Shown piece after piece: positions 1-64,000 of a stretch of DNA of 64,000 nucleotides. The stretch is taken from positions 1-64,000 of the forward strand of contig NZ_JACHBY010000007.1 in the NCBI RefSeq assembly GCF_014200495.1, in the 5' to 3' direction. Numbering within the stretch: position 1 is the first letter of the stretch; the number at the start of each line of letters is the position of its first letter. Source of the stretch: Mucilaginibacter geliditolerans (GTDB taxonomy: Bacteria > Bacteroidota > Bacteroidia > Sphingobacteriales > Sphingobacteriaceae). The notes under the pieces were generated by a model that saw nothing but the letters and a program-made list of their open reading frames with translations, did no database searches and had not been told where the DNA came from. The translations under genes and the position numbers were made by a program.

Positions 1-75
1 ACTTCCATAATGCAAATTATCAGCTATTTAACAGATTTCTATAGCCTAGTTATTCACTTAAGGGGATAAATCAAA

Positions 76-94
76 ATCTTCCGAACACCTATGG
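76..94. repeat. Right end of a MITE-like element
   Basis: These 19 bases are identical to the right terminal inverted repeat of the 166-bp element at 43231-43396. The left end is not visible and presumably lies before the window. The sequence just after it, to about 136, forms a small inverted repeat (ATGGTATC at 91-98, GATACCAT at 129-136). Bases 160-205 are a half copy of the TGTCATTGC-type repeat. No gene is seen in 1-214. Confidence 0.6.
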
Positions 95-214
95 TATCAA
101 GACAAAAAGTGACGTCTTAGCGAAAGGCGATACCATAAGATAGGTCTACAACTATGCCTATTCGCTCTGTACAGTCGGGGATTGCTTCGTACCTCTTACA
201 GCAATGACGATTGG

Positions 215-1129
215 CTATATACGCGAATCAATAATCCCAACCATCTTCTCCACATCCCCCGGTTCTACCCATATGAACTCCTTATCCTTATTAAACCAGG
301 TTAATTGCCTTTTGGCAAAGCGACGGGTGTTTTGTTTGATGAGTTCGAGAGCTCTGTTCAGATCGATTTTATTATCGAAATAATCAAATAGCTCGCTATA
401 GCCTACTGTATTTAACGCATTTAAATGGCGATAGGGCAGCAATGCTTTTACTTCATCAATCAGCCCTTGCTGAACCATGATATCAACACGTTGATTAATG
501 CGCTGGTAGAGTATTCCACGCGGTAAATTCAGCCCGAATTTAATGATATTGAAAGGCCGTTTGTTTATGGCTGATGTGCGGAAAGATGAAAATGGTTTGC
601 CTGTGGTTTCAAAAACCTCAAGCGCACGGATTAAGCGCTGCGGATTATTGAGGTCAACCTGTACATAATACTCGGGGTCGGCGGCTTTGAGCTGCTCCTG
701 TAAATGGTGGATGCCTTTTTCGGTGAAATCCTGATTCAGGCGGTGGCGGATAGCGGGATCGGCAGTTGGCAGGTCATCAAAGCCCTCGCAAATTGCTTTG
801 ATATATAACCCTGAACCACCAGCCAATATAACTACATCATGCTGTTTAAAAAGATCATCCAGCAAAGCTAAAGCATCTTTTTCAAAGTCGCCTACGCTAA
901 AGCTTTCTGTTATGGAATGGGAATCAATAAAATAATGTTTGGCCGCAGCCAGCTCATCGGCATTGGGTTTAGCCGTGCCTATAGACATTTCCCGGAAAAA
1001 CTGACGCGAATCAGCAGAAACCACAACCGTGTTATAGTGATTAGCCAACTGTATAGCAGTATCTGTTTTACCAACAGCAGTAGGCCCGCCGATAACGATA
1101 AGGATTTTGTTTTTGGGTTGATGGGTCAT
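215..1129 (-). CDS. miaA: tRNA dimethylallyltransferase MiaA
   Basis: This enzyme transfers a dimethylallyl group to adenosine 37 of tRNAs that read UNN codons, the first step of i6A/ms2i6A formation. The protein is 304 residues, the usual family length. It has the P-loop GGPTAVGKT at 14-22, the catalytic-site SADSRQ at 38-43 (Asp40), IGTAKP at about 50-55 and AGGSGLY at 103-109. It lies upstream of two other tRNA maturation genes on the same strand (cca and the t6A synthase), though 120 bp containing an inverted repeat separate it from its neighbour, so co-transcription is uncertain. The function is secure from the motifs. Confidence 0.96.
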   Translation of the reverse strand: MTHQPKNKILIVIGGPTAVGKTDTAIQLANHYNTVVVSADSRQFFREMSIGTAKPNADELAAAKHYFIDSHSITESFSVGDFEKDALALLDDLFKQHDVVILAGGSGLYIKAICEGFDDLPTADPAIRHRLNQDFTEKGIHHLQEQLKAADPEYYVQVDLNNPQRLIRALEVFETTGKPFSSFRTSAINKRPFNIIKFGLNLPRGILYQRINQRVDIMVQQGLIDEVKALLPYRHLNALNTVGYSELFDYFDNKIDLNRALELIKQNTRRFAKRQLTWFNKDKEFIWVEPGDVEKMVGIIDSRI

Positions 1130-1142
1130 AGTCTTATTTTAC

Positions 1143-1236
1143 CGTCATCCCGAACTTGTTTCGGGATCTCACAGTACATGTGTCCGATATGTAGTCGACC
1201 CAGGATGTGGGATGTTGAAACAAGTTCAACATGACA
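1143..1236. repeat. TGTCAT-family inverted repeat
   Basis: Two 31-bp arms (1143-1173 and 1206-1236) form a long hairpin. The core arm GAACTTGTTTC is perfectly conserved while short stretches on both sides differ. The element ends in CGTCAT/ATGACA like other copies in this window. It sits between two minus-strand genes. Confidence 0.75.
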
Positions 1237-1248
1237 GGTTATTTAAGA

Positions 1249-1899
1249 TTAATAATCATCATGTGATTTGCCGTCATCCTCAAAGCCTTCATTATCTGAA
1301 AACTCGCTGCCGAACTCATCTTCTTCTTCCTCATCGCCGCCATGTGCAATTTCATCGCTGTCTACCACATCTTCATCATCAGTAACTTCGCTCAGATCTT
1401 CTGCATCTTCGGGGTTAAAGCCCATTTCATCAAACAGGTCAAAATCCTCATTGGCAGCAGGTAGGGCTGTTGGGTTAAAGGAGTTGCCAAATTGTTTTGG
1501 AGCTTCGCCAACTGCTTTAATAACCGCAGGGTAGGTAACACCTGGTGCATCATCTAAAATGATCTTCATCAGTTCAACGTGAAAATCAAAAGGGCGGTCG
1601 AAATTGAAGGTATAGTAAAATTTTTGGTGCGGATCGTCAATAAAGCTGCTCAGCTTCACTTTTTCCATCAGTGATACGCCACGGTCGGTACGCCTTTGGT
1701 TTGGTAGGTAGGTGATCTCTTCACCTTTTGTCCATTGGTCGTTACTGATATAAAAAGAAGAAGAATATTCGGGATTGTAACCTGTCGACTGATGAATAGC
1801 ACGATGGAGGTCCTCGAAAGTTTGATTTGATTTAACATCAATCTCTCTCATTACATCATCGTAGTCTTCAAAAGTAACCCTGAACCTGTATAGTGCCAT
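1249..1899 (-). CDS. Plasmid pRiA4b ORF-3-like family protein
   Basis: The first 120 residues (MALYRFRVTFEDYDDVMREI, then FEDLHRAIHQSTGY and FYISNDQW) match the pRiA4b ORF-3-like fold, a family common in Bacteroidota whose biochemical role is not established. The C-terminal third is extremely acidic (runs of D and E from about residue 150), probably a disordered tail. There is no signal peptide or membrane segment, so it should be cytoplasmic. An opposite-strand serine-rich reading frame over the tail is only a shadow of the acidic codons. The family call is good, the function unknown. Confidence 0.8.
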   Translation of the reverse strand: MALYRFRVTFEDYDDVMREIDVKSNQTFEDLHRAIHQSTGYNPEYSSSFYISNDQWTKGEEITYLPNQRRTDRGVSLMEKVKLSSFIDDPHQKFYYTFNFDRPFDFHVELMKIILDDAPGVTYPAVIKAVGEAPKQFGNSFNPTALPAANEDFDLFDEMGFNPEDAEDLSEVTDDEDVVDSDEIAHGGDEEEEDEFGSEFSDNEGFEDDGKSHDDY

Positions 1900-2016
1900 T
1901 TTTTAAATAAGTGGAATTTTAAGCAAAAATAATATTTTAATTTTTAATTTATACCCATTTATAGGTATTGGACATTTGATCCGGGATTTTGTACAGAAAT
2001 CCTGTCACCAAAAAAT

Positions 2017-3426
2017 CTAAAGCGTTGCCACAACTTTTAAGCCAATTTCTTCGCCTTTTAAAATTGTGTATGTAATTGCTGCTTCGCGTTCGTTAGGTAT
2101 TTCGCCTTCAAGTATGGCTTCCCGTATCTGATTTTTAATAATTCCCACCTCACGGCCCTCTTTTATACCAAAAAGCTGCATAATATCGGTGCCGGTAATG
2201 GGTGGTTGCCAGTTTCTTATGTTATCACGTTCCTCAACATCTTTTAATTTTTGAATAACGAGGTCAAAATTCTGGCGGTATTTTTTTACTTTATATTCGT
2301 TTTTTGTCGTAATGTCTGCTTTACACAACAGCATGAGGCCCTCAATATCATCGCCTGCCTCAAAAAGCAGACGGCGTACTGCCGAATCTGTCACAATTGA
2401 TTGCGACAGTACAATGGGGCGCAAATGCAACTGCACCAGTTTTTGCACCAGCTTCATTTTTTCATTCAGCGGCAATTTTAGCTGGGCGAATATCTTGGGC
2501 ACCATGCGTGCACCGCGGTCCTCATGGCCGTGGAATGTCCATCCATGGCCCTGTTCAAAGCGTTTGGTAGCGGGTTTGGCAATATCATGCAATATGGCGG
2601 CCCAGCGTAGCCAAAGGTCGTCAGTGGTTTCGCAAATGTTATCTAAAACTTGCAGGGTATGGTAAAAATTATCCTTGTGACCCTTGCCATCAATATAATC
2701 AACCCCATAAAGCGCTACCATTTGCGGAAATATTTTGTGCAGTAAGCCTGTATCAAACAAATAATCAAAACCAATAGATGGTTTTGGCGACAGGATGATC
2801 TTATTCAATTCATCACTTATACGTTCCTGCGATACGATGCTGATCCTGTCGGTATTGCTTTTTATGGCTGCTACCGCGATATCGTCTATCTTAAAATTCA
2901 ATTGCGATGCAAAACGAATAGCTCGCATCATGCGCAGGGGATCATCAGAAAAAGTTTCAACCGGGTTAAGTGGTGTGCGGATGAGTTTTTGCTCCAGGTC
3001 GGCCATACCTTCAAACGGGTCAAGTAATTCCCCGAAAGTACCCGGGTGCAGGGAAATAGCCAGCGCATTGATGGTAAAATCACGGCGTTTCTGGTCGTCT
3101 TCCAAAGTACCGTTCTCAACTATTGGTTTTCTTGAATCTAAACGATAAGATTCTTTACGTGCGCCAACAAATTCAACTTCCAGGTCCTGGTATTTTAGTT
3201 GGGCGGTGCCGAAGTTTTTAAATACGGCCAGCTTAACATTCAGCTTTTTAGCAACCTTTTCAGCAAAATCAATACCGTTACCTATCACCACAATATCAAT
3301 ATCCTTTGAGGGGCGGTTCAGGAAAATATCGCGTACAAAACCGCCGATGGCATAGGCCTGCAAGTTATGCTCGCCTGCAATTTTTGATATGGTATTGAAT
3401 ATGGAATGCTGAAGGTGTTGTTTCAT
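2017..3426 (-). CDS. cca: CCA-adding tRNA nucleotidyltransferase with HD domain
   Basis: The protein belongs to class II poly(A) polymerase-type nucleotidyltransferases, which add or repair the CCA end of tRNAs. The N-terminal catalytic domain has GGFVRD at 28-33 and the metal-binding DID at 42-44. The RNA-binding head follows (RRDFTINALA near 114, DDPLRMMRAIRFA near 161), then an HD phosphohydrolase-like domain with His280-Asp281. At 469 residues it is typical of the Bacteroidota HD-containing form. The tRNA-Arg in this window has no encoded CCA, consistent with a need for this enzyme. It could instead be called a poly(A) polymerase family protein, but CCA addition is much more likely. Confidence 0.92.
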   Translation of the reverse strand: MKQHLQHSIFNTISKIAGEHNLQAYAIGGFVRDIFLNRPSKDIDIVVIGNGIDFAEKVAKKLNVKLAVFKNFGTAQLKYQDLEVEFVGARKESYRLDSRKPIVENGTLEDDQKRRDFTINALAISLHPGTFGELLDPFEGMADLEQKLIRTPLNPVETFSDDPLRMMRAIRFASQLNFKIDDIAVAAIKSNTDRISIVSQERISDELNKIILSPKPSIGFDYLFDTGLLHKIFPQMVALYGVDYIDGKGHKDNFYHTLQVLDNICETTDDLWLRWAAILHDIAKPATKRFEQGHGWTFHGHEDRGARMVPKIFAQLKLPLNEKMKLVQKLVQLHLRPIVLSQSIVTDSAVRRLLFEAGDDIEGLMLLCKADITTKNEYKVKKYRQNFDLVIQKLKDVEERDNIRNWQPPITGTDIMQLFGIKEGREVGIIKNQIREAILEGEIPNEREAAITYTILKGEEIGLKVVATL

Positions 3427-3526
3427 GTAAAAGTAATTCCTTAAAGGTTGCCAAAAGGAATATGCAGCAAAATTAAGGAAATTGGGGAGAATAGTTGAAT
3501 TTAAAAGGGATTGACGTTTTAACGCT

Positions 3527-3623
3527 CGTCATTGCGAGGAACGAAGCAATCTCTACGTAGGTTGGTCGAACTTTTTCATTCGCCCTGTATAGTCTAGAGA
3601 TTGCTTCGTTCCTCGCAATGACG
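3527..3623. repeat. TGTCATTGC-family inverted repeat, perfect 28-bp arms
   Basis: Arms at 3527-3554 and 3596-3623 are exact reverse complements and carry the core GCGAGGAACGAAGCAATC. The loop is about 41 bp. The right arm is followed by CGGGGAG. Half copies of the same core occur near 165-205 and 34845-34872. The element fills the 209-bp gap upstream of cca. Confidence 0.85.
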
Positions 3624-3635
3624 CGGGGAGTGGGT

Positions 3636-4202
3636 TTACCGCCTTATAAACTCAAAACTCCCGTTCGGATCCAACCGCATAATGGTTGATGGATTTTTTA
3701 TCTCCATGCTATGCTGATCAATATCAACCACATAGTCAACCCCATCGATGATCTCCTGGTCGATCTGTGAAAAATATTGGGGAGATGGTTTGCCGCTGAT
3801 ATTTGCCGAGGTGGATACTAATGGCTTACGCATGCGTTGTATCAATTGCTGGCAAAACTCGTTACTGCTTACCCGCACACCAATGCTGCCATCGCTGTTG
3901 ATTAATGCCGGGGAAATGTTTTTTGCGCCGGGCATAACCAGGGTTAAAGGGTTTTCGGCAAACTCAATCAGGTCGTAAGCTATTTCAGGCACTTCGGCTA
4001 TGTAGCTTTGCAGTTTGTTGTCGTTATCTAGCAAAATGATCATGCTTTTTGCTTCATCGCGCTGTTTAAGGCGATAGATCTTTTTTACGGCTTCGGTATT
4101 GGTAGCATCACAGCCTATACCCCAAATGGTATCGGTAGGATAGAGGATAATACCGCCATCCTGTATTACTTTAAAAGCTTTGGCAACTTCGTCTCTGAGC
4201 AT
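3636..4202 (-). CDS. Threonylcarbamoyl-AMP synthase (Sua5/YrdC/YciO family)
   Basis: This 188-residue protein has the YrdC-fold signature: GGIILYPTDTIWGIGCDA near residues 16-33, KQRDEAKSMIILL near 46-58 and the SANISGKPSP segment near 132-141. The family makes L-threonylcarbamoyl-AMP from threonine, bicarbonate and ATP for the universal t6A37 modification of ANN-reading tRNAs. It is the short TsaC/YrdC-like form without the extra Sua5 domain. It starts 3 bp after the stop of the upstream glycosyltransferase, so the two are almost certainly co-transcribed. Whether it is the main t6A enzyme or a YciO-type paralogue cannot be decided from this window. Confidence 0.88.
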   Translation of the reverse strand: MLRDEVAKAFKVIQDGGIILYPTDTIWGIGCDATNTEAVKKIYRLKQRDEAKSMIILLDNDNKLQSYIAEVPEIAYDLIEFAENPLTLVMPGAKNISPALINSDGSIGVRVSSNEFCQQLIQRMRKPLVSTSANISGKPSPQYFSQIDQEIIDGVDYVVDIDQHSMEIKNPSTIMRLDPNGSFEFIRR

Positions 4203-4205
4203 ATC

Positions 4206-5318
4206 TTATAAATTTTTGTACAGCTGCATTAACTGTGCAGATAGTTTATCGGCTGCAAAGTTAGCAGCATATTGCAAACCTTGTGTAATCATGTTTTGCT
4301 TTAAGGTATCATCGTTGAGTATAAGGTTGACTTTTTCGGCGAGATCCTTTTCATCATCAGGGCTTGCATACAGGCTATACGGCCCTCCGGCTTCCTCCAG
4401 ACATGAGCCTGTTGCCGCAATAACAGGTATACCTGAATTTAACGCCTCCAAAACAGGCAAGCCAAAACCCTCATACCTTGATGGATATATAAATACCGAT
4501 GCCAGCTGATAAATAGCGGGTAGATCAGCAAATTCCACACCGTGCAAAAAAATGACCCGGTTGTTTAGGTTATTAGCGGTAAGATATTGCTTTATCTCAT
4601 CTAAATACTTAGTAGGCCGACCAATAACTACCAGCGGGATATCATTAATATATTTTAAAGCCTTTGCAAGCAACAGCAGGTTTTTGCGGGGCTCAATTGT
4701 ACCTACGCTTAACAGGAATTGTTCAGGCAGTTTATATTTTGATGAAACGGCTTCCTTTTGCTCCGCGCTTTGGGTAATAGTGAAGATAGGGTCAATGCTC
4801 TGATAGATCACTTCAATCTTAGCAGTATCGGTGCCCAGTAATTCTACAATATCATCCTTTGTTTTTTGGCTGATGGCAATCACCTTATCGGCAACCTTGC
4901 AGGCATATTTAACCTTTGCCTCGTAGATCCTCCGGCTTATGGCACCGAAATTACCGGGTAGGCGCATAAATATCAGGTCGTGTATGGTAACTACCGATCT
5001 GATGCCGCTTTTATCTATTCCCGACGGTAACTCATGACTTAAACCATGATAAATTTCAATACCATCGCGTTTCAGATCCTTAACAATACCCTTGCTGCGC
5101 CACCAAGAGCTGAAGAATTTGCTTTCGGGTGTTATGGTTATCAGATTTTTGTATTGACTCAGAAAATTAAGCCGGGAGTTAAGCTTTAAACGGGGGGTAT
5201 AAAGGAAATATTCATTGCCAGGATAATGCGCTGCTATGGCCTTTATTAACCAGCGACTGTAATTACCCAGCCCCGTGTTATTTAAGAAAGCCCGCTTGGC
5301 ATCGTACCCTATTTTCAT
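4206..5318 (-). CDS. GT4 family glycosyltransferase
   Basis: This 370-residue GT-B enzyme has an N-terminal acceptor domain (GLGNYSRWLIKAI near 16-28) and a C-terminal nucleotide-sugar domain. SVGTIEPRKN near 205 and YEGFGLPVLEAL near 283 form the EX7E region typical of retaining GT4 enzymes. No signal peptide is seen, so it acts at the cytoplasmic face of the membrane or in the cytosol. Donor and acceptor cannot be told. It is tightly coupled to the downstream threonylcarbamoyl-AMP synthase, a metabolically unrelated neighbour. Confidence 0.88.
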   Translation of the reverse strand: MKIGYDAKRAFLNNTGLGNYSRWLIKAIAAHYPGNEYFLYTPRLKLNSRLNFLSQYKNLITITPESKFFSSWWRSKGIVKDLKRDGIEIYHGLSHELPSGIDKSGIRSVVTIHDLIFMRLPGNFGAISRRIYEAKVKYACKVADKVIAISQKTKDDIVELLGTDTAKIEVIYQSIDPIFTITQSAEQKEAVSSKYKLPEQFLLSVGTIEPRKNLLLLAKALKYINDIPLVVIGRPTKYLDEIKQYLTANNLNNRVIFLHGVEFADLPAIYQLASVFIYPSRYEGFGLPVLEALNSGIPVIAATGSCLEEAGGPYSLYASPDDEKDLAEKVNLILNDDTLKQNMITQGLQYAANFAADKLSAQLMQLYKNL

Positions 5319-5324
5319 TGAAAT

Positions 5325-5413
5325 GGTTGATTAAGTTGGATTAGGTGAGTGGTTGATTAAGTTGAACATTTATGAAAATTCAACTTGATCAACCTAATCC
5401 AACCCAATCAACT
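5325..5413. repeat. GTTGATTAAGTTG inverted repeat
   Basis: A left arm (5325-5366), itself containing a short direct repeat of GGTTGATTAAGTTG, pairs with a right arm (5379-5413) across a short loop. The structure fills the gap between the end of dapD and the start of the GT4 gene. It may form a strong hairpin in either transcript. Confidence 0.65.
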
Positions 5414-5418
5414 ACTCA

Positions 5419-6234
5419 CTATACTGCAACATTATTCACCCTTAACGCGTCGTTAAGTGATGTTTTTTTATCGGTTGATTCCTTGCGCTGGCCTATGATC
5501 AGGGCGCATGGTACATGGTATATGCCACCCGGAAATTCTTTTGGATAGCTGCCCGGTATAACTACCGAACGGGCAGGTACACGGCCTTTGTATTCAATTG
5601 GTTTTTCGTGGGTAACGTCAATAATTTTTGTTGAAGCGGTTAAAACCACGTTAGCGCCTAAAACGGCTTCACTTTCAACGTGCACACCTTCAACCACAAT
5701 AGCGCGTGAGCCCAGGAAGCAATTGTCCTCAATAATTACAGGTGATGCCTGTATTGGTTCCAGCACACCGCCAATGCCCACACCGCCGCTCAGATGGCAA
5801 TGCTTGCCTATCTGCGCGCATGAGCCTACAGTTGCCCAGGTATCAACCATGGTGCCTTCATCAACATAAGCGCCAATGTTTACGTACGATGGCATCATGA
5901 TAACGCCTTTTGCAAGGTAAGCGCCGTAACGGGCCAAGCCATGCGGCACTACACGAACACCTGTTTCTTTATAATTAGTTTTTAATGCCATTTTATCGTG
6001 GAAAACAAACGGACCAACTTTAATTTCTTCCATCTTGCGGATAGGGAAATACAATATAACGGCTTTCTTTATCCACTCATTAGTATGCCAGCGGTTGCCA
6101 ATAAGTTCGGCTACGCGTATATCACCTTTATCAAGTCGTTCAATAACGGTTTCAACGGCGTTGCTGTAATCCTTATAGTCTAATAGCTTCCTGTCTTCCC
6201 AGGCATCTTCAATTAATTTCTTTAGGTCTTGCAT
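5419..6234 (-). CDS. dapD: 2,3,4,5-tetrahydropyridine-2,6-dicarboxylate N-succinyltransferase
   Basis: DapD catalyses the succinyl-CoA-dependent step of the lysine/diaminopimelate pathway. The 271-residue length is right. The N-terminal helical part is followed by a left-handed beta-helix of hexapeptide repeats (about 105-205), including GVRVVPHGLARYGAYL, GAYVDEGTMVDTWATVGSCAQIG and the conserved GVGIGGVLEPIQASPVIIED. Its C-terminal part has ARSVVIPGSYPKEF. It is transcribed alone here, with inverted repeats on both sides. Confidence 0.95.
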   Translation of the reverse strand: MQDLKKLIEDAWEDRKLLDYKDYSNAVETVIERLDKGDIRVAELIGNRWHTNEWIKKAVILYFPIRKMEEIKVGPFVFHDKMALKTNYKETGVRVVPHGLARYGAYLAKGVIMMPSYVNIGAYVDEGTMVDTWATVGSCAQIGKHCHLSGGVGIGGVLEPIQASPVIIEDNCFLGSRAIVVEGVHVESEAVLGANVVLTASTKIIDVTHEKPIEYKGRVPARSVVIPGSYPKEFPGGIYHVPCALIIGQRKESTDKKTSLNDALRVNNVAV

Positions 6235-6317
6235 CGTAAAAATTAAACTTTTGGCAAATTAAGCGATTTTTAGGGAAATAGTGAACCGTTGATTGTTTTG
6301 ATTTTAGGATGAACCGG

Positions 6318-6367
6318 GATTTCAACCAGGATTTATTGGATTTTAGTGATTTTCAGGATGTGGTAAA
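6318..6367. repeat. Dispersed repeat (CCAGGATT ... TTCAGGATGTGGT)
   Basis: This stretch reappears as its reverse complement at about 9590-9637, with the shared blocks CCAGGATT, TATTGGATT and GATTTTCAGGATGTGGT. Both copies lie in gaps beside dispersed hairpins, so this is a non-coding repeat rather than a remnant of a gene. Confidence 0.6.
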
Positions 6368-6433
6368 TAAATTGCCATATATTAATGGCTATTTATTAGT
6401 ATCACGTTAATCCTTAAATCATTTAATCATGAT

Positions 6434-6586
6434 TCAGATTTGGGCGTTGCCTGCGGCCCGTGCTATCCGCTCATACTGCACGAGGCATTAAGCGCGAGGC
6501 CGGTATCCGCTACTATCACTAACGCGGGGAGTAGTTTTAAACTACTGGCATATGGTTCGAAGTCGGGAGACTTCGAACAGCAGGGG
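6434..6586. repeat. Dispersed 90-bp repeat followed by REP-type hairpins
   Basis: Bases 6434-6524 are a near copy, in reverse complement, of 11270-11360; shared blocks include GGGCGTTGCC, GTGCTATCCGCTCATACTGCA and CTATCACTAACGC (each shorter or split by changes). Next come a small palindrome at 6530-6546 (AGTAGTTT/AAACTACT) and a REP-like hairpin at 6555-6578 (stem GTTCGAAGTC, loop GGGA) with an AGCAGGGG tail. The 400-bp gap 6235-6636 holds no gene. Confidence 0.7.
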
Positions 6587-6636
6587 CAATCTAAGTGTAT
6601 CTAATAATTTACAAGCAATTATCATATATTTATAAT

Positions 6637-8337
6637 ATGTGCTGGAGTAGAATACTTTTCACTTTGTTTGGTTTATTTGTTGCATGTAGCACTTATGCGC
6701 AGAGTGGCAATTGTGCGCCACCTAACATAGGTTTTGAAGAGGGTACATTTAATAATTGGACCTGTGATACAGGGAAGGTTGATGCTGACGGAGCTGTGAT
6801 TGTTACACTCTGCAAACCGGTATATGACAGGCACACCATTATTGACAAAGATTATTCGCCTAAAGTCGACCCATTTGGAAAGTTTCCAACGCTCTGTCCA
6901 AATGGGAGTAATTATTCTATCAGGTTGGGTAATCAGAATGCAGGAGCCCAGGCAGAAAGGGTTTCTTACACATTTACGGTTCCCGCAGGTGCAGATCAAT
7001 ATAACCTGGTTTTTAATTATGCGGTGGTTTTGCAAAATCCCCAACACCTGAGTTTTCAACAACCGCGTTTCACTGTGAAAACTTATGATATAAGCGATAA
7101 AAAATATATTGAATGCTCATCATTTGATTTTATAGCTTCATCTAGTTTACCGGGATTTCAATTAGCTACCGGTACTCCTGATACTGCTGTGTATTATAAG
7201 GATTGGGCTCCTGCAACTATAAATATACAAGGCTATGCCGGCAAACAGGTACGATTGGAGTTTACAACAAATGATTGCACACTTGGCGGCCATTTTGGCT
7301 ATGCATATCTGGATATAAATGAAAGTTGTAATTCGCCTATTACCGGCAATACCTATTGTACAGGTGAAAATGCAATAAAAATACTTGCTCCGGGTGGTTT
7401 TGGGAGCTATATATGGTACAGTGCTGATCTTTCGCAAGTGCTTGGTACAGATCAGGCACTTGTTATGTCACCCCCACCGCCTGACCAAACTAAATATGCT
7501 GTTGTTTTAGTGCCATTTGCGGGCCTTGGTTGCCTGGATACGTTATATACGACAGTAAACAGCGTTAATGCCGGGTTTAGTTTTGTTGTTAAAGATACAG
7601 CATACGGTTGCGAGAAAACCGGAGCTGATATTACGGCACCATCAATTACCGCAGGGAGCAGCAATAACCTCACACTGAGTTATTATACCGACCCATTTGC
7701 TACATCGTATTTATATCAGCCCCAGGCAATATTAAAAAGCGGTACCTACTATATTGAAGCTATAAATCCGGAGGGCTGCAGTAATATTTTACCGGTGCAG
7801 GTAATTATAAGTAACCCTATTGTAACTGTTACCAATCCGGCGCCGGTAACATATCCCGCAACAATTGATGCGTCACTCACTTTTACACATGATAAAAACG
7901 TCTCTTATACCTATTTTACAGATGATTCAGCCACGATGGTTTTAGCCAATTACCACTATGTTGGTAAAACGGGTACTTACTATATAAAAGCAGTTAATGC
8001 ATTTACAGGGTGTGTTACCATTGCCCCTGTAAAAGTTGTGATCGACCCGCCTCCGCCGCCAATTATACAGGCGCCCAATACCTTTACACCTAATAATGAT
8101 GGCATAAATGATTATTTTTCATTAACCATTATTGGTTTTGGAGGATTTGGTTCGCTAAAAATCTTCAACAGGTATGGGCAACCTGTATTTCAAACAACAT
8201 CGAAATATGTTCCCTGGGACGGGAAATATAACGGGAAACCTGTACCGGTAGGTACCTATTATTGGATGTTTGAAGGTAAAAATACCTACTATAATACCAA
8301 AGTGGCACAAGGTGGTTCTATAACTTTAATAAGGTAG
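6637..8337 (+). CDS. Secreted protein with type B T9SS sorting (gliding motility C-terminal) domain
   Basis: I place the start at the ATG at 6637 because it begins a good signal peptide (MCWSRILFTLFGLFVACSTY, then AQS); the upstream GTG at 6595 would add 14 residues before it. The mature part has a PKD/Ig-like, threonine- and glycine-rich composition with several repeated strands (pairs such as SGTYYIEAINPEGC and TGTYYIKAVNAFTGC). The last 85 residues form the gliding motility-associated domain: PNTFTPNNDGINDYF, KIFNRYGQPVF, WDGKYNGKPVPVGTYYW. Proteins with this ending are exported by the type IX system and attached to the cell surface or released. Its own role is unknown, perhaps adhesion. 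Confidence 0.85.
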   Translation: MCWSRILFTLFGLFVACSTYAQSGNCAPPNIGFEEGTFNNWTCDTGKVDADGAVIVTLCKPVYDRHTIIDKDYSPKVDPFGKFPTLCPNGSNYSIRLGNQNAGAQAERVSYTFTVPAGADQYNLVFNYAVVLQNPQHLSFQQPRFTVKTYDISDKKYIECSSFDFIASSSLPGFQLATGTPDTAVYYKDWAPATINIQGYAGKQVRLEFTTNDCTLGGHFGYAYLDINESCNSPITGNTYCTGENAIKILAPGGFGSYIWYSADLSQVLGTDQALVMSPPPPDQTKYAVVLVPFAGLGCLDTLYTTVNSVNAGFSFVVKDTAYGCEKTGADITAPSITAGSSNNLTLSYYTDPFATSYLYQPQAILKSGTYYIEAINPEGCSNILPVQVIISNPIVTVTNPAPVTYPATIDASLTFTHDKNVSYTYFTDDSATMVLANYHYVGKTGTYYIKAVNAFTGCVTIAPVKVVIDPPPPPIIQAPNTFTPNNDGINDYFSLTIIGFGGFGSLKIFNRYGQPVFQTTSKYVPWDGKYNGKPVPVGTYYWMFEGKNTYYNTKVAQGGSITLIR

Positions 8338-8348
8338 TTGTTTGCCGC

Positions 8349-9035
8349 TCAATTCACTGTAAAATTTACTTCCCTTACGCCTTTTATTTTGCGCAGCTCT
8401 TCAAGAATTATCAGCAGGTTATTTTTATCAAGCGATACCTTTTGTACCGTTATCCTGATCTCATCCAGGTCTTCTTCCAACGATGGCTGTAGGTTGATCT
8501 CTGTATATTTAATTTTGTGGGTTTTAAATACTTCTTCAATACTTTCAAGGCTCACCTGTTTGCGTTCCAATATCATGGTTACCCCGCTGAATTTATTTTT
8601 ATTAAAGAATTTTGTTTCCAGCGGTTTTAGCGCTGCCAGTATAATAAATACTATAGCAGTAGTAATACAGGCGGCAAAATATAAGCCGCCGCCTGCTGCC
8701 AGGCCCACGGCCGCAACCGTCCACAACCCTGCTGCGGTGGTTAAGCCGCGTACCACCTCACGCCTTAGAAACAGTATTGTACCTGCACCCAAAAAGCCAA
8801 TACCGCTGATTACCTGTGCCGCCACCCGCGATGGATCGAGCACTATGCCGGGGTGGTTCACTACATCATGAAAACCGAACATGGATACCAGCATAATAAG
8901 CGCCGACCCTACACATACCACCATATGGGTGCGCAAACCTGCCGCCCACTCGTGCCTTTGCCGCTCGCTGCCTATTATAGCGCCCAAAACGGCAGCTATG
9001 GCCAGGCGGATAGCTATTTCCTGTAAACTGATCAT
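8349..9035 (-). CDS. MgtC/SapB family membrane protein
   Basis: The 228-residue protein begins with the hallmark N-terminal membrane domain: RLAIAAVLGAIIGSERQRHEWAAGLRTH with the conserved GxERQ and GLRTH, then VAAQVISGIGFLGAGTI and VRGLTTAAGLW. Four to five membrane segments occupy the first 135 residues. The C-terminal 90 residues form a soluble ACT-like domain. The family is linked to magnesium-limitation survival and membrane ATP homeostasis, but the exact activity is unresolved. Its stop lies 11 bp from the convergent type B sorting-domain gene. Confidence 0.9.
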   Translation of the reverse strand: MISLQEIAIRLAIAAVLGAIIGSERQRHEWAAGLRTHMVVCVGSALIMLVSMFGFHDVVNHPGIVLDPSRVAAQVISGIGFLGAGTILFLRREVVRGLTTAAGLWTVAAVGLAAGGGLYFAACITTAIVFIILAALKPLETKFFNKNKFSGVTMILERKQVSLESIEEVFKTHKIKYTEINLQPSLEEDLDEIRITVQKVSLDKNNLLIILEELRKIKGVREVNFTVN

Positions 9036-9097
9036 GATAATAGATTAATGAGCTAAAGGCGGAATTTGTTTGTGTTTTGCAAACTACAGGTTTATTG

Positions 9098-9128
9098 GTT
9101 CGAAGTCGGGAAACTTCGAACAGCGGGG
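9098..9128 (+). repeat. REP-type hairpin with GCGGGG tail
   Basis: A hairpin with stem GTTCGAAGT and loop CGGGAA, ending at 9121, is followed by AGCGGGG. It is a near copy of 6555-6586 and has the same total length (24 nt) as the RAYT-associated hairpins. It sits between divergent genes. Confidence 0.65.
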
Positions 9129-9181
9129 AGGAAGTAGAACAGCGGTGAGTGTATAATTTAAAAATTCATTTATATTTGATA

Positions 9182-9547
9182 ATGCCTAATGATCAGCAAG
9201 CACTTCCCGGAGCACAGTCGGAACCTACAAAAAAATATAAATTCCCTTTTTTACACTTTATTGCTGGTCTCGTATTATCATTTATCAGCTTTTGGGGTTT
9301 AATATGTATTTGGTATAGTGTTGCTTCAAACAATGATGGTGTAATCGGTAGTTTAAATACTTTTCCTCCTGTTTTAAGGGCATATTTAATTCCTGAAATT
9401 CTCGTAATTGGTATATTGATCGGGTTGGCTATCAGAAGTCATAGGTTAACGAAGCGGGGCTATAAGTCATCATATATCACTATGATCGTTATTAATATAG
9501 TGTGCTTTTGTTTTATATGCTTTGTGATGAGCTCAATGCAATGTTGA
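9182..9547 (+). CDS. Small hypothetical membrane protein
   Basis: From the ATG at 9182 the protein is 121 residues (MPNDQQALPGAQSEPTKKYK...). A GTG at 9149 would give 11 more residues but a poorer N-terminus. Three hydrophobic segments are visible: FLHFIAGLVLSFISFWGLICIW, a second around PEILVIGILIGLAI and a third near the C-terminus (MIVINIVCFCFICFVM). I do not recognise a family. A TATATTTG at 9171-9178 is too close to the ATG to be its promoter. Confidence 0.6.
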   Translation: MPNDQQALPGAQSEPTKKYKFPFLHFIAGLVLSFISFWGLICIWYSVASNNDGVIGSLNTFPPVLRAYLIPEILVIGILIGLAIRSHRLTKRGYKSSYITMIVINIVCFCFICFVMSSMQC

Positions 9548-9589
9548 TTTTGTATTTTGTTGATTTTTAATATGATGTATATAAATTAA

Positions 9590-9637
9590 CCACATCCTGA
9601 AAATCAATTTAATCCAATAAAATCCTGGTTGTCGCTC
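9590..9637. repeat. Dispersed repeat, reverse copy of 6318-6367
   Basis: Blocks CACATCCTGAAAATCA, AATCCAATAAAATCCTGG match the reverse complement of 6318-6367. It lies 5' of trxA. Confidence 0.6.
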
Positions 9638-9674
9638 ATTCATTTGTCACATTGTCATATTGGCAGACGAATGA

Positions 9675-9706
9675 TTGTGGCAAGCAATTTGAATAGTATA
9701 TATTTG
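9675..9706 (+). promoter_or_regulatory. Predicted promoter of trxA
   Basis: TTG at 9675-9677 and TATATTTG at 9699-9706 are 21 bp apart, matching the Bacteroidota consensus (TTG, about 19-21 bp, TAnnTTTG). The predicted transcript starts about 20 nt before the trxA ATG. Confidence 0.55.
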
Positions 9707-9732
9707 TATAACAAAATTTAAAAATAAATATC

Positions 9733-10050
9733 ATGGCTTTAGAAATAACAGATGCAAACTTTGAGGAGCTTGTTCTTAAATCAGATAAACCAGTACTAAT
9801 TGATTTTTGGGCTGAATGGTGTGGTCCTTGTCGCATGGTTGGTCCGGTAGTTGAAGAAATTGCAAAGGAATATGAAGGCAAAGCTATTGTAGGCAAAGTT
9901 AACGTCGACAATAACCCAGGTATATCAATGAAATTTGGTATCCGTAACATCCCTGCTTTATTATACTTTAAAAACGGCGAAATTGTTGACAAACAAATCG
10001 GCGCTGTTCCAAAATCAATTTTAGCCGGCAAATTATCTGCTCAGTTATAA
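9733..10050 (+). CDS. trxA: Thioredoxin
   Basis: This is a 105-residue single-domain thioredoxin that reduces disulfides in cytosolic proteins using electrons from thioredoxin reductase. The active site is WCGPC at 29-33 and the conserved cis-proline is Pro74 (IRNIPALLYF). There is no signal peptide, so it is the cytosolic form. It is a monocistronic unit with its own predicted promoter and a strong intrinsic terminator 33 bp after the stop. Confidence 0.96.
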   Translation: MALEITDANFEELVLKSDKPVLIDFWAEWCGPCRMVGPVVEEIAKEYEGKAIVGKVNVDNNPGISMKFGIRNIPALLYFKNGEIVDKQIGAVPKSILAGKLSAQL

Positions 10051-10082
10051 TTTAAGCTTCCAAAAAGCATAAAAAATAAATG

Positions 10083-10113
10083 AAAGCGTTACATATTCTG
10101 TAACGCTTTTTTT
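10083..10113 (+). terminator. Intrinsic terminator of trxA
   Basis: An 11-bp stem (AAAGCGTTACA paired with TGTAACGCTTT, loop TATTC) is followed by a run of seven T residues. Confidence 0.88.
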
Positions 10114-10203
10114 ATGGACCCCTCCCGGCCTCCCCAAAGGGGAGGAGTTAAGCAATTATAGAATTACCTGCTTTTATATAAAAAAACATTATACATTAGT
10201 ATT

Positions 10204-11124
10204 ATGTCACGTTTAAACGACGATCAGCAAATAAGGCAACTGGCCAATCTTGAACTACTGGCGCGCCAGGTGGTTGAGGGTTTTATTACGGGCCTGCACC
10301 AGAGCCCGTTCCATGGCTTTTCGGTGGAGTTTGCTGAACATCGTTTGTATAATAACGGGGAATCGGTAAAAAATATCGACTGGAAATTACTGGCCCGTAC
10401 CGATAAATTGTTTGTAAAGCAGTTTGAAGAGGAAACCAACCTGCGCTGTTTTCTGCTGCTGGATACTTCATCAAGTATGAACTTTCCCGAGAAAGGCATT
10501 AACAAATTACAGTTCTCCATTTACGCGGTAGCATCGCTCATGTATCTGTTCAAAAAACAGCGGGATGCGTTTGGGCTATGTTTGTTCTCGGATAAAATAG
10601 ACTGGATCAGCGCGGCTAAATCAACCAATACTCACCTGTTCTATTTGTATGCTGAATTGGAAAAGGTGTACAATCAGCCTAAAGCAAATACCAATACCAA
10701 TATAACCGATGTGCTGCACCACATAGCGCAGGAGGTTCACCAGCGATCAATGATCATTATTTTTAGTGATATGCTGGAGAACAATTTGAGTGATGATAAG
10801 CTGCAGGCCTTGTTCGCGGCTATTCAGCATTTAAAATACAATAAGCACGAAGTGGTGATATTTAACGTGAGCGACAAGCAAAAAGAGCTGGATTTTAACT
10901 TTGATAACCGCCCGCATCATTTTATTGATATGGAAAGCGGCGAGCAGGTAAAGGTGCATCCGGGCAAGATACGGGAAGCATATCTGTCGTCATTGGCGCA
11001 TTACAAAAATCAACTGAAACTTAAATGCGCCCAATATAACATTGATCTGGTTGATGCTAATATTGAGGATGGCTACAGCAATATTTTAAAGGCTTATCTT
11101 ATCAAGAGGAATAAGATGGTGTGA
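10204..11124 (+). CDS. DUF58 domain protein
   Basis: This 306-residue protein starts with the conserved DUF58 region (ANLELLARQVVEGFITGLHQ, HGFSVEFAEHRLYNNGESVKNIDW) and continues into a von Willebrand A-like domain with a MIDAS-type DTSSS at 87-91. DUF58 proteins usually accompany MoxR ATPases, but no MoxR gene is visible next to it here. No signal peptide is present. The role is probably in assembly or stress control of envelope complexes, by analogy only. Confidence 0.85.
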   Translation: MSRLNDDQQIRQLANLELLARQVVEGFITGLHQSPFHGFSVEFAEHRLYNNGESVKNIDWKLLARTDKLFVKQFEEETNLRCFLLLDTSSSMNFPEKGINKLQFSIYAVASLMYLFKKQRDAFGLCLFSDKIDWISAAKSTNTHLFYLYAELEKVYNQPKANTNTNITDVLHHIAQEVHQRSMIIIFSDMLENNLSDDKLQALFAAIQHLKYNKHEVVIFNVSDKQKELDFNFDNRPHHFIDMESGEQVKVHPGKIREAYLSSLAHYKNQLKLKCAQYNIDLVDANIEDGYSNILKAYLIKRNKMV

Positions 11125-11130
11125 AGTATA

Positions 11131-11533
11131 CCCTCTTTGCCGCTTGCGGCAGAGAGGGTGGTCGAGCGCAGCGATGACCGGGTGAGTCGGCGGAGCGCGT
11201 TTTACCCCCACCCAGCCTCCCCCTAAGCTTAGGGGGAGGTGTCGACGGAGGAGACGGAGGGGGTAGGATGCGTTAGTGATAGCAGCGGATACCGGCCTTG
11301 CGGCTAAAGCCTGTGCAGTATGAGCGGATAGCACGGCCGAAGGCAACGCCCAAATTTCTGAACCGGAATTTTTTGAATTAAGGAATTAGCAGAATTCTAT
11401 AAATTCTCTAATTCAAGAAATTCGGGTTCAGAAATTATTGAATCGTAATAGAAGAAACATAAACGCGCTCCGCCAACTCACCCCGACTATGCTACGCTGG
11501 TCGACCCCCTCTTCGCTGCGCGCAAAGAGGGTG
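11131..11533. repeat. Nested 400-bp inverted-repeat structure
   Basis: Outer arms of 73 nt (11131-11203 and 11461-11533) pair imperfectly over their whole length, with blocks CCCTCTTTG, GGTCGA, GGTGAGT and GGCGGAGCGCGTTT. Inside lie a GGGGGAGG-rich stretch, the 90-bp dispersed repeat (11270-11360, reverse copy of 6434-6524), and a second AT-rich inverted repeat at 11353-11436 (ends AATTTCTGAACC/GGTTCAGAAATT). Nothing here looks coding; a reading frame at 11086-11346 is made of repeat sequence. The rest of the 600-bp gap (11534-11724) is AT-rich and probably holds the promoter for the next gene. Confidence 0.75.
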
Positions 11534-11724
11534 GGAGAAATTATAATTATTACTAAACCTTTCCTATTCCTATCAATCCAAAATAAAATCAAATGTTCAA
11601 CCAACAATTAAAGTTTGTGTAAATAAACTTATCTTTATTATTAGTTAAAGTTGATTGAATTTTGTGAAATTGCCCAAATCAATTTCAGGATATTGATGTT
11701 AAAGAAATAAAGCTACTTTTTTAT

Positions 11725-13266
11725 ATGAGATTAGTTGTAGAACGTAAACCCATAAGAGTTAATCCCGATCCGAAACGTGTAATTGCCAGGTTCTTCTTTA
11801 ATGGGAACGATCGCGCTAAAGAAGTTATTGAGCGGGTAATGGAAATAAGCGAGGCGGCGGCATTCAGCATAGTTTCGCCGCTATTGCAGGAATACTCCAA
11901 ACGTCATCGTAATATTACCCGGGTTTTAAATCGCCATTGCAGCAGGTTAAAACCTCTTTTTTCAGAGCTTAATATTGATTACGATACCTTAACCGTATAT
12001 CGCAAATTATTGATCGGCTCGTATTTTACGCATGAGTATTCAATTGAGTCGGCTGCATTTTTTAACCCGTCGATAGTTGAGGACCCGGATCAGAGCGAGT
12101 TGCAGGAAGGGCAAAAACGGATGATCATCAGCTTCAGGGCCGTGGGCGAGGGGCACATATCATCCATCACCTTCCGCCGTGCCTTGGTTGATCAGAATAA
12201 TAATATCACCGTTTTACCGGCAGGTAGTTATATAGATGAAGCCGAGATTGTGCGCAACGCGGTTTATAACAAAAAACTGTTTTTTGATAAGGCCGTTGCC
12301 ACCCAAATAAATATTGATGTGCTGAAAGAGTTGGAATCCAAGCTCGATCATCATTTTGAATACTCCAACCTGCGCAGTGCTATCCTTGATTCGCAAAAAT
12401 TGCAGGAAAGCGATATGCAGAAACTGGAGTACGATAAAATACTCTGGCTGGCTGACTCCTACTACGAGATCGTATTTTCACTGGATACCGATATATCCGA
12501 CCGTGTTATATTTCCGATATCTGAATACGAGCGTAAGGGTATTGAGGATGCACGTTTCGTGCACTTTAAGCATGACGATGATACATCGGTATATTATGCC
12601 ACATATACCGCTTATGATGGCGCGCTGATCATGCCTAAGCTGTTGCAAACAATCGATTTTTATAACTTTAAGATAATGCCGTTATACGGTGCAGGTGCCC
12701 AGAACAAGAACCTGGCGCTGTTTCCGCGTAAGATTAATGGCAAGTATGTAATGATATCGCGCATTGATGGCTGTAATAACTACATCATGTACTCTGATAA
12801 AATAAACATATGGGAAAAGCCGGAGCTGCTTCAAAAGCCAAAGTTCAACTGGGAATTTATACAGATAGGTAACTGCGGTTCGCCGATTGAGACACCGGAT
12901 GGCTGGATAATGATAACCCACGGTGTTGGCCCGATGCGCAGGTATGTACTGGGCGCAAGCTTGCTTAAGCTTGATGATCCAGCTATTGAAATAGGCCGCC
13001 TGCGTGAGCCTTTATTGATACCCAATAGCGAAGAGCGTGAAGGCTATGTGCCAAATGTATTATATTCCTGCGGCGCTATAGTGCATAATGGCAAATTAAT
13101 TATCCCTTATGGTGTATCCGATTCATCAACAGCATTTGCTGAGCTGGATTTGAACGACCTGATTAACAAGCTGAAGGAAGATGGCGCCATATCAGCACAA
13201 ATAGATGCTGAAGCTGCTGAGAAGAAGAAAAAAGGGGAAAAGGTTACAGTAGCGGATAATGCGTAA
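11725..13266 (+). CDS. GH130 family glycoside phosphorylase/hydrolase
   Basis: The 513-residue protein has the five-bladed propeller features of GH130, a family mostly of beta-mannoside phosphorylases. RFFFNGNDRAKEVIERVMEI opens an N-terminal helical extension of about 100 residues, and the catalytic domain follows from about residue 140. GNCGSPIETPDGWIMITHGV at 382-401 is the family's conserved active-site region. No signal peptide is present, so it is cytosolic, as expected for a phosphorylase. The C-terminus is lysine-rich (EKKKKGEKV). The nearby GT4 pair on the other strand suggests a shared mannose-type oligosaccharide pathway. Substrate and the choice between phosphorolysis and hydrolysis are inference. 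Confidence 0.85.
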   Translation: MRLVVERKPIRVNPDPKRVIARFFFNGNDRAKEVIERVMEISEAAAFSIVSPLLQEYSKRHRNITRVLNRHCSRLKPLFSELNIDYDTLTVYRKLLIGSYFTHEYSIESAAFFNPSIVEDPDQSELQEGQKRMIISFRAVGEGHISSITFRRALVDQNNNITVLPAGSYIDEAEIVRNAVYNKKLFFDKAVATQINIDVLKELESKLDHHFEYSNLRSAILDSQKLQESDMQKLEYDKILWLADSYYEIVFSLDTDISDRVIFPISEYERKGIEDARFVHFKHDDDTSVYYATYTAYDGALIMPKLLQTIDFYNFKIMPLYGAGAQNKNLALFPRKINGKYVMISRIDGCNNYIMYSDKINIWEKPELLQKPKFNWEFIQIGNCGSPIETPDGWIMITHGVGPMRRYVLGASLLKLDDPAIEIGRLREPLLIPNSEEREGYVPNVLYSCGAIVHNGKLIIPYGVSDSSTAFAELDLNDLINKLKEDGAISAQIDAEAAEKKKKGEKVTVADNA

Positions 13267-13287
13267 GAGATCGTTTATTTTTCCATA

Positions 13288-13381
13288 TGTCATTGCGATC
13301 CGCTGAAAGCCGAGTGGCAACCTCGTCGCATTTAATTATGCATGCGATGAGGTTGCCGCGTCGTTCCTCCTCGCAATGACA
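13288..13381. repeat. TGTCATTGC-family inverted repeat at a convergent junction
   Basis: Arms begin TGTCATTGCGA and end TCGCAATGACA and share GGCAACCTCRTCGCAT near the loop. The hairpin lies between the convergent GH130 and APC permease genes, where it could terminate both transcripts. Confidence 0.75.
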
Positions 13382-13422
13382 TGGATTATATTAATTGTTC
13401 GCGCTTACAACAGAGTGTACTT

Positions 13423-14778
13423 TTAAACCTTACTCAGCTCCTTATCTCTCTTCCTTTTTTGCGGTTCAATAACTATAAAATAAACAGCCGCACCGGTAAG
13501 TATAAACCCTGTAGCACCAACAATATATTGCCAGTTGTTACTGAACAGGATAAAAAGCCATATAATAATGCCGATAATAGCAGGTAACGGATACAGCCAC
13601 ATTTTATAAGGCCGCACATCATCGGGTTTGGTTTTGTGCCAGTAGATAATACCTATTGATTGCCCCACAAACTGCACGATGATACGCATGGTAAGTATGG
13701 CCTTTATCACATCCGTTAATTTAAGCAGCAGGCTGAATATAAAACCTATTCCCCCTAAAAATAAGAGTGACACATAGGGAAACTGCTTTTTGGGATGAAG
13801 CTTCCCGAATATTTTAAAAAAGTTACCATCCAATGCCGCCGCATAGGGGATACGCGAATAGCCAAGCATTACCGCTAGTAGCGATGCGCTGGCAATAATC
13901 AATACCAATACTGTAGCTAATTTACCTGCAAACGGGCCATAAATAAGTTCAAAATAGGTGCTGACTATGAAATTTGACCCGGCTATCTGTTGCCATGGCA
14001 TAGCGCCCGAAACCATGATCTGCATGCCGATATACAGTATAGCAATACCACCTACCGAAATGAAGATACTGCGTGGAATGTTTTTCTCCGGATTTTTAAT
14101 ATCGCCGCCTAAGTGGCATACATTGTAATAGCCGAGGTAGGAATACACAGATTGAAGGGACGCCTGTCCAAGTCCCACCCAAAATATCGGCGTTAGATCA
14201 AAGGCATCCTTACTAAAGCCAAATGCCCATTTAGCATTGAAATTATGAAAGCCGGAGCCTATGAGCCACAGGAATGTGCCGCCAGTAATGATCCACAACA
14301 GTACCGATATTTTACCGATGCTTTTTATGTTGCGGTACAGCAATATAGTAACTACGATGACTAACGCCCCGCTCACCATTTTCTGCTGGATGCCATTTAA
14401 ACTTACCAGGTAGGTAAGGTATTTGGAGAAACCTATTGCCGCGCTTGCCACAACCAATGGTGCCTGTATAATAGTTTGCCACACCAGCAGGAACGACATC
14501 ATCTTACCAAACCTATTCTCGCCATAAACCTTTTGCAGAAAAACATAGCTGCCGCCTGCCATTGGCCATTTGGCGCCCAACTCCGCCCAAACTGATCCGT
14601 CTAAAAAAGCAAGCGCCGCGCCCAGCAGCCAGGCAAGTACGCATTGTGGCCCTCGCATGGCACCAACAATAAAAGGTATGGTTACAAACGGACCTATGCC
14701 CACCATATCGATCATATTGATGGCGGTAGCCTGTGTTAATGATAACCCGCGTTCAAGATGAGTAGAAGTTTCTGCCAT
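13423..14778 (-). CDS. APC family amino acid permease
   Basis: A 451-residue integral membrane protein with about 12 predicted segments. The N-terminal segment 1 motif is clear (TQATAINMIDMVGIGPFVTIPFIVGAM) and segment 2 has GPQCVLAWLLGAALAFLDG. Both are typical of the amino acid-polyamine-organocation superfamily, probably an H+-coupled amino acid importer or exchanger. Substrate is unknown. The ATG lies close to and possibly overlaps the divergent gene at 14821, so the two share a very short control region. Confidence 0.85.
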   Translation of the reverse strand: MAETSTHLERGLSLTQATAINMIDMVGIGPFVTIPFIVGAMRGPQCVLAWLLGAALAFLDGSVWAELGAKWPMAGGSYVFLQKVYGENRFGKMMSFLLVWQTIIQAPLVVASAAIGFSKYLTYLVSLNGIQQKMVSGALVIVVTILLYRNIKSIGKISVLLWIITGGTFLWLIGSGFHNFNAKWAFGFSKDAFDLTPIFWVGLGQASLQSVYSYLGYYNVCHLGGDIKNPEKNIPRSIFISVGGIAILYIGMQIMVSGAMPWQQIAGSNFIVSTYFELIYGPFAGKLATVLVLIIASASLLAVMLGYSRIPYAAALDGNFFKIFGKLHPKKQFPYVSLLFLGGIGFIFSLLLKLTDVIKAILTMRIIVQFVGQSIGIIYWHKTKPDDVRPYKMWLYPLPAIIGIIIWLFILFSNNWQYIVGATGFILTGAAVYFIVIEPQKRKRDKELSKV

Positions 14779-14820
14779 GCTTTGTTGTATCAGGATTTAA
14801 ATATACAATCAAAAAGCGGT

Positions 14821-15267
14821 ATGGCTAATGGTGGAGTGATTTATGACAAAAGGTACATTCTGAATAAGAATATGGATGATTATATTAGTAGGACATTAAA
14901 CACACATATTTTGATAGAAAAAGACAGCTATTTATTACTTGAAGAAATGTGTAGTGATCTGGGTATTCATTATGATCGTTACGATGCTCAAGACTGGGGA
15001 ATAATTAATGCTGATGCTAAAAGAGTTGAAGAGTTTATAAACTACTTCATGGAAAATACACTGCATAGAACGCAACAATTTCAGGTTTTTGAACTTATTA
15101 TGGCATCATACAACGAGGCCATGTTGGAAAGAATTGATACTGAGGTTTTGAAAAAAATATTTTTAGAGTTTGTAAGAATTTATAACAATGAAAAATTAGA
15201 CATCATTGTTAAATATTGGAAATCTATTTATGATGAAGAAATTTTTCCGTTAGGAAAATTATTATAA
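14821..15267 (+). CDS. Uncharacterised soluble protein
   Basis: I choose the ATG at 14821 (148 residues) because an upstream ATG at 14758 would run 21 bp into the divergent permease gene; a further ATG at 14872 is also possible. The protein is mixed helical and acidic, with no signal peptide, membrane segment or cysteine pattern. Features such as ILIEKDSYLLLEEMCSDLG and YNEAMLERIDTEVLKKIFLE suggest an all-alpha fold. It is more AT-rich than its neighbours, as often seen in transferred genes or small immunity-type proteins, but I do not recognise a family and assign no function. Confidence 0.6.
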   Translation: MANGGVIYDKRYILNKNMDDYISRTLNTHILIEKDSYLLLEEMCSDLGIHYDRYDAQDWGIINADAKRVEEFINYFMENTLHRTQQFQVFELIMASYNEAMLERIDTEVLKKIFLEFVRIYNNEKLDIIVKYWKSIYDEEIFPLGKLL

Positions 15268-15274
15268 AGACACT

Positions 15275-15304
15275 GGTCTAAGTTTAGCGCAGCGAACTTA
15301 GACC
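15275..15304. terminator. GTCTAAGTT hairpin between convergent genes
   Basis: GGTCTAAGTT and AACTTAGACC flank a 10-nt loop (TAGCGCAGCG). A related hairpin with the same stem core stands at 31010-31046, also between convergent genes. It has no clear T-run, so a bidirectional terminator role is inference. Confidence 0.55.
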
Positions 15305-15338
15305 CAAAATTCACAAAGCATCCTGCTTGTGAAAATAA

Positions 15339-16343
15339 TCAGCCTAATATCTGCTGATACAACCCATAGTAATCCTCCACCATCTTATCCCGCGAAAACT
15401 GTGAGTTGGCCCAGTCATAACAATTCTTGCGGTTTATACTACTGATCTGAGCAACCGCATCAACGGCCTCATCAATGGTATTCACCAAAAAGCCAGTCTT
15501 TTTATCCTGGATCAACTCCGGCATCGAGCCTTTGTTAAAGGCAATAACAGGTGTGCCACAAAGCATGGCTTCGGCTACGCTCATGCCAAATGGTTCATTA
15601 AAATTGATGGGATGGAGGAGGGCAGTTGCTTTGCCTAAAAGTTCTTTCCGTTTATCAGGCCCGGCATGACCAACATATATAATTTGGTCGTTGAGCTCGG
15701 GTTCTATCTTATCTTTATAATAGCCCTCATCCTGAATAATGCCTGCTATCAATAGTTTTCTTTTGCTTTTTTTTGCGATGGCAATGGCTTCGGCGGTGCC
15801 TTTATCATGATGGATCCTGCCGAAATAGAGCAGGTAATCGTCCGGCGTAGCCGTAAATCCAAAATCGCGGGTATCTAAACCATTATAAACGGTGGCTAAG
15901 TATTTCAACTCAGGACTGCGGTCAGCGTTACTGATGGATACATAATGGCCTATGGAGTTATACTTTTTATAAACCGGTATTATCCTGGGCGATGAAAAAC
16001 CGTGTATAGTGGTAATCATTGGCGTTTTTATCAATCCCGAATAGGTAAGGGGCAGAAAATCAAAATTGTTATGGATGATATCAAACTCATTAGCTTTTTC
16101 CATCAGGTTACTGATGTGCAGGCATTCTAAGACTTTTGCATCCTGCGATCTGTCCTCTTCATAGCCCTGTGCGCAAACGGCATCCAACTTTCCGGCGGTG
16201 ATGGAATCGCCGGTTGCAAAAAGTGTTGCTTCAATGCCTTTTGCAACTAGTCCTTCAGCAATGTTTGAGGCCACCTGTTCCCATGGACCGTAATGCCTTG
16301 GCGGTGTGCGCCAGGCAACGGGCGATAAAACGGCAACTTTCAT
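15339..16343 (-). CDS. GT4 family glycosyltransferase
   Basis: A 334-residue GT-B protein. The N-terminal domain starts MKVAVLSPVAWRTPPRHYGP, a signature of a GT4 subgroup with a glycine-rich acceptor loop (YGPWEQVASNIAEGL). The donor domain has YFGRIHHDKGTAEAI and INFNEPFGMSVAEAMLCGTP, giving the EX7E pattern. It overlaps the stop of the larger upstream GT4 by one base (TAATG), so translation is coupled and the two probably act in sequence on one glycan. No membrane segment is present. Confidence 0.88.
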   Translation of the reverse strand: MKVAVLSPVAWRTPPRHYGPWEQVASNIAEGLVAKGIEATLFATGDSITAGKLDAVCAQGYEEDRSQDAKVLECLHISNLMEKANEFDIIHNNFDFLPLTYSGLIKTPMITTIHGFSSPRIIPVYKKYNSIGHYVSISNADRSPELKYLATVYNGLDTRDFGFTATPDDYLLYFGRIHHDKGTAEAIAIAKKSKRKLLIAGIIQDEGYYKDKIEPELNDQIIYVGHAGPDKRKELLGKATALLHPINFNEPFGMSVAEAMLCGTPVIAFNKGSMPELIQDKKTGFLVNTIDEAVDAVAQISSINRKNCYDWANSQFSRDKMVEDYYGLYQQILG

Positions 16344-18619
16344 TAGCAGATCTCCAAACGCTGACCCACTTTGTTGTATTCGTATTCCAGCTCAAAGGCT
16401 TTCAGTACCGTTAAGTGCGATATCAGGTACGCTAAGGTGCTTTCTGCGCCCTGGTTACGGTTTATGCCGGTTGGCAGCAAGCCATCACAGCAACCCTTGG
16501 TTTCGTGGTCATATAGTGGCGCACGCAGCGTGTTTTCACCCAGGAACCATTTATAGCTCAGGAACATTTTTTCGATATACTCCGGCTCACGGAAGATTTG
16601 GTACGCCTGGAAATGCATCAGCACCATAGCCATGGTTTCAATAGCCTGCTGATCGAAAATAGGAAATTCACCGCCCTTATAATACCAACCATCATTACCA
16701 ACCGGACTTAAATAACCATTTGCTAAGGTCAGCTTATCAAGGAAGGCCATAGTTTTCATAGCTATTTTCTTAGCTTTTTCATTGCCGGTTATCTCGGCTG
16801 AATGTAAGAGTGCCAGTGGAAGTATGGCATTGTCATAGGTCATTTTTTCCTCAAACCATTGCCAGTCTTCGGCCTCGTTTCTGTCATAAGCATCTAATAG
16901 CGGTTGGGTAAGTACAGCCAGCTCTTTTACCATACCTTCATCCGTAGGGAAAACCTGCAGATACAGGCTCACACCAATAATGGTATTGGCCATACCCCGT
17001 AAATGTTTTAATGCTTTAAAGTGAGGGAACGATTTCTTGAATATCTCCAGCGCAAACTCACGGTAAGAGTTACTTGCAGCACAGCTGATCAAATAACCCA
17101 AAGCCCAAATGGTGCGGCCAAATGAATCCTCAGAGCCTACTTCATCCAGATATTGCCTGTTAAAACTCAAGAAATTGCGGAAGTTGCCATCATCCGTTTG
17201 CATGTAGTGGATATAGCTCAGGTATACCGGCAGCAGTTCAAATGCTTCCTTGCTTTTATTGCGCTGGTAAGCCATTAGTGCCATAATTAATGCACGGGCA
17301 TTATCATCCAAACAATAACCTTCCTTTAAATTAGGGATGCCGTATTTGGCATGTTGTACTATGCCTGTATCATCAGTTAAGCGTATCACATGCGTTAGGC
17401 TGAATTTGGGCAATATCTCCGGGTCGACAATACTGTTGCGCAATATCTTGTCGCTGAAATCGTGTGTACGGCATGATTCCTGGGCCACTTTAATAAATTC
17501 GGCACCGGTAACCGGCCAGCGTAAGTGCAGGCCGTATTCGTAGGCGTTTTCTTTTAATTCGTTTAGCAGCCTGTCCTGGTCAAGCAACTCATTTACTATC
17601 TCGGCTAATGCTTCAGTATCTTTAAAGTCAAACAAGCGGCCACGGTTATGGTCCAGTAATTCCTGGGCATGCCAGTATGGGGTTGATACCACCGCAGCAC
17701 CTGCACCCACCGCATATGATAAGGTACCGCTGGTGATCTGTGCCTCGTTCAAATACGGGGTGACATAAATTTCGCAGGCAGTAAGGTACTCTACCAGTTC
17801 TTCTTCGGCCACAAATTTATTGATAAAGGAAAGATTTTTAGCCACCCCCAATTGCGCTGCCAATGATTTCAGGTGATCCCTGTATTCTTCGCCTGAGTTT
17901 TTGATAACGCCCGGGTGTGTGTTGCCAAGCACTACGTACATCACATCAGGATGCTTCTCAACTATTTTAGGCAGGGCCTTTACAACGGTTTCGAGGCCTT
18001 TGTTACGACTTATCAAGCCAAAAGTTAATAATACCCTGTGGTTTTTAAACTGCGACAGGCTTTTTATCGGGTTAATCTCCGGTGCTTCAACATCAGGTAC
18101 GCCGTGTTCAATGATCTGGATCTTTTCTGCAGGGATATCATAAATGGTGGTTAAAAATTCAACCGCCCTTTTGCTCATCACAATAATTTTTGATGATTGC
18201 TCGGCTATCTCACGAATGATTATGCGCTGCACATAGCTGGGCTCCTTTAATATAGTATGTAGAATAGATATCAGCGGTTTCTCCAGCCTGTTAAGCAATG
18301 GAAGAATATAGATACCGCTTTCGCCGCCATAAATACCAAACTCATGCTCCATTATACAAACATCGGCCGTGCTGGTATTGATATAGTTAGCAGCCCTGAT
18401 ATAATCCTTCTGGTGATTTTGACGGATGATATATTTTACTTCTTCAGGATATTCATATTCATGCAAACTTTCCGAATCATTTAAAGCCACCACAAAACCG
18501 CTGTCCAATAAGCTTTTCCGTTTAGGGAAATTGGCATGAATGGCACGCATTAGGTTTTGATTGAATGTGGCAATACCACATTCGCGGGGGGGATAGGTTG
18601 AGATGTATGCTATTTTCAT
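16343..18619 (-). CDS. GT4 glycosyltransferase fused to an alpha/alpha-barrel-like domain
   Basis: The 758-residue protein is twice the normal GT4 size. Residues 1-390 form a GT-B fold: CGIATFNQNLMRAI near 14, HEFGIYGGESGIYI near 92, LTFGLISRNKGLETVVKAL near 198, and the donor site around 300. Residues from about 410 to 750 are an all-helical repeat region with sugar-enzyme-like motifs (YCLDDNARALIMALMAY near 432, WALGYLISCA, MTYDNAILPLALLHSAE, FDQQAIETMAMVLMH), resembling six-hairpin glycosidases or epimerases. The fusion suggests that the second domain binds or trims the product. It is first in a two-gene operon with the GT4 at 15339. Substrate unknown. Confidence 0.85.
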   Translation of the reverse strand: MKIAYISTYPPRECGIATFNQNLMRAIHANFPKRKSLLDSGFVVALNDSESLHEYEYPEEVKYIIRQNHQKDYIRAANYINTSTADVCIMEHEFGIYGGESGIYILPLLNRLEKPLISILHTILKEPSYVQRIIIREIAEQSSKIIVMSKRAVEFLTTIYDIPAEKIQIIEHGVPDVEAPEINPIKSLSQFKNHRVLLTFGLISRNKGLETVVKALPKIVEKHPDVMYVVLGNTHPGVIKNSGEEYRDHLKSLAAQLGVAKNLSFINKFVAEEELVEYLTACEIYVTPYLNEAQITSGTLSYAVGAGAAVVSTPYWHAQELLDHNRGRLFDFKDTEALAEIVNELLDQDRLLNELKENAYEYGLHLRWPVTGAEFIKVAQESCRTHDFSDKILRNSIVDPEILPKFSLTHVIRLTDDTGIVQHAKYGIPNLKEGYCLDDNARALIMALMAYQRNKSKEAFELLPVYLSYIHYMQTDDGNFRNFLSFNRQYLDEVGSEDSFGRTIWALGYLISCAASNSYREFALEIFKKSFPHFKALKHLRGMANTIIGVSLYLQVFPTDEGMVKELAVLTQPLLDAYDRNEAEDWQWFEEKMTYDNAILPLALLHSAEITGNEKAKKIAMKTMAFLDKLTLANGYLSPVGNDGWYYKGGEFPIFDQQAIETMAMVLMHFQAYQIFREPEYIEKMFLSYKWFLGENTLRAPLYDHETKGCCDGLLPTGINRNQGAESTLAYLISHLTVLKAFELEYEYNKVGQRLEIC

Positions 18620-18874
18620 ATATAGTTAAGAAGTGTATTTTTTAAAATTAAAATTTACGGATAGCTTTCAGATGTATACAGCACTGACTTAAAAAAAGTG
18701 CATTCTGACTGTAAAAACACCGTTTTACTGCACATTTAAGCCAAATTGTGCATTTTCGTGTAACTGGTGCATAAACTATACCAATTTCACCGCTAAGAAA
18801 AAAAGTCAATGCGCATTTATGCCTGATACAGCATAATGTACTGATAATTAGACCGAAAATGAAATTTAAATGAA
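18620..18874. other. Gap upstream of the GT4 operon
   Basis: No gene is seen. Motifs of the type GTGCATTYTG occur three times (near 18700, 18745 and 18805), possibly degenerate repeats, in AT-rich DNA that must hold the operon promoter. No terminator for the aminotransferase is obvious. Confidence 0.35.
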
Positions 18875-20062
18875 TTAAGAATAATAATCAACAGCCTCTA
18901 AAATGATTTCGCAGGCTTTTTTGATTTCATCGGGAGTGATGATGAGGGGAGGAGCCAGGCGCATGGCATTGCTGCAATGCAAAAACCAGTCGGTAATTAC
19001 ACCGTTTTCAATACAGCGGTCGATGATCTTTTTATTAAGATCGAAGCTTTCCAGTTCAAGGGCGAGCATTAAGCCTTTGCCGCGGATCTCTTTTATAGCC
19101 GGATGAATTAATGATGCTTTTATCAGCGCTTCTTTTGTGGCGACTTGTTTGCATAGTTTTTCATCCAGCAAAACCTCCAGCGCAGCCAAACCTGCTGCGC
19201 AGCATACCGGGTGACCGCCAAACGTAGTGATATGCCCCAGTATAGGATTTTCTTTTAATGCCGACATAATAGCATTTGATGAGATGAAAGCGCCTATCGG
19301 CATGCCTCCTCCCAGGGCCTTTGCCAGCAATAATATATCGGGTACAATACCAAAATGCTCAAACGCGAACAGCTTGCCTGTACGACCGAATGCGGCTTGT
19401 ATCTCATCCAGTATCAATAGTGTGCCTGTTTCATCACACTTTTTGCGTAAGGCTTGCATATAGGCAATATCGGGTACACGGATACCCGCTTCGCCCTGTA
19501 CAGTTTCAATAATAACACAAGCCGTTTGCTCATCAATCAAATTTAGATCATCCGCATTATTGAAATGAATGAACTTAACTCCGGGTAGTAATGGGCGGTA
19601 AGCCTGTTTAAATTCCTCGTTACCCATAACGCTTAGCGCGCCATGTGTGCTGCCATGGTAGGAATTATGGCAGGCGATGATATTAGCCCGGCCGGTATAT
19701 CGTTTGGCCAGTTTTAAAGCGCCCTCAACAGCTTCGGCGCCGGAGTTGGTGAAGTATACGGATTGAAGACTATCAGGTAATATAGAAACCAGCTTTTCGG
19801 CAAAACGCACCTGTGGTGACTGTACATACTCGCCGTAAACCATCAGGTGCATGTATTTATCTACCTGTTCTTTTATAGCATTGATAACATATGGATTACT
19901 GTGCCCAAGGTTGCTTACGCCGATGCCTGATATCAGGTCGATATACGGTTTGCCCTCGCTATTGTACATATAAATACCTTTGGCCCGTTCAAATTCAAGC
20001 AAAAGCGGGAAGTTGGTGGTTTGAGCATTATTGGCGAGGAAAAGCTGGCGCAGGGTTAGCAT
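18875..20062 (-). CDS. Class III PLP-dependent aminotransferase
   Basis: This 395-residue protein is of the acetylornithine/ornithine/4-aminobutyrate aminotransferase fold. FTNSGAEAVEGALKLAKRYTGR near 104, LLILDEIQAAFGRTGK near 215 and the PLP lysine in LLLAKALGGGMPIGAF (Lys248) are all present. It is annotated only to superfamily because closely related members act on acetylornithine, ornithine or other omega-amino acids. No argD-cluster gene is adjacent. The protein is cytosolic. Confidence 0.87.
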   Translation of the reverse strand: MLTLRQLFLANNAQTTNFPLLLEFERAKGIYMYNSEGKPYIDLISGIGVSNLGHSNPYVINAIKEQVDKYMHLMVYGEYVQSPQVRFAEKLVSILPDSLQSVYFTNSGAEAVEGALKLAKRYTGRANIIACHNSYHGSTHGALSVMGNEEFKQAYRPLLPGVKFIHFNNADDLNLIDEQTACVIIETVQGEAGIRVPDIAYMQALRKKCDETGTLLILDEIQAAFGRTGKLFAFEHFGIVPDILLLAKALGGGMPIGAFISSNAIMSALKENPILGHITTFGGHPVCCAAGLAALEVLLDEKLCKQVATKEALIKASLIHPAIKEIRGKGLMLALELESFDLNKKIIDRCIENGVITDWFLHCSNAMRLAPPLIITPDEIKKACEIILEAVDYYS

Positions 20063-20211
20063 GGCGCAAATTTAAGTCTTTAGTCGCAAGTTCTTAGTCC
20101 TAAGTCGATTTATTCTTAATTGATAGTGACTTCGAACTTAATACTTCAGACTAATTATTGACTTTCCTGTTGCGCTCGAAAAATGAGTCGTTTTTAAGTG
20201 GGGGTATCGGG

Positions 20212-20526
20212 TTATTTAGCAACACCAATATATTTGACATCCTTATCCGGGTTTCCTTGTGATACAAGTAGTCTAATCCTTCTATCCATTTTTAAACTGT
20301 CAGCATTAGCCACATGGAAGCTGTTATTTAAAACTTTACCCTCGTAGCTATATTCAACATCAACCTTTACATACCCATTTGTATCTATCAGCTTACGCAC
20401 AGTTGCAACTACTATAACATTTTTTGAGGAGGTAGATTTATTACCAGCTATAAAGAAAGACCACAAGATCATCGTAGCTCCAATTATCATGCAGCCGACA
20501 AGAATAGATTTTTTATCCTTTTCCAT
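20212..20526 (-). CDS. Small single-span membrane protein, DUF3592-like
   Basis: This 104-residue protein has one membrane segment (ILVGCMIIGATMILWSFFIAG) followed by a beta-rich domain (VIVVATVRKLIDTNGYVKVDVEYSYEGK). The order and length resemble DUF3592 proteins, though I am not certain. It lies 3 bp after the stop of the Spy-like gene and is the last gene of the ECF sigma operon. No function is known. Confidence 0.6.
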   Translation of the reverse strand: MEKDKKSILVGCMIIGATMILWSFFIAGNKSTSSKNVIVVATVRKLIDTNGYVKVDVEYSYEGKVLNNSFHVANADSLKMDRRIRLLVSQGNPDKDVKYIGVAK

Positions 20527-20529
20527 TCG

Positions 20530-21042
20530 TTAATTAGAAGGGGTGCCATTGCGCTCGGATAATGAGCGAACCAGTTCATCATTAAATTCGCGCTCGCTTT
20601 TGTATAGTTCGCTAACTTTTTCGGGTGGTAATATTTTCAGGAATGCATCTTTAAAACGCATTTTAATGCTTACTATTTCCGAGTCGTAGTACAGGTCCTT
20701 ATTGATCTGATCGGTACCGTTGGCCTGTGCGTTGGTATTATTCAGCCTTTTCAGCTTTATCATATTGAAAAGCTCCTGCTGGTACTCGTGGTATAGCGGG
20801 AAAAACTTTTTTGCCTGATCGGGTGTAAGATTAAGCTGCTGTTTTAAAAACTTGATCTTTATATTTTCTATCCTGCGTTGCGGATTTTGCTGATTATTTG
20901 GCTGTTGTACTACTACCACCTGCTCGCGATAAGCCGGCCGGCGCTCAAAGCGTTGCGGCACAGCGTGCATTTGTGCGTATGTAATATTACTAACACATAA
21001 AATGAATGCTAAAACAAAAGTATATTTAAGCAAATTAGTCAT
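20530..21042 (-). CDS. Periplasmic Spy/CpxP-like helical protein
   Basis: The 170-residue protein has a signal peptide (MTNLLKYTFVLAFILCVSNI, cleaved after TYAQ) and then a charged helical region with LKQQLNLTPDQAKKFFPLYHEYQQEL, close to the LTxxQ motif of Spy/CpxP proteins. That suggests a periplasmic chaperone or sensor of envelope stress. Its ATG overlaps the stop of the upstream anti-sigma-like gene by one base (TAATG), so they are translationally coupled. The Spy assignment is by motif and context only. Confidence 0.7.
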   Translation of the reverse strand: MTNLLKYTFVLAFILCVSNITYAQMHAVPQRFERRPAYREQVVVVQQPNNQQNPQRRIENIKIKFLKQQLNLTPDQAKKFFPLYHEYQQELFNMIKLKRLNNTNAQANGTDQINKDLYYDSEIVSIKMRFKDAFLKILPPEKVSELYKSEREFNDELVRSLSERNGTPSN

Positions 21043-21962
21043 TACTGGGTAGCTTCCTTTAAATCTTGTAAAGCATTGTTTAAACCGTTGTCATTAACAG
21101 GGGCACCCTCATCAATAACGGCATGCTGTGTATCATTAGCATCTACATCCTGTTGTAGATAGCTTTGGATATCACTAACCGGTAAGGTTGAGATCTGTTG
21201 ATGTAAAAAAGAGCTGTTATGCTCGGCAATGGGGTCGGTTACCTGCTTAACAAAAATACCTGTACCAATAACAAGCGCAAAGCATGCAGCGGCAGCGTAT
21301 TTAAACGAGCCCGATGTCAGCATTTTTCTAACAATGCCTTTACGCCTTACTATATCTTGGTTAACGGTATTATTAAGGATTCTTTTATTCAGTTGGTCAA
21401 AGTAATCAGCCGGTACAGTGAATGTCTCCTCTGTTTCGGCCAGCGTTTGTTCAACCACTATACGTGCAGTAATTTGATCCTGCAGATCATCAAAATAATT
21501 TTCGGGTACAGCAAAACCGTGTTCATCAGCATTTATCAGCTCATCAATAGCTATCCTGCCTTGAATATTGGCACTTAATTCATCAAAATAATTTTCAGGG
21601 ACAGCAAAGCTATGCTCATCCGCACCAGCCAGTTCATCAATAGCTATCCTGCTTTGAATGTTGGCGCTTAACTCATCAAAATAATTTTCGGGCACAGTAA
21701 AGCCAGGCTCATCTGCACCGGTCAGCTTATCAATAGCTATCCTGCTTTGAATATTGGCACTTAATTCATCAAAATAATTCTTGGGTACGACAAACCCCTC
21801 AGGGGCGCTGGTTTTTAATTCATCTAAATGAATGTACGATGTAATCCGCTGCTCCAATCCATCAAAATAGCCGGCAGGCACTGTAAACGGGTTATTTGGG
21901 TTAACCTGTTTAAGTGACATGCTGTCATCCAGCCATTCTTTATCTTCCATATCGCTTTTCAT
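21042..21962 (-). CDS. Single-pass membrane protein with six 31-residue repeats, putative anti-sigma factor
   Basis: The 306-residue protein has the motif FxVPxxYFDxL six times with exact 31-residue spacing: Val28, Val59, Val90, Val121, Val152 and Val183. The middle units also share NIQSRIAIDEL. Single copies of this motif are common at the start of the gene that follows ECF sigma factors in Bacteroidota; six copies are unusual. Residues 221-240 form one membrane segment (FKYAAAACFALVIGTGIFVK), leaving a periplasmic tail of about 65 residues. It follows the ECF sigma gene by 50 bp and overlaps the Spy-like gene, so an anti-sigma or sigma-tethering role is likely. No zinc-binding anti-sigma motif is visible. 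Confidence 0.75.
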   Translation of the reverse strand: MKSDMEDKEWLDDSMSLKQVNPNNPFTVPAGYFDGLEQRITSYIHLDELKTSAPEGFVVPKNYFDELSANIQSRIAIDKLTGADEPGFTVPENYFDELSANIQSRIAIDELAGADEHSFAVPENYFDELSANIQGRIAIDELINADEHGFAVPENYFDDLQDQITARIVVEQTLAETEETFTVPADYFDQLNKRILNNTVNQDIVRRKGIVRKMLTSGSFKYAAAACFALVIGTGIFVKQVTDPIAEHNSSFLHQQISTLPVSDIQSYLQQDVDANDTQHAVIDEGAPVNDNGLNNALQDLKEATQ

Positions 21963-22012
21963 ATCCTTATATAGATGAAATTTTGATGAAAAGGTTTAAT
22001 CGTTTTTTTAAA

Positions 22013-22567
22013 TTAATCTTTTGATAATAAAAAGGTCTCAATTTTTTTCACGGCGAGGTGAAAAGAAGCCTTTAAAGCGCCTACGCTTGTACCCAGTACT
22101 TCTGATATTTCTTCGTACTTCATATCATCGTAGTATTTCATGTTAAATACCAGCTTTTGTTTTTCGGGCAGGGTAAGCAGGGCTTCCTGTAATTTTCTTT
22201 GCGCCTTATCGCCATCAAAATAGCTTGAATCTGCCAGCGTATCGGCCAGTGAATAGTCTACCTCGTCAAGCGAAATATTATTTTTTGCTTTTTTCTTATT
22301 TAAAAAGGTGATGCACTCGTTGGTGGCTATGCGGTACATCCAGGTGTAGAGCTGCGCATCGCTACGGAAGCCCTGGAGGTTCTTCCAGACTTTTATAAAT
22401 ACATCCTGCGCAATATCATCGGCATCGTCATGGTCAATAACCATGCGGCGGATATGCCAGTAAATTTTTTGCTGGTATTTCTTTAGCAGCAGGTTAAAAG
22501 CCTCGTTCCGGGTTTTTTCATCCTGGAACTTGCTTAGTATCTCTGCATCATCAACCTGTACCGACAT
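22013..22567 (-). CDS. RNA polymerase sigma factor, ECF type
   Basis: A 184-residue sigma-70 family protein with region 2 (DDADDIAQDVFIKVWKNLQGF near 47-67, TWMYRIATNECITFLNKKK near 75-93) and region 4 (LLTLPEKQKLVFNMKYYDDMKYEEISEVLGTSVGALKASFHLAVKKI near 130-175). It heads an operon with the repeat protein, the Spy-like protein and a small membrane protein, a common stress-response arrangement. A TAnnTTTG element lies upstream at 22641-22648. Confidence 0.93.
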   Translation of the reverse strand: MSVQVDDAEILSKFQDEKTRNEAFNLLLKKYQQKIYWHIRRMVIDHDDADDIAQDVFIKVWKNLQGFRSDAQLYTWMYRIATNECITFLNKKKAKNNISLDEVDYSLADTLADSSYFDGDKAQRKLQEALLTLPEKQKLVFNMKYYDDMKYEEISEVLGTSVGALKASFHLAVKKIETFLLSKD

Positions 22568-22640
22568 ATATAAATATTAGTGAATCTTGTATTAAATAAA
22601 TAGGTATTAAGCGTTTTTGTTTGCTATAATCAACTTAATA

Positions 22641-22648
22641 CAAATGTA
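22641..22648 (-). promoter_or_regulatory. Predicted -7 element of the ECF operon
   Basis: On the minus strand this reads TACATTTG, a perfect TAnnTTTG match, giving a leader of about 65 nt for the sigma gene. No convincing -33 element was found at the usual distance. Confidence 0.45.
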
Positions 22649-22751
22649 ACAGGGCTAAAATAAATATTATTAGCAATGATATACAAATTTATTGGGGTAT
22701 ATATTGTTGTCTGATTAAGTAGTGTAAAGAAATATTATCTTAGTATCCACA

Positions 22752-23090
22752 ATGGAAGGAATTGTTATATATAGATTAGATATTTTGAAAAGAACTGCAA
22801 TCTTTGGAGCAATCGCAGTTCTCGTAATGGTAATATTTTCTATACGAGGCCATTACGCTGATTTAAATTATCAATTCAATGGTGTTGTAGATAGCGTTAT
22901 ATATGATAAAAATGACATAAAAGGCTTTGCAGATGTTACCATTAAGGGTAAGACCTTCTCTTTGTATAATGGTGGATGGACATTTAATCACCAAATAAAA
23001 AAGGGTGATTTGTTGATAAAAGAAAGAAAATCTATGATAATAAAATTAATCAAGCCTAATGGAGAAATTTTAATAGGTAATGGAGATTAA
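22752..23090 (+). CDS. Small membrane-anchored protein
   Basis: A 112-residue protein with one membrane segment (RTAIFGAIAVLVMVIFSIRG near 14-33) and a C-terminal beta-rich part (FNGVVDSVIYDKNDIKGFADVTIKGKTFSLYNGGW) exposed outside the membrane. It is similar in layout to the small protein at 20212, and the gene lies divergent to that ECF operon. I do not recognise a family. It is AT-rich. Confidence 0.6.
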   Translation: MEGIVIYRLDILKRTAIFGAIAVLVMVIFSIRGHYADLNYQFNGVVDSVIYDKNDIKGFADVTIKGKTFSLYNGGWTFNHQIKKGDLLIKERKSMIIKLIKPNGEILIGNGD

Positions 23091-23115
23091 TTATATTAAT
23101 AAATCAATTATCGTT

Positions 23116-23189
23116 CCCCGTTGTTTGTGTCCTCACAAACAACCTTTGCTTATCACTGGCAGCTGTTTGTGAGGACACAAACAGCGGGG
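23116..23189. repeat. REP hairpin pair (GTTTGTG variant)
   Basis: Two 24-nt hairpins, each with a 10-bp stem and 4-nt loop, stand in inverted orientation: 23120-23143 (stem GTTGTTTGTG, preceded by CCCC) and 23162-23185 (stem GCTGTTTGTG, followed by GGGG). They differ from the RAYT-flanking copies by a paired change in the stem. The pair lies between convergent genes. Confidence 0.8.
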
Positions 23190-23236
23190 AAACTTGTTTT
23201 TTCAGCCCGTCATTGACGGGCTGAACTTTTGTTGCT

Positions 23237-23695
23237 TTACACCAGATCCAGCACCTGCTGCGATGAATTCTGTGTATCTACCTTACTAATAACATGGCTG
23301 ATCACGCCTTCGCCATTAATAATAAAGGTGGTGCGTACGGTGCCCATATATTTTTTGCCGTACATGTTTTTCTCGGCCCAAACACCATAAGCTTCAACTA
23401 TGCTTTTGTCCTCATCGGCAATAAGCGGGAAGGGCAGGCTATATTTGGTCTCAAATTTTTTGTGCGATTTTTCATCATCGGTGCTCACACCAATAACCTG
23501 AAAACCTTTGCTTAACAGCGATTGATAATTATCGCGGAAACTGCAAGCCTCTGCGGTGCAGCCCGGGGTATCATCTTTTGGGTAAAAGTACAGGATCACT
23601 GTTTTGCCTTTAAAATCAGCTAAGGAAACTGTATTGCCATTTTGGTCCTTCGCGGTAAATTCCGGGGCTTTATCGCCTTCTTTAAGTGTTGCCAT
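23237..23695 (-). CDS. bcp: Thioredoxin-dependent thiol peroxidase (peroxiredoxin Q/BCP)
   Basis: A 152-residue peroxiredoxin that reduces hydrogen peroxide and organic hydroperoxides. The peroxidatic cysteine is Cys46 in DDTPGCTAEACSFRD and the resolving cysteine is Cys51, the classic BCP pair. Conserved FYPKDDTPGCT and the downstream DEDKSIVEAYGV are present. It starts 3 bp after the M23 peptidase stop and so is the last gene of a tight three-gene operon. The thioredoxin partner may be the trxA at 9733. Confidence 0.95.
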   Translation of the reverse strand: MATLKEGDKAPEFTAKDQNGNTVSLADFKGKTVILYFYPKDDTPGCTAEACSFRDNYQSLLSKGFQVIGVSTDDEKSHKKFETKYSLPFPLIADEDKSIVEAYGVWAEKNMYGKKYMGTVRTTFIINGEGVISHVISKVDTQNSSQQVLDLV

Positions 23696-23697
23696 AA

Positions 23698-25416
23698 TTA
23701 TCTGTAAAAATCTGCTTTATAGGTTGAACTATTGTCTTTCTGATCGGTAACGGTTAACTCAAAGGTATGTTTGCCGTGCGAAAGACTATCATCAAAGGTA
23801 TAACTAAGTACTTTACTTTTAAAATCCCAAGCCATTAAAACCCATTGCCCATCAATATAACCCAAATAGGTTTTTATGCCCGATAGATTATCACTCATCC
23901 GCATAAAAATAGCTCTTTTACCGGCCATGTTTGCGCCGTTCTGAATATTTACAGGGCTGATATGCGGCGGCACGGTATCCAGCTTAATATAAAATTCGCC
24001 GAATGATTTTGGCTGGCATTTGATGTAGCCATCCTCATAAACACCACCCTCACATACGCCATTGTTTACAATAACAGCTTTGTTGGCATAACGGCCGATG
24101 TTGCTGTCGGGCTTTATCCACAGGTCATAGCTGTCGTTTATAGAAGTGTAGCGATCACCAAACTTATAGGTAGCGGAAAAAGCCCCCGGTTTTTTAGGTA
24201 ACGTTGTAAAGATGAGATCAACATCATCGTATAAATTTCCTGCCAGGATATTGACCTTCATCTTATCGGTACTGTATTGATTATCCTTGTCGTAATGGAA
24301 CAAAGTGCCCAAAGCTTTATAGGCTTGTATAAAGTGGGCAACCTTGCTTTGTGATTTTACCTTAAAGCTTAATGTTGAGGCATTGCCTGCAATGTCCTTC
24401 ACCACATATTCAATATTATGCACCGAATCATCAGTAAAGCTAACCACACCCCGGTTGATGGATTGCGGGTACAAGGTGATCTTACTGCCGGGTAGTATAA
24501 AGCACTTCTGTATAAATCGGCCCGAGTTTAAAAACTCAGGGAAATCGATATAAGCGTTTATGGCATGTGTTTGGTCGAATGCGAAGCGTTCGGCGGCAAA
24601 GGTAAAAACGGTTTTGCCATCAACCTTAAGTTCGATGGAATAAACGCCGTTATGATTTACCGAGGTATTATTCTCATCATATGCGCTTATACCAAAGCCA
24701 ACATCACCATTTACGGTGATCAGATGCGGTTTTAGCAGGCGATAATGACCGTTCGCACCAACCACTGGCAGCAGCTCGCGATTTGTTTTTTCGTTGAATG
24801 GAGCGCCGGTAAAACGATAAATGCAGGCAGTACCTAAGATAGGTGGTTTATTATCAGGTATGGTTAAGCCAAATAATGATGGATTGATGGTTTGCTCGGT
24901 CTGCGTATCCCTGATCTCGAAGTGCAGGTGCGGGCCGGCAACCCCACCTGTATGGCCCGACAGCGCAACAACCTGCCCTTTTATTACCGGCATTTGCAGC
25001 GGCAGCAGGTTAAAATCTACAATATCGCATTTGCTCTGTACCTGGTAATCGTGCACTAGTTTTGCTATCTCCGGACTAAAGCTTTGCAGGTGCCCGTAAA
25101 CCGTAGTGTACCCATTTGGGTGCGTAATATATATCGCATTGCCAAAACCACCAAACTGTACCCGCAGGCGCGATACAAAACCATCGGCAGCGGCGTGTAC
25201 GGGGTAGCCATCGCGCTGGTTGGTCCTGAAATCAAGGCCCGAATGGAAATGGTTTGGCCTCAGCTCGGCAAATGAGCCGGCTGTGGCAGGTGGCAAATCA
25301 AGTGGGTAGCGGAAATAGTTGGTTGGGTATTGTTTGGTTTGTACAATATCCTGAGCATAAGCAGCGCATAAAAAGCCCACAAATAGCAGGGTGGAAGCAA
25401 GAAGTTTTTTTACCAT
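23698..25416 (-). CDS. M23 family metallopeptidase with signal peptide
   Basis: The 572-residue protein starts with a signal peptide (MVKKLLASTLLFVGFLCAAY, then AQ). An M23 lysostaphin-like domain follows, with HSGLD giving His58 and Asp62 and the catalytic HLH at 163-165 (GPHLHFEIRD). About 380 residues of beta-rich domains follow; they could position the enzyme on peptidoglycan or on a partner. Members cut peptidoglycan cross-links or, if degenerate, act as divisome regulators; the catalytic residues here look intact. It lies in a 3-bp-spaced operon between the FAH-like gene and bcp. Confidence 0.87.
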   Translation of the reverse strand: MVKKLLASTLLFVGFLCAAYAQDIVQTKQYPTNYFRYPLDLPPATAGSFAELRPNHFHSGLDFRTNQRDGYPVHAAADGFVSRLRVQFGGFGNAIYITHPNGYTTVYGHLQSFSPEIAKLVHDYQVQSKCDIVDFNLLPLQMPVIKGQVVALSGHTGGVAGPHLHFEIRDTQTEQTINPSLFGLTIPDNKPPILGTACIYRFTGAPFNEKTNRELLPVVGANGHYRLLKPHLITVNGDVGFGISAYDENNTSVNHNGVYSIELKVDGKTVFTFAAERFAFDQTHAINAYIDFPEFLNSGRFIQKCFILPGSKITLYPQSINRGVVSFTDDSVHNIEYVVKDIAGNASTLSFKVKSQSKVAHFIQAYKALGTLFHYDKDNQYSTDKMKVNILAGNLYDDVDLIFTTLPKKPGAFSATYKFGDRYTSINDSYDLWIKPDSNIGRYANKAVIVNNGVCEGGVYEDGYIKCQPKSFGEFYIKLDTVPPHISPVNIQNGANMAGKRAIFMRMSDNLSGIKTYLGYIDGQWVLMAWDFKSKVLSYTFDDSLSHGKHTFELTVTDQKDNSSTYKADFYR

Positions 25417-25418
25417 GC

Positions 25419-26030
25419 CTATTTAACGTAAAAATCAAGCATTTTCTGATCCTGTAAATAACCTTCAAGCCTGTCGCCAACGTTTACGCGGCCAACGCCT
25501 GCCGGAGTGCCGGTAAAAATCAGGTCGCCTTTTTTTAGGGTGATGTATTGTGATACAAAGGCGATGAGGCTTTCAAAGGAGAATAACAAATCTTTAGTAT
25601 TGCCATTCTGGCGAGTTTCTCCGTTAATATCCAGTCTTAAATTCAGATCATAAAGATCGGTAAACTGTGCTTTCGGTACAAAGTTGCTGATAGGTGCGGA
25701 GCCGTCAAAAGCCTTAGCTAGTTCCCAGGGCAGGCCTTTTTCTTTATGGCGGTTTTGGATATCACGGGCGGTGAAATCAATACCGAGGCCAATCTCATCA
25801 TAATAATTTGAGGCGAATTTCTCGCTGATATGTTTGCCTTCCTTACTGATCTTGAGTACAAGCTCAATCTCGTGGTGTATATCCGTGGAAAAATCGGGGT
25901 GGTAGAATGGTTTGTTATCTTTTAGTAATGCCGAATCAGGTTTCATAAAGATAACCGGGGCGGTAGGCACCGGGTTATTTAATTCCTTAGCATGTTCAGC
26001 ATAGTTGCGGCCAATTGCAATTATTTTCAT
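25419..26030 (-). CDS. Fumarylacetoacetate hydrolase family protein
   Basis: A 203-residue short FAH-fold protein. IIAIGRNYAEHAKELNNPVP near the N-terminus, IHHEIELVLKI giving the metal-binding acidic residues, and GLGIDFTARDIQ are typical of the FAHD1/YcgM-type group, which includes acylpyruvases and oxaloacetate decarboxylases. LLFSFESLIAFVSQYITLKKGDLIFTGTPAGVG completes the fold. The true substrate is unknown. It begins the FAH/M23/bcp operon. Confidence 0.87.
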   Translation of the reverse strand: MKIIAIGRNYAEHAKELNNPVPTAPVIFMKPDSALLKDNKPFYHPDFSTDIHHEIELVLKISKEGKHISEKFASNYYDEIGLGIDFTARDIQNRHKEKGLPWELAKAFDGSAPISNFVPKAQFTDLYDLNLRLDINGETRQNGNTKDLLFSFESLIAFVSQYITLKKGDLIFTGTPAGVGRVNVGDRLEGYLQDQKMLDFYVK

Positions 26031-26100
26031 GAAACGAAATTAGGAAAATTGTCTGAACCATGATTCACACGATTAAAGGATTTACCTGATTTTTATAAAA

Positions 26101-26196
26101 TGTCATTCTGAGCATAGCGAAGAAACTTTTCGCGTGTACCTTACCAGTGATGGCCTGTTGCTTGTATAATAAGATGCTTCGTTCCTCAGCATGACA
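26101..26196. repeat. TGTCAT-family inverted repeat
   Basis: Arms begin TGTCATTCTGAGCATAGCGAAG and end in CTTCGTTCCTCAGCATGACA, with a long loop. The ends match the rest of the family and the inner sequence differs. It lies in the 378-bp gap 26031-26408, where no gene is seen. Confidence 0.7.
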
Positions 26197-26221
26197 AGCA
26201 GGCTATATAGGTTTTTAGTGT

Positions 26222-26291
26222 GCAAGTCTTGTGAAATGGACTTGCGTGATGGCTGACTTGTGCAATTCTTCTGGAAAAAGCACAAGTCAGC
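26222..26291. repeat. Two small adjacent hairpins
   Basis: GCAAGTC/GACTTGC (26222-26245) and GCTGACTTGTGC/GCACAAGTCAGC (26252-26291, followed by TTTTCTT) lie side by side. The second could be a terminator, or an RNA element in the leader of the following gene. Confidence 0.5.
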
Positions 26292-26408
26292 TTTTCTTAG
26301 CCCTTCACACAAAACTTGCGCTAAAAACGGATATCGATATTTATTATAAACAGGGTAACAATTTGGTTACCACTTGTTTTCGGGCCGAATTGAGAATACA
26401 TTTATCGA

Positions 26409-26813
26409 ATGAGAAAACCTTTGCTTGTTCTTATGTTGCTGTCGTTCGTAATTACGGCAAAGGCACAACAGAACAATAAACCTACCGACAGCGCAGCCGG
26501 ACAATCCCAAAACACAAACCAGGAAACCGCACCCGAGCCACCGGGAGGAATTGGGGTGTTTATGAAGTATATGATAAAGTATACTAATCATCAGTATAAC
26601 AGCTCCGAAGCGGGTAAGGTAACCCTAAATTTTGTTGTTGAAAAGGATGGCAGCCTGATAGAACCTAAAATAGTAAAGTCACTTAATACGGAGGCCGATG
26701 GTATAGCCATCCAAGTTTTAAAAGATTATAACCAAAAGTGGAAACCGGCAATACAAAATGGCCAGCCTGTAAGAGTGCTGTATACTATTTCGGTGCCATT
26801 TGGGAAAGAATAA
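26409..26813 (+). CDS. Periplasmic TonB C-terminal domain protein
   Basis: A 134-residue protein with a signal peptide (MRKPLLVLMLLSFVITAKAQ, cleaved before QNN) and then a short TonB_C-like domain: SSEAGKVTLNFVVEKDGSLIEPKIVKSL, ending WKPAIQNGQPVRVLYTISVPF. Unlike normal TonB it has no N-terminal membrane anchor or proline-rich spanner, so it would be free in the periplasm or lipid-linked by other means. Many Bacteroidota have such stand-alone domains of unknown purpose, perhaps binding TonB-dependent receptors. Confidence 0.75.
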   Translation: MRKPLLVLMLLSFVITAKAQQNNKPTDSAAGQSQNTNQETAPEPPGGIGVFMKYMIKYTNHQYNSSEAGKVTLNFVVEKDGSLIEPKIVKSLNTEADGIAIQVLKDYNQKWKPAIQNGQPVRVLYTISVPFGKE

Positions 26814-26848
26814 GAAAACAATATTATAAAAATTTCCGGCTTGCGGGG

Positions 26849-26922
26849 TGTCATCCTGAGCGCTAGTCGAAGGGTAAGCGCAGAGGCCTTACCACATACT
26901 TCGACTATCGCTCAGTATGACG
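26849..26922. repeat. TGTCAT-family inverted repeat at a convergent junction
   Basis: Begins TGTCATCCTGAGCGCTAGTCGAAG and ends CTTCGACTATCGCTCAGTATGACG. Preceded by GCGGGG, as in the REP tails. It lies between the convergent TonB-domain and T9SS genes. Confidence 0.7.
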
Positions 26923-26978
26923 CCCCTGTTAATTTTAATGAATTTTTTAATTTCCTCCCCCTTCAGGGGCCGGGGGGC

Positions 26979-27476
26979 CTACAGTACGCTGATCCTTTTG
27001 ATCACCGATTCGGGGCCGGCAATTATGCGTACAAAGTAAAAACCACGGGTTAGCTTGTTGCTGATGGAGTAGCTTACCTTTTGTTCGCCAAGATCAACCC
27101 TTTGTTGCAAAACGGTTAAGATATCGTTACCCAAAACATCCATAATTTTAATACTTACATTGGTATTGCGTGAGAGTGAGTACTTTAAATTAAGCTGATC
27201 GGTTACCGGGTTTGGGAATATTTCCACATCTGTCAGTAATTTATCATCAGCCTTTGGAATGTTAATTTTAACATACGAGGTAAGGCCGGGTTTTAAAGGT
27301 GGCAGTGAAAATGGCAGCCCGTTTTTAAGGTATGAATTTTTTGATTTGGCCTTTTTCATGTGCATATAAATGGTGTCTTTTCTGAAACTACCACCATAGG
27401 CAAAACCGAAGTTCATGCAAATTGCAGCAGCAATAAGTATGTTACATGAAAATCTGTTCGTAAAAAATCGCCTCAT
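26979..27476 (-). CDS. Small secreted protein with type A T9SS sorting domain
   Basis: Only 165 residues: a signal peptide (MRRFFTNRFSCNILIAAAIC..., cleaved near AYG), a short basic and hydrophobic linker, then a complete C-terminal sorting domain: VEIFPNPVTDQLNLKYSL, VSIKIMDVLGNDI, GFYFVRIIAGPESVIKRISVL. There is almost no cargo. It could be a short surface protein or a remnant of a larger gene, but the frame is intact. The PorSS-type ending predicts export by the type IX machinery. Confidence 0.75.
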   Translation of the reverse strand: MRRFFTNRFSCNILIAAAICMNFGFAYGGSFRKDTIYMHMKKAKSKNSYLKNGLPFSLPPLKPGLTSYVKINIPKADDKLLTDVEIFPNPVTDQLNLKYSLSRNTNVSIKIMDVLGNDILTVLQQRVDLGEQKVSYSISNKLTRGFYFVRIIAGPESVIKRISVL

Positions 27477-27645
27477 CCTTATAAGTAAATGTTTTGCAAA
27501 AATATAAATAAAGCAATCATCAATTCAAATACTGACGATTTAATAATTTTTTTTAACAATTTTTAACATTGCTGGGTCAATCAGCGCGTTTATTTGTTTT
27601 TTATACGTTTATTCGCCCAAAAAAGATGTTACCGGTAAATTTTAA

Positions 27646-27653
27646 TATTTTTG
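27646..27653 (+). promoter_or_regulatory. Predicted -7 element for the potassium transporter
   Basis: TATTTTTG fits TAnnTTTG and lies 15 bp before the GTG start. It supports the GTG as the true start. Confidence 0.4.
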
Positions 27654-27668
27654 TACTAAATATAAAAA

Positions 27669-29615
27669 GTGTCGAGTCATAAAGATCTGCAAAAACTAAC
27701 AGTTCCGGGGCTGCTGATCAGCCTGGGGATTATCTACGGCGATATAGGTACTTCGCCCTTATATGTATTTAAAGCAATTGTTGGGAGTAGATATCCAATT
27801 TCAGAACTGGTTGTTTTAGGTGGTGTATCACTCATAGTTTGGACACTTACACTGCAAACCACCCTAAAATATGTAGTTATAACCCTCCAGGCCGATAACA
27901 AGGGCGAGGGAGGGATCTTCTCACTTTTCTCCTTAGTTCGCCGTAAGGCAAAATGGCTCATATTACCCGCCGTTATAGGTGGCTGCGCATTGCTGGCTGA
28001 TGGTATTATTACCCCGCCAATATCCATATCCTCAGCTATTGAGGGGCTAAAACCTCTTTATCCACATATACCTACCGTAAGTATAGTAATAGCTATTATA
28101 GGAGCCCTCTTCTTTATTCAGCAGTTTGGCACATCGTTGGTTGGTAAAGCTTTTGGACCGATCATGTTTATCTGGTTTAGTATGATGGGGGTATTAGGCG
28201 TTTCTTTTATTGCGCAAATGCCCTCCATAATTAAAGCTTTAAATCCTTACTATGGTATTCGTTTGTTAGTTACCGACCCTCATGCATTTATAGTTTTAGG
28301 AGCAGTTTTCCTATGTACTACGGGTGCTGAGGCATTATATTCTGATCTTGGTCATTGCGGGCGCAGTAATATACGGGTAAGCTGGATATATGTTAAAACC
28401 TGTCTTATCCTAAACTATTTAGGCCAGGCCGTATGGCTGCTTCAGCACGAAGGCAGGGTGATGGATCTTGATAAATTTAACCCTTTTTATGCGCTGATGC
28501 CGGGCTGGTTCCTGATATTTGGGATTGGTATTGCAACCGTTGCGGCTATTATTGCCAGTCAGGCATTAATCTCGGGTTCATTTACATTAATAGCAGAGGC
28601 TGTGCGCCTGAACCTATGGCCTAAGGTGCGGATCAATTACCCATCCGAGCAAAAAGGGCAATTATATGTGCCAAGTGTAAACTGGTTATTATGTGCAGGT
28701 TGTATAGGCGTTGTATTGCTGTTCCGTAACTCTGATAGTATGACTGCTGCTTATGGTTTAAGTATTACCGTAGCCATGCTGATGACCACTATACTGGTGT
28801 CCAAATATCTTAAAAAGAAGAAAGTACCAGACTATATTATTTATATATTCCTGGCGGTTTACCTGGTGATAGAAACTACTTTCCTGGCCAGTAACCTGGT
28901 TAAATTTGTACATGGTGGCTGGTTTACTTTAACTATCGGTACTTTCCTGTTCTCGGTAATGTGGACCTGGCATACCGCGCGCAAGATCAGGAACAGGTAC
29001 GTTAAATTTATTGAGATTGACGATTATTTCAGCATACTGAAAGAATTGAGCGATGATGAAAGCGTACCTAAATATGCCTCGCAACTGGTTTACCTTACCA
29101 GCGCTAATTTCGATTCAGAGATAGAATCAAAGATCATCTACTCCATACTGCAAAAGCAGCCCAAGCGTGCTGATGTTTACTGGCTGGTACACGTTGATGT
29201 AGTTGATGAACCTTATAAACGTGAGTATGAGGTTGATTTTTTAGTGCCTAATAAAGTGATCAGGATCGACTTTAAACTCGGGTTCCGGATTGAGCAACAA
29301 ATAAATCTCTTGTTCAGGAAAGTGGTTGAAGAGCTGGTTAAAAATGGCGAAGTTGATATCACCAGTAAATATACTTCGCTCAACAAGCATAAAATTGTAG
29401 GCGATTTTAGGTTTGTGGTGATTGAGAAGGTGCTTTCACGTTCACATAACCTGTCGTTTTATGAAAGCTTTGTTATGGGCTATTACCTGTACCTGAAAAA
29501 AGTAAGCTTATCAGAAGAGCGCGGTTTTGGCCTCGACCTGAGTTTTGTTACTGTTGAAAAAGTGCCGCTAATGCTGGCGGCACCTGAAACTGTTGAACTC
29601 TCGCGTACTAAATAA
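27669..29615 (+). CDS. kup: KUP family potassium uptake protein
   Basis: A 648-residue KUP/HAK/KT transporter, which takes up K+ with protons. The family signature PGLLISLGIIYGDIGTSPLY is at residues 13-32. About 12 membrane segments fill the first 430 residues, followed by a cytosolic domain (EIDDYFSILKELSDDESVPK onwards). The start is a GTG (MSSHKDLQK); no in-frame ATG fits as well. Nothing shows an operon partner. Confidence 0.94.
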   Translation: MSSHKDLQKLTVPGLLISLGIIYGDIGTSPLYVFKAIVGSRYPISELVVLGGVSLIVWTLTLQTTLKYVVITLQADNKGEGGIFSLFSLVRRKAKWLILPAVIGGCALLADGIITPPISISSAIEGLKPLYPHIPTVSIVIAIIGALFFIQQFGTSLVGKAFGPIMFIWFSMMGVLGVSFIAQMPSIIKALNPYYGIRLLVTDPHAFIVLGAVFLCTTGAEALYSDLGHCGRSNIRVSWIYVKTCLILNYLGQAVWLLQHEGRVMDLDKFNPFYALMPGWFLIFGIGIATVAAIIASQALISGSFTLIAEAVRLNLWPKVRINYPSEQKGQLYVPSVNWLLCAGCIGVVLLFRNSDSMTAAYGLSITVAMLMTTILVSKYLKKKKVPDYIIYIFLAVYLVIETTFLASNLVKFVHGGWFTLTIGTFLFSVMWTWHTARKIRNRYVKFIEIDDYFSILKELSDDESVPKYASQLVYLTSANFDSEIESKIIYSILQKQPKRADVYWLVHVDVVDEPYKREYEVDFLVPNKVIRIDFKLGFRIEQQINLLFRKVVEELVKNGEVDITSKYTSLNKHKIVGDFRFVVIEKVLSRSHNLSFYESFVMGYYLYLKKVSLSEERGFGLDLSFVTVEKVPLMLAAPETVELSRTK

Positions 29616-29777
29616 GTAAGATTTTATAATTATATCTGCAATTTCGGATGCTATCCGGGATGATGATTTTTACATCAATATTAAATTAGTGTTAATAAAG
29701 TTCAGTTTTTCTACAGATTTTGCGCGGACATTAGTATATTATTCAAATCAGTACAGTATATTAAAACAATAATATAC

Positions 29778-30605
29778 ATGCATAAATCAATAATATATCA
29801 GCCGTTGAGAAAAATAATATTTGTTTTATTCTGCTTTATTTCATTTGAAGCCAATGCCCAGGTTACGGCAGATACCACAAAGAAGGTTAACCGTTTAGAT
29901 ACCGTAAAAAAAGACCTTTTTACGGCGCCTGATACTGTAAAGCGCCTGCATAGTAATCCTTTATCATTTATACCGCCTGCTATTGCTATAGCTTATGGTG
30001 CATCGTCGTTTTTTATTACCCCAGTACGCAACGTTGACTATTATTTTAAGGGCGAAATAGAAAAAACCAATCCCAACTTTAATACCAAGGCCGAAACCTA
30101 TTTTTTGTTTACACCCATTGTAATGGTGTATGGGCTAAACCTAATTGGTGTTCAAGGCAAAAATACTTTTATTGACCGTACCGCTTTATTAGGTCTTTCC
30201 GGCCTTATAGCAGGCGGAGCAGATGAAATAACCAAGCGTGTAACCCATCGCTTACGGCCAAACGGGCAGGATTACCTGTCTTTCCCTTCGGGCCATACCA
30301 CTATTGCTTTTATGGGCGCTGAGTTTTTGGCACAGGAGTATTCGGAAAAATCGCCTATATATACAGTAATTGGTTATACGGCTGCCGTAACCACCGGTAT
30401 CTTCAGGATGTATAACCGCGACCACTGGTTTAGTGATGTTGTTGCCGGGGCGGGCTTAGGTGTAATATCAACCAAAGCTGCCTATTTTGTATACCCATAC
30501 CTGCGCAATGCGTTAACCCACAAAGGCAAACACGGCAAAAGCGCCATGATCATGCCTACTTATCAGGACGGGACTGTGGGATTGTCGTTTGCCGCAGGGT
30601 TGTAA
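29778..30605 (+). CDS. PAP2 family lipid phosphatase with signal peptide
   Basis: A 275-residue protein with a signal sequence at the start (IIFVLFCFISFEANAQ) and the three PAP2 motifs: KRVTHRLRP, SFPSGHTT and MYNRDHWFSDVVAGA. These form the phosphatase site acting on undecaprenyl diphosphate, phosphatidic acid or lipid A-type substrates. The active site should face the periplasm. A further PAP2 protein is at 33284. Confidence 0.86.
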   Translation: MHKSIIYQPLRKIIFVLFCFISFEANAQVTADTTKKVNRLDTVKKDLFTAPDTVKRLHSNPLSFIPPAIAIAYGASSFFITPVRNVDYYFKGEIEKTNPNFNTKAETYFLFTPIVMVYGLNLIGVQGKNTFIDRTALLGLSGLIAGGADEITKRVTHRLRPNGQDYLSFPSGHTTIAFMGAEFLAQEYSEKSPIYTVIGYTAAVTTGIFRMYNRDHWFSDVVAGAGLGVISTKAAYFVYPYLRNALTHKGKHGKSAMIMPTYQDGTVGLSFAAGL

Positions 30606-30757
30606 GGGCTTAAATTAAACTTTTTCTTAGTTCCCCTCTCGAGAGGGGGCGCGATGGATGTGTAGTGGCAGGGGTGTGTTTTTATCAGATCAGAAGATTT
30701 TGAAATAACGGTAAATAAATCGTAACTTCGGGTAACCACTATAATATCTGATTGAAA

Positions 30758-30982
30758 ATGAGGTACCTGAAAATAACTTTAGGCTTATTGGGCATTATTC
30801 TATTTGTCGCGGGAGCGATAATTAGTTTGGCTGTTTATTTTAACCTTAAAAAACAAGGGGTTGAACATGTTTTTAAATATGCAAAAGCAAATCCCGATAA
30901 AGTAAAAAATGCAAAAAGATGGAGTACTATCGGTAGTGTTGGACTTATGTTAGTATATGCGGCTAGTTTTATAAATGACTAA
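30758..30982 (+). CDS. Small hypothetical membrane protein
   Basis: From the ATG at 30758 the protein is 74 residues; a TTG two codons upstream is less likely. Two membrane segments are visible (ITLGLLGIILFVAGAIISLAVYF and the C-terminal IGSVGLMLVYAASF), with a basic linker. No family is recognised. Confidence 0.55.
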   Translation: MRYLKITLGLLGIILFVAGAIISLAVYFNLKKQGVEHVFKYAKANPDKVKNAKRWSTIGSVGLMLVYAASFIND

Positions 30983-31009
30983 CATCTTTTCCGTCAATAT
31001 TCTCTCTGC

Positions 31010-31046
31010 ACTAGTCTAAGTTACGCTACGCTAAACTTAGACTAGT
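31010..31046. terminator. GTCTAAGTT hairpin between convergent genes
   Basis: ACTAGTCTAAGTT and AACTTAGACTAGT pair across an 11-nt loop. The core is shared with 15275-15304. It lies between the convergent 30758 and SemiSWEET genes. Bidirectional terminator by position, without a strong T-run. Confidence 0.55.
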
Positions 31047-31062
31047 AACTTGTAGCTTCTGA

Positions 31063-31317
31063 TCACTTATACTTTATCTTATAAACCAAAATAGTAGCCG
31101 CAAATATCAGCGTAATCGCGTTTGCCACGGCTACCGGTAAGCTGGGTTCCATTACACCATAAATCAGCCATAATAGGGTACCCAAAGTAAACAGGATGTA
31201 CATGGGCAGGGATATACCCGATGTGTCCTTGGTTTGTATGGTTTTAATCGCCTGCGGCAAAAACGAAGCGGTTGTGCCAAAGGCTGCCAGGTAACCTATT
31301 ATCGCTGTTAAATTCAT
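31063..31317 (-). CDS. SemiSWEET sugar transporter
   Basis: An 84-residue three-helix bundle with the PQ motif (SFLPQAIKTIQTKDTSGISLPMYI, Pro21-Gln22). Such half-SWEETs dimerise to pass sugars along gradients. The stop of the upstream APC permease is 1 bp from its start, so they share a transcript. Confidence 0.9.
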   Translation of the reverse strand: MNLTAIIGYLAAFGTTASFLPQAIKTIQTKDTSGISLPMYILFTLGTLLWLIYGVMEPSLPVAVANAITLIFAATILVYKIKYK

Positions 31318-33209
31318 TATATGGGTTTTTTGCGTTCGGATGCGTTAAAGAATGCTGCCGATACCAGGTATACGGCTAAAAAGCCTACGCAGCCTGCTAC
31401 AATTACGTCCAATACTTCTACCAGCGTATCATTACCATGCACAAATATAAATACCCCTGCTATTGCTAATAACGCGCCTACAAAAGCTATCCATACCGAA
31501 GTTTGGTGTGTGGCAGATGCCTTGTTGCCCAGCTTGCTGTGGGTATAGCCATAGCTCACATAAATAACCAGGCCAATAACCAGCCAGCCTATAAAACGGA
31601 TCCAGTTATCATAGCCCAATTGGGTCATTAAATAAAAACAGCTAAGCAAGCCTAATACCGGTATTAAGGAAAGGTTTTTAATATAGGATGCAATGGTTAG
31701 GGCCGCCGACAAAATGATGAACAAAAAGAAAGGGAAATTCTCATGCGCGTTGGCGCCTGTAAACAGGTCAATCATCGGTTGCCAAAAAATGATGGCGCCA
31801 GCAATAAATACCACAGGAGCTATATATTTTGCATTGATATAAGGCAAATGGAATCGGCCTTTTATAGCAGCTTCGCGGGGTAACAATAATACACCACCAC
31901 AAACCAGAACAAAGGCAAATAATGTGCCTATACTGGTCAAATCAGTCACAACAGTAAGGTTTAAGAACAATGCAGGTATGGCAACCACAAAGCCGGTTAC
32001 AATGGTAGCAAATGACGGCGTATGGAACTTAGGGTGTATACGTGAAAATACTTTAGGCAATAAACCATCGCGACTCATACTCATCCATATACGCGGCTGC
32101 CCTAATTGAAATATCAGTAACACACTCGCAGTAGCAATAACAGCGCTGAAGGATATGATACCGCTTATTTTAGTTAAGCCTACTTTAGTAAATACAAATG
32201 CCAATGGGTCGCCAACGGCAAGGTCTTTATAGCTTACCATGCCGGTAAGTACCAGGGCTATGAGTATATAAAGTACGGTACAAATGATAAGTGAATAGAT
32301 CATCCCCCGGGGCAGATCGCGCTGCGGGTTTTCGCATTCCTCTGCTGTGGTTGATATCGCATCAAAGCCTATATAAGCGAAGAATACACCCGATACACCT
32401 TTCATCACCCCGCCAAAGCCGTTAGGCATAAAAGGGTGCCAGTTGGCCGGTGTAACATAAAAAAAGCCTACGGCTATAACACCTATTACAATGGCTATTT
32501 TTAAAATAACCATGCCATTGGTTGCGCGTTTGGTTTCTTTTATACCTACATAAACCAGGTAAGTGATAATAACTACGATCAATAAAGCGGGGATATTGGC
32601 TATCAGTTTAAAATTGCCAATGCCGGGTGCATTGTTCCATGCTGCTGCGCCCTCTCTAAGCGCATCGGTAATATCGGCAAACTTATGGCTTGCGGTGAGC
32701 TGCTGCACCTGCTCATGCGCCTTAAATGCCGAAAAATAGTCCATGGTGAGCCAGGCGGGTACATTTATGCCGAAGCCAATTAGCAGGTTTACAAAATAAG
32801 TGCTCCATGATATGGCTACGGCTATGTTGCCTATGGCATATTCCATTAATAAATCCCAGCCGATGATCCAGGCGATCAGTTCGCCAAAAGAGGCGTAGGC
32901 ATAAGTGTAGGCACTGCCTGCAACGGGTATGCGTGAAGCAAATTCGGCATAACAAAGAGCTGAGAAGCCACAGGTTATAGCGGTGATAACAAATAGTATG
33001 GTTACACCGGGCCCGCCATGAAAAGATGCTTCGCCAATAGTTGAAAATATACCCGCGCCAACTACAGCGGCAATGCCCATCAGGGTTAGGTCTTTTACAT
33101 TTAATGCTTTTGTAAGATGATTGCCGGAGTGTTCACCATCGCTGTAGCCGCTTGCAACATCGGCTAATATTTTATCAACAGATTTTGTACGAAATATACT
33201 TTTAGACAT
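31317..33209 (-). CDS. Cationic amino acid-type APC permease
   Basis: I place the start at 33209 (MSKSIFRTKSVDKILADV), nine residues inside the longest frame. The protein then has about 630 residues and 14 predicted membrane segments, like cationic amino acid transporters. LTLMGIAAVVGAGIFSTIGE near 42 is the usual first-segment motif, and AYIGFDAISTTAEECENPQRDLPRG is the conserved cytosolic loop. Its end overlaps the SemiSWEET start by one base, so the two are one transcript. Confidence 0.88.
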   Translation of the reverse strand: MSKSIFRTKSVDKILADVASGYSDGEHSGNHLTKALNVKDLTLMGIAAVVGAGIFSTIGEASFHGGPGVTILFVITAITCGFSALCYAEFASRIPVAGSAYTYAYASFGELIAWIIGWDLLMEYAIGNIAVAISWSTYFVNLLIGFGINVPAWLTMDYFSAFKAHEQVQQLTASHKFADITDALREGAAAWNNAPGIGNFKLIANIPALLIVVIITYLVYVGIKETKRATNGMVILKIAIVIGVIAVGFFYVTPANWHPFMPNGFGGVMKGVSGVFFAYIGFDAISTTAEECENPQRDLPRGMIYSLIICTVLYILIALVLTGMVSYKDLAVGDPLAFVFTKVGLTKISGIISFSAVIATASVLLIFQLGQPRIWMSMSRDGLLPKVFSRIHPKFHTPSFATIVTGFVVAIPALFLNLTVVTDLTSIGTLFAFVLVCGGVLLLPREAAIKGRFHLPYINAKYIAPVVFIAGAIIFWQPMIDLFTGANAHENFPFFLFIILSAALTIASYIKNLSLIPVLGLLSCFYLMTQLGYDNWIRFIGWLVIGLVIYVSYGYTHSKLGNKASATHQTSVWIAFVGALLAIAGVFIFVHGNDTLVEVLDVIVAGCVGFLAVYLVSAAFFNASERKKPI

Positions 33210-33283
33210 AAATTTAATTAAGAGGCCGTTGACCAAACATAATCATTTTTTTGCAGGGAATAAGTATATGCTTATTTTGCACC

Positions 33284-33949
33284 ATGAATATAAGCATAAA
33301 AGATGTATTGTACAGAATAAGGTTCTTTTTTATACCCTTTTTGATTGTTTTATGCGCATGTTTGGCTATAAAATTAACCTTTAGTCGCGAGGAGATCTAC
33401 TTTGCGGTTAACAGTCATAATTACCCCTGGGGCGATGCCATTGCGCCGTATCTGACAGATTTAGGCAACTTTTGGACGGTTGTAGTTTTAACGCTGATAT
33501 TATCGTTGTTTAATTATGCGAAAGCTTTTTTATTGGTGCTGATTAATGCTTTAACCGCGCTTACTGCACAGGTTATTAAACATATTTTTGATGCACCGCG
33601 ACCTACATTATACTTTCAGGATCAGCTAAGCCGTATCCATTTGGTTGCCGGGGTTGATATGCTGAAACTACACAGCTTTCCATCAGGGCATACGGTTAGC
33701 GCATTCACTACTACGTTATTGTTTACTTACTGGTGTAAAAATAAAATATATGGATTACCGCTCTTACTGATAGCTATGCTTGTAGGCTATTCCAGGATGT
33801 ACCTGAGCGAGCATTTTTTTGAAGATGTAACCGCGGGATCGGCCATAGGTGTGATAACAACCGTGTTTTTGATTGTTTGGCTGGATAACAAAAAGTTCAT
33901 CCATTCAGAAAAATGGAACAGGGGACTGTTGGATTTGAAAAAAGCATAA
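33284..33949 (+). CDS. PAP2 family phosphatase
   Basis: From the ATG at 33284 the protein is 221 residues (MNISIKDVLYRIRFFF). The three motifs are KHIFDAPRP, HSFPSGHTVSAF and YSRMYLSEHFFEDV, all canonical. Six membrane segments are predicted and no signal peptide. It likely acts on undecaprenyl diphosphate or lipid phosphates in the inner membrane. It is divergent to the permease, with about 75 bp between them. Confidence 0.9.
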   Translation: MNISIKDVLYRIRFFFIPFLIVLCACLAIKLTFSREEIYFAVNSHNYPWGDAIAPYLTDLGNFWTVVVLTLILSLFNYAKAFLLVLINALTALTAQVIKHIFDAPRPTLYFQDQLSRIHLVAGVDMLKLHSFPSGHTVSAFTTTLLFTYWCKNKIYGLPLLLIAMLVGYSRMYLSEHFFEDVTAGSAIGVITTVFLIVWLDNKKFIHSEKWNRGLLDLKKA

Positions 33950-33967
33950 AAAGGTTTTTTTTAAAAT

Positions 33968-34078
33968 TCCCTCCCCACGGGAGGGGTGCGGCTGTCCGTG
34001 CGGTGGCAGGGAGGGGTCTCTGCGATATCCGAACCGAACAAACCCCTACCTCCTCCTTCCCAGGGGAAGGAATCGCAC
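33968..34078. repeat. CCCTCC-type repeat with palindromes at a convergent junction
   Basis: The block holds short palindromes (CCCTCCCCACGGGAGGGG and CCTTCCCAGGGGAAGG) and a distal inverted stretch (GGAGGGGT ... ACCCCTACCTCC). A related copy is at 40689-40735. It fills the gap between the PAP2 gene and the convergent hypothetical gene. Confidence 0.6.
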
Positions 34079-34105
34079 ATCACTACGCTTATTTTTAAGG
34101 GTAAA

Positions 34106-34777
34106 CTAACCAGTAGTATGTTCATCATCGTTCCGCTTTTTCCTTTTTACCATCATGCTGATGCTCACAACAATAATAATTGCTATACCGGCGTAGATCA
34201 TTATTTGGGATACGCCAAAAAGGTCCGGACCTACACTTGCTATCAGGTACTGGTCATTCCTTTGCAGCTCGGGTGAAAGCTTTATCGAACTAAAATAAGT
34301 TTTTGCCTCGTCTTTGGTTAATGCTGCCCTCATCTCATCATAATAATATTCAAAGGTGTAGGTTACATCGTGGGTATATAGCAGCAGGAACCTGCGGTAT
34401 TGCACACTGCCATCACCATTATCAGTACGCAGATCAAAACGCAGACCTTTTAATGCGCCTACTGTTGTGTCGCGCTTATTTTCTGCCGTTCCGCCGGATA
34501 ACTTTACTATACCGTTGGCATAATCCTTAAACACTTTGTTAAGGTCCTTTTCTTTTTTTAGAGGGGCGATGGTTTTGGAATTTGGCTCGCGGATAACCAC
34601 GATGTATCCAAAAGACGATTTGGCGCTGAAAATGCGCTGGTTTAAGGTATCCTTAGTGATATATGTTGGCGGTAATGATACCGAAACCAGGCTATCAATT
34701 TTTACTGTTTTAAATGATTGGCTATAGCTAAATGTAGTAAACAGTATGAGGCTAAATATTATTAATATCTTTTTCAT
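34106..34777 (-). CDS. Exported protein with C-terminal membrane anchor
   Basis: A 223-residue protein: signal peptide (MKKILIIFSLILFTTFSYSQ), a beta-rich periplasmic domain of about 150 residues, and a membrane segment near residues 190-212 (IMIYAGIAIIIVVSISMMV) followed by a short basic tail (KRKKRNDD). The signal peptide and the C-terminal anchor with a basic stop-transfer tail suggest the body is periplasmic and the tail cytosolic. No catalytic motif is seen and no family is recognised; a PsbP-like fold is possible. Confidence 0.65.
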   Translation of the reverse strand: MKKILIIFSLILFTTFSYSQSFKTVKIDSLVSVSLPPTYITKDTLNQRIFSAKSSFGYIVVIREPNSKTIAPLKKEKDLNKVFKDYANGIVKLSGGTAENKRDTTVGALKGLRFDLRTDNGDGSVQYRRFLLLYTHDVTYTFEYYYDEMRAALTKDEAKTYFSSIKLSPELQRNDQYLIASVGPDLFGVSQIMIYAGIAIIIVVSISMMVKRKKRNDDEHTTG

Positions 34778-34842
34778 AGGTAATATTAACCTATGAAATG
34801 GGATTATGTTTGAATAGGTGTTGTTCCTTAAGCTATTCTTTA

Positions 34843-35258
34843 AGCGTCATTGCGAGGAACGAAGCAATCCCCGACTGTGCAGATCAATTTGCCTATCGTT
34901 TACTTATCTTGTGAAGCCGCTCATTGCCGCGGAGGCTACTACTTTTGTCTTGATACAAAAGGTAGCAAAAAATCAAGTCAGTAGATTAGGCTTCTTTGCC
35001 GCACGAGGCCACTGCCCTGCAAATCAGACAAAACCTGGGCTGCTGTATTTTTACCCTGCTGTCGCTACGCACCTGGCCTCTACGCTGCTGTAAAAATCTG
35101 CTATGCCCCGCCACGCGCAAGGCCACCATCGTTTTGCCCGATTTCACCCGAAGCTGTTCTACTGACGGGGAAATTCCAAGCGTCATTCCTTGCAATAACG
35201 CGCTGTTTTAACAGCGGGTGGTTTGTAGCTTTTACTGAAAACTGCAAACCGCCTGCTG
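34843..35258. repeat. Composite intergenic repeat region
   Basis: No gene is credible in this 490-bp gap. It holds a half copy of the TGTCATTGC family (34843-34890), a hairpin CTTTTGT/ACAAAAG (34942-34961), repeated GCTGCTGTA-like blocks with opposite TTTTTAC/GTAAAAA, a small GCTGTT/AACAGC hairpin with GGG tail (35202-35217) and an inverted repeat CAGCGGG/CCTGCTG region at 35212-35258. Short reading frames over it are chance. Confidence 0.6.
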
Positions 35259-35267
35259 CCCACTGAA

Positions 35268-36968
35268 CTACAATTTATCCATCTCACCCTTAACAAACTC
35301 AGCCAGTTCTTTCACATAACCGGCGCTGAAATCAAATTTGATTCCGGCTGTTTCGTAAATTTCCTTGATGGTTTTGGTGTAGCCTAGTTTCAACGCGTCT
35401 AAATATTGCTGTAAGCCTTTTTCGGGGTTTTCTTTATAGTTTTTCCATACAGCAATAGCGCCTAATTGAGCCATGCCATACTCTATGTAATAAAACGGCA
35501 CCTCGAAAATATGCAGTTGTTTTTGCCACAGGTTGGCTTCAGCGTCTTTTATGCCGCTCCAATCGGCAAAGCCTGCGCCAAATGGCTCATAGATCTGTAT
35601 CCAGGCGGCACGGCGCTCCGCATCGGTATGGTTGGGGTTGGTATAGATCCAGTGTTGAAACTGGTCAACAACGGCTACCCATGGCAATGTTTTCAATACA
35701 TCAAAAAGCTGATCGCGTTTAGCACGTTTCAGGTCTTCCTCGTTATCAAAATAAACATCCCAGTTATCCATTGATATCAGCTCCATACTCATAGATGCCA
35801 GTTCGGCAACTTCTGACGGACAATGTTTAAAGTCGTTCAGCTCCAGGTCGGCAGTAAGAAAGGTATGTACCGCATGTCCGCCTTCGTGCACCATGGTGGT
35901 CAGGTCGCGGAAGGTATTGGCCGAGTTCATGAAGATAAACGGTGCGCCGGTTTCCGACAGCGGGTAATTATAACCACCCGGAGCTTTTCCTTTGCGGCTC
36001 TCCACATCAAACAAACCGTTATCCTTCATGATCTCCAATCGTTCACCCAAATAACTGTTGATATTGGTAAAGCACTGGATGGATTTCTCAATCAGTTCGG
36101 CACCTCCATTAAAAGGTTTTAATGCAGGTTTTCCCGATACATCAACATCCATATCCCATGGGCGGAGTGCAGATAAACCCAGTGCATTTTTACGTTTTTC
36201 GGCTTGTTCGCGTAGAATAGGTACGATTTCTTTCTCAATTGCCTCGTGGAAGGCATAACAATCCTGTGGCGTATAATCAAAGCGACCCAATGCCTGGAAC
36301 ATGTAATCCCTGAAGTTTTCAAAACCTGCATTCAGCGCCACTTTGTGTCTTAGCTTACGCAGATGATCAAAAAGCTTATCCAAAGTTTCTTTATCCTGCA
36401 GGCGGCGGGCAGTTATCTTTTCCCAAACTTCCTGCCTTTTAGTGCGGTCGGTGCCTTTTAAGAATACGGATGCCTGCTCTAAAGTAAATTCCTTATCGTC
36501 AATATGTACCGACATGGCGCCGCTGATGCCCTGGTACTTTTGCTGCTCAACCTGTATCTCAGTTTGGATAGGGATATTCTCCTCGCGGAATAATTCCAAT
36601 GATTTCTTCACACCACGGAAATAAATGAAGAATTTCTCGGCATCCAGTTTATCAACCCATTCGCTGGCTACCAGTTTTTTGTTCAGTTCGTTACTGTAAG
36701 GAGCGATCTTTGGTTCGATCTCAGTAGCGAAATACTGGAATTTTTGCAGCAGTTCTTCGTTATTAGTATCGCAGGTCATGCGGATATATCGCCATGCGAA
36801 ATCCTCTTCAATGGCAGCTTCCAGTTCGCTGCGATTTTGCAGCCACAGCTCCAGCTCGTGCGCTGAATTGATAGGGCGGTCGCAAAGGTCTTTAAAAAGT
36901 GGTTCCAGAGCTTCCCATTTCATTTCAAGGTCAGCGGGTATATATTTTCTTGTTTTTTTATGGATCAT
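35268..36968 (-). CDS. M3 family oligoendopeptidase
   Basis: I start it at 36968 (MIHKKTRKYIPADLEMKWEA); the frame extends six residues upstream. At 566 residues it matches the PepF/M3 family. The zinc-binding HEGGH is at 361-365 (MVHEGGHAVHTF), with the downstream glutamate expected in the ELASMSMELIS segment. It is cytosolic and digests short peptides. An intergenic repeat region separates it from the next gene. Confidence 0.93.
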   Translation of the reverse strand: MIHKKTRKYIPADLEMKWEALEPLFKDLCDRPINSAHELELWLQNRSELEAAIEEDFAWRYIRMTCDTNNEELLQKFQYFATEIEPKIAPYSNELNKKLVASEWVDKLDAEKFFIYFRGVKKSLELFREENIPIQTEIQVEQQKYQGISGAMSVHIDDKEFTLEQASVFLKGTDRTKRQEVWEKITARRLQDKETLDKLFDHLRKLRHKVALNAGFENFRDYMFQALGRFDYTPQDCYAFHEAIEKEIVPILREQAEKRKNALGLSALRPWDMDVDVSGKPALKPFNGGAELIEKSIQCFTNINSYLGERLEIMKDNGLFDVESRKGKAPGGYNYPLSETGAPFIFMNSANTFRDLTTMVHEGGHAVHTFLTADLELNDFKHCPSEVAELASMSMELISMDNWDVYFDNEEDLKRAKRDQLFDVLKTLPWVAVVDQFQHWIYTNPNHTDAERRAAWIQIYEPFGAGFADWSGIKDAEANLWQKQLHIFEVPFYYIEYGMAQLGAIAVWKNYKENPEKGLQQYLDALKLGYTKTIKEIYETAGIKFDFSAGYVKELAEFVKGEMDKL

Positions 36969-37094
36969 GGTATTATAGATATGCAAATGTGCGTATGTGC
37001 AAATATGCAGATTGTTGGGGAAGTTGGAAAGTGGGAAGACGGAAAGTCCGAAAGATTTACATAGGACTGGCTAAGCAATTCTATGCAAAGCGGT

Positions 37095-37454
37095 TTACTC
37101 GGCTCTGGTCCACAAAAGAAATTCAGCATTATCAGCACACGCCATTGATTTTATGAAGTTACCAAAATTAAAGCCATTGTATTTGGATACAATATTGTAA
37201 ACTTTTTCAAATTCATCCGAATCGTGAGGTATTGTACAACTATTATTATCTCCCTTAAGTGTTAACCAAATATCTGGCTGAGATGGACCCGCATTTGTAT
37301 TTATTAAAAGAATTTTATTTATCTCAGTCCATAAGATTGATTCGACAGACCGATTAGAATACTCTACTTTTATTGCTTCGTCAGTAATGATTATTGTATA
37401 CTGTCCTTCGGGCTGGACTTTGGTTTTTTCGAATAATCTGCTAAATAATCCCAT
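37095..37454 (-). CDS. Uncharacterised small protein
   Basis: A 119-residue protein beginning MGLFSRLFEKTKVQPEGQYT. The body is beta-rich with a final helix and resembles a PH-like or small immunity-type fold (YTIIITDEAIKVEYSNRSVESILWTEINKI). No signal peptide or catalytic motif is present. It is more AT-rich than flanking genes. It lies 39 bp after the GGCT-like gene, in the same direction. Confidence 0.6.
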   Translation of the reverse strand: MGLFSRLFEKTKVQPEGQYTIIITDEAIKVEYSNRSVESILWTEINKILLINTNAGPSQPDIWLTLKGDNNSCTIPHDSDEFEKVYNIVSKYNGFNFGNFIKSMACADNAEFLLWTRAE

Positions 37455-37493
37455 GACGGTTGAGGTGATGCTTTATATGATGCTAATATATGT

Positions 37494-37994
37494 CTACAAT
37501 CCGAATTTCTTGATTCTTCTTGCCCGCCTTTCCTCATCCGGATCGGTTTTAAAGGCCATAGCTGCTATCTGTTTGATGTATGCCAGGGGCAGCTCGGCGT
37601 CTTTGGCTAGTTTTATGATGCGTGCATGATACCAGTCGTAAGGTAATAAATGGGTGTTTACAGCATGGGGCTTGGCGGTAAATACCTCGGCATGGTAAGC
37701 AGTTCCGTCATGGGTTAGGCAGCCTACCGGTTCCAGTTTAAGATCGTTGGTAACCGGGTCGGGATTAAAAAAATTATCTCTTTCATTATCATCAATCGCT
37801 ATCAAAATACCCCACACCGCTGCAGCAGGTTCAAGCGACTTTACCACATTCGCTTTTGATGATTCGTCTGGCGCGGTAGTGTTAAATATGAATTTGTAGG
37901 CCGGTAATTTTGCTACACCTATCTTTTTTGCTGATGGGACGAGTTTAGCAAACTCATCCACATTCATGTTCCCCGCATAAGCAAATAGTATCAT
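37494..37994 (-). CDS. Gamma-glutamylcyclotransferase-like protein
   Basis: A 166-residue protein of the GGCT/AIG2 fold: FAYAGNMNVDEFAKLVPSAK at the start (Y-x-G-N-M region), AVWGILIAIDD, and HAEVFTAK near the expected catalytic glutamate. It probably acts on gamma-glutamyl or similar amine bonds. The usual Y-G-S-N start motif is changed to Y-A-G-N. Confidence 0.75.
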   Translation of the reverse strand: MILFAYAGNMNVDEFAKLVPSAKKIGVAKLPAYKFIFNTTAPDESSKANVVKSLEPAAAVWGILIAIDDNERDNFFNPDPVTNDLKLEPVGCLTHDGTAYHAEVFTAKPHAVNTHLLPYDWYHARIIKLAKDAELPLAYIKQIAAMAFKTDPDEERRARRIKKFGL

Positions 37995-38200
37995 AAGCCA
38001 ATGTTTTATTTTTAACGAACAGATGAGCTGCTATATTGTTGATAATGAAACTTGTAGTAACCAAATATTCGTTCGCTAACGAACTATAGGTGTATCAAAT
38101 CCGAACAGTTTTTGTATTGATATATTTATGTAAATTTCTAATTATCAATAGTTTAAAATATGGGTATGTTTTTGGCTGCTGAACAATAAATCCCATTGCT

Positions 38201-40606
38201 ATGTTCAAAAATTACCTGTTGGTTGCCTTCCGCAATCTTACTAAAAACAAAGCTTTTTCGTTCATCAATATAGCCGGTCTGGCTATTGGTATGGCAGCCT
38301 GCCTGCTCATCATTCAGTATGTTAGTTATGAGCTCAGTTTTGATAATTTCCATGCCAACAAGGCACGAATCTTTCGCGTAAACCAGGACAGGTATAACAG
38401 CGGTAAATTAAGCACACAATGGACATCAGGTGCTTTTGCGGTAGGTAATGCCATTAAGGTTTTGCCCGAGATTGAGGATGTGGTGAAGATGTTGGGTACA
38501 TCAGATATCCTGGCCAGCTATAAAGATCAAAAACTGGTTATCCATCATATATATTTTGCGAGCAGCTCGTTTTTTAATGTATTCTCATTCCCCTTGCTTA
38601 GCGGCGACCCTAAAACTGCCTTAAAGGAGCCTAATACGGTAGTAATATCTGAAGAAACAGCAGATAAGCTTTTTCATGGCGAAAACGCTATCGGTAAAAG
38701 TATTATCGTAAATAGCGACCAGCCGGTTAAGGTTACCGGTGTAATGAAAAAATGGCCCGAAAATACCCACATGAAATGTGATTATCTGGCATCTTATGCC
38801 ACGCTTTTAAAGCTGGTTGGCAAGTTTGATATTGATAACCAATGGTTAAATGATGGCTGTATTACCTATGTGTTGCTAAAACCAGGTGTCGAACCAAAAG
38901 TAGTTGAGGCCAAATTCGCGCCTATTGTAAAAAAGGCTTACGACCAGTTTAAAAACTCGGGAGAAGGTGGGGTTTACACATTGATACCTGTGCAAAACAT
39001 CCACTTGAGCCCCAACCGTATGGGCGAAATGCAGCCCAATGCCGATGGTAAGTCGGTTTACCTGTTATTGGGCATCGCCATATTTGTTATTATCATCGCC
39101 TGGATAAATTATATAAACCTTGCCACTGCGCGTGCTATTAACCGGGCAAAGGAGGTAGGCGTACGCAAAACATTAGGTTCGGCAAAAGGGCAACTGATAT
39201 TGCAATTTATGCTGGAGGCCGTGCTGCTGAATGTGTTATCGTTAATATTCGCTTTTATACTAATCATCTGTTTTCTTCCGGTTTTCAGCAGTATATCGGG
39301 TCTGCATATAAGCTTTACCTTGTTTAGCAGTTCAGTATTTTGGTTAACAGTTGTTGCCATGTTGATTGTGGGTACTGTGTTTTCGGGTTTTTATCCGGCT
39401 ATCGTACTATCATCATTCAGGCCGGTTGATGTGATTAAAGGGAAGCTGTCAGCATCATCGGGTGGGGCATTGTTACGCAAGGGGATGGTAGTGTTCCAGT
39501 TTGCGGCATCTATATTTTTGCTGATAGGCTCGCTTACAGTTTTTAAACAGGTAACCTATATGCAAAAGCAGGATTTGGGTATGCAGATAGACCAAACACT
39601 TGTCATAAAACCGCCGCTGGTAAGGGTTGATTCCTTTTACCGAAATATGAAAGAATTTAAGAATGAATGCCTGCAACTGCCTGCCGTTAAAAGTGTAACA
39701 GTATCTACCTCAATCCCCGGCGACCCGGTGCAATGGAACGCCGGAGGTATAAAACTCGTCGGCACTGATGAAAAGGAAGCTAAGCAGTACCGTATAATTG
39801 GAGTGGATTATGATTTTCTTAACGCCTATAATCTTAAAGTAATTGCAGGCCGCGCATTCGGGAAGGATTTTAGTACGGATACAGGCGCGGTAGTCTTCAG
39901 CAAAAAAGGAGTGGAGCAATTGGGCTTCAATAAACCGGAAACTGCTTTAGGTAAACGAATAGATTTTTGGGGAAAGGTATATACCATTGTAGGAGTGGTT
40001 GATAATTTTCATCAACAATCATTACATGATGCTTATGACGCGATCATTTTCCGCTGCATACCTGATGTAAGGGGTGATGTATCAGTTAAAGTAAGCTCAA
40101 CCAATATTCAGCGGACTATTGAATCCTTACAAACCAACTGGAAAGCTACTTTTCCCGGCGATCAGTTTGATTACTTCTTCCTGGATCAGCATTTTAACGA
40201 GCAATACAAGGCTGATCAGCACTTTGGACAGGTGTTCGGTATATTTACATTGATAGCTATTATCGTGGCTTGTCTGGGCTTATTCGGGTTGGTATCCTAT
40301 ACCATTGTACAACGCACCAAAGAGATCGGTATCCGTAAAGTGCTGGGTGCGTCAGTAAACAGTATTTTACAGCTGTTGTATAAGGATTTCGCATTCCTGA
40401 TAGTGATAGCGTTCGTTGTATCCATCCCTTTAGCCTGGTATGCCATAAGCAAGTGGCTGCAGTCCTACGCATTCCGCATCAATATAGATATGCTGCTGTT
40501 TGTAATACCATTTTTAACGGTATTTATTATAGCCTTTGTTACGGTATCGGTGTTGACTATAAAGGCCGCGTTGACAAATCCGGTTAAGAGTTTGAAGACG
40601 GAGTAA
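38201..40606 (+). CDS. ABC transporter permease, FtsX/MacB type
   Basis: An 801-residue permease with the double-FtsX layout common in Bacteroidota: an N-terminal membrane segment (INIAGLAIGMAACLLIIQYV), a MacB-like periplasmic domain, three membrane segments (about 285-400, with VGVRKTLGSAKGQLILQFM), a second periplasmic domain and three final segments (IGIRKVLGASVNSILQLLY). No ATPase gene is adjacent; it would need one elsewhere. Likely involved in lipoprotein, peptide or antibiotic export or mechanotransmission. Confidence 0.9.
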   Translation: MFKNYLLVAFRNLTKNKAFSFINIAGLAIGMAACLLIIQYVSYELSFDNFHANKARIFRVNQDRYNSGKLSTQWTSGAFAVGNAIKVLPEIEDVVKMLGTSDILASYKDQKLVIHHIYFASSSFFNVFSFPLLSGDPKTALKEPNTVVISEETADKLFHGENAIGKSIIVNSDQPVKVTGVMKKWPENTHMKCDYLASYATLLKLVGKFDIDNQWLNDGCITYVLLKPGVEPKVVEAKFAPIVKKAYDQFKNSGEGGVYTLIPVQNIHLSPNRMGEMQPNADGKSVYLLLGIAIFVIIIAWINYINLATARAINRAKEVGVRKTLGSAKGQLILQFMLEAVLLNVLSLIFAFILIICFLPVFSSISGLHISFTLFSSSVFWLTVVAMLIVGTVFSGFYPAIVLSSFRPVDVIKGKLSASSGGALLRKGMVVFQFAASIFLLIGSLTVFKQVTYMQKQDLGMQIDQTLVIKPPLVRVDSFYRNMKEFKNECLQLPAVKSVTVSTSIPGDPVQWNAGGIKLVGTDEKEAKQYRIIGVDYDFLNAYNLKVIAGRAFGKDFSTDTGAVVFSKKGVEQLGFNKPETALGKRIDFWGKVYTIVGVVDNFHQQSLHDAYDAIIFRCIPDVRGDVSVKVSSTNIQRTIESLQTNWKATFPGDQFDYFFLDQHFNEQYKADQHFGQVFGIFTLIAIIVACLGLFGLVSYTIVQRTKEIGIRKVLGASVNSILQLLYKDFAFLIVIAFVVSIPLAWYAISKWLQSYAFRINIDMLLFVIPFLTVFIIAFVTVSVLTIKAALTNPVKSLKTE

Positions 40607-40625
40607 AACGAGAGGATATTTAATT

Positions 40626-40654
40626 ATAGTGATGGGTTTCAAGCCCATCACTAT
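40626..40654. terminator. GATGGG hairpin at a convergent junction
   Basis: ATAGTGATGGG and CCCATCACTAT pair around a 7-nt loop (TTTCAAG). A homologous hairpin with GATGGGTTTCAAACCCATC stands at 47198-47226. No strong T-run is present here. Confidence 0.6.
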
Positions 40655-40688
40655 GGGAAGGATTTTGGTTCAAAAGCGATGGCCTCGT

Positions 40689-40735
40689 GCGATTCCCTCC
40701 CCTGGGAGGTGTAGGGAGGGATTTCTTCGATATGT
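40689..40735. repeat. CCCTCC-type dispersed repeat
   Basis: GTGCGATTCC, CTCCCCTGGGAGG and GTAGGGAGGG blocks match 34021-34078 in reverse complement. It lies between the convergent permease and epimerase genes. Confidence 0.55.
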
Positions 40736-40746
40736 TATTTTTGCCA

Positions 40747-41679
40747 TTATGCCACCGGTTTATATAATGTTTGCGAGAGTTGTTTAAAACCATCCTGGTA
40801 AGTAGTCGGCTTAAAATCAAAGGCCTTTTCAAACTTAGCGGAGTTAAAATTATAGTCATGATTGTATTGGTAATACATCTCTACTGTACCTTTTACCAGC
40901 GGATCAAACAAGCCGAATAATTGCAGCATAAATTTTTTAACAGCAAAGTATTTTGGGTCTACATTATAGGTTCCGGCTATCATATCTATAAATTGTTTGC
41001 CCGGTAGGGAAGCAGCGGTTGGCATATGCCATATCTGGTTATCGCTCTCAGGCTTTTGACCCAGCAGGTAAACTGCCTTGCCCATATCGGGGATAAAACT
41101 AAAGTTATGCAGCTTGTTTACATCGCCCATCCATTGCGCCCTTTGTTTTTTAGCGAACTTATCGATCACCATCATATCTAAAAAGGAATTCATGTTTTCG
41201 GTACCATAAAAATCGGCCGCACGGGCTATACTGGCGTTAATGTTGCCGGCTTTAACCTCATCCATTAAAGTAGTTGCTATCTTAGCGCGGATTTCGCCTT
41301 TTACGCTGGCAGGGTTATAAGGCGTTTCCTCAGTAATTGGTCCGTTAACCAGGCCGTACATATAAATGTTATCGAAAAATATTAAGCGTGCCCCGGTTGC
41401 TTTGGCTACGTTGATAGCATTTTGCATGATCACAGGCCATTGCTGCTGCCAGATGTTTTTATCATAAACCAAACCTGCGGTCAAATAGATTACGGTTGAT
41501 CCTTTAGCTGCTTCCAATACCTCATTGTAATTCAGCAGATCGGCTTTTTGCCAGCTGATATTTTTATCAGTTTGTTGGATAGGCTTGCGGCTAACCAAAC
41601 GTATGGTTTGGTTGTTGTTTAATAATTCGCGGGTAAGTGCATTGGCAACGGCCCCGCCGGCTCCTAATATAGTGTGCAT
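40747..41679 (-). CDS. NAD-dependent epimerase/dehydratase family protein
   Basis: A 310-residue extended SDR protein. The N-terminal glycine motif is changed (LGAGGAVANALTREL at residues 5-19). The remaining Rossmann features (KADLLNYNEVLEAAKGSTVIYLTAGLVY, FFDNIYMYGLVNGPITEETPYNP with a YxxxK-like region weak) are visible. The substrate is unknown. It is preceded by the Crp-like regulator, which may control it. Confidence 0.8.
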   Translation of the reverse strand: MHTILGAGGAVANALTRELLNNNQTIRLVSRKPIQQTDKNISWQKADLLNYNEVLEAAKGSTVIYLTAGLVYDKNIWQQQWPVIMQNAINVAKATGARLIFFDNIYMYGLVNGPITEETPYNPASVKGEIRAKIATTLMDEVKAGNINASIARAADFYGTENMNSFLDMMVIDKFAKKQRAQWMGDVNKLHNFSFIPDMGKAVYLLGQKPESDNQIWHMPTAASLPGKQFIDMIAGTYNVDPKYFAVKKFMLQLFGLFDPLVKGTVEMYYQYNHDYNFNSAKFEKAFDFKPTTYQDGFKQLSQTLYKPVA

Positions 41680-41759
41680 TTTATTTTCTGTTTTGATATA
41701 ACCAAAGATATGAGGACTTTGAATGTCAAAACGTTAACATAAGATAAGAAATAGGGGAG

Positions 41760-41871
41760 ATTTCGGATTTGGGAATTTCGATTTCGGATTTATGGATATT
41801 TAATTCTTAATTGCACGAATCAGGAGTATTACGAATGCAAAATCCGAAATCAAAAATCCGACTTCCGAAAT
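41760..41871. repeat. ATTTCGGATTT inverted repeat
   Basis: Left arm 41760-41792 and right arm 41840-41871 share TTTCGGATTT and GATTTCGGATTT blocks. The right arm abuts the stop of the Crp-like gene. It resembles the transcript-end hairpins elsewhere in this window. Confidence 0.6.
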
Positions 41872-42476
41872 CATCTAACCGTTTCCATCACCCGTCGTCT
41901 GATGCGTGAAAGGGAAACCGGGGTAATACCTAGATAGTGGGCTATATAATGTTGCGGTATGCGCTGCAAAACTTCCTTGCCAGTGCTGAGCAGTTGCAGG
42001 TATCGTTCTTCGGGTGTTTTGGTAATGAATGATGTTATGCGGTCGTCATAACAACACAGGCAGTTTTCGGCTACCAGGCGCCCAAAGCGCTCCATTTTAA
42101 AGGCAAGCAATGGGTTGTTTAACATCTGGTCCATATCATTCCGGGTAAATGTGATGAGCCTGCAATCATCCAAGGCCTGGATATAAATATGGCCGGGCTG
42201 ACCGGTAAGATAGCTTTTATAAGAGCTTACAAACTCATTTTCAAAGGTGAAATAGCCGGTAATATCCTGCCCGTCCTTCATATGAAAATAACGTACAGAA
42301 CCCGTAAGTGCAAAGCCAACTTTATCACAAACCTTTTCCGGTTCAGCAAAATAATGTTTCTTCTTCAGCAGGCTGAATTTCAGGTGTTGGGTAAAAACGA
42401 TCCATTCGGCCTCGTTAAATACCACATACTTTTCTAAGTTCTTCCTGAAAATGGCTAATGCTGCTGATGTATCCAT
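41871..42476 (-). CDS. Crp/Fnr family transcriptional regulator
   Basis: The start is placed at 42476 (MDTSAALAIFRKNLEKYVVF); the longer frame runs into repeat sequence upstream. The 201-residue protein has an N-terminal cyclic-nucleotide-binding-like beta-roll and a C-terminal helix-turn-helix (HYIAHYLGITPVSLSRIRRRV). It is of the large Bacteroidota Crp/Fnr group that often lacks the cAMP-binding arginine. It may control the downstream epimerase gene 190 bp away. Confidence 0.87.
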   Translation of the reverse strand: MDTSAALAIFRKNLEKYVVFNEAEWIVFTQHLKFSLLKKKHYFAEPEKVCDKVGFALTGSVRYFHMKDGQDITGYFTFENEFVSSYKSYLTGQPGHIYIQALDDCRLITFTRNDMDQMLNNPLLAFKMERFGRLVAENCLCCYDDRITSFITKTPEERYLQLLSTGKEVLQRIPQHYIAHYLGITPVSLSRIRRRVMETVR

Positions 42477-42532
42477 GATCAAATTTAGTGAAAATTTGTT
42501 TAGTAGGTAGTTGTCTGTGGGGCTGATGTGCA

Positions 42533-42603
42533 GTTGTCTGTGAGGACACAGACAACGGGGCGGGGTGTTCTTTTTCTCCGTTGTCTGTGTCCTCACAGAC
42601 AAC
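42533..42603. repeat. REP hairpin pair downstream of the RAYT gene
   Basis: Two perfect 24-nt palindromes of the type stem GTTGTCTGTG, 4-nt loop (AGGA or its complement): 42533-42556, followed by GGGG, and 42580-42603 in reverse orientation. They are separated by a short T/C-rich spacer and lie directly after the RAYT stop. Confidence 0.85.
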
Positions 42604-42610
42604 TATGCAA

Positions 42611-43132
42611 TTACATCACATCCATATAATGAGTAAGCCAATCAAATCTATTATCTTCTTTTTCATAAAACGAGCATGAAGAATAGAAATAATCATTTGG
42701 ATCAGTAACTAAATTCCAATGTTTTTGTAAGGGGTTTAGATGGATATAATCTAATTTTTGTTCTAATATTTTTCTATCATCTAACTTGATTGGTAAAGGG
42801 TTTCTTTGCCAGAATTGATGATTCCGGCTATTTCGTTCAACTTTAAAGCGTTCCAATAACTCACTGTTATTATTTCTAAGCTCTTCTAAAAACTGATGCC
42901 CTGTGAATTTCATAAAGCTTGCATAAGGTTTCTCTTTTCCATTTACCGCAATATTCTCCCATATCAAATGTATATGATTAGGCATTATCACAAAGCCATA
43001 AACTTTTATTTTATCCTTTTTAACAAGATAGATCAGACTATCCAGAATAATCTTTTTAAATCTTTCTGATTGTAAAAGTGGTACCCAATCAAGAATGCTT
43101 GCTGTGTAAAAGTATATTACACCTATTTCCAT
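42611..43132 (-). CDS. REP-associated tyrosine transposase (RAYT)
   Basis: A 173-residue Y1/HUH protein. The HUH motif is H-x-H at His53-His55 (MPNHIHLIWEN) and the catalytic tyrosine is Tyr129 (DYIHLNPLQKHW). The protein is AT-rich. RAYTs are single-copy transposases, not in IS elements, that process REP hairpins. On both sides here are pairs of REP palindromes in the same arrangement, which is the expected hallmark. The frame is intact, so the system may still be active. Confidence 0.9.
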   Translation of the reverse strand: MEIGVIYFYTASILDWVPLLQSERFKKIILDSLIYLVKKDKIKVYGFVIMPNHIHLIWENIAVNGKEKPYASFMKFTGHQFLEELRNNNSELLERFKVERNSRNHQFWQRNPLPIKLDDRKILEQKLDYIHLNPLQKHWNLVTDPNDYFYSSCSFYEKEDNRFDWLTHYMDVM

Positions 43133-43170
43133 GAGTTGAATATAGATTATTTTGTTTATTATCTAGTGAA

Positions 43171-43199
43171 GTTGTCTGTGAGGACACAGACAACGGGGG
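43171..43199. repeat. REP hairpin upstream of the RAYT gene
   Basis: A perfect 24-nt hairpin (stem GTTGTCTGTG, loop AGGA) at 43171-43194 is followed by GGGGG. It is identical to 42533-42556. Confidence 0.85.
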
Positions 43200-43214
43200 C
43201 GCTTTTTTTCTTCC

Positions 43215-43412
43215 ATTGTCTGTGTCCTCACCATAGGTGTTCGGAAGATGAGATTTGCTTCGTTTCTAATAAATTTTTATAAAAAAGTGATTTGTCATGC
43301 TGAGGTACGAAGCATCTGTACACGCGTAAATCAACTTGCAGATTCTTCGCTATGCTCAGAATGACACCCTATTTTTAATCTTCCGAACACCTATGGTGTC
43401 CTCACAGACAAT
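43215..43412. repeat. REP hairpin split by a MITE-like insertion
   Basis: A reverse-oriented REP (stem ATTGTCTGTG) is interrupted: its left part is 43215-43230 and its right part 43397-43412. Removing 43231-43396 plus one copy of the 8-bp repeat TGTCCTCA restores an intact 24-nt palindrome. With the copy at 43171 it forms the same pair found downstream of the RAYT gene. Confidence 0.85.
43231..43396. mobile_element. 166-bp MITE-like element with 8-bp target duplication
   Basis: Perfect 19-bp terminal inverted repeats CCATAGGTGTTCGGAAGAT (43231-43249 and 43378-43396) bound an element with no reading frame. TGTCCTCA flanks both sides (43223-43230, 43397-43404). Inside is a TGTCAT-family hairpin (43293-43366), so it may be two repeats nested. 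A matching right end lies at 76-94. Confidence 0.85.
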
Positions 43413-43442
43413 TACATAACAGACCATCTCCACATAAACAAT

Positions 43443-43470
43443 AAAGCCGCCCGGTATACCGGGCGGCTTT
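43443..43470 (-). terminator. Intrinsic terminator of the glycolytic operon
   Basis: A GC-rich stem (AAAGCCGCCCGG paired with CCGGGCGGCTTT, TATA at the turn) lies 23 bp past the gapA stop, with a TTTATTGTTT tail on the minus strand. Confidence 0.85.
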
Positions 43471-43492
43471 AAAATATGCAGTACTGTAAATA

Positions 43493-45347
<1,855 letters not shown>

Positions 45348-45350
45348 TAC

Positions 45351-46337
45351 TTATATAGATAAAATGTGCGCCATCTGCATCAGATCATCTTCCAGTTTAA
45401 ATTCGTGACTAGTTAAGGCTTCTTCCAATGATGTTAAAACAATCTCATTGGCACGTAAACCTACCATGTGTTGTGTTTCGCCTGCAATAAGCGCGTTAAC
45501 AGCCGCAAAACCCAGGCGACTACCCAAAATACGGTCGAAGCTGGATGGGCTGCCACCGCGTTGCAGGTGGCCCAATATAGTTACTTTAATATCGTAGTGC
45601 TCAACCTCTTTTTCAACCATTTTGGCAATGTCATACACGCCTCCGTGCTTATCGCCTTCGGCAACAATAACTATGCTTGATGATTTTTTATTAAGGTGAC
45701 CGGTTTTAATGCTTGCAATCAGATCGGCAATAGCGGTTTCAACCTCGGGTAATAAAATTGCCTCTGCACCGCATGATATACCGGCCCTGAGCGCTATAGC
45801 GCCTGAATCGCGGCCCATTACTTCAATAAAGAATAAGCGGTCGTGTGCATCGGCAGTATCACGTATTTTATCAATCGCTTCAATTACGGTATTGGTGGCA
45901 GTATCAAATCCTAAAGTATAGGTTGAGCCGTACAGGTCGTTATCAATAGTACCGGGTACGCCAATAATTTGTATATCCGGATATTTTTTTGAAAAACGCA
46001 GCGCACCGGTAAAAGTACCATCGCCGCCAATTACCACCAGCGCATCAATGCCCTGTGCTTTTAAATTCTGATAAGCAGTTTCCATGCCTTCATCCGTGCG
46101 GAATTCAAGGCAGCGTGCAGTTTTTAAGATCGTTCCACCAAGGTTTAATATGTTACTTACCGAACGTTTGTTCATATCGTACATATCATTTTCAATCAGG
46201 CCCTTGTAACCTTGTTTAACACCTACAACGTTTAAGCCGTTATATATAGCAGTTCTTACCACGGCCCTTATGCAGGGGTTCATGCCGGGAGCATCGCCAC
46301 CGGAGGTTAAAACAGCAAGTTTTGATATTTTTTGCAT
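45351..46337 (-). CDS. pfkA: ATP-dependent 6-phosphofructokinase
   Basis: I start it at 46337 (MQKISKLAVLTSGGDAPGMN), five codons inside the longest frame. The 328-residue enzyme phosphorylates fructose 6-phosphate. GGDGT at 104-108 is the ATP-type motif (not the PPi GGDD), and GVPGTIDND at 126-134 gives the catalytic aspartate. It heads a three-gene glycolytic operon, with a palindrome 35 bp upstream of the start. Confidence 0.95.
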   Translation of the reverse strand: MQKISKLAVLTSGGDAPGMNPCIRAVVRTAIYNGLNVVGVKQGYKGLIENDMYDMNKRSVSNILNLGGTILKTARCLEFRTDEGMETAYQNLKAQGIDALVVIGGDGTFTGALRFSKKYPDIQIIGVPGTIDNDLYGSTYTLGFDTATNTVIEAIDKIRDTADAHDRLFFIEVMGRDSGAIALRAGISCGAEAILLPEVETAIADLIASIKTGHLNKKSSSIVIVAEGDKHGGVYDIAKMVEKEVEHYDIKVTILGHLQRGGSPSSFDRILGSRLGFAAVNALIAGETQHMVGLRANEIVLTSLEEALTSHEFKLEDDLMQMAHILSI

Positions 46338-46371
46338 CTTTACAATACACAATTAATTGGCACGAAGATAG

Positions 46372-46388
46372 TGTGTATATATTACACA
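46372..46388. promoter_or_regulatory. Candidate operator palindrome in the pfkA promoter
   Basis: TGTGTA-N5-TACACA is an almost perfect inverted repeat. On the minus strand it lies between a weak TTTA and TATCTTCG, 19 bp apart, so it would sit between the -33 and -7 elements of pfkA. The divergent NUDIX-type regulator starts 80 bp away and is the likely binder, as an inference. Confidence 0.55.
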
Positions 46389-46467
46389 TTAAATTTTATT
46401 TATATTTTTTGGATTAGGAATTATCACATATCTTTAAACGATATTTAATTATTAAATTATATAGTCT

Positions 46468-47157
46468 TTGGAAATACATCTACCTCACCTTGATTCAGTC
46501 TTTTCGACAGACTGCGTGATTTTTGGTTTTGAAGCGGGAGAGCTTAAAGTACTACTTATTGAACGTAACGAAGAACCTTTTAAAGACTGGTATGCACTGC
46601 CAGGAAATATTGTAGGGCCCGACGAAAGCGTGGACGCCGCAGCGCAGCGTATATTGTATGAGTTAACAGGCTTGCATGATCTGCCTATGCGCCAGTTCCA
46701 TACTTTTGGTGAGGTGAACAGGCACCCGCAGGGCAGGGTAGTAACCATTGCTTATTTTGCGTTGATACGTATAGGCGGGCAAAAGGACCTGATGCCGATA
46801 ACCCAATATGCGCGTAAAGCATTCTGGCACCCGGTTAATGATTTGCCTACACTGGCCTTTGACCATACCGAAATATTTAAAAGGGCATTCAAAAAAATTC
46901 GTGCTAAATTAAATTATGAGCCTATAGCTTTTGAATTGCTGCCCGAAAAATTCACACTTACGCAACTGCAATCGTTATATGAGGCTGTTTTGAGCAAGCA
47001 ATTGGATAAACGTAACTTCCGTAAAAAGATGCTCAGCTATGGGTTTTTAAAAGAGCTCGCTGAAAAACAAAAAGGTGTATCGTACCGCGCCGCCAAACTT
47101 TATAAATTCGACAGGCGTAAATACGCGAAGATATTTCAGAACGAGATAGCATCTTAA
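46468..47157 (+). CDS. NUDIX-type transcriptional regulator (NrtR-like)
   Basis: The 229-residue protein has an N-terminal NUDIX domain and a C-terminal winged helix (LTQLQSLYEAVLSKQLDKRNFRKKML, GVSYRAAKLYKF), the layout of NrtR/AraR-type regulators. The NUDIX box is degenerate: GNIVGPDESVDAAAQRILYELTGL lacks the REUxEE catalytic glutamates (RILYEL), so it should bind a nucleotide sugar or ADP-ribose compound rather than hydrolyse it. The start is a TTG at 46468; an in-frame TAG at 46462 excludes an upstream start. It is divergent to the pfkA operon. Confidence 0.85.
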   Translation: MEIHLPHLDSVFSTDCVIFGFEAGELKVLLIERNEEPFKDWYALPGNIVGPDESVDAAAQRILYELTGLHDLPMRQFHTFGEVNRHPQGRVVTIAYFALIRIGGQKDLMPITQYARKAFWHPVNDLPTLAFDHTEIFKRAFKKIRAKLNYEPIAFELLPEKFTLTQLQSLYEAVLSKQLDKRNFRKKMLSYGFLKELAEKQKGVSYRAAKLYKFDRRKYAKIFQNEIAS

Positions 47158-47264
47158 CAGTTGACAGTTTGCAGTTAAGAAACATTACACAAAAAAAATA
47201 GCGATGGGTTTCAAACCCATCGCTATTTTTTTTGAAGGTACTACAAATTGCCTACTGCAAACTG
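47156..47264. repeat. CAGTTTGCAGT inverted repeat around the terminator
   Basis: CAGTTTGCAGT (47165-47175) and ACTGCAAACTG (47254-47264) bracket the GATGGG hairpin, making a nested structure. A further AACTG-rich stretch follows to 47290. Confidence 0.5.
47191..47233. terminator. Bidirectional terminator hairpin
   Basis: ATAGCGATGGGT pairs with ACCCATCGCTAT (47198-47226), with an A-run before it and eight Ts after it, so it works in both directions between the convergent regulator and BadF-like genes. It shares a GATGGGTTTCAA core with 40626-40654. Confidence 0.85.
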
Positions 47265-47289
47265 CCCACCGCGATCTGTTAACTGCCAA

Positions 47290-48150
47290 CTATAATTGTG
47301 ATGGCGATAACTCTAAATGGTATTTAACCAGGTCATCTATAGGTGAACGGATGATGCGGCCTACTACCATCCCATTTTCTGTAGCAACTTCTTCCAATAC
47401 ATTGCGGAAGTTGTAACCTACGGAGCCAATACAGTTAAAGGTATATTTTGGGTAATCCGGGTAATGTGTTACCAGGTTACGGAAAAAGTCTTCAAATGAT
47501 GTACGAACAATGTTTCTTGAATACTCAATGTTTACAATATTGTCATACACAAATTTGCTGAAGCTTGCGCAAAAGCGGTTAGCTCTTGGCTGGGTATAAA
47601 CAATCTCGTTTATATCATCAGGGGTAAGTTTAAATGTATCCCAAAAGTTTTTGCGTACAGCCTCAGGCATGTAGCCTCTTATATAATCGGTTAATAATTT
47701 TTTACCTATATAACAACCGCTGCCTTCATCGCCTAAAATATAGGCTCCTGAATCAATATTAGCGATAACTTCTTTACCATCATAAATACAGGTGTTTGTG
47801 CCTGTACCCAATATTGCTGCAAATCCTTCGGTAGTTCCCAGTAAAGCTCTTGCAGCAGCAAGCAAATCATGACCAACGTTGATCTTCGATTTAGTGAATA
47901 CCGCCTGCATCGCATTTTCAACAATTTGGCGCATATCAGCAGTTGAGCATCCCGCACCGTAGTAGTTAACTTCAGTTATGGCATCTTTATCCAGATCTGT
48001 TGGCAGATTCTCGTTTAAAGACTGGATAATGTATTCTTCATTTGAAAAATAAGGGTTGTAACCCTCGGTATTGAAATAAACTTTCTTACCCTCCTCGGTA
48101 ACCAGGCACCAGTTAGTTTTGGTTGAGCCACCGTCAGCAATTATGATCAT
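47290..48150 (-). CDS. BadF/BadG-type sugar kinase
   Basis: A 286-residue relative of N-acetylglucosamine kinases with an intact ATP site: ADGGSTKTNW at 5-14, GTGTNTCIYDGKEV and ILGDEGSGCYIGKKLL, and an aspartate in GHDLLAAARALL. It may phosphorylate an amino sugar in the cytosol. The gene is paralogous to 44496 (similar length and order of motifs) and convergent with the NUDIX regulator. Confidence 0.87.
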   Translation of the reverse strand: MIIIADGGSTKTNWCLVTEEGKKVYFNTEGYNPYFSNEEYIIQSLNENLPTDLDKDAITEVNYYGAGCSTADMRQIVENAMQAVFTKSKINVGHDLLAAARALLGTTEGFAAILGTGTNTCIYDGKEVIANIDSGAYILGDEGSGCYIGKKLLTDYIRGYMPEAVRKNFWDTFKLTPDDINEIVYTQPRANRFCASFSKFVYDNIVNIEYSRNIVRTSFEDFFRNLVTHYPDYPKYTFNCIGSVGYNFRNVLEEVATENGMVVGRIIRSPIDDLVKYHLELSPSQL

Positions 48151-48589
48151 AAAATATGTTTTAAAAAAAAATCGGTTAAAAGTATGATTTACTTATTGTA
48201 AAAAGAACACTTAGGGTCATTAAAAATAAAATTGAGGTCAAAAAAATGATTTACAAATTTCAGCGGCAATTTATTTGACATTCAAAAAAAGCAAAAATAC
48301 AGCTAAATGGGGTTCTTTAACTGCAAAATCGTTTAATCACATCAATGTAAATTGGTTTTACCCTTAATGGTTGCGTGCAATTTTATGCAATTATATGTAT
48401 TTAACATCAAATTTTTAAGCAATTTTTTGAACTATAGAAGAAAAATTACATAGAGTCCAGTCATAATTAATCGGGTATAATTGTATAAAGCGTTGATTGG
48501 AAAAACGTAATTGTTTGTAGTGGTGTTGTAGTGCTTACCTGCAAGTTTAAGTTTTATATCTTTATATTATCATCATTAAACCACAAACC
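48151..48589. other. AT-rich divergent promoter region
   Basis: No gene is seen. The 439 bp is very AT-rich and lies between the divergent BadF-like and ThuA genes. A TATATCTTTATATT stretch at about 48556-48569 may be the ThuA promoter. No dispersed repeat family member was found here. Confidence 0.35.
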
Positions 48590-49438
48590 ATGCGCTTAAC
48601 TACCAAAATTAAACCAATATTTATAGCTCTTTGTTTTCTTTTTTGTTTTACAATAATCAACGCACAAAACGTTAAACCCCAATTTAAGGTTATAGCTTTT
48701 TATACTGCTAAAAACGACCAGGCACATATCAGTTTTGTACATGAGGCTAACAAACGATTCCCTGAACTGGCGGCTGAGTACCATTTTACTTATGATTCAA
48801 CCTCGAACTGGAACAACCTGAACGCGGAATTTCTTTCGCATTACCAGGTGGTGATATTTCTGGATACCCGGCCCGAAGAACCTGCCCAGCGCGCGGCCTT
48901 TCAAAAATATATGGAAAACGGGGGGGGATGGATGGGCTTTCACTTTTCGGCCTTTGCCTTAACGCCATCTGATGTGAATGCTAACTGGGATTGGTACCAT
49001 AATGTATTTTTGGGGTCGGGGCAGTATGTGAGCAATACCTGGCGCCCAACATCGGCCATATTACGTGTGGAAGATCACCTGCACCCGGCTACTAAGGATA
49101 TGCCCGAAACCTTTAAATCGGCACCTAATGAATGGTACCGCTGGGAATTCGATCTGCGTAAAAATCCGGATATAAAAATATTATGTTCAATTGATTCAAC
49201 CAGCTTTCCACTGGGCACCGGCCCAAAGCTAAGCGAGATATGGCACAGTGGCTATTATCCGGTAGTGTGGACAAATAAGAACTATAAAATGATATACTTT
49301 AACATGGGCCATAATGATATAGATTATGAACACCATACAAATAAGGATCTGTCGCATACCTTTGACAGCCCCATAGAGAAGAAGCTTATAAGTAATGCCT
49401 TGTTATGGCTGGGCACTGGTAAAAAAACGGATAAATAA
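48590..49438 (+). CDS. ThuA domain secreted protein
   Basis: A 282-residue protein with a signal peptide (MRLTTKIKPIFIALCFLFCF..., cleaved after NAQ) and a trehalose-utilisation ThuA-like domain: VIAFYTAKNDQAHISFVHEA, FLDTRPEEPAQRAAFQKYM, GGGWMGFHFSAF, WYRWEFDLRKNPDIKIL and FNMGHNDIDYE. Such proteins often appear with glycan degradation genes and are periplasmic. The exact reaction is unknown. A convergent shadow frame at 49403-49663 overlaps its end. Confidence 0.86.
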   Translation: MRLTTKIKPIFIALCFLFCFTIINAQNVKPQFKVIAFYTAKNDQAHISFVHEANKRFPELAAEYHFTYDSTSNWNNLNAEFLSHYQVVIFLDTRPEEPAQRAAFQKYMENGGGWMGFHFSAFALTPSDVNANWDWYHNVFLGSGQYVSNTWRPTSAILRVEDHLHPATKDMPETFKSAPNEWYRWEFDLRKNPDIKILCSIDSTSFPLGTGPKLSEIWHSGYYPVVWTNKNYKMIYFNMGHNDIDYEHHTNKDLSHTFDSPIEKKLISNALLWLGTGKKTDK

Positions 49439-49663
49439 GTAAACGACACCTATTTGCTTTTTTTGATGAATCAGTTTGGACTGAGCCAGGATTTCTTCTT
49501 CACATATATTGGTGAAATTGATCTGATTTTTTAATATTTTTTTCTTTCGAAATATTACCTCAATTGTAAAAAATATGATAAATATTACTGTAATGGATAA
49601 TATTACCCATGTTTTAAATAAGATAAAAGAATTATTCTTTATCGGTGTGTAATTTATGCGCAT
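49403..49663 (-). CDS. Possible small membrane protein
   Basis: An 86-residue frame with one clear hydrophobic stretch (WVILSITVIFIIFFTIEVIF) followed by KKKK. It overlaps the ThuA 3' end by 36 bp and lies in AT-rich DNA where such frames can appear by chance. No family is recognised. Confidence 0.25.
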   Translation of the reverse strand: MRINYTPIKNNSFILFKTWVILSITVIFIIFFTIEVIFRKKKILKNQINFTNICEEEILAQSKLIHQKKQIGVVYLFIRFFTSAQP

Positions 49664-49702
49664 TTACATGGCAAATGAGTTGTGAAAAGTAATAAAATTA
49701 GC

Positions 49703-49801
49703 TATAATTGTATCTTCATATGGTAAGTATCACTACTTACTTATTGTGATAAGGTTTAGGTTTAAGCCTCCAAGCAGCGAGTGCGAGGAGGCTTTATTTT
49801 T
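49703..49801 (+). ncRNA. Candidate small RNA, about 80 nt
   Basis: A TTG at 49680-49682 and TATAATTG at 49703-49710 are 20 bp apart, resembling a Bacteroidota promoter. About 55 nt later a stem AAGCCTCC/GGAGGCTT (49764-49794) ends in a TTTATTTTT tail. Between them a small TATCAC/GTGATA hairpin is present. There is no reading frame in the product. This is inference; I do not recognise a known RNA family. Confidence 0.4.
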
Positions 49802-49954
49802 ACTGATTTCCTCACGGTTAATATTTAACACTATTGTGATAATAATAACCGGTCTCTTTTTATACAATTCAATTAATTTTTCCTTTTTAGCTATATTTTT
49901 GCATCTTTGCACTTTCAAAAAATAAGGAGGCCGTATAGTCCTTTATTTTAGGAT

Positions 49955-50028
49955 GGTCCCATAGCTCAGCTGGATAGAGCAACTGATTTCTAATCAGTAG
50001 GTCTCAGGTTCGAATCCTGATGGGATCA
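49955..50028 (+). tRNA. tRNA-Arg (UCU anticodon)
   Basis: All parts of a 74-nt cloverleaf are visible: acceptor GGTCCCA/TGGGATC, D-stem GCTC/GAGC, anticodon stem ACTGA/TCAGT with loop TTTCTAA (anticodon TCT, reading AGA), T-loop TTCGAAT, and a discriminator A. CCA is not encoded. A -7 like element (TATTTTTG) is at 49894-49901 and a terminator follows directly. Confidence 0.95.
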
Positions 50029-50031
50029 CAA

Positions 50032-50071
50032 AACGTTCGCAAGTACCAAAGCACTTGCGAACGTTTTTTTT
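50032..50071 (+). terminator. Terminator after tRNA-Arg
   Basis: A 13-bp perfect stem (AACGTTCGCAAGT with ACTTGCGAACGTT, 8-nt loop) is followed by at least six Ts. Confidence 0.93.
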
Positions 50072-50190
50072 ATAAATGCTTTTCAAAAGCAAAGAAACTT
50101 GTTGTTGACCTGATATCTTTCGGTATCTGCAACTGTTAGACTCCTGTTGCTACTTGAAATATTGGCGTTTTGGCCAATTTATTTTCTTTC

Positions 50191-51144
50191 TCAAACTAAC
50201 TGATATTCTTTTTTATTCGATCCATTGTCGCTTGCTTCGGTTGGCTTGGTGCCTAATTCCTCTTTATCTATATCCACACGAACCATTGGCCCATCGGCTG
50301 CCAGCTCACTGCCTTCAACTTTTGATTTGAATATCGGCCAAAGTAATTGCGCATACCATTGGTCGCCCTGGTAATGTGATATACCGTAGGCTTTTGGATA
50401 TTGGCGCGATATCAGTGCCGTACCAAAAATAATATCCCATAAAAAGAACATATTACCAAAGTTGCCTTTGTAATAGCCTACCCCGTCATCAGTAGTAGCA
50501 GCGTGGTGAGCATGATGGGTTGCAGGAGTTGATATCAATCGCTCCAAAACCCAGGCGATAGGGTGTAAAGCTCTATATTTATAAAAAGGCTTATCCCATG
50601 GGATGCTGGAGTGGGCCAGTGTGGTAATAGTAGACTTGATAATTCGTACCGCAATAGCCGGAATACCCAAACCCAGGTAAACCAATGCTGCTGTTAAATA
50701 TATCTGCGAAAAGAAAAGGGTATAGATAACATTTTGCCTGCTGGCCATAGCCATACCCATGTATGATGCTGAGTGGTGCGTACGGTGAAACCTCCATAAC
50801 CACGGAATTTGATGGTGCAGGCGGTGGTACCAGTATTGGGTAAGGTCATCAGCAACTGCTATAATGGCGAAGCCCCATAAAAATGGCACCCAGCTAAATG
50901 CATTCTTAGCATCAGGGAATATATAGGGTAAAAAATGAAGTGAGTAATAGGCTACTGCCGGCTGTACAATAAGCCGCGGCAGGGTAAAGCAGGCAATATC
51001 AACCCAGCGCTCGTTTTTAGGCCATTTTCTTTTATATAACCCAAATGAAAATTCAAGTACGCCTATAAAAAATACCAGGAACGGGAACCCGAAACCATTC
51101 AGGTTTTCCACTACTTTTTTGATGAACTCAATCGTTGCTTCCAT
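50191..51144 (-). CDS. Sterol desaturase/fatty acid hydroxylase superfamily protein
   Basis: A 317-residue membrane di-iron protein with the three histidine clusters: HRLHH at 107-111, HRTHH at 120-124 and THHAHH near 212. These are the iron ligands of the family. Membrane segments flank them (FPFLVFFIGVLEFSFGLY near 20, FLWGFAIIAVADDLTQYW near 90). The substrate is a lipid, possibly a carotenoid, sphingolipid or hopanoid; bacteria seldom make sterols. It is last in a three-gene operon with two tiny membrane proteins, overlapping the one at 51128 by 17 bp. Confidence 0.88.
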   Translation of the reverse strand: MEATIEFIKKVVENLNGFGFPFLVFFIGVLEFSFGLYKRKWPKNERWVDIACFTLPRLIVQPAVAYYSLHFLPYIFPDAKNAFSWVPFLWGFAIIAVADDLTQYWYHRLHHQIPWLWRFHRTHHSASYMGMAMASRQNVIYTLFFSQIYLTAALVYLGLGIPAIAVRIIKSTITTLAHSSIPWDKPFYKYRALHPIAWVLERLISTPATHHAHHAATTDDGVGYYKGNFGNMFFLWDIIFGTALISRQYPKAYGISHYQGDQWYAQLLWPIFKSKVEGSELAADGPMVRVDIDKEELGTKPTEASDNGSNKKEYQLV

Positions 51145-51328
51145 TGCTTAAATTAGTTTTATTGGTTAATGATTTTACATTTTCTTTTTGGTGTGCCTTC
51201 TTTTCCCACGGTCGTTGCCCGGTTATTGAAAAGGTGATAAACATTAATGCTATCGGCAGCACATAAATGAACAGGCTTAAGAGCACGTTCTTTACAATCT
51301 GTTGTTTGGTGGCCTCATCTATCTTCAT
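51128..51328 (-). CDS. Small membrane protein of the desaturase operon
   Basis: A 66-residue protein with one membrane segment (LLSLFIYVLPIALMFITFSI) and a polar basic tail. It overlaps the upstream 57-residue gene by 4 bp (ATGA) and the desaturase by 17 bp, which strongly supports translation as part of the operon. No family is recognised; an accessory or electron-transfer subunit is possible. Confidence 0.65.
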   Translation of the reverse strand: MKIDEATKQQIVKNVLLSLFIYVLPIALMFITFSITGQRPWEKKAHQKENVKSLTNKTNLSNGSND

Positions 51329-51498
51329 GGCGTATTGGTTTTATCTGGTTTAGAAATCTGTTGCTGCGGCGCTTTCTTGCCTGTTAATGCCTTTTGCGTA
51401 AGCCACAGGCCGCCCGCAATAATAATAAAGGGGATCAGGGTGATAGCTATACCAACCAGGATCTTTTTCCCGATAAGGGTTACATCTGCTAGTGTCAT
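51325..51498 (-). CDS. Very small membrane protein, first in the desaturase operon
   Basis: This 57-residue frame starts MTLADVTLIGKKILVGIAIT and has one membrane segment (LVGIAITLIPFIIIAGGLWL), then a polar tail ending TNTP. Its stop overlaps the next gene's start by 4 bp (ATGA). The frame is too short for common gene callers. No family is known to me. Confidence 0.6.
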   Translation of the reverse strand: MTLADVTLIGKKILVGIAITLIPFIIIAGGLWLTQKALTGKKAPQQQISKPDKTNTP

Positions 51499-51524
51499 AT
51501 ATATAGTTTTTAGTGGTTTATGAA

Positions 51525-53012
51525 TTAATTATATCCCGGGTTCTGTTTCAGTTTCGGGTTGGTCTGAATTTCAACCAACGGAATTGGGAACAGCGTATTT
51601 TTGGAGTTTGCTGCTGATTTTGCAGGTATTTTATGCAGTGCGTCAACCAGTACGGTACCGCCTTGGCGCACCAGGTCGAACCAGCGGTGGCCCTCCTGTA
51701 TAAACTCTTTTCTTCTTTCGAGGAAAACTGAATCACGGAAATCAGATTGATTTAAACCTGTGGTAAGGGTGGCAATATGCGCCCTTGTGCGTACCTGGTT
51801 TATGGCAGTGTAAGCATCGCTGGTAGGGCCGCCGTTTATTTCATTCAATGCTTCGGCCTGCATTAGCAATACATCCGCGTAGCGCAAAACCGGATAATTA
51901 ACACCACTTAGTGATTGCGACGATAGGGGGCTAAGACTATAATCAACAAACTTGTTAAAATATGGGGCATATGGGTTATTGAATACCACTGTTTGCCCGG
52001 TAGCGGCGTTATAAACTGAGCTGTAAAAGGTTACCGCCCTGCGTGTATCATTAGCGCTGAACAGTTTGTATACGCTACTGTCGGCCGGGATGTCAATAGG
52101 AAACGTTCCGGTATTAAATGAGGTGAAGCTTTCACTTAAATACTGGGTACTGTTTGCTTCGCCTAAATTGGTTTCAAATTGCACCGAGAAGATATGCTCA
52201 ACGCCATTTTTGGTTGCTTTTTGAAAAGCATCATAATAGTTAGGGAACAAGGCATAACCATAACCGCCATTAATAACGGTGTTTAATTCGGTAAGCGCAT
52301 CACTCCAATCCTGGCGGGTTAGGTAAACTTTAGCCAGTAATGTATGGGCTGCACCACCGGTTGCCCTACCCAGGTCAGCCGCTCCGTATGTTTTTGGCAG
52401 ATTGGTAGCATCCTTCAGATCCGCAATTATTTGAGTGTAAACATCATTTGCAGGGGTGCGGGCAATTAATATATTATCAATATTAGTGCTATTGGGGTTA
52501 TGCAGTATCAGGGGCACATCGCCATAAAGGCGCACCAGGTTAAAATATAACAACGCCCTTATAAATTTAGATTCCCTTACCAAACGTGCCCTCAGCACGG
52601 TATCCATTTGGATAGGAGGTATATTATCAATAGCGATGTTAGCCCGGTTTATACCATAATATAGCTGCTGCCAAACTTTTTGCACACGGCTGTTTGATGA
52701 TATGTAGCTGGCCGTGCCCAATGCCCTTACATCGGGGTTGGTATTACTTGGGCTATAAGTTTGGTTGTCGCTGCCATTTTCGACTAACAGATTAAGCTGC
52801 CTGCCGTATAGGGGGAAATCGGCTGCAGGGTCACTGTTTAAAGTGCCATATACCGAGTTTACCGCCGAAGTCGCATCCGATGTTGTTTGATAGAACTGAG
52901 AGGAAACAATAATTGATTTTGGATCCTCAGTTAGCTTGTTGCACGACATCAACGCGCCCAAGGACCCGGTTATCAGCAGTAATAATATTTTATGTGGTAA
53001 TATCTTTTTCAT
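51525..53012 (-). CDS. SusD/RagB family lipoprotein
   Basis: A 495-residue surface glycan-binding lipoprotein. The lipobox ends at Cys24 (LGALMSC), followed by NKLTEDPKS. SusD features include WQQLYYGINRANIAIDNI, SKFIRALLYFNLVRLYGDVPLIL and the C-terminal FLERRKEFIQEGHRWFDLVRQG. It partners with the SusC-like receptor directly upstream (22 bp gap). The bound glycan is unknown. Confidence 0.93.
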   Translation of the reverse strand: MKKILPHKILLLLITGSLGALMSCNKLTEDPKSIIVSSQFYQTTSDATSAVNSVYGTLNSDPAADFPLYGRQLNLLVENGSDNQTYSPSNTNPDVRALGTASYISSNSRVQKVWQQLYYGINRANIAIDNIPPIQMDTVLRARLVRESKFIRALLYFNLVRLYGDVPLILHNPNSTNIDNILIARTPANDVYTQIIADLKDATNLPKTYGAADLGRATGGAAHTLLAKVYLTRQDWSDALTELNTVINGGYGYALFPNYYDAFQKATKNGVEHIFSVQFETNLGEANSTQYLSESFTSFNTGTFPIDIPADSSVYKLFSANDTRRAVTFYSSVYNAATGQTVVFNNPYAPYFNKFVDYSLSPLSSQSLSGVNYPVLRYADVLLMQAEALNEINGGPTSDAYTAINQVRTRAHIATLTTGLNQSDFRDSVFLERRKEFIQEGHRWFDLVRQGGTVLVDALHKIPAKSAANSKNTLFPIPLVEIQTNPKLKQNPGYN

Positions 53013-53034
53013 TTTGTTGTGTTATAGATCTTAA

Positions 53035-56000
53035 TTAAAAAGTAACATTAACGCCGGCCAGGAAGGTTCTTACTGCCGGATAGGTGCCGTAATCAATGCC
53101 CTGTTTGGTGTTATCGTTGTCATAAAAATTCACTTCCGGATCAAGGCCGCTGTACTTGGTAATTGTTGCCAGGTTTTGCGCTGAAACATATACCCTTATT
53201 TGTTTTGCTTTAATTTTTGAAGCAATTCCGTTGGTGAAATTGTAGCCCAGTGAAGCATTTTTAAGTTTTAGGTATGAACCATTTTCAATATACCTGTCTG
53301 TTACCTGTGGCACCGGTGCATCTGTAGCGCGGGCAACAGTACCATTCGGGTTTGACGGGCTCCACCTGTTTAACAATGTAGCTGAGGCATTTTGGGTAAG
53401 CGTTGGTCTTTCTAAAGTTTGCTGCAACAGGTTAAAAATTTTGTTGCCGTATGAGCCGGTAAAGAATACTGACAGATCAAACTGCCCATAAGTAAATGTA
53501 TTGGTGATACTGCCTGTAAACTTTGGCTGGGCGCTGCCAAGATTGTGTTTATCTGCAGTGGTGATCTGCCCATCGTGGTTATTATCAACATATTTGGTAT
53601 CACCAACCTTTTGAGGCACGCCATTTAAAAGCGGTGCACCATTTGCAATATCAGCAGCGGTTAACAGGCCTTTGGTTGAGTATCCCCAAAAGGTCCCCAC
53701 AGGTAAACCTACCTGAACAATCACCGGTGAAACCTGCCCGGTTGGCGCAAGCGGATAGTAACTGGTAACACCCGGGCCTAAGCTTAAAACCTTGTTGCTG
53801 TTTGTGGCAAATTGAAGGTTAGTTTTCCAGCTGAATTTTTCAGATCTGATATTATCTGTATTGATACCCAACTCAATACCTTTGTTTTCCACACTGCCCA
53901 CGTTTTCAAGCTCGCTTGCGTAACCCGAATAAAGCGGCAACGGCACATTCAGCAAAAGGTCTGTGGTCTTTTTATAATAAGCATCGAAAGTTAGGTTAAT
54001 ACGACTATCAAATAAACCAAGATCCAAACCACCGTCGTATTGTGTAGTAGTTTCCCATTTCAGGTTAGGATTATCTAACTGTACAGGTGCAATACCGGTA
54101 ACCAGTTTGCTGCCGAAGTAGTAATTGGTTGGAGCTAATGCTTCTAAAGAGCTATATGGTGGAACCTCTGAGTTACCTGTTTGGCCTGCGCTCAACCTTA
54201 ATTTAAGGCTGTTAATGGTTTGCTCAAGTGGCTTAAAAAAGTCTTCCTTGTTTACATTCCATGAGAAACCTGCTGATGGGAAATACCCCCATTTGTTATT
54301 AGCACCCAATTTTGATGATCCGTCGGCACGTGCAGAAACGGTGACATTGTATTTATGTTCATACGAGTAGTTAACCCTCGCCAAATAAGAATCTAAAGCC
54401 TGGCTTGAAAAAACTGATGTTGGCAAATTTGCTATACCGGCATATGAAAGGTTGTTATAAGTAGTAAGGTTATTCGGGAATTTCTGAGCCGATGCTACCG
54501 ATGAATTAAACTTAGTATATTGTGTAGTATAGCCTGCTAAAATGTTTAAGAAATGGGTATTATTAAAAGCATGATCGTAAGTAAGTGTGTTTTCATTTAA
54601 CCAGCTTAACGAGTTTCCCGCACCAATTGAGGCATAACCACTTTGCGCATAACCACCCGATGTATTTGATGGGGCGTAGTAGTCTTGCGCGGTATTTAAG
54701 ATATCCACACCAGCTGTCACTTTCAGCGTAAGGTCAGTCACCAGTTTATATTCACCTGCTACGTTGCCCAATACACGGGTTAGCGTGGTGGTATTGGTTG
54801 TTGCCGTTATATCCTCCAGGGGGTTAGTAGGTGTGGGGATGTAGGGGCTGGCGGTATAATAGCTGCCGTCAGCATTTCTGATGGGCGATGCCGGCGAGGT
54901 TTGTATTAAACTGGCAAATGCATTGCTGAAGTTTATGCTGCCGTATGAGCTGCCAACCAGTTTGTTTTCTATTGATTGACTACCAAATACATTGGTTGAT
55001 ATTTTGAATTTATCGGAAACATTCTTTTCATAGTTAACCCTGGCCGAATATCGCTTAAAGCCAGTATTTAAGATAGTTCCCTGCTGGTCAAAATAATCCC
55101 CGGAAACCAGGTACCTTGATTTTTCATCACCGCCTGATACGGACAATTCAGCATTAAACTCAGGTGCATTACGTAATGCGGCATTTTGCCAGTTTGATCC
55201 TGTACCTAAAGCAGCCAGCTGGGCATCGCTGTAAGTTTTAGCAACACCGTCACTTACATTCACATCATTAACTAATGCTCCCCATTGTGAGGCATTTAAC
55301 AAGTCGAGCCTTTTAGCGATAGTTTGATCACCATAATAGCTATTGAAAGTTACATTATTTGTTCCCTTTTTACCTTTTTTAGTGGTAATGATCACTACAC
55401 CATTAGCTCCGTGTGAACCATAGATCGCGGTGGCCGAAGCGTCTTTTAATACTTCTATCGATTCAATATCATTGGGGTTGATGGTTGAAAGTGCATTTAC
55501 ACTGGTTCCATTTGAGCCAACATTCACATAATCATTATCATTATAAATGATAAAACCGTCAATTACGTATAAAGGTGCATTCCCAAATGATATGGAGTTT
55601 CCGCCGCGTATCCTTATGGTAGCCGTACTACCCGGTTGACCAGAGTTTTGTGTTACCGCAACGCCAGGGACTGCACCCTGCAACAAATTGTCAAATGCTG
55701 CTGCCGGCTGGTTCAGTATATTTTTAGGAACAGAGCCTACTGCGCCGGTAATGTCAGTCTTTTTCTGTGTGCCGTAACCTACAACCACCACGTTATTCAG
55801 CTCGTTTATATTTTCGGCGAGTTGTATATTAAGGGGGCTGCCGTTGGCTATAACCTCTTTGGTTTTATAACCAATAAAGCTGACCACTAATGTATATGGG
55901 AATTTTTGACCAGTCACAAAGGTAAAGCGACCATCGCTTCCTGTGGTAACCGCGTGGGTAACATTTTTTATCCGCAGGGTAACGCCACCTATGGGCTGTT

Positions 56001-56148
56001 TGGTGATGCTGTCGGTTACCTTTCCCTCTAACCTTGAGTTTATGATTGGGGTTTCTGTTTGCGCTAAAGCTGAAAATGGTATGATTATGAATATAAGCGT
56101 TTTTAGCGCCGTATGAAGCACATGTTTGGCATGGATATATATTTCCAT
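53035..56148 (-). CDS. SusC/RagA family TonB-dependent outer-membrane receptor
   Basis: A 1037-residue receptor: signal peptide (IFIIIPFSALAQ), a carboxypeptidase D-like regulatory domain (GKVTDSITKQPIGGVTLRIK, about 43-115), a TonB-box region (NNVVVVGYGTQKKTDITGAV near 117), plug domain (PGSTATIRIRGGNSI, LYVIDGFII, IESIEVLKDASATAIYGSHGANGVVIITTKKG) and a C-terminal barrel ending in aromatic VNVTF. It has no STN domain, unlike the second SusC at 58383, so it is probably not the direct signal receptor for the FecR/sigma pair. It is divergent from the ECF sigma gene. A long leader and a possible antisense RNA are described separately. Confidence 0.94.
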   Translation of the reverse strand: MEIYIHAKHVLHTALKTLIFIIIPFSALAQTETPIINSRLEGKVTDSITKQPIGGVTLRIKNVTHAVTTGSDGRFTFVTGQKFPYTLVVSFIGYKTKEVIANGSPLNIQLAENINELNNVVVVGYGTQKKTDITGAVGSVPKNILNQPAAAFDNLLQGAVPGVAVTQNSGQPGSTATIRIRGGNSISFGNAPLYVIDGFIIYNDNDYVNVGSNGTSVNALSTINPNDIESIEVLKDASATAIYGSHGANGVVIITTKKGKKGTNNVTFNSYYGDQTIAKRLDLLNASQWGALVNDVNVSDGVAKTYSDAQLAALGTGSNWQNAALRNAPEFNAELSVSGGDEKSRYLVSGDYFDQQGTILNTGFKRYSARVNYEKNVSDKFKISTNVFGSQSIENKLVGSSYGSINFSNAFASLIQTSPASPIRNADGSYYTASPYIPTPTNPLEDITATTNTTTLTRVLGNVAGEYKLVTDLTLKVTAGVDILNTAQDYYAPSNTSGGYAQSGYASIGAGNSLSWLNENTLTYDHAFNNTHFLNILAGYTTQYTKFNSSVASAQKFPNNLTTYNNLSYAGIANLPTSVFSSQALDSYLARVNYSYEHKYNVTVSARADGSSKLGANNKWGYFPSAGFSWNVNKEDFFKPLEQTINSLKLRLSAGQTGNSEVPPYSSLEALAPTNYYFGSKLVTGIAPVQLDNPNLKWETTTQYDGGLDLGLFDSRINLTFDAYYKKTTDLLLNVPLPLYSGYASELENVGSVENKGIELGINTDNIRSEKFSWKTNLQFATNSNKVLSLGPGVTSYYPLAPTGQVSPVIVQVGLPVGTFWGYSTKGLLTAADIANGAPLLNGVPQKVGDTKYVDNNHDGQITTADKHNLGSAQPKFTGSITNTFTYGQFDLSVFFTGSYGNKIFNLLQQTLERPTLTQNASATLLNRWSPSNPNGTVARATDAPVPQVTDRYIENGSYLKLKNASLGYNFTNGIASKIKAKQIRVYVSAQNLATITKYSGLDPEVNFYDNDNTKQGIDYGTYPAVRTFLAGVNVTF

Positions 56149-56275
56149 ATATTTAAATGTTTTATGTTAATGATTCGTTTCGTTAGTAAAGCTTTGATGA
56201 TCAGTATGTGATTCGCAGTCAGGGCTGATCCATCATATAATTTACCGGCAAGGCTTCCTTGCCGGTTGTTTTTTT
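56125..56275 (+). ncRNA. Candidate antisense small RNA in the susC leader
   Basis: On the plus strand TTTG (56125-56128) and TATATTTA (56148-56155) are 19 bp apart, close to the Bacteroidota promoter consensus. A strong intrinsic terminator follows at 56244-56275 (10-bp stem ACCGGCAAGG/CCTTGCCGGT and seven Ts). Together they predict an RNA of about 110 nt that is antisense to the 5' leader of the SusC gene starting at 56148. No reading frame is present. This is a prediction without expression data. Confidence 0.5.
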
Positions 56276-56510
56276 AATACGTTTTTCTAAAGTTTCATTT
56301 TGAGCTTAAAATTTATGATTAGAATGATCAAGATTGAGCATACCTATAGCTTTCGCTTCCGGCGTTCTGTATTAACCAATAAGAGAAATGGTAATAAACT
56401 GTGCGATTAGCAACAACAACAGGACATGCACAGCACCATTTTGGTATGTGTGAAAGTAAATAAGTTATTGTAAGAATGTAAAAATGCTTTCATTGCGTTT
56501 GTTTACCCGG

Positions 56511-56518
56511 CAAATATA
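56511..56518 (-). promoter_or_regulatory. Predicted -7 element for the first susC
   Basis: On the minus strand this is TATATTTG, a perfect match. If used, the susC leader would be about 355 nt and would include the whole antisense-RNA region. No convincing -33 box was found. Confidence 0.4.
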
Positions 56519-56616
56519 TAAAATATTTTATTATTCTACTAAATACATGGATTTAATAGAATTATGATTATAAATGTATTTTCTACAAATAACTACTAAA
56601 TCTATAGACTTTGTTT

Positions 56617-56624
56617 TATATTTG
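56617..56624 (+). promoter_or_regulatory. Predicted -7 element of the ECF sigma gene
   Basis: TATATTTG lies 15 bp before the ATG at 56640. It fits the vegetative promoter consensus and supports this start or the one at 56655. Confidence 0.45.
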
Positions 56625-56639
56625 TCAAAATCATTATTA

Positions 56640-57224
56640 ATGCAAGTACAGGGAATGCCAATTTTCACAGATCAGGAGCTGCTCGAAAAATTAAGGCAAG
56701 ATAACGCGGATGCGTTTGAGATCATCTACAAAAAATATTCCCCCCGTTTATATGCGCATGCTTATAAATTATTAAAAGATAAGGATGCATGTAAAGACAT
56801 CATTCAGGAGATATTTTCACAACTATGGTTTAAAAGGGATACACAGGAGATTAAAGCGCTTGATGCTTATTTATATGCGGCAACACGTTTCCAGGTGTTC
56901 AAAGTAATACGTTCTAGTCGTAGCTATGAAAACTTGTTTGATGTTGCAGATGAATTGCCTGTCTGTAGAAATACAGAAAGCGTAATGAATGAAAAAGAAA
57001 TGGCTTTGACGTTATATAATGGAATAGCCCAGCTGCCTGATAAATGCAGAACTATATTTTATATGAGCAGAATGGAATATCTTTCAAATAAGGATATTGC
57101 TTTAAAGCTTTCTATCGCCCCTAAAACCGTCGAAAATCAATTAACTATTGCTTTTCGCAAGCTTCGCGTTAATTTTCGCGAGTACCTTCCCGCTATAATA
57201 TTGATGGCGTACTGTTGCCGTTAA
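56640..57224 (+). CDS. ECF sigma factor of the sulfatase locus
   Basis: The start at 56640 (MQVQGMPIFTDQELLEKLRQ) is chosen over the longest frame because it follows the predicted promoter; Met at 56655 is also possible. The 194-residue protein has region 2 (YKKYSPRLYAHAYKLLKDKDACKDIIQEIFSQLWFKRD) and region 4 (LPDKCRTIFYMSRMEYLSNKDIALKLSIAPKTVENQL). It is of the Bacteroidota family coupled to FecR and SusC with an STN domain, 53 bp upstream of fecR. Confidence 0.93.
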   Translation: MQVQGMPIFTDQELLEKLRQDNADAFEIIYKKYSPRLYAHAYKLLKDKDACKDIIQEIFSQLWFKRDTQEIKALDAYLYAATRFQVFKVIRSSRSYENLFDVADELPVCRNTESVMNEKEMALTLYNGIAQLPDKCRTIFYMSRMEYLSNKDIALKLSIAPKTVENQLTIAFRKLRVNFREYLPAIILMAYCCR

Positions 57225-57277
57225 TATTTTTTCTTTCCTTTTGGGGGTAAGTCATCAATCTGTACACTTACCTATAA

Positions 57278-58267
57278 ATGAACAAACAAAAGTTCCGTAA
57301 ATTATTAGACAAGTTTCTTTCAGGAAAGGCTAATCGGGAGGAAGAGCAAATACTGTTTGATTGGTATGACGGATTCCAGAACGAGTCGTTTATTCCTGAT
57401 GAGGAATTATCAGCAGAGGAACAGCAAGAACTGTTTGCTGATATTCATACACGGATAGATGGTGGTACTGGCAATAAAGAGCGGAACTTACACTTTGCTT
57501 TTAGGATTGCGGCTTCCATTATTGTGATGATATCAATCCTTGGTGCGTGGTATGTCATTTTCAAAAGAGACGTTACCGTTCGGCAAAATATTATAGCTAC
57601 CGCTAAGGGGCAGAAAAAGAATTTTACACTCCCCGATGGTACAACTGTATGGTTAAATGCCGACAGCCGTTTAACCTTTCCGGTTCAATTTAATGAAGGT
57701 AAACGAGTGGTGACGTTAGAAGGTGAGGCCTATTTTGAAGTAAAGCATAATGCTAAGCAGCCTTTTATTGTTCATACCAATAAAATAGATATACAGGATA
57801 TAGGGACAGTGTTTGACGTAAAAGCTTATCCACAGGAAAATAAAGTGGAAACATCATTAATTAAAGGTGCGGTACAGGTGAGCGTTTTACAGGGTGATAA
57901 AAAAGTTGTTATTCTGCAACCGCAGCAAAAATTTGTGCTCGTAAAAGGAGCTCTTAATCCTAAGAACGCATCGCATGATATCAGTTTCGTTAACCATATA
58001 ACCACAGATCCCGATTTGCAGATAGCAAGGGAAACTGAATGGAGAAAAGGAATTCTGAGCTTTGACAATGAAAGTTTTTCAGATCTGGCGATTGAGCTGG
58101 ATAGATGGTATAATATAAAAGTGATATTTCAAAACCCGGCATTTAAAAATTACAGGTTCACAGGTACGCTAAATGATGCGGGTTTAGATACCGTAATGGA
58201 GGCGTTAATGCTGAGCGAGCATTTTAATTACAGAAAGGAGGCAGACAATATCGTTGTTATATACTAG
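57278..58267 (+). CDS. FecR-family anti-sigma factor
   Basis: The 329-residue protein has a cytosolic N-terminal part, one membrane segment near 68-90 (FRIAASIIVMISILGAWYVIF), a periplasmic FecR domain (ATAKGQKKNFTLPDGTTVWLNADSRLTFP, EGEAYFEVKHNAKQPFIVHT, VETSLIKGAVQVS) and a C-terminal DUF4974-type region (GTLNDAGLDTVMEALML). It holds the sigma factor until the STN domain of the receptor signals. It lies between the sigma gene and the receptor. Confidence 0.93.
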   Translation: MNKQKFRKLLDKFLSGKANREEEQILFDWYDGFQNESFIPDEELSAEEQQELFADIHTRIDGGTGNKERNLHFAFRIAASIIVMISILGAWYVIFKRDVTVRQNIIATAKGQKKNFTLPDGTTVWLNADSRLTFPVQFNEGKRVVTLEGEAYFEVKHNAKQPFIVHTNKIDIQDIGTVFDVKAYPQENKVETSLIKGAVQVSVLQGDKKVVILQPQQKFVLVKGALNPKNASHDISFVNHITTDPDLQIARETEWRKGILSFDNESFSDLAIELDRWYNIKVIFQNPAFKNYRFTGTLNDAGLDTVMEALMLSEHFNYRKEADNIVVIY

Positions 58268-58280
58268 CATCCAATAATAA

Positions 58281-58356
58281 AGGGAAACACTAATTAAGCA
58301 TTTCCCTCGATTCAAATTTTTAAGAACCAGATATCAATTGGCGTTGTCGCTGGTTC
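58281..58356. promoter_or_regulatory. Hairpins in the susC leader
   Basis: Two inverted repeats lie between fecR and the receptor gene: AGGGAAA/TTTCCCT (58281-58307) and GAACCAG/CTGGTTC (58324-58356). On the minus strand the first is followed by TTATTATT. They may act in mRNA processing or attenuation, or end an antisense transcript. Confidence 0.4.
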
Positions 58357-58382
58357 CATTTTAAACAAATCATTACAATAAT

Positions 58383-61300
58383 ATGCAAAAAAACCGAAAG
58401 CACGAGCGGAGTAACAGGCTTGTGGCTTATAAATTCCTATTAATGACCAAACTGACTTTTATCCTGATGTTGCTAACTTTTATGGATGTATCGGCAAAAG
58501 TCTATTCCCAGGATTCAAAAATTACGCTTTCGCTTGAAAATGTCACCATCAGTAAAGCTTTAAGATCGATAGAATCAAAGTCAGCTTATAAATTCTTTTA
58601 TAGTAATAGCCGTTTTCCGGCAGACAAGAAGGTAACGCTAACGGCAAAAGACAAAGCAGTAAAAGACCTGCTTGATGATATTTTAAATAATACACCATTT
58701 ACCTACCACTTATTGGGTGCGGATATTATCGTTATTACAGATAAAACCGCTCAATTATCCCCGGTGGTTATAAAAGGCAAGGTGGTTGATGAAAAAGGTT
58801 TGCCATTGCCAGGTGTAAATATACGGGTTAAAGGTACAGCCACGGGTGTTTCATCAGCCCAGGATGGCACCTATCAAATCACAGTTCCTGACGAAAACGC
58901 TATTTTGGTATATTCCTTTGTAGGTTATAAACCGCAGGAAACAAGCCCTAACGGTCATCACGTACTGGATATTAGTTTAAGCCCTGAATCGGGCAGTTTA
59001 AATGAGGTATTAGTTGTTGGCTATGGTACACAGAAGAAAAGTGATATTCTTGGTGCAGTAACATCATTTGATGCGAAAAATATTGCGGATAAACCCCTTG
59101 ACCGGGTAGAGCAGGCGCTGATCGGCGAAATGGCAGGCGTACAGGTTCGGCAGCAAACAGGTATGCCTGGCGTAGGTTTAAGCATCCTTGTTCGCGGAAC
59201 GGGCTCTATTACAGCCGGAAATGAACCATTATATGTGGTTGACGGTTTTCCGCTCGAGGTATCAAGCCAGAACTCCAACGGTACATTTACTAATAATCCT
59301 TTAAATAACATCAGCCCGTCAGATATTGAAAGTGTGCAGGTATTAAAGGATGCTGCCGCAGGAGCCATATACGGATCGCGGGCAGCTAATGGTGTTGTTA
59401 TAATAACCACCAAAAGAGGTCAGGCGGGTAAGGTTAAGATCAATTTTAATGCAAATACGGGTATAAGCTCAGTTTCAAAAAAGCTGGATGTTTTAAACGC
59501 GCAGGAATGGATAGAGCAGGCAACTGATGTAGAAAATGCCAATTGGGTGGCTTCCGGAACGGGGAGAACTGCTGACCAAACCAATGCAGAGCGCGCAGCT
59601 ATTTTGGGACTTACGAATGGTGCTGTAAATACAAACTATATGAGCGACCCGCGCTGGACCGAGCCCGGTCATCCCGGTCTCACTTATGTGGATTGGCAGG
59701 ACGAGGTTTTCCGCAAAGCGCTTTTCGAAAATTATAACCTGTCAGCAAGTGGTGGCTCTGAAAATGTAAAATATTTTATATCCGGTAATTATCTCAATCA
59801 AAACGGAACGCTGATTAATTCTAATTACATCAACTACGGCATGAGGGCTAATGTTGAGGCCAATGCGAGCAAAAAACTAAAGTTCGGCATTAATCTGGCA
59901 CCTACTTATTCCATCAATAATGCGCCAACGGCTGAAGGTAAGGATAATCAGTTGATGCATATTGCGCAAATGGTTCCTATTGTCGAGAGCTCAACAGGAA
60001 TCAACTCTGGTGCTTACGGTACTCCAACCTATACATGGTCCAATGCCAAAGTGATCAGCCCTTACGCATACCTCAAATCAACAGTAGACGAGATTAAAAT
60101 ATCACGTTTGTTAGGTACCGCGTATGCTGAATATGACATATTACCGGGCCTTGCTGTAAAATCAACCGTAAATTATGATGGCATTAGCCAAACTACAAAA
60201 ACATATATACCCGATTATGTAACCGTGGGGGCATCATCAGCTTTAACCACTAATCCTGGCCTTTACTCATCGGGTTCTTACACAGTGTTAAGCCAGCAGG
60301 ACTTTTTAAATGAGAATACCATAAGTTACAACAAGACTTTTGCAAATAAACACACTATCTCGGCAGTGGCAGGTGTTTCCTACAATATTGTGCACGATGA
60401 AACAGTTGGTCTGGCTACTGCGGGTGGGTATGCAAATGATATTATTACAACGCTAAACAACGCTATCCCAACAAGTGCCGGCGTAACCTATACCGGAACG
60501 AATACGGAAACCAACAATACCTTGTTCTCCTATTACAGCAGGCTGCAATATGCTTATGAAGACAAGTACCTTATTTCAGGTACGATCAGAAGAGATGCTT
60601 CTTCCAAATTTGGCGCTGATAACCGCTGGGGAACATTCCCGTCAGCATCAGTGGGCTGGCGGATCTCAAAGGAATCTTTTTTTGACGATGTAAAGCCGGT
60701 AAGTGATTTAAAACTACGGTTCAGCTGGGGAAAATCAGGTAATAACAATATTGGTAATTATAATTCAATCCCTACTTTATCAAGTGCCAATTATAATTTT
60801 GGTGGTAATACGCCTATATCGGCTACCGGTCAGGTGGTGTCAGGCTTGGCCAATCCATATCTTAAATGGGAAACATCAACAACTTACAATGCAGGCCTGG
60901 ATGCCAGCTTCCTAGCGGGGCGCATCAATTTAACCGTGGATGCTTATAATAAGAAAAATAGCGATCTGCTGTTAAATCTGCCAGTTTTAGCAGCCAGCGG
61001 ATTTACTACCAGCTTACAAAACATTGGAGCTGTAGTAAACAAGGGATTAGAACTCAGCCTAAACACTGTAAATATCAAACGGCAAGACTTCCAATGGTCA
61101 ATGAATGCCAATATAGCGTTCAATAAAAACACAGTAACCGCATTGGGGCCGGGCAATGCTACTATACAGATTGCTTCGGCTTATAGTGGCAGCAACGCAC
61201 CGTATTTGCTGGAAAAAGGATTGCCTGAATTTAGTTATTACGTAACCAAAGTTGAGGGTATACTTACCGCCGCTGATATTGCAAATCCTAAAGTTGCCAA

Positions 61301-61913
61301 AATAGCAGGCGAAACGGTTGGCGATCCAAAGTATTATGATGCCAACAATGATGGTGTTATTAATGCTAATGATCGCGTTGTAGACGGTCACCCTAGTCCG
61401 GATTATACCTGGGGGTGGACAAATACTTTCCGCTATCATGATTTTGATTTAAGCGTGCTGGTTTACGGGCAGCATGGTGGTTCTATATTATCCTATTTCG
61501 GACGGGCAATTGATGTGGCCGGCAGTACCTCTCAAAATCTACTGGGTGTGTGGAATGACCGCTGGACACCGGAAAATCAAAATTACAGCGCGCCAAGAGG
61601 GAAACTTGATCCCACTTATACCGTGCCTTACGTAACATCCGACTGGATTTACTCAACCGATTTCATCAGGGTACAAAATATCACTTTAGGGTATAACCTT
61701 AAAAAGCTTTTCCCTAACTCAAAATCAATCAGCGGAGCGAGGGTATACGTTACCCTTGAGAATTATTTTGGGCATGATAAATATACAGGAGGCGTAAATC
61801 CGGAAGCGCAGAATACTAACGTGAGTGGTAACAGCAGCTATGCAGTGCCCGGTGATTATGGTTCAATGCCATTAAGTAAAACAGCATCACTGGGTGTAAA
61901 CTTTAGCTTTTAA
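58383..61913 (+). CDS. SusC-type TonB-dependent receptor with STN signalling domain
   Basis: A 1176-residue receptor. After a signal peptide (LTFILMLLTFMDVSAKVYSQ) come an STN domain (ITLSLENVTISKALRSIESK, about 48-120), a carboxypeptidase D-like domain (GKVVDEKGLPLPGVNIRVKG near 130-205), a TonB-box region (NEVLVVGYGTQKKSDILGAV), the plug (GLSILVRGTGSITAGNEPLY, IESVQVLKDAAAGAIYGSRA) and the barrel, ending LGVNFSF. The STN domain is the expected partner of FecR, so this receptor should both import and signal glycan presence. It is followed by its SusD after 15 bp. Confidence 0.95.
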   Translation: MQKNRKHERSNRLVAYKFLLMTKLTFILMLLTFMDVSAKVYSQDSKITLSLENVTISKALRSIESKSAYKFFYSNSRFPADKKVTLTAKDKAVKDLLDDILNNTPFTYHLLGADIIVITDKTAQLSPVVIKGKVVDEKGLPLPGVNIRVKGTATGVSSAQDGTYQITVPDENAILVYSFVGYKPQETSPNGHHVLDISLSPESGSLNEVLVVGYGTQKKSDILGAVTSFDAKNIADKPLDRVEQALIGEMAGVQVRQQTGMPGVGLSILVRGTGSITAGNEPLYVVDGFPLEVSSQNSNGTFTNNPLNNISPSDIESVQVLKDAAAGAIYGSRAANGVVIITTKRGQAGKVKINFNANTGISSVSKKLDVLNAQEWIEQATDVENANWVASGTGRTADQTNAERAAILGLTNGAVNTNYMSDPRWTEPGHPGLTYVDWQDEVFRKALFENYNLSASGGSENVKYFISGNYLNQNGTLINSNYINYGMRANVEANASKKLKFGINLAPTYSINNAPTAEGKDNQLMHIAQMVPIVESSTGINSGAYGTPTYTWSNAKVISPYAYLKSTVDEIKISRLLGTAYAEYDILPGLAVKSTVNYDGISQTTKTYIPDYVTVGASSALTTNPGLYSSGSYTVLSQQDFLNENTISYNKTFANKHTISAVAGVSYNIVHDETVGLATAGGYANDIITTLNNAIPTSAGVTYTGTNTETNNTLFSYYSRLQYAYEDKYLISGTIRRDASSKFGADNRWGTFPSASVGWRISKESFFDDVKPVSDLKLRFSWGKSGNNNIGNYNSIPTLSSANYNFGGNTPISATGQVVSGLANPYLKWETSTTYNAGLDASFLAGRINLTVDAYNKKNSDLLLNLPVLAASGFTTSLQNIGAVVNKGLELSLNTVNIKRQDFQWSMNANIAFNKNTVTALGPGNATIQIASAYSGSNAPYLLEKGLPEFSYYVTKVEGILTAADIANPKVAKIAGETVGDPKYYDANNDGVINANDRVVDGHPSPDYTWGWTNTFRYHDFDLSVLVYGQHGGSILSYFGRAIDVAGSTSQNLLGVWNDRWTPENQNYSAPRGKLDPTYTVPYVTSDWIYSTDFIRVQNITLGYNLKKLFPNSKSISGARVYVTLENYFGHDKYTGGVNPEAQNTNVSGNSSYAVPGDYGSMPLSKTASLGVNFSF

Positions 61914-61928
61914 TTCATAAAGTCAACA

Positions 61929-63419
61929 ATGAAAATAAAAATATACATATTACTGCTTTTAGCAATCGTTATAAGCAGTTGCAATAAACAGCTCGATCAG
62001 CAACCGGTCTCCAGCCTTGCCACCACTAATTTTTATAGTGATAACAATGATTTTTTGCAGGCAGTTAATGGAGTATATTCCCAGTTAAAGACCTATCCCG
62101 ACCAAATGATGTGGTTGGATGAAATGCGAAGTGATAATATCAACGCCATATCTGATGGTACCCGTGATTGGGATGGAATCAATGACTTTTATCCCACAAT
62201 TGCTTCCACTGCGTTTTTATCAACCGCCTGGAATAACAATTTCAACGGTATCTATAATGCTAACACAGTGTTGGATGCGCTTTCCACCAAAAGCAGCGTA
62301 ATCGGCAGCACCGCTTTAGCAACCCGCTATACTGCGGAATGCCGTTTCCTAAGAGCTTTTTATTATTTTCAGTTGGTAAGGTTGTTTGGCAAAGTGCCGC
62401 TTATATCAAAGCCGCTTACGGCCAGCCAGGTTACTACTGTTGGGCGCAGTGCTGTTGCCGATGTTTATAGCTTAATCATCAGCGATCTGCAATATGCAGC
62501 TGCTAACCTGCCAACATCATACACCGGCAGTAACATTGGCCGTGCAACAGCTTACGCAGCTGATGGTTTATTAGGCCTGGTTTATCTTACCCGCTCCGGG
62601 CCAACTTACGGGGTTGATGGCCCCGGTTTGGCCAGTAATGAATATGATAAGGCACTTGCCCTTTTTAATACGGTAATTAACAGTAACCAGTATAGTTTTG
62701 CAAGTAGTTACCCTTCGATATTTTCTTATACTAATGAAGATAACCCGGAGGTTTTATTTGATGTGCAGTATGCAACCAGCCTTAATGGTGGTAGTTTCCC
62801 GAGTGACCTGGTTCCTGTTGCTTACTGGACGAGCCTGGGTATTTCCAATACCTATGGTAATGGTTACGCTACCAGTACCTTCACAATAAGCAATAATTTA
62901 AAAAATTCGTACACCACCAATACCGTAAGCGGTACAGATATCCGGTACGCGTTTAATATAGCAACCACTTATACAGCCGGCTCTTTTATCCAAAAGTATA
63001 TTGATGTTACCAAAAAGGGCACCAGCGGTACCGATTGGCCGATCAACTTTATTGTTTTGCGCTATACCGACATATTGCTGATGAAAGCCGAATGTATTTT
63101 GAACGGCGCTTCAGGATCGCAGGCAGATGTTGATGCCATTGTTAACCAGGTACGTACCCGGGCAGGAGTAGGCGCGCTTTCTAATGTGAACCTGGCTACC
63201 TTAATGGAAGAACGCCGCCGAGAATTTGTTGGTGAAGGGTTGCGCTGGAATGACCTGGTGCGTGAAGGCCTGGCCGTAACTACCATGAACGCCTGGATAA
63301 CAAGTGATGCGCTGAAAAATATCGATACGGTTATTCCTGATTATGTCATCTATCCGGTTCCGGCAACGCAATTGCAAACTCAGCCGGGTTTATACACGCA
63401 AAATGCCGGCTATAATTAA
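61929..63419 (+). CDS. SusD/RagB family lipoprotein
   Basis: A 496-residue surface lipoprotein. The lipobox ends at Cys18 (LAIVISSC), then NKQLDQQP. SusD elements include AECRFLRAFYYFQLVRLFGKVPLIS, YTDILLMKAECILNG and the C-terminal MEERRREFVGEGLRWNDLVREG, and it ends NAGYN like the paralogue at 51525. It pairs with the STN receptor. The paralogues have similar length but low overall identity. Confidence 0.94.
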   Translation: MKIKIYILLLLAIVISSCNKQLDQQPVSSLATTNFYSDNNDFLQAVNGVYSQLKTYPDQMMWLDEMRSDNINAISDGTRDWDGINDFYPTIASTAFLSTAWNNNFNGIYNANTVLDALSTKSSVIGSTALATRYTAECRFLRAFYYFQLVRLFGKVPLISKPLTASQVTTVGRSAVADVYSLIISDLQYAAANLPTSYTGSNIGRATAYAADGLLGLVYLTRSGPTYGVDGPGLASNEYDKALALFNTVINSNQYSFASSYPSIFSYTNEDNPEVLFDVQYATSLNGGSFPSDLVPVAYWTSLGISNTYGNGYATSTFTISNNLKNSYTTNTVSGTDIRYAFNIATTYTAGSFIQKYIDVTKKGTSGTDWPINFIVLRYTDILLMKAECILNGASGSQADVDAIVNQVRTRAGVGALSNVNLATLMEERRREFVGEGLRWNDLVREGLAVTTMNAWITSDALKNIDTVIPDYVIYPVPATQLQTQPGLYTQNAGYN

Positions 63420-63478
63420 TAGCCGGTTCGCTCAACTAATTGTGAAGTCGTAATTTTTTTGAAACTCAATAAATTCCT

Positions 63479-64000
63479 ATGAAAACTACATCCTATATAC
63501 TACTTGTGATATGGATCGGTCTTGTTAATACCGTATCAGCGCAGCAAAAAAGCAGCAAACCTAATATCATCATCATTCTTGCCGATGATATGGGCTATTC
63601 TGATATTGGTTGTTACGGTGCTGAAACACAAACGCCAAACTTAGATGATCTGGCAAAAAATGGCCTGCGCATGACCCAGTTTTACAACGCTTCGCGCTGC
63701 TGCCCAACACGTGCCTCATTACTTACAGGTTTATACCAGCACCAGGCTGGCGTTGGCGATATGGTAAATCACCGCGATGTGCCCGCTTACCAGGGTTATC
63801 TGAACAATAATTGCGTTACTATAGCCGAAGCGCTTAAAGCAGGCGGTTATAATACGCTGATGGCCGGTAAATGGCACGTAGGTACAGATACGGCGCATTG
63901 GCCTGTTAAACGCGGTTTCGATCATTATTTTGGTTTGATTGATGGCGCGAGCAGTTATTTTACGCCAACCATGCCATATCGCCCTAACCAAAAACTTACT
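63479..64000 (+). CDS. Arylsulfatase family protein, cut by window end
   Basis: The first 174 residues are in the window. A signal peptide (MKTTSYILLVIWIGLVNTVS, then AQ) is followed by the sulfatase start KPNIIIILADDMGYSDIGCYG with metal-binding aspartates. The active-site motif CCPTRASLLTG near residue 74 is of the C-x-P-x-R type, so the cysteine should be turned into formylglycine by a maturation enzyme. MAGKWHVG is also typical. It follows SusD by 60 bp and implies that the locus handles a sulfated glycan. The end is outside the window. Confidence 0.92.
   Translation, partial: MKTTSYILLVIWIGLVNTVSAQQKSSKPNIIIILADDMGYSDIGCYGAETQTPNLDDLAKNGLRMTQFYNASRCCPTRASLLTGLYQHQAGVGDMVNHRDVPAYQGYLNNNCVTIAEALKAGGYNTLMAGKWHVGTDTAHWPVKRGFDHYFGLIDGASSYFTPTMPYRPNQKLT

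Follow-up and report, generated by a model that had tools for sequence, protein, structure and literature searches.

In the window analysed here (64,000 nucleotides of Mucilaginibacter geliditolerans, contig NZ_JACHBY010000007.1), the strand opposite the leader of susC1 appears to carry a gene for a cis-antisense RNA of about 115 nt, with its own promoter and terminator, that acts as a DonS-like repressor of susC1 by pairing with the mRNA leader. Judging from comparative sequence data, we assign this reading a probability of about 0.8. The anatomy of the gene, the selected fold of the RNA, its strand and its placement opposite SusC could be demonstrated by comparing 84 distinct copies, hereafter called family 1. 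Since this fold has been kept across two bacterial families and opposite the susC start, the RNA very probably controls the importer by mRNA pairing.

A predicted antisense RNA gene opposite susC1

The features of the locus are as follows.

56125..56155, plus strand: predicted sRNA promoter, with a -33 TTTG at 56125-56128, a 19-bp spacer and a -7 box TATATTTA at 56148-56155
56159..56273, plus strand: predicted antisense sRNA, about 115 nt (covariance models R1 and R2)
56159..56192, plus strand: hairpin 1 (SL1), A/U-rich, at the 5' end, predicted by folding and kept outside the covariation count
56195..56235, plus strand: hairpin 2 (SL2), a covarying stem with a conserved apical loop, GUGAUUCGCAGUC in the window (alignment, covariation and fold)
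56244..56274, plus strand: intrinsic terminator (SL3) with its U tract (hairpin scan and covariation)
53035..56148, minus strand: susC1, TonB-dependent receptor, presumed target (ORF list and Pfam)
56149..56506, minus strand: putative susC1 mRNA leader, about 357 nt, its 5' end placed from a -7-like TATATTTG at 56518-56511
56535..56560, no strand: 26-bp palindrome TCTACTAAAT-N6-ATTTAATAGA, adjoining the presumed susC1 promoter
56574..57224, plus strand: ECF sigma factor, divergent from susC1 (ORF list and Pfam)
57278..58267, plus strand: FecR anti-sigma factor (ORF list and Pfam)
58383..61913, plus strand: susC2, STN-type TonB-dependent receptor, presumed target of a second sRNA (ORF list and Pfam)

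A first-pass annotation of the window had claimed a plus-strand promoter and an intrinsic terminator, in a region between divergent genes in which no plus-strand gene terminates. The TTTG, the 19-bp spacing and the -7 box are all present as claimed, and between 49438 and 56574 the plus strand has no ORF of at least 100 aa. The terminator hairpin (56244-56266) consists of 10 pairs, seven of them GC, with a 3-nt loop, and is followed by a U tract on the plus strand only. It has the most G-C pairs among the 21 listed terminator-like sites between 50 and 64 kb, where 12.8 +/- 3.7 sites are expected from shuffles. The consensus given for Bacteroidota promoters in the available text of PMC7366714 is TTTG and TAnnTTTG. 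Here the promoter overlaps the first eight codons of susC1, so that the start of the susC1 ORF falls inside it.

The 5' end of the sRNA was placed from the distance to the promoter boxes and from where hairpin 1 starts, and both of its ends are predictions. As drawn, the complementarity of the RNA to the susC1 leader spans about -11 to -125. Its predicted fold has an energy of -36.6 kcal/mol (z -4.6), and none of 200 shuffles was as low. Rfam 15 gave no match at the sRNA, either at the gathering score or with E up to 5 over 56000-56700. A small ORF within the sRNA was also considered and rejected, because a 14-codon ATG frame seen by eye in the window copy ends after a few codons in another copy (L007).

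Distribution of family 1

When 60 relatives were searched at the DNA level, 23 gave some match, and two intergenic blocks proved to be conserved. One comprises the sRNA and its terminator, the other (query ~375-470) the 26-bp palindrome and the putative susC1 promoter. A covariance model, R1, was built from 20 copies and found four copies in the genome of the window (E <=5.1e-8). Within the genus, copies were found in at least 45 of 100 genomes, and within the family in at least 31 of 251, representing at least 5 of 25 genera. These counts, and those of model R3 below, are lower bounds because few candidates were scored per genome (35 for R1 in the genus, 14 for R1 in the family and 41 for R3 in the genus).

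In addition, GTDB contigs were scanned for the loop together with TTAATRA. This yielded 56 loci, 52 of which match R1; the other four (L120, L121, L138 and L163) were left out. The 52 matching loci belong to Mucilaginibacter, Pedobacter, Desertivirga, Chitinophaga, Niastella, Puia, Flavitalea and unassigned relatives, and the sRNA sequence in a M. xinganensis MAG is identical to one of the copies in the window genome. From a total of 107 search matches, 63 were used, with L030 and L063 left out as duplicate places together with 42 matches of E >=2.7e-4, mostly reverse-strand shadows of the same places. The resulting 115 copies (63 + 52) reduce to 84 distinct sequences, which constitute alignment A4.

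Across 395 genomes of the phylum, a search with R2 matched only two genomes, both of this genus, a weak negative because 8 candidates were scored per genome. The exact loop 14-mer occurs in seven of the 395 genomes, one of them the window's own. By eye, the sRNA layout was not seen at the 14-mer in the six others, where four sites lie within open frames of at least 279 codons and two (L178 and L180) in short frames.

Selection on the fold and the strand

Among the 84 distinct copies, 96.2% of the cells of SL2 and SL3 are paired, with double changes in 19 of the 21 pairs. The covariation score of these two hairpins is 0.472; shuffles give 0.195, and slid controls no more than 0.107. None of 500 shuffles matched the real alignment on any of five measures. 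Hairpin 1 is unpaired in the covariance models; it is present in all 28 of the folds inspected, and when the 5' part of the 84 copies was folded singly, the mean z was -2.9, with 92% of the copies below -1. The -7 box is present in 64 of the 84 copies, in register in 61, under a regular expression that requires TTT; 16 of the 20 copies lacking an exact box were inspected, and each is one letter off by eye. A TTTG at a spacing of 18-21 accompanies just 22 of the 64 boxes.

The first-pass annotation had proposed a check on conservation in relatives; in these, the -7 box is retained to the extent given above, and the terminator is kept and covaries. Its counter-proposal of an unconserved random repeat is contradicted, since both the body of the sRNA and the terminator are conserved with compensatory changes. 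A mobile repeat was likewise rejected, on the grounds of covariation and of the placement opposite SusC described below.

Either strand of a hairpin can fold, and the leader strand itself has a predicted energy of -27.6 kcal/mol with a z of -4.6. The conserved fold might therefore belong to the susC mRNA leader, as an attenuator or a protein site, and the terminator look of the plus strand would then be incidental. We consider this highly improbable, because the G-U pairs fall on the plus strand. In A4, which was fitted to a plus-strand model and leans that way, SL2 has 84 G-U cells against 12 A-C cells (one pair giving 38 of the 84), and the terminator has 59 against 1. In A2, a MAFFT alignment of 20 copies that was not fitted to a model, the corresponding counts are 17 against 5 for SL2 (14 from one pair) and 5 against 0 for the terminator. 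Moreover, the complement is less stable than the antisense strand in 84 of 84 copies, by 17.8 kcal/mol on average, the U tract follows the hairpin on the plus strand only, and the plus-strand -7 box is kept. An element of the sense-strand leader was thus rejected by the G-U asymmetry. With this asymmetry, selection most likely acts on the antisense RNA.

The stability of the antisense strand is in part compositional. As a baseline, 40 SusC leaders of the window genome were taken that lack both a long extension and a family 1 copy; the antisense strand was favoured in 31 of them (mean of the 40, 3.9 kcal/mol). It was favoured in all 13 long-extension leaders, by 9.1.

Antisense transcription from the start codon could also limit susC by interference alone, with the RNA product being irrelevant. 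The promoter does overlap the first susC codons and points against the susC transcript; yet the structure of the RNA is itself selected, beyond what a promoter and a terminator need, which makes this account hardly credible. When two copies within the window genome were compared, 109 of 115 sRNA bases were identical, versus 2139 of 2960 aligned bases of the susC coding sequence and 612 of 1043 protein columns. These two copies have little in common in the part of the leader that separates the sRNA from the promoter.

Apical loop of family 1

Six apical columns (G, A, U, U, C and U) are invariant in the 84 copies, and other columns are nearly so. By column counts, the majority apical region, GUGA-UUGGCG-UUAC, is found in 66 of them. 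A group of 10 copies, including that of the window, reads GUGAUUCGC, and the window loop is accordingly UUCGCA, not the majority UUGGCG; seven further copies have the variant UUGCCG. In the window genome, the UUGGCG copies lie on other contigs than the window. Both UUGGCG and UUCGCA fit the YUNR U-turn rule as described in the available text of PMC4485353, and UUGCCG does not. The invariance of the loop is by construction in the 52 pattern-derived copies. The copies from the DNA and model searches were unselected for the loop, and those among them that differ in stem and terminator letters (L034, L081-L087) keep it.

A loop that persists where stem and terminator letters differ, and that is largely common to as many as four copies per genome, raises the question of a trans-acting multicopy sRNA family, in which the shared loop would pair with many mRNAs or bind a protein and the susC site would be ancestral. 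The copy L083, with no SusC in the 1.5 kb on either side, is in keeping with such a family. Against it, 82 of the 84 copies lie opposite SusC, and the genome shows no enrichment of loop complements when up to two mismatches are allowed (24+31, versus 23+30 in a reversed control). Trans targets complementary to the loop were rejected on that count, and we regard a trans-acting family as very unlikely.

Placement opposite SusC and long N-terminal extensions

The SusC gene on the opposite strand lies within 150 nt of the sRNA in 80 copies; in L087 its frame begins 339 nt away. For L083 and L084, a SusC match was absent from the 1.5 kb searched. Together with covariation, the G-U strand asymmetry and the kept -7 box and terminator, the placement of the copies supports the antisense sRNA at the susC leader that the first-pass annotation had predicted.

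Some loci depart from the common arrangement. In Desertivirga arenae (L164/L084), a fatty acid hydroxylase gene, a sulfatase-like gene (by look) and SusC stand in a row that begins 533 nt downstream of the sRNA, and the locus appears to have been rearranged with the sRNA kept at the head of this row. L083 (contig C44 of genome G077) is an orphan family 1 copy, beside which stands a 280-aa ORF that resembles a serine acetyltransferase. In several Chitinophaga loci, as well as in L129/L154, the sRNA is located between FecR and SusC.

We also examined 56 SusC leaders of the window genome (56 of 147 candidates were scored, with the most upstream in-frame ATG taken as the start; the R1 copy on contig 13 is outside this set because only these were scored). 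Of the 13 SusCs with an N-terminal extension of at least 100 aa, 12 have an antisense terminator with an energy of -9 kcal/mol or lower. Among the other 43 there were four, namely three family 1 copies and L234, an AT-rich palindrome. All 11 of the long-extension SusCs that were checked against Pfam contain STN. As controls, sense-strand terminators occur in 3 of 13 long-extension and 5 of 43 other leaders, and shuffles gave 15% and 4%, respectively. Near the start codon, 9 of 13 long-extension SusCs have a full 6/6 -7 box, versus 1 of 43 others; at 5/6 letters or better the box discriminates less (12 of 13 versus 16 of 43). From the window genome comes an immediately testable rule, that a SusC with a long N-terminus predicts an antisense gene at its start codon. 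By our comparison, this class resembles the DonS-like class described in Bacteroides.

A candidate second family opposite susC2

58274..58371, minus strand: candidate antisense sRNA of a second family (family 2), facing the susC2 leader, with a terminator stem at 58308-58280 and the loop CGCCAA

The predicted family 2 RNA of the window has an MFE of -29.2 (z -4.7). A DNA search gave matches in 8 of 100 genus genomes, and model R3, built from seven copies, gave at least 30 matches in at least 26 of the 100. Of the 30 R3 matches, 26 face a SusC match on the other strand at a distance of up to 1.5 kb; four of the five lowest-scoring matches have none and were treated as false. The apical CGCCAA is present in 25 of the 26 SusC-associated matches, and L249 has CGUCAA. 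The strand preference is weaker than in family 1, the sRNA strand folding better in 23 of 28 distinct matches, false ones included. In L257, the SusC match does not start until 1192 nt away. In L255, L256, L260, L265 and L272, a 57-59-codon ORF is the longest at the start codon and the SusC match starts 146-230 nt from the sRNA. Counting the family 1 copies L084 and L087 with these five, the longest frame facing the sRNA has 38-59 codons, and SusC lies further downstream.

The CGCCAA of family 2 is the exact complement of the family 1 majority UUGGCG. The two families occur on SusC leaders of the same genomes, and besides pairing with their own mRNAs, their RNAs may form kissing contacts in trans, either between the families or with one another's targets, and so couple uptake systems, an idea that we hold to be unlikely. 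The loops of the window's own pair, UUCGCA and CGCCAA, do not match fully. If the idea were true, induction of one polysaccharide locus would titrate the antisense RNA of another, forming an RNA-RNA network. No enrichment of UUGGCG/CGCCAA was found over the 56 SusC leaders of the window genome (5 seen, 2.5 expected). A hexamer rule for all SusC leaders was hence dropped, and the hexamers are a property of families 1 and 2 only.

The hexamer UUGGCG appears in the title of a 1998 paper by Asano et al. on the plasmid ColIb-P9. Most family 1 loops have this same hexamer, with UUCGCA in the window copy. Judging by that title, the family 2 antisense RNA with its CGCCAA would have the polarity of the plasmid and family 1 the reverse. 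The plasmid antisense RNA acts on a replication gene, whereas families 1 and 2 lie on an importer gene of the chromosome. Their UUGGCG/CGCCAA loop is reminiscent of the antisense RNAs that set plasmid copy number, and it predicts where pairing would first make contact.

Proposed mechanism

From the features above, we infer transcription, repression, initiation by a kissing loop and threshold behaviour. In the uninduced state, the sRNA would be transcribed from a housekeeping-type promoter within the susC1 start region and would stop at its own terminator. The RNA would form three hairpins, of which SL2 would likely be the first to pair, through its apical loop, with the hairpin that mirrors it in the susC1 leader. 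Extended pairing would then cover the leader from about -11 upstream, and the duplex, starting some 11 nt before the start codon, could keep ribosomes from entering or make the mRNA prone to decay. Leaky expression of susC1/susD1 would in this way be kept off below a threshold. Induction would override the block by supplying enough susC1 mRNA, together with polymerase traffic over the sRNA promoter.

Repression is the action reported for DonS in the available parts of PMC7366714. Some antisense-PUL pairs in B. thetaiotaomicron correlate positively, according to the accessible text of PMC10994844, and repression therefore need not hold for every pair.

Relation to known antisense RNAs

DonS-like RNAs are cis-antisense RNAs associated with PULs of Bacteroides (available text of PMC7366714 and PMC10994844). 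The analogy with DonS drawn by the first-pass annotation fits these descriptions, by which the common features are the length class, the position opposite susC and an own promoter. The predicted length of about 115 nt falls within the 78-128 nt of DonS-like RNAs, and a promoter and terminator of its own were found by sequence match. As with DonS-like RNAs, antisense genes of the window genome occur on SusCs with a long STN-type N-terminus, and the genes of the window and of several relatives stand beside ECF sigma/FecR genes. Unlike DonS of Bacteroides, the RNAs described here belong to other bacterial families and form two defined sequence/structure families with conserved loops. By this comparison of descriptions, families 1 and 2 are best read as new structured families of the DonS-like kind.

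A description of either family in Sphingobacteriales or Chitinophagales was not found in the literature searched, which was largely outside subscription journals. Antisense RNAs have also been described in Flavobacterium (PMC9723704, in the text available). For polysaccharide loci, such RNAs have been described in gut Bacteroides, with 32 PUL-associated antisense RNAs in B. thetaiotaomicron (PMC10994844), and comparative evidence for selection on the RNA, its strand and its fold is now at hand in Sphingobacteriaceae and Chitinophagaceae. Functional study of PUL antisense RNAs has been called for (available text of PMC10994844).

FopS, which is unrelated to family 1, comprises paralogous, multicopy, RbpB-linked sRNAs for which blocking of start codons has been reported (PMC11697453, in the accessible part). 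Both are multicopy sRNAs near susC start codons in Bacteroidota. As far as that text describes it, however, FopS acts in trans through an unstructured 5' seed, whereas the family 1 RNA is encoded opposite its target. The FopS layout, a single-stranded 5' seed and one terminator hairpin, was not found in family 1, which is predicted to have three hairpins, starting from the 5' end.

Further features of the window locus

Pfam identified SusC1, SusD1 and a fatty acid hydroxylase on the susC1 side, and the ECF sigma factor, FecR and the STN-type SusC2 on the divergent side; STN was absent from the Pfam matches of SusC1. The 26-bp palindrome at 56535-56560 is possibly an operator, shared by a regulon, and its block was also matched at sites in the genus without a matched sRNA block. 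Over the susC1 start codon, between the -33 and -7 boxes of the sRNA promoter, there is a near-perfect 18-bp palindrome, ATGGA-N8-TCCAT (56131-56148). Chitinophaga copies have GGTAT-N8-ATACC at about the same site, by eye. Could the palindrome over the susC start be a repressor site or a start-codon hairpin? Elsewhere in the window, a strong terminator-like hairpin at 50030-50067 (plus strand) directly follows the tRNA gene at 49955-50028.
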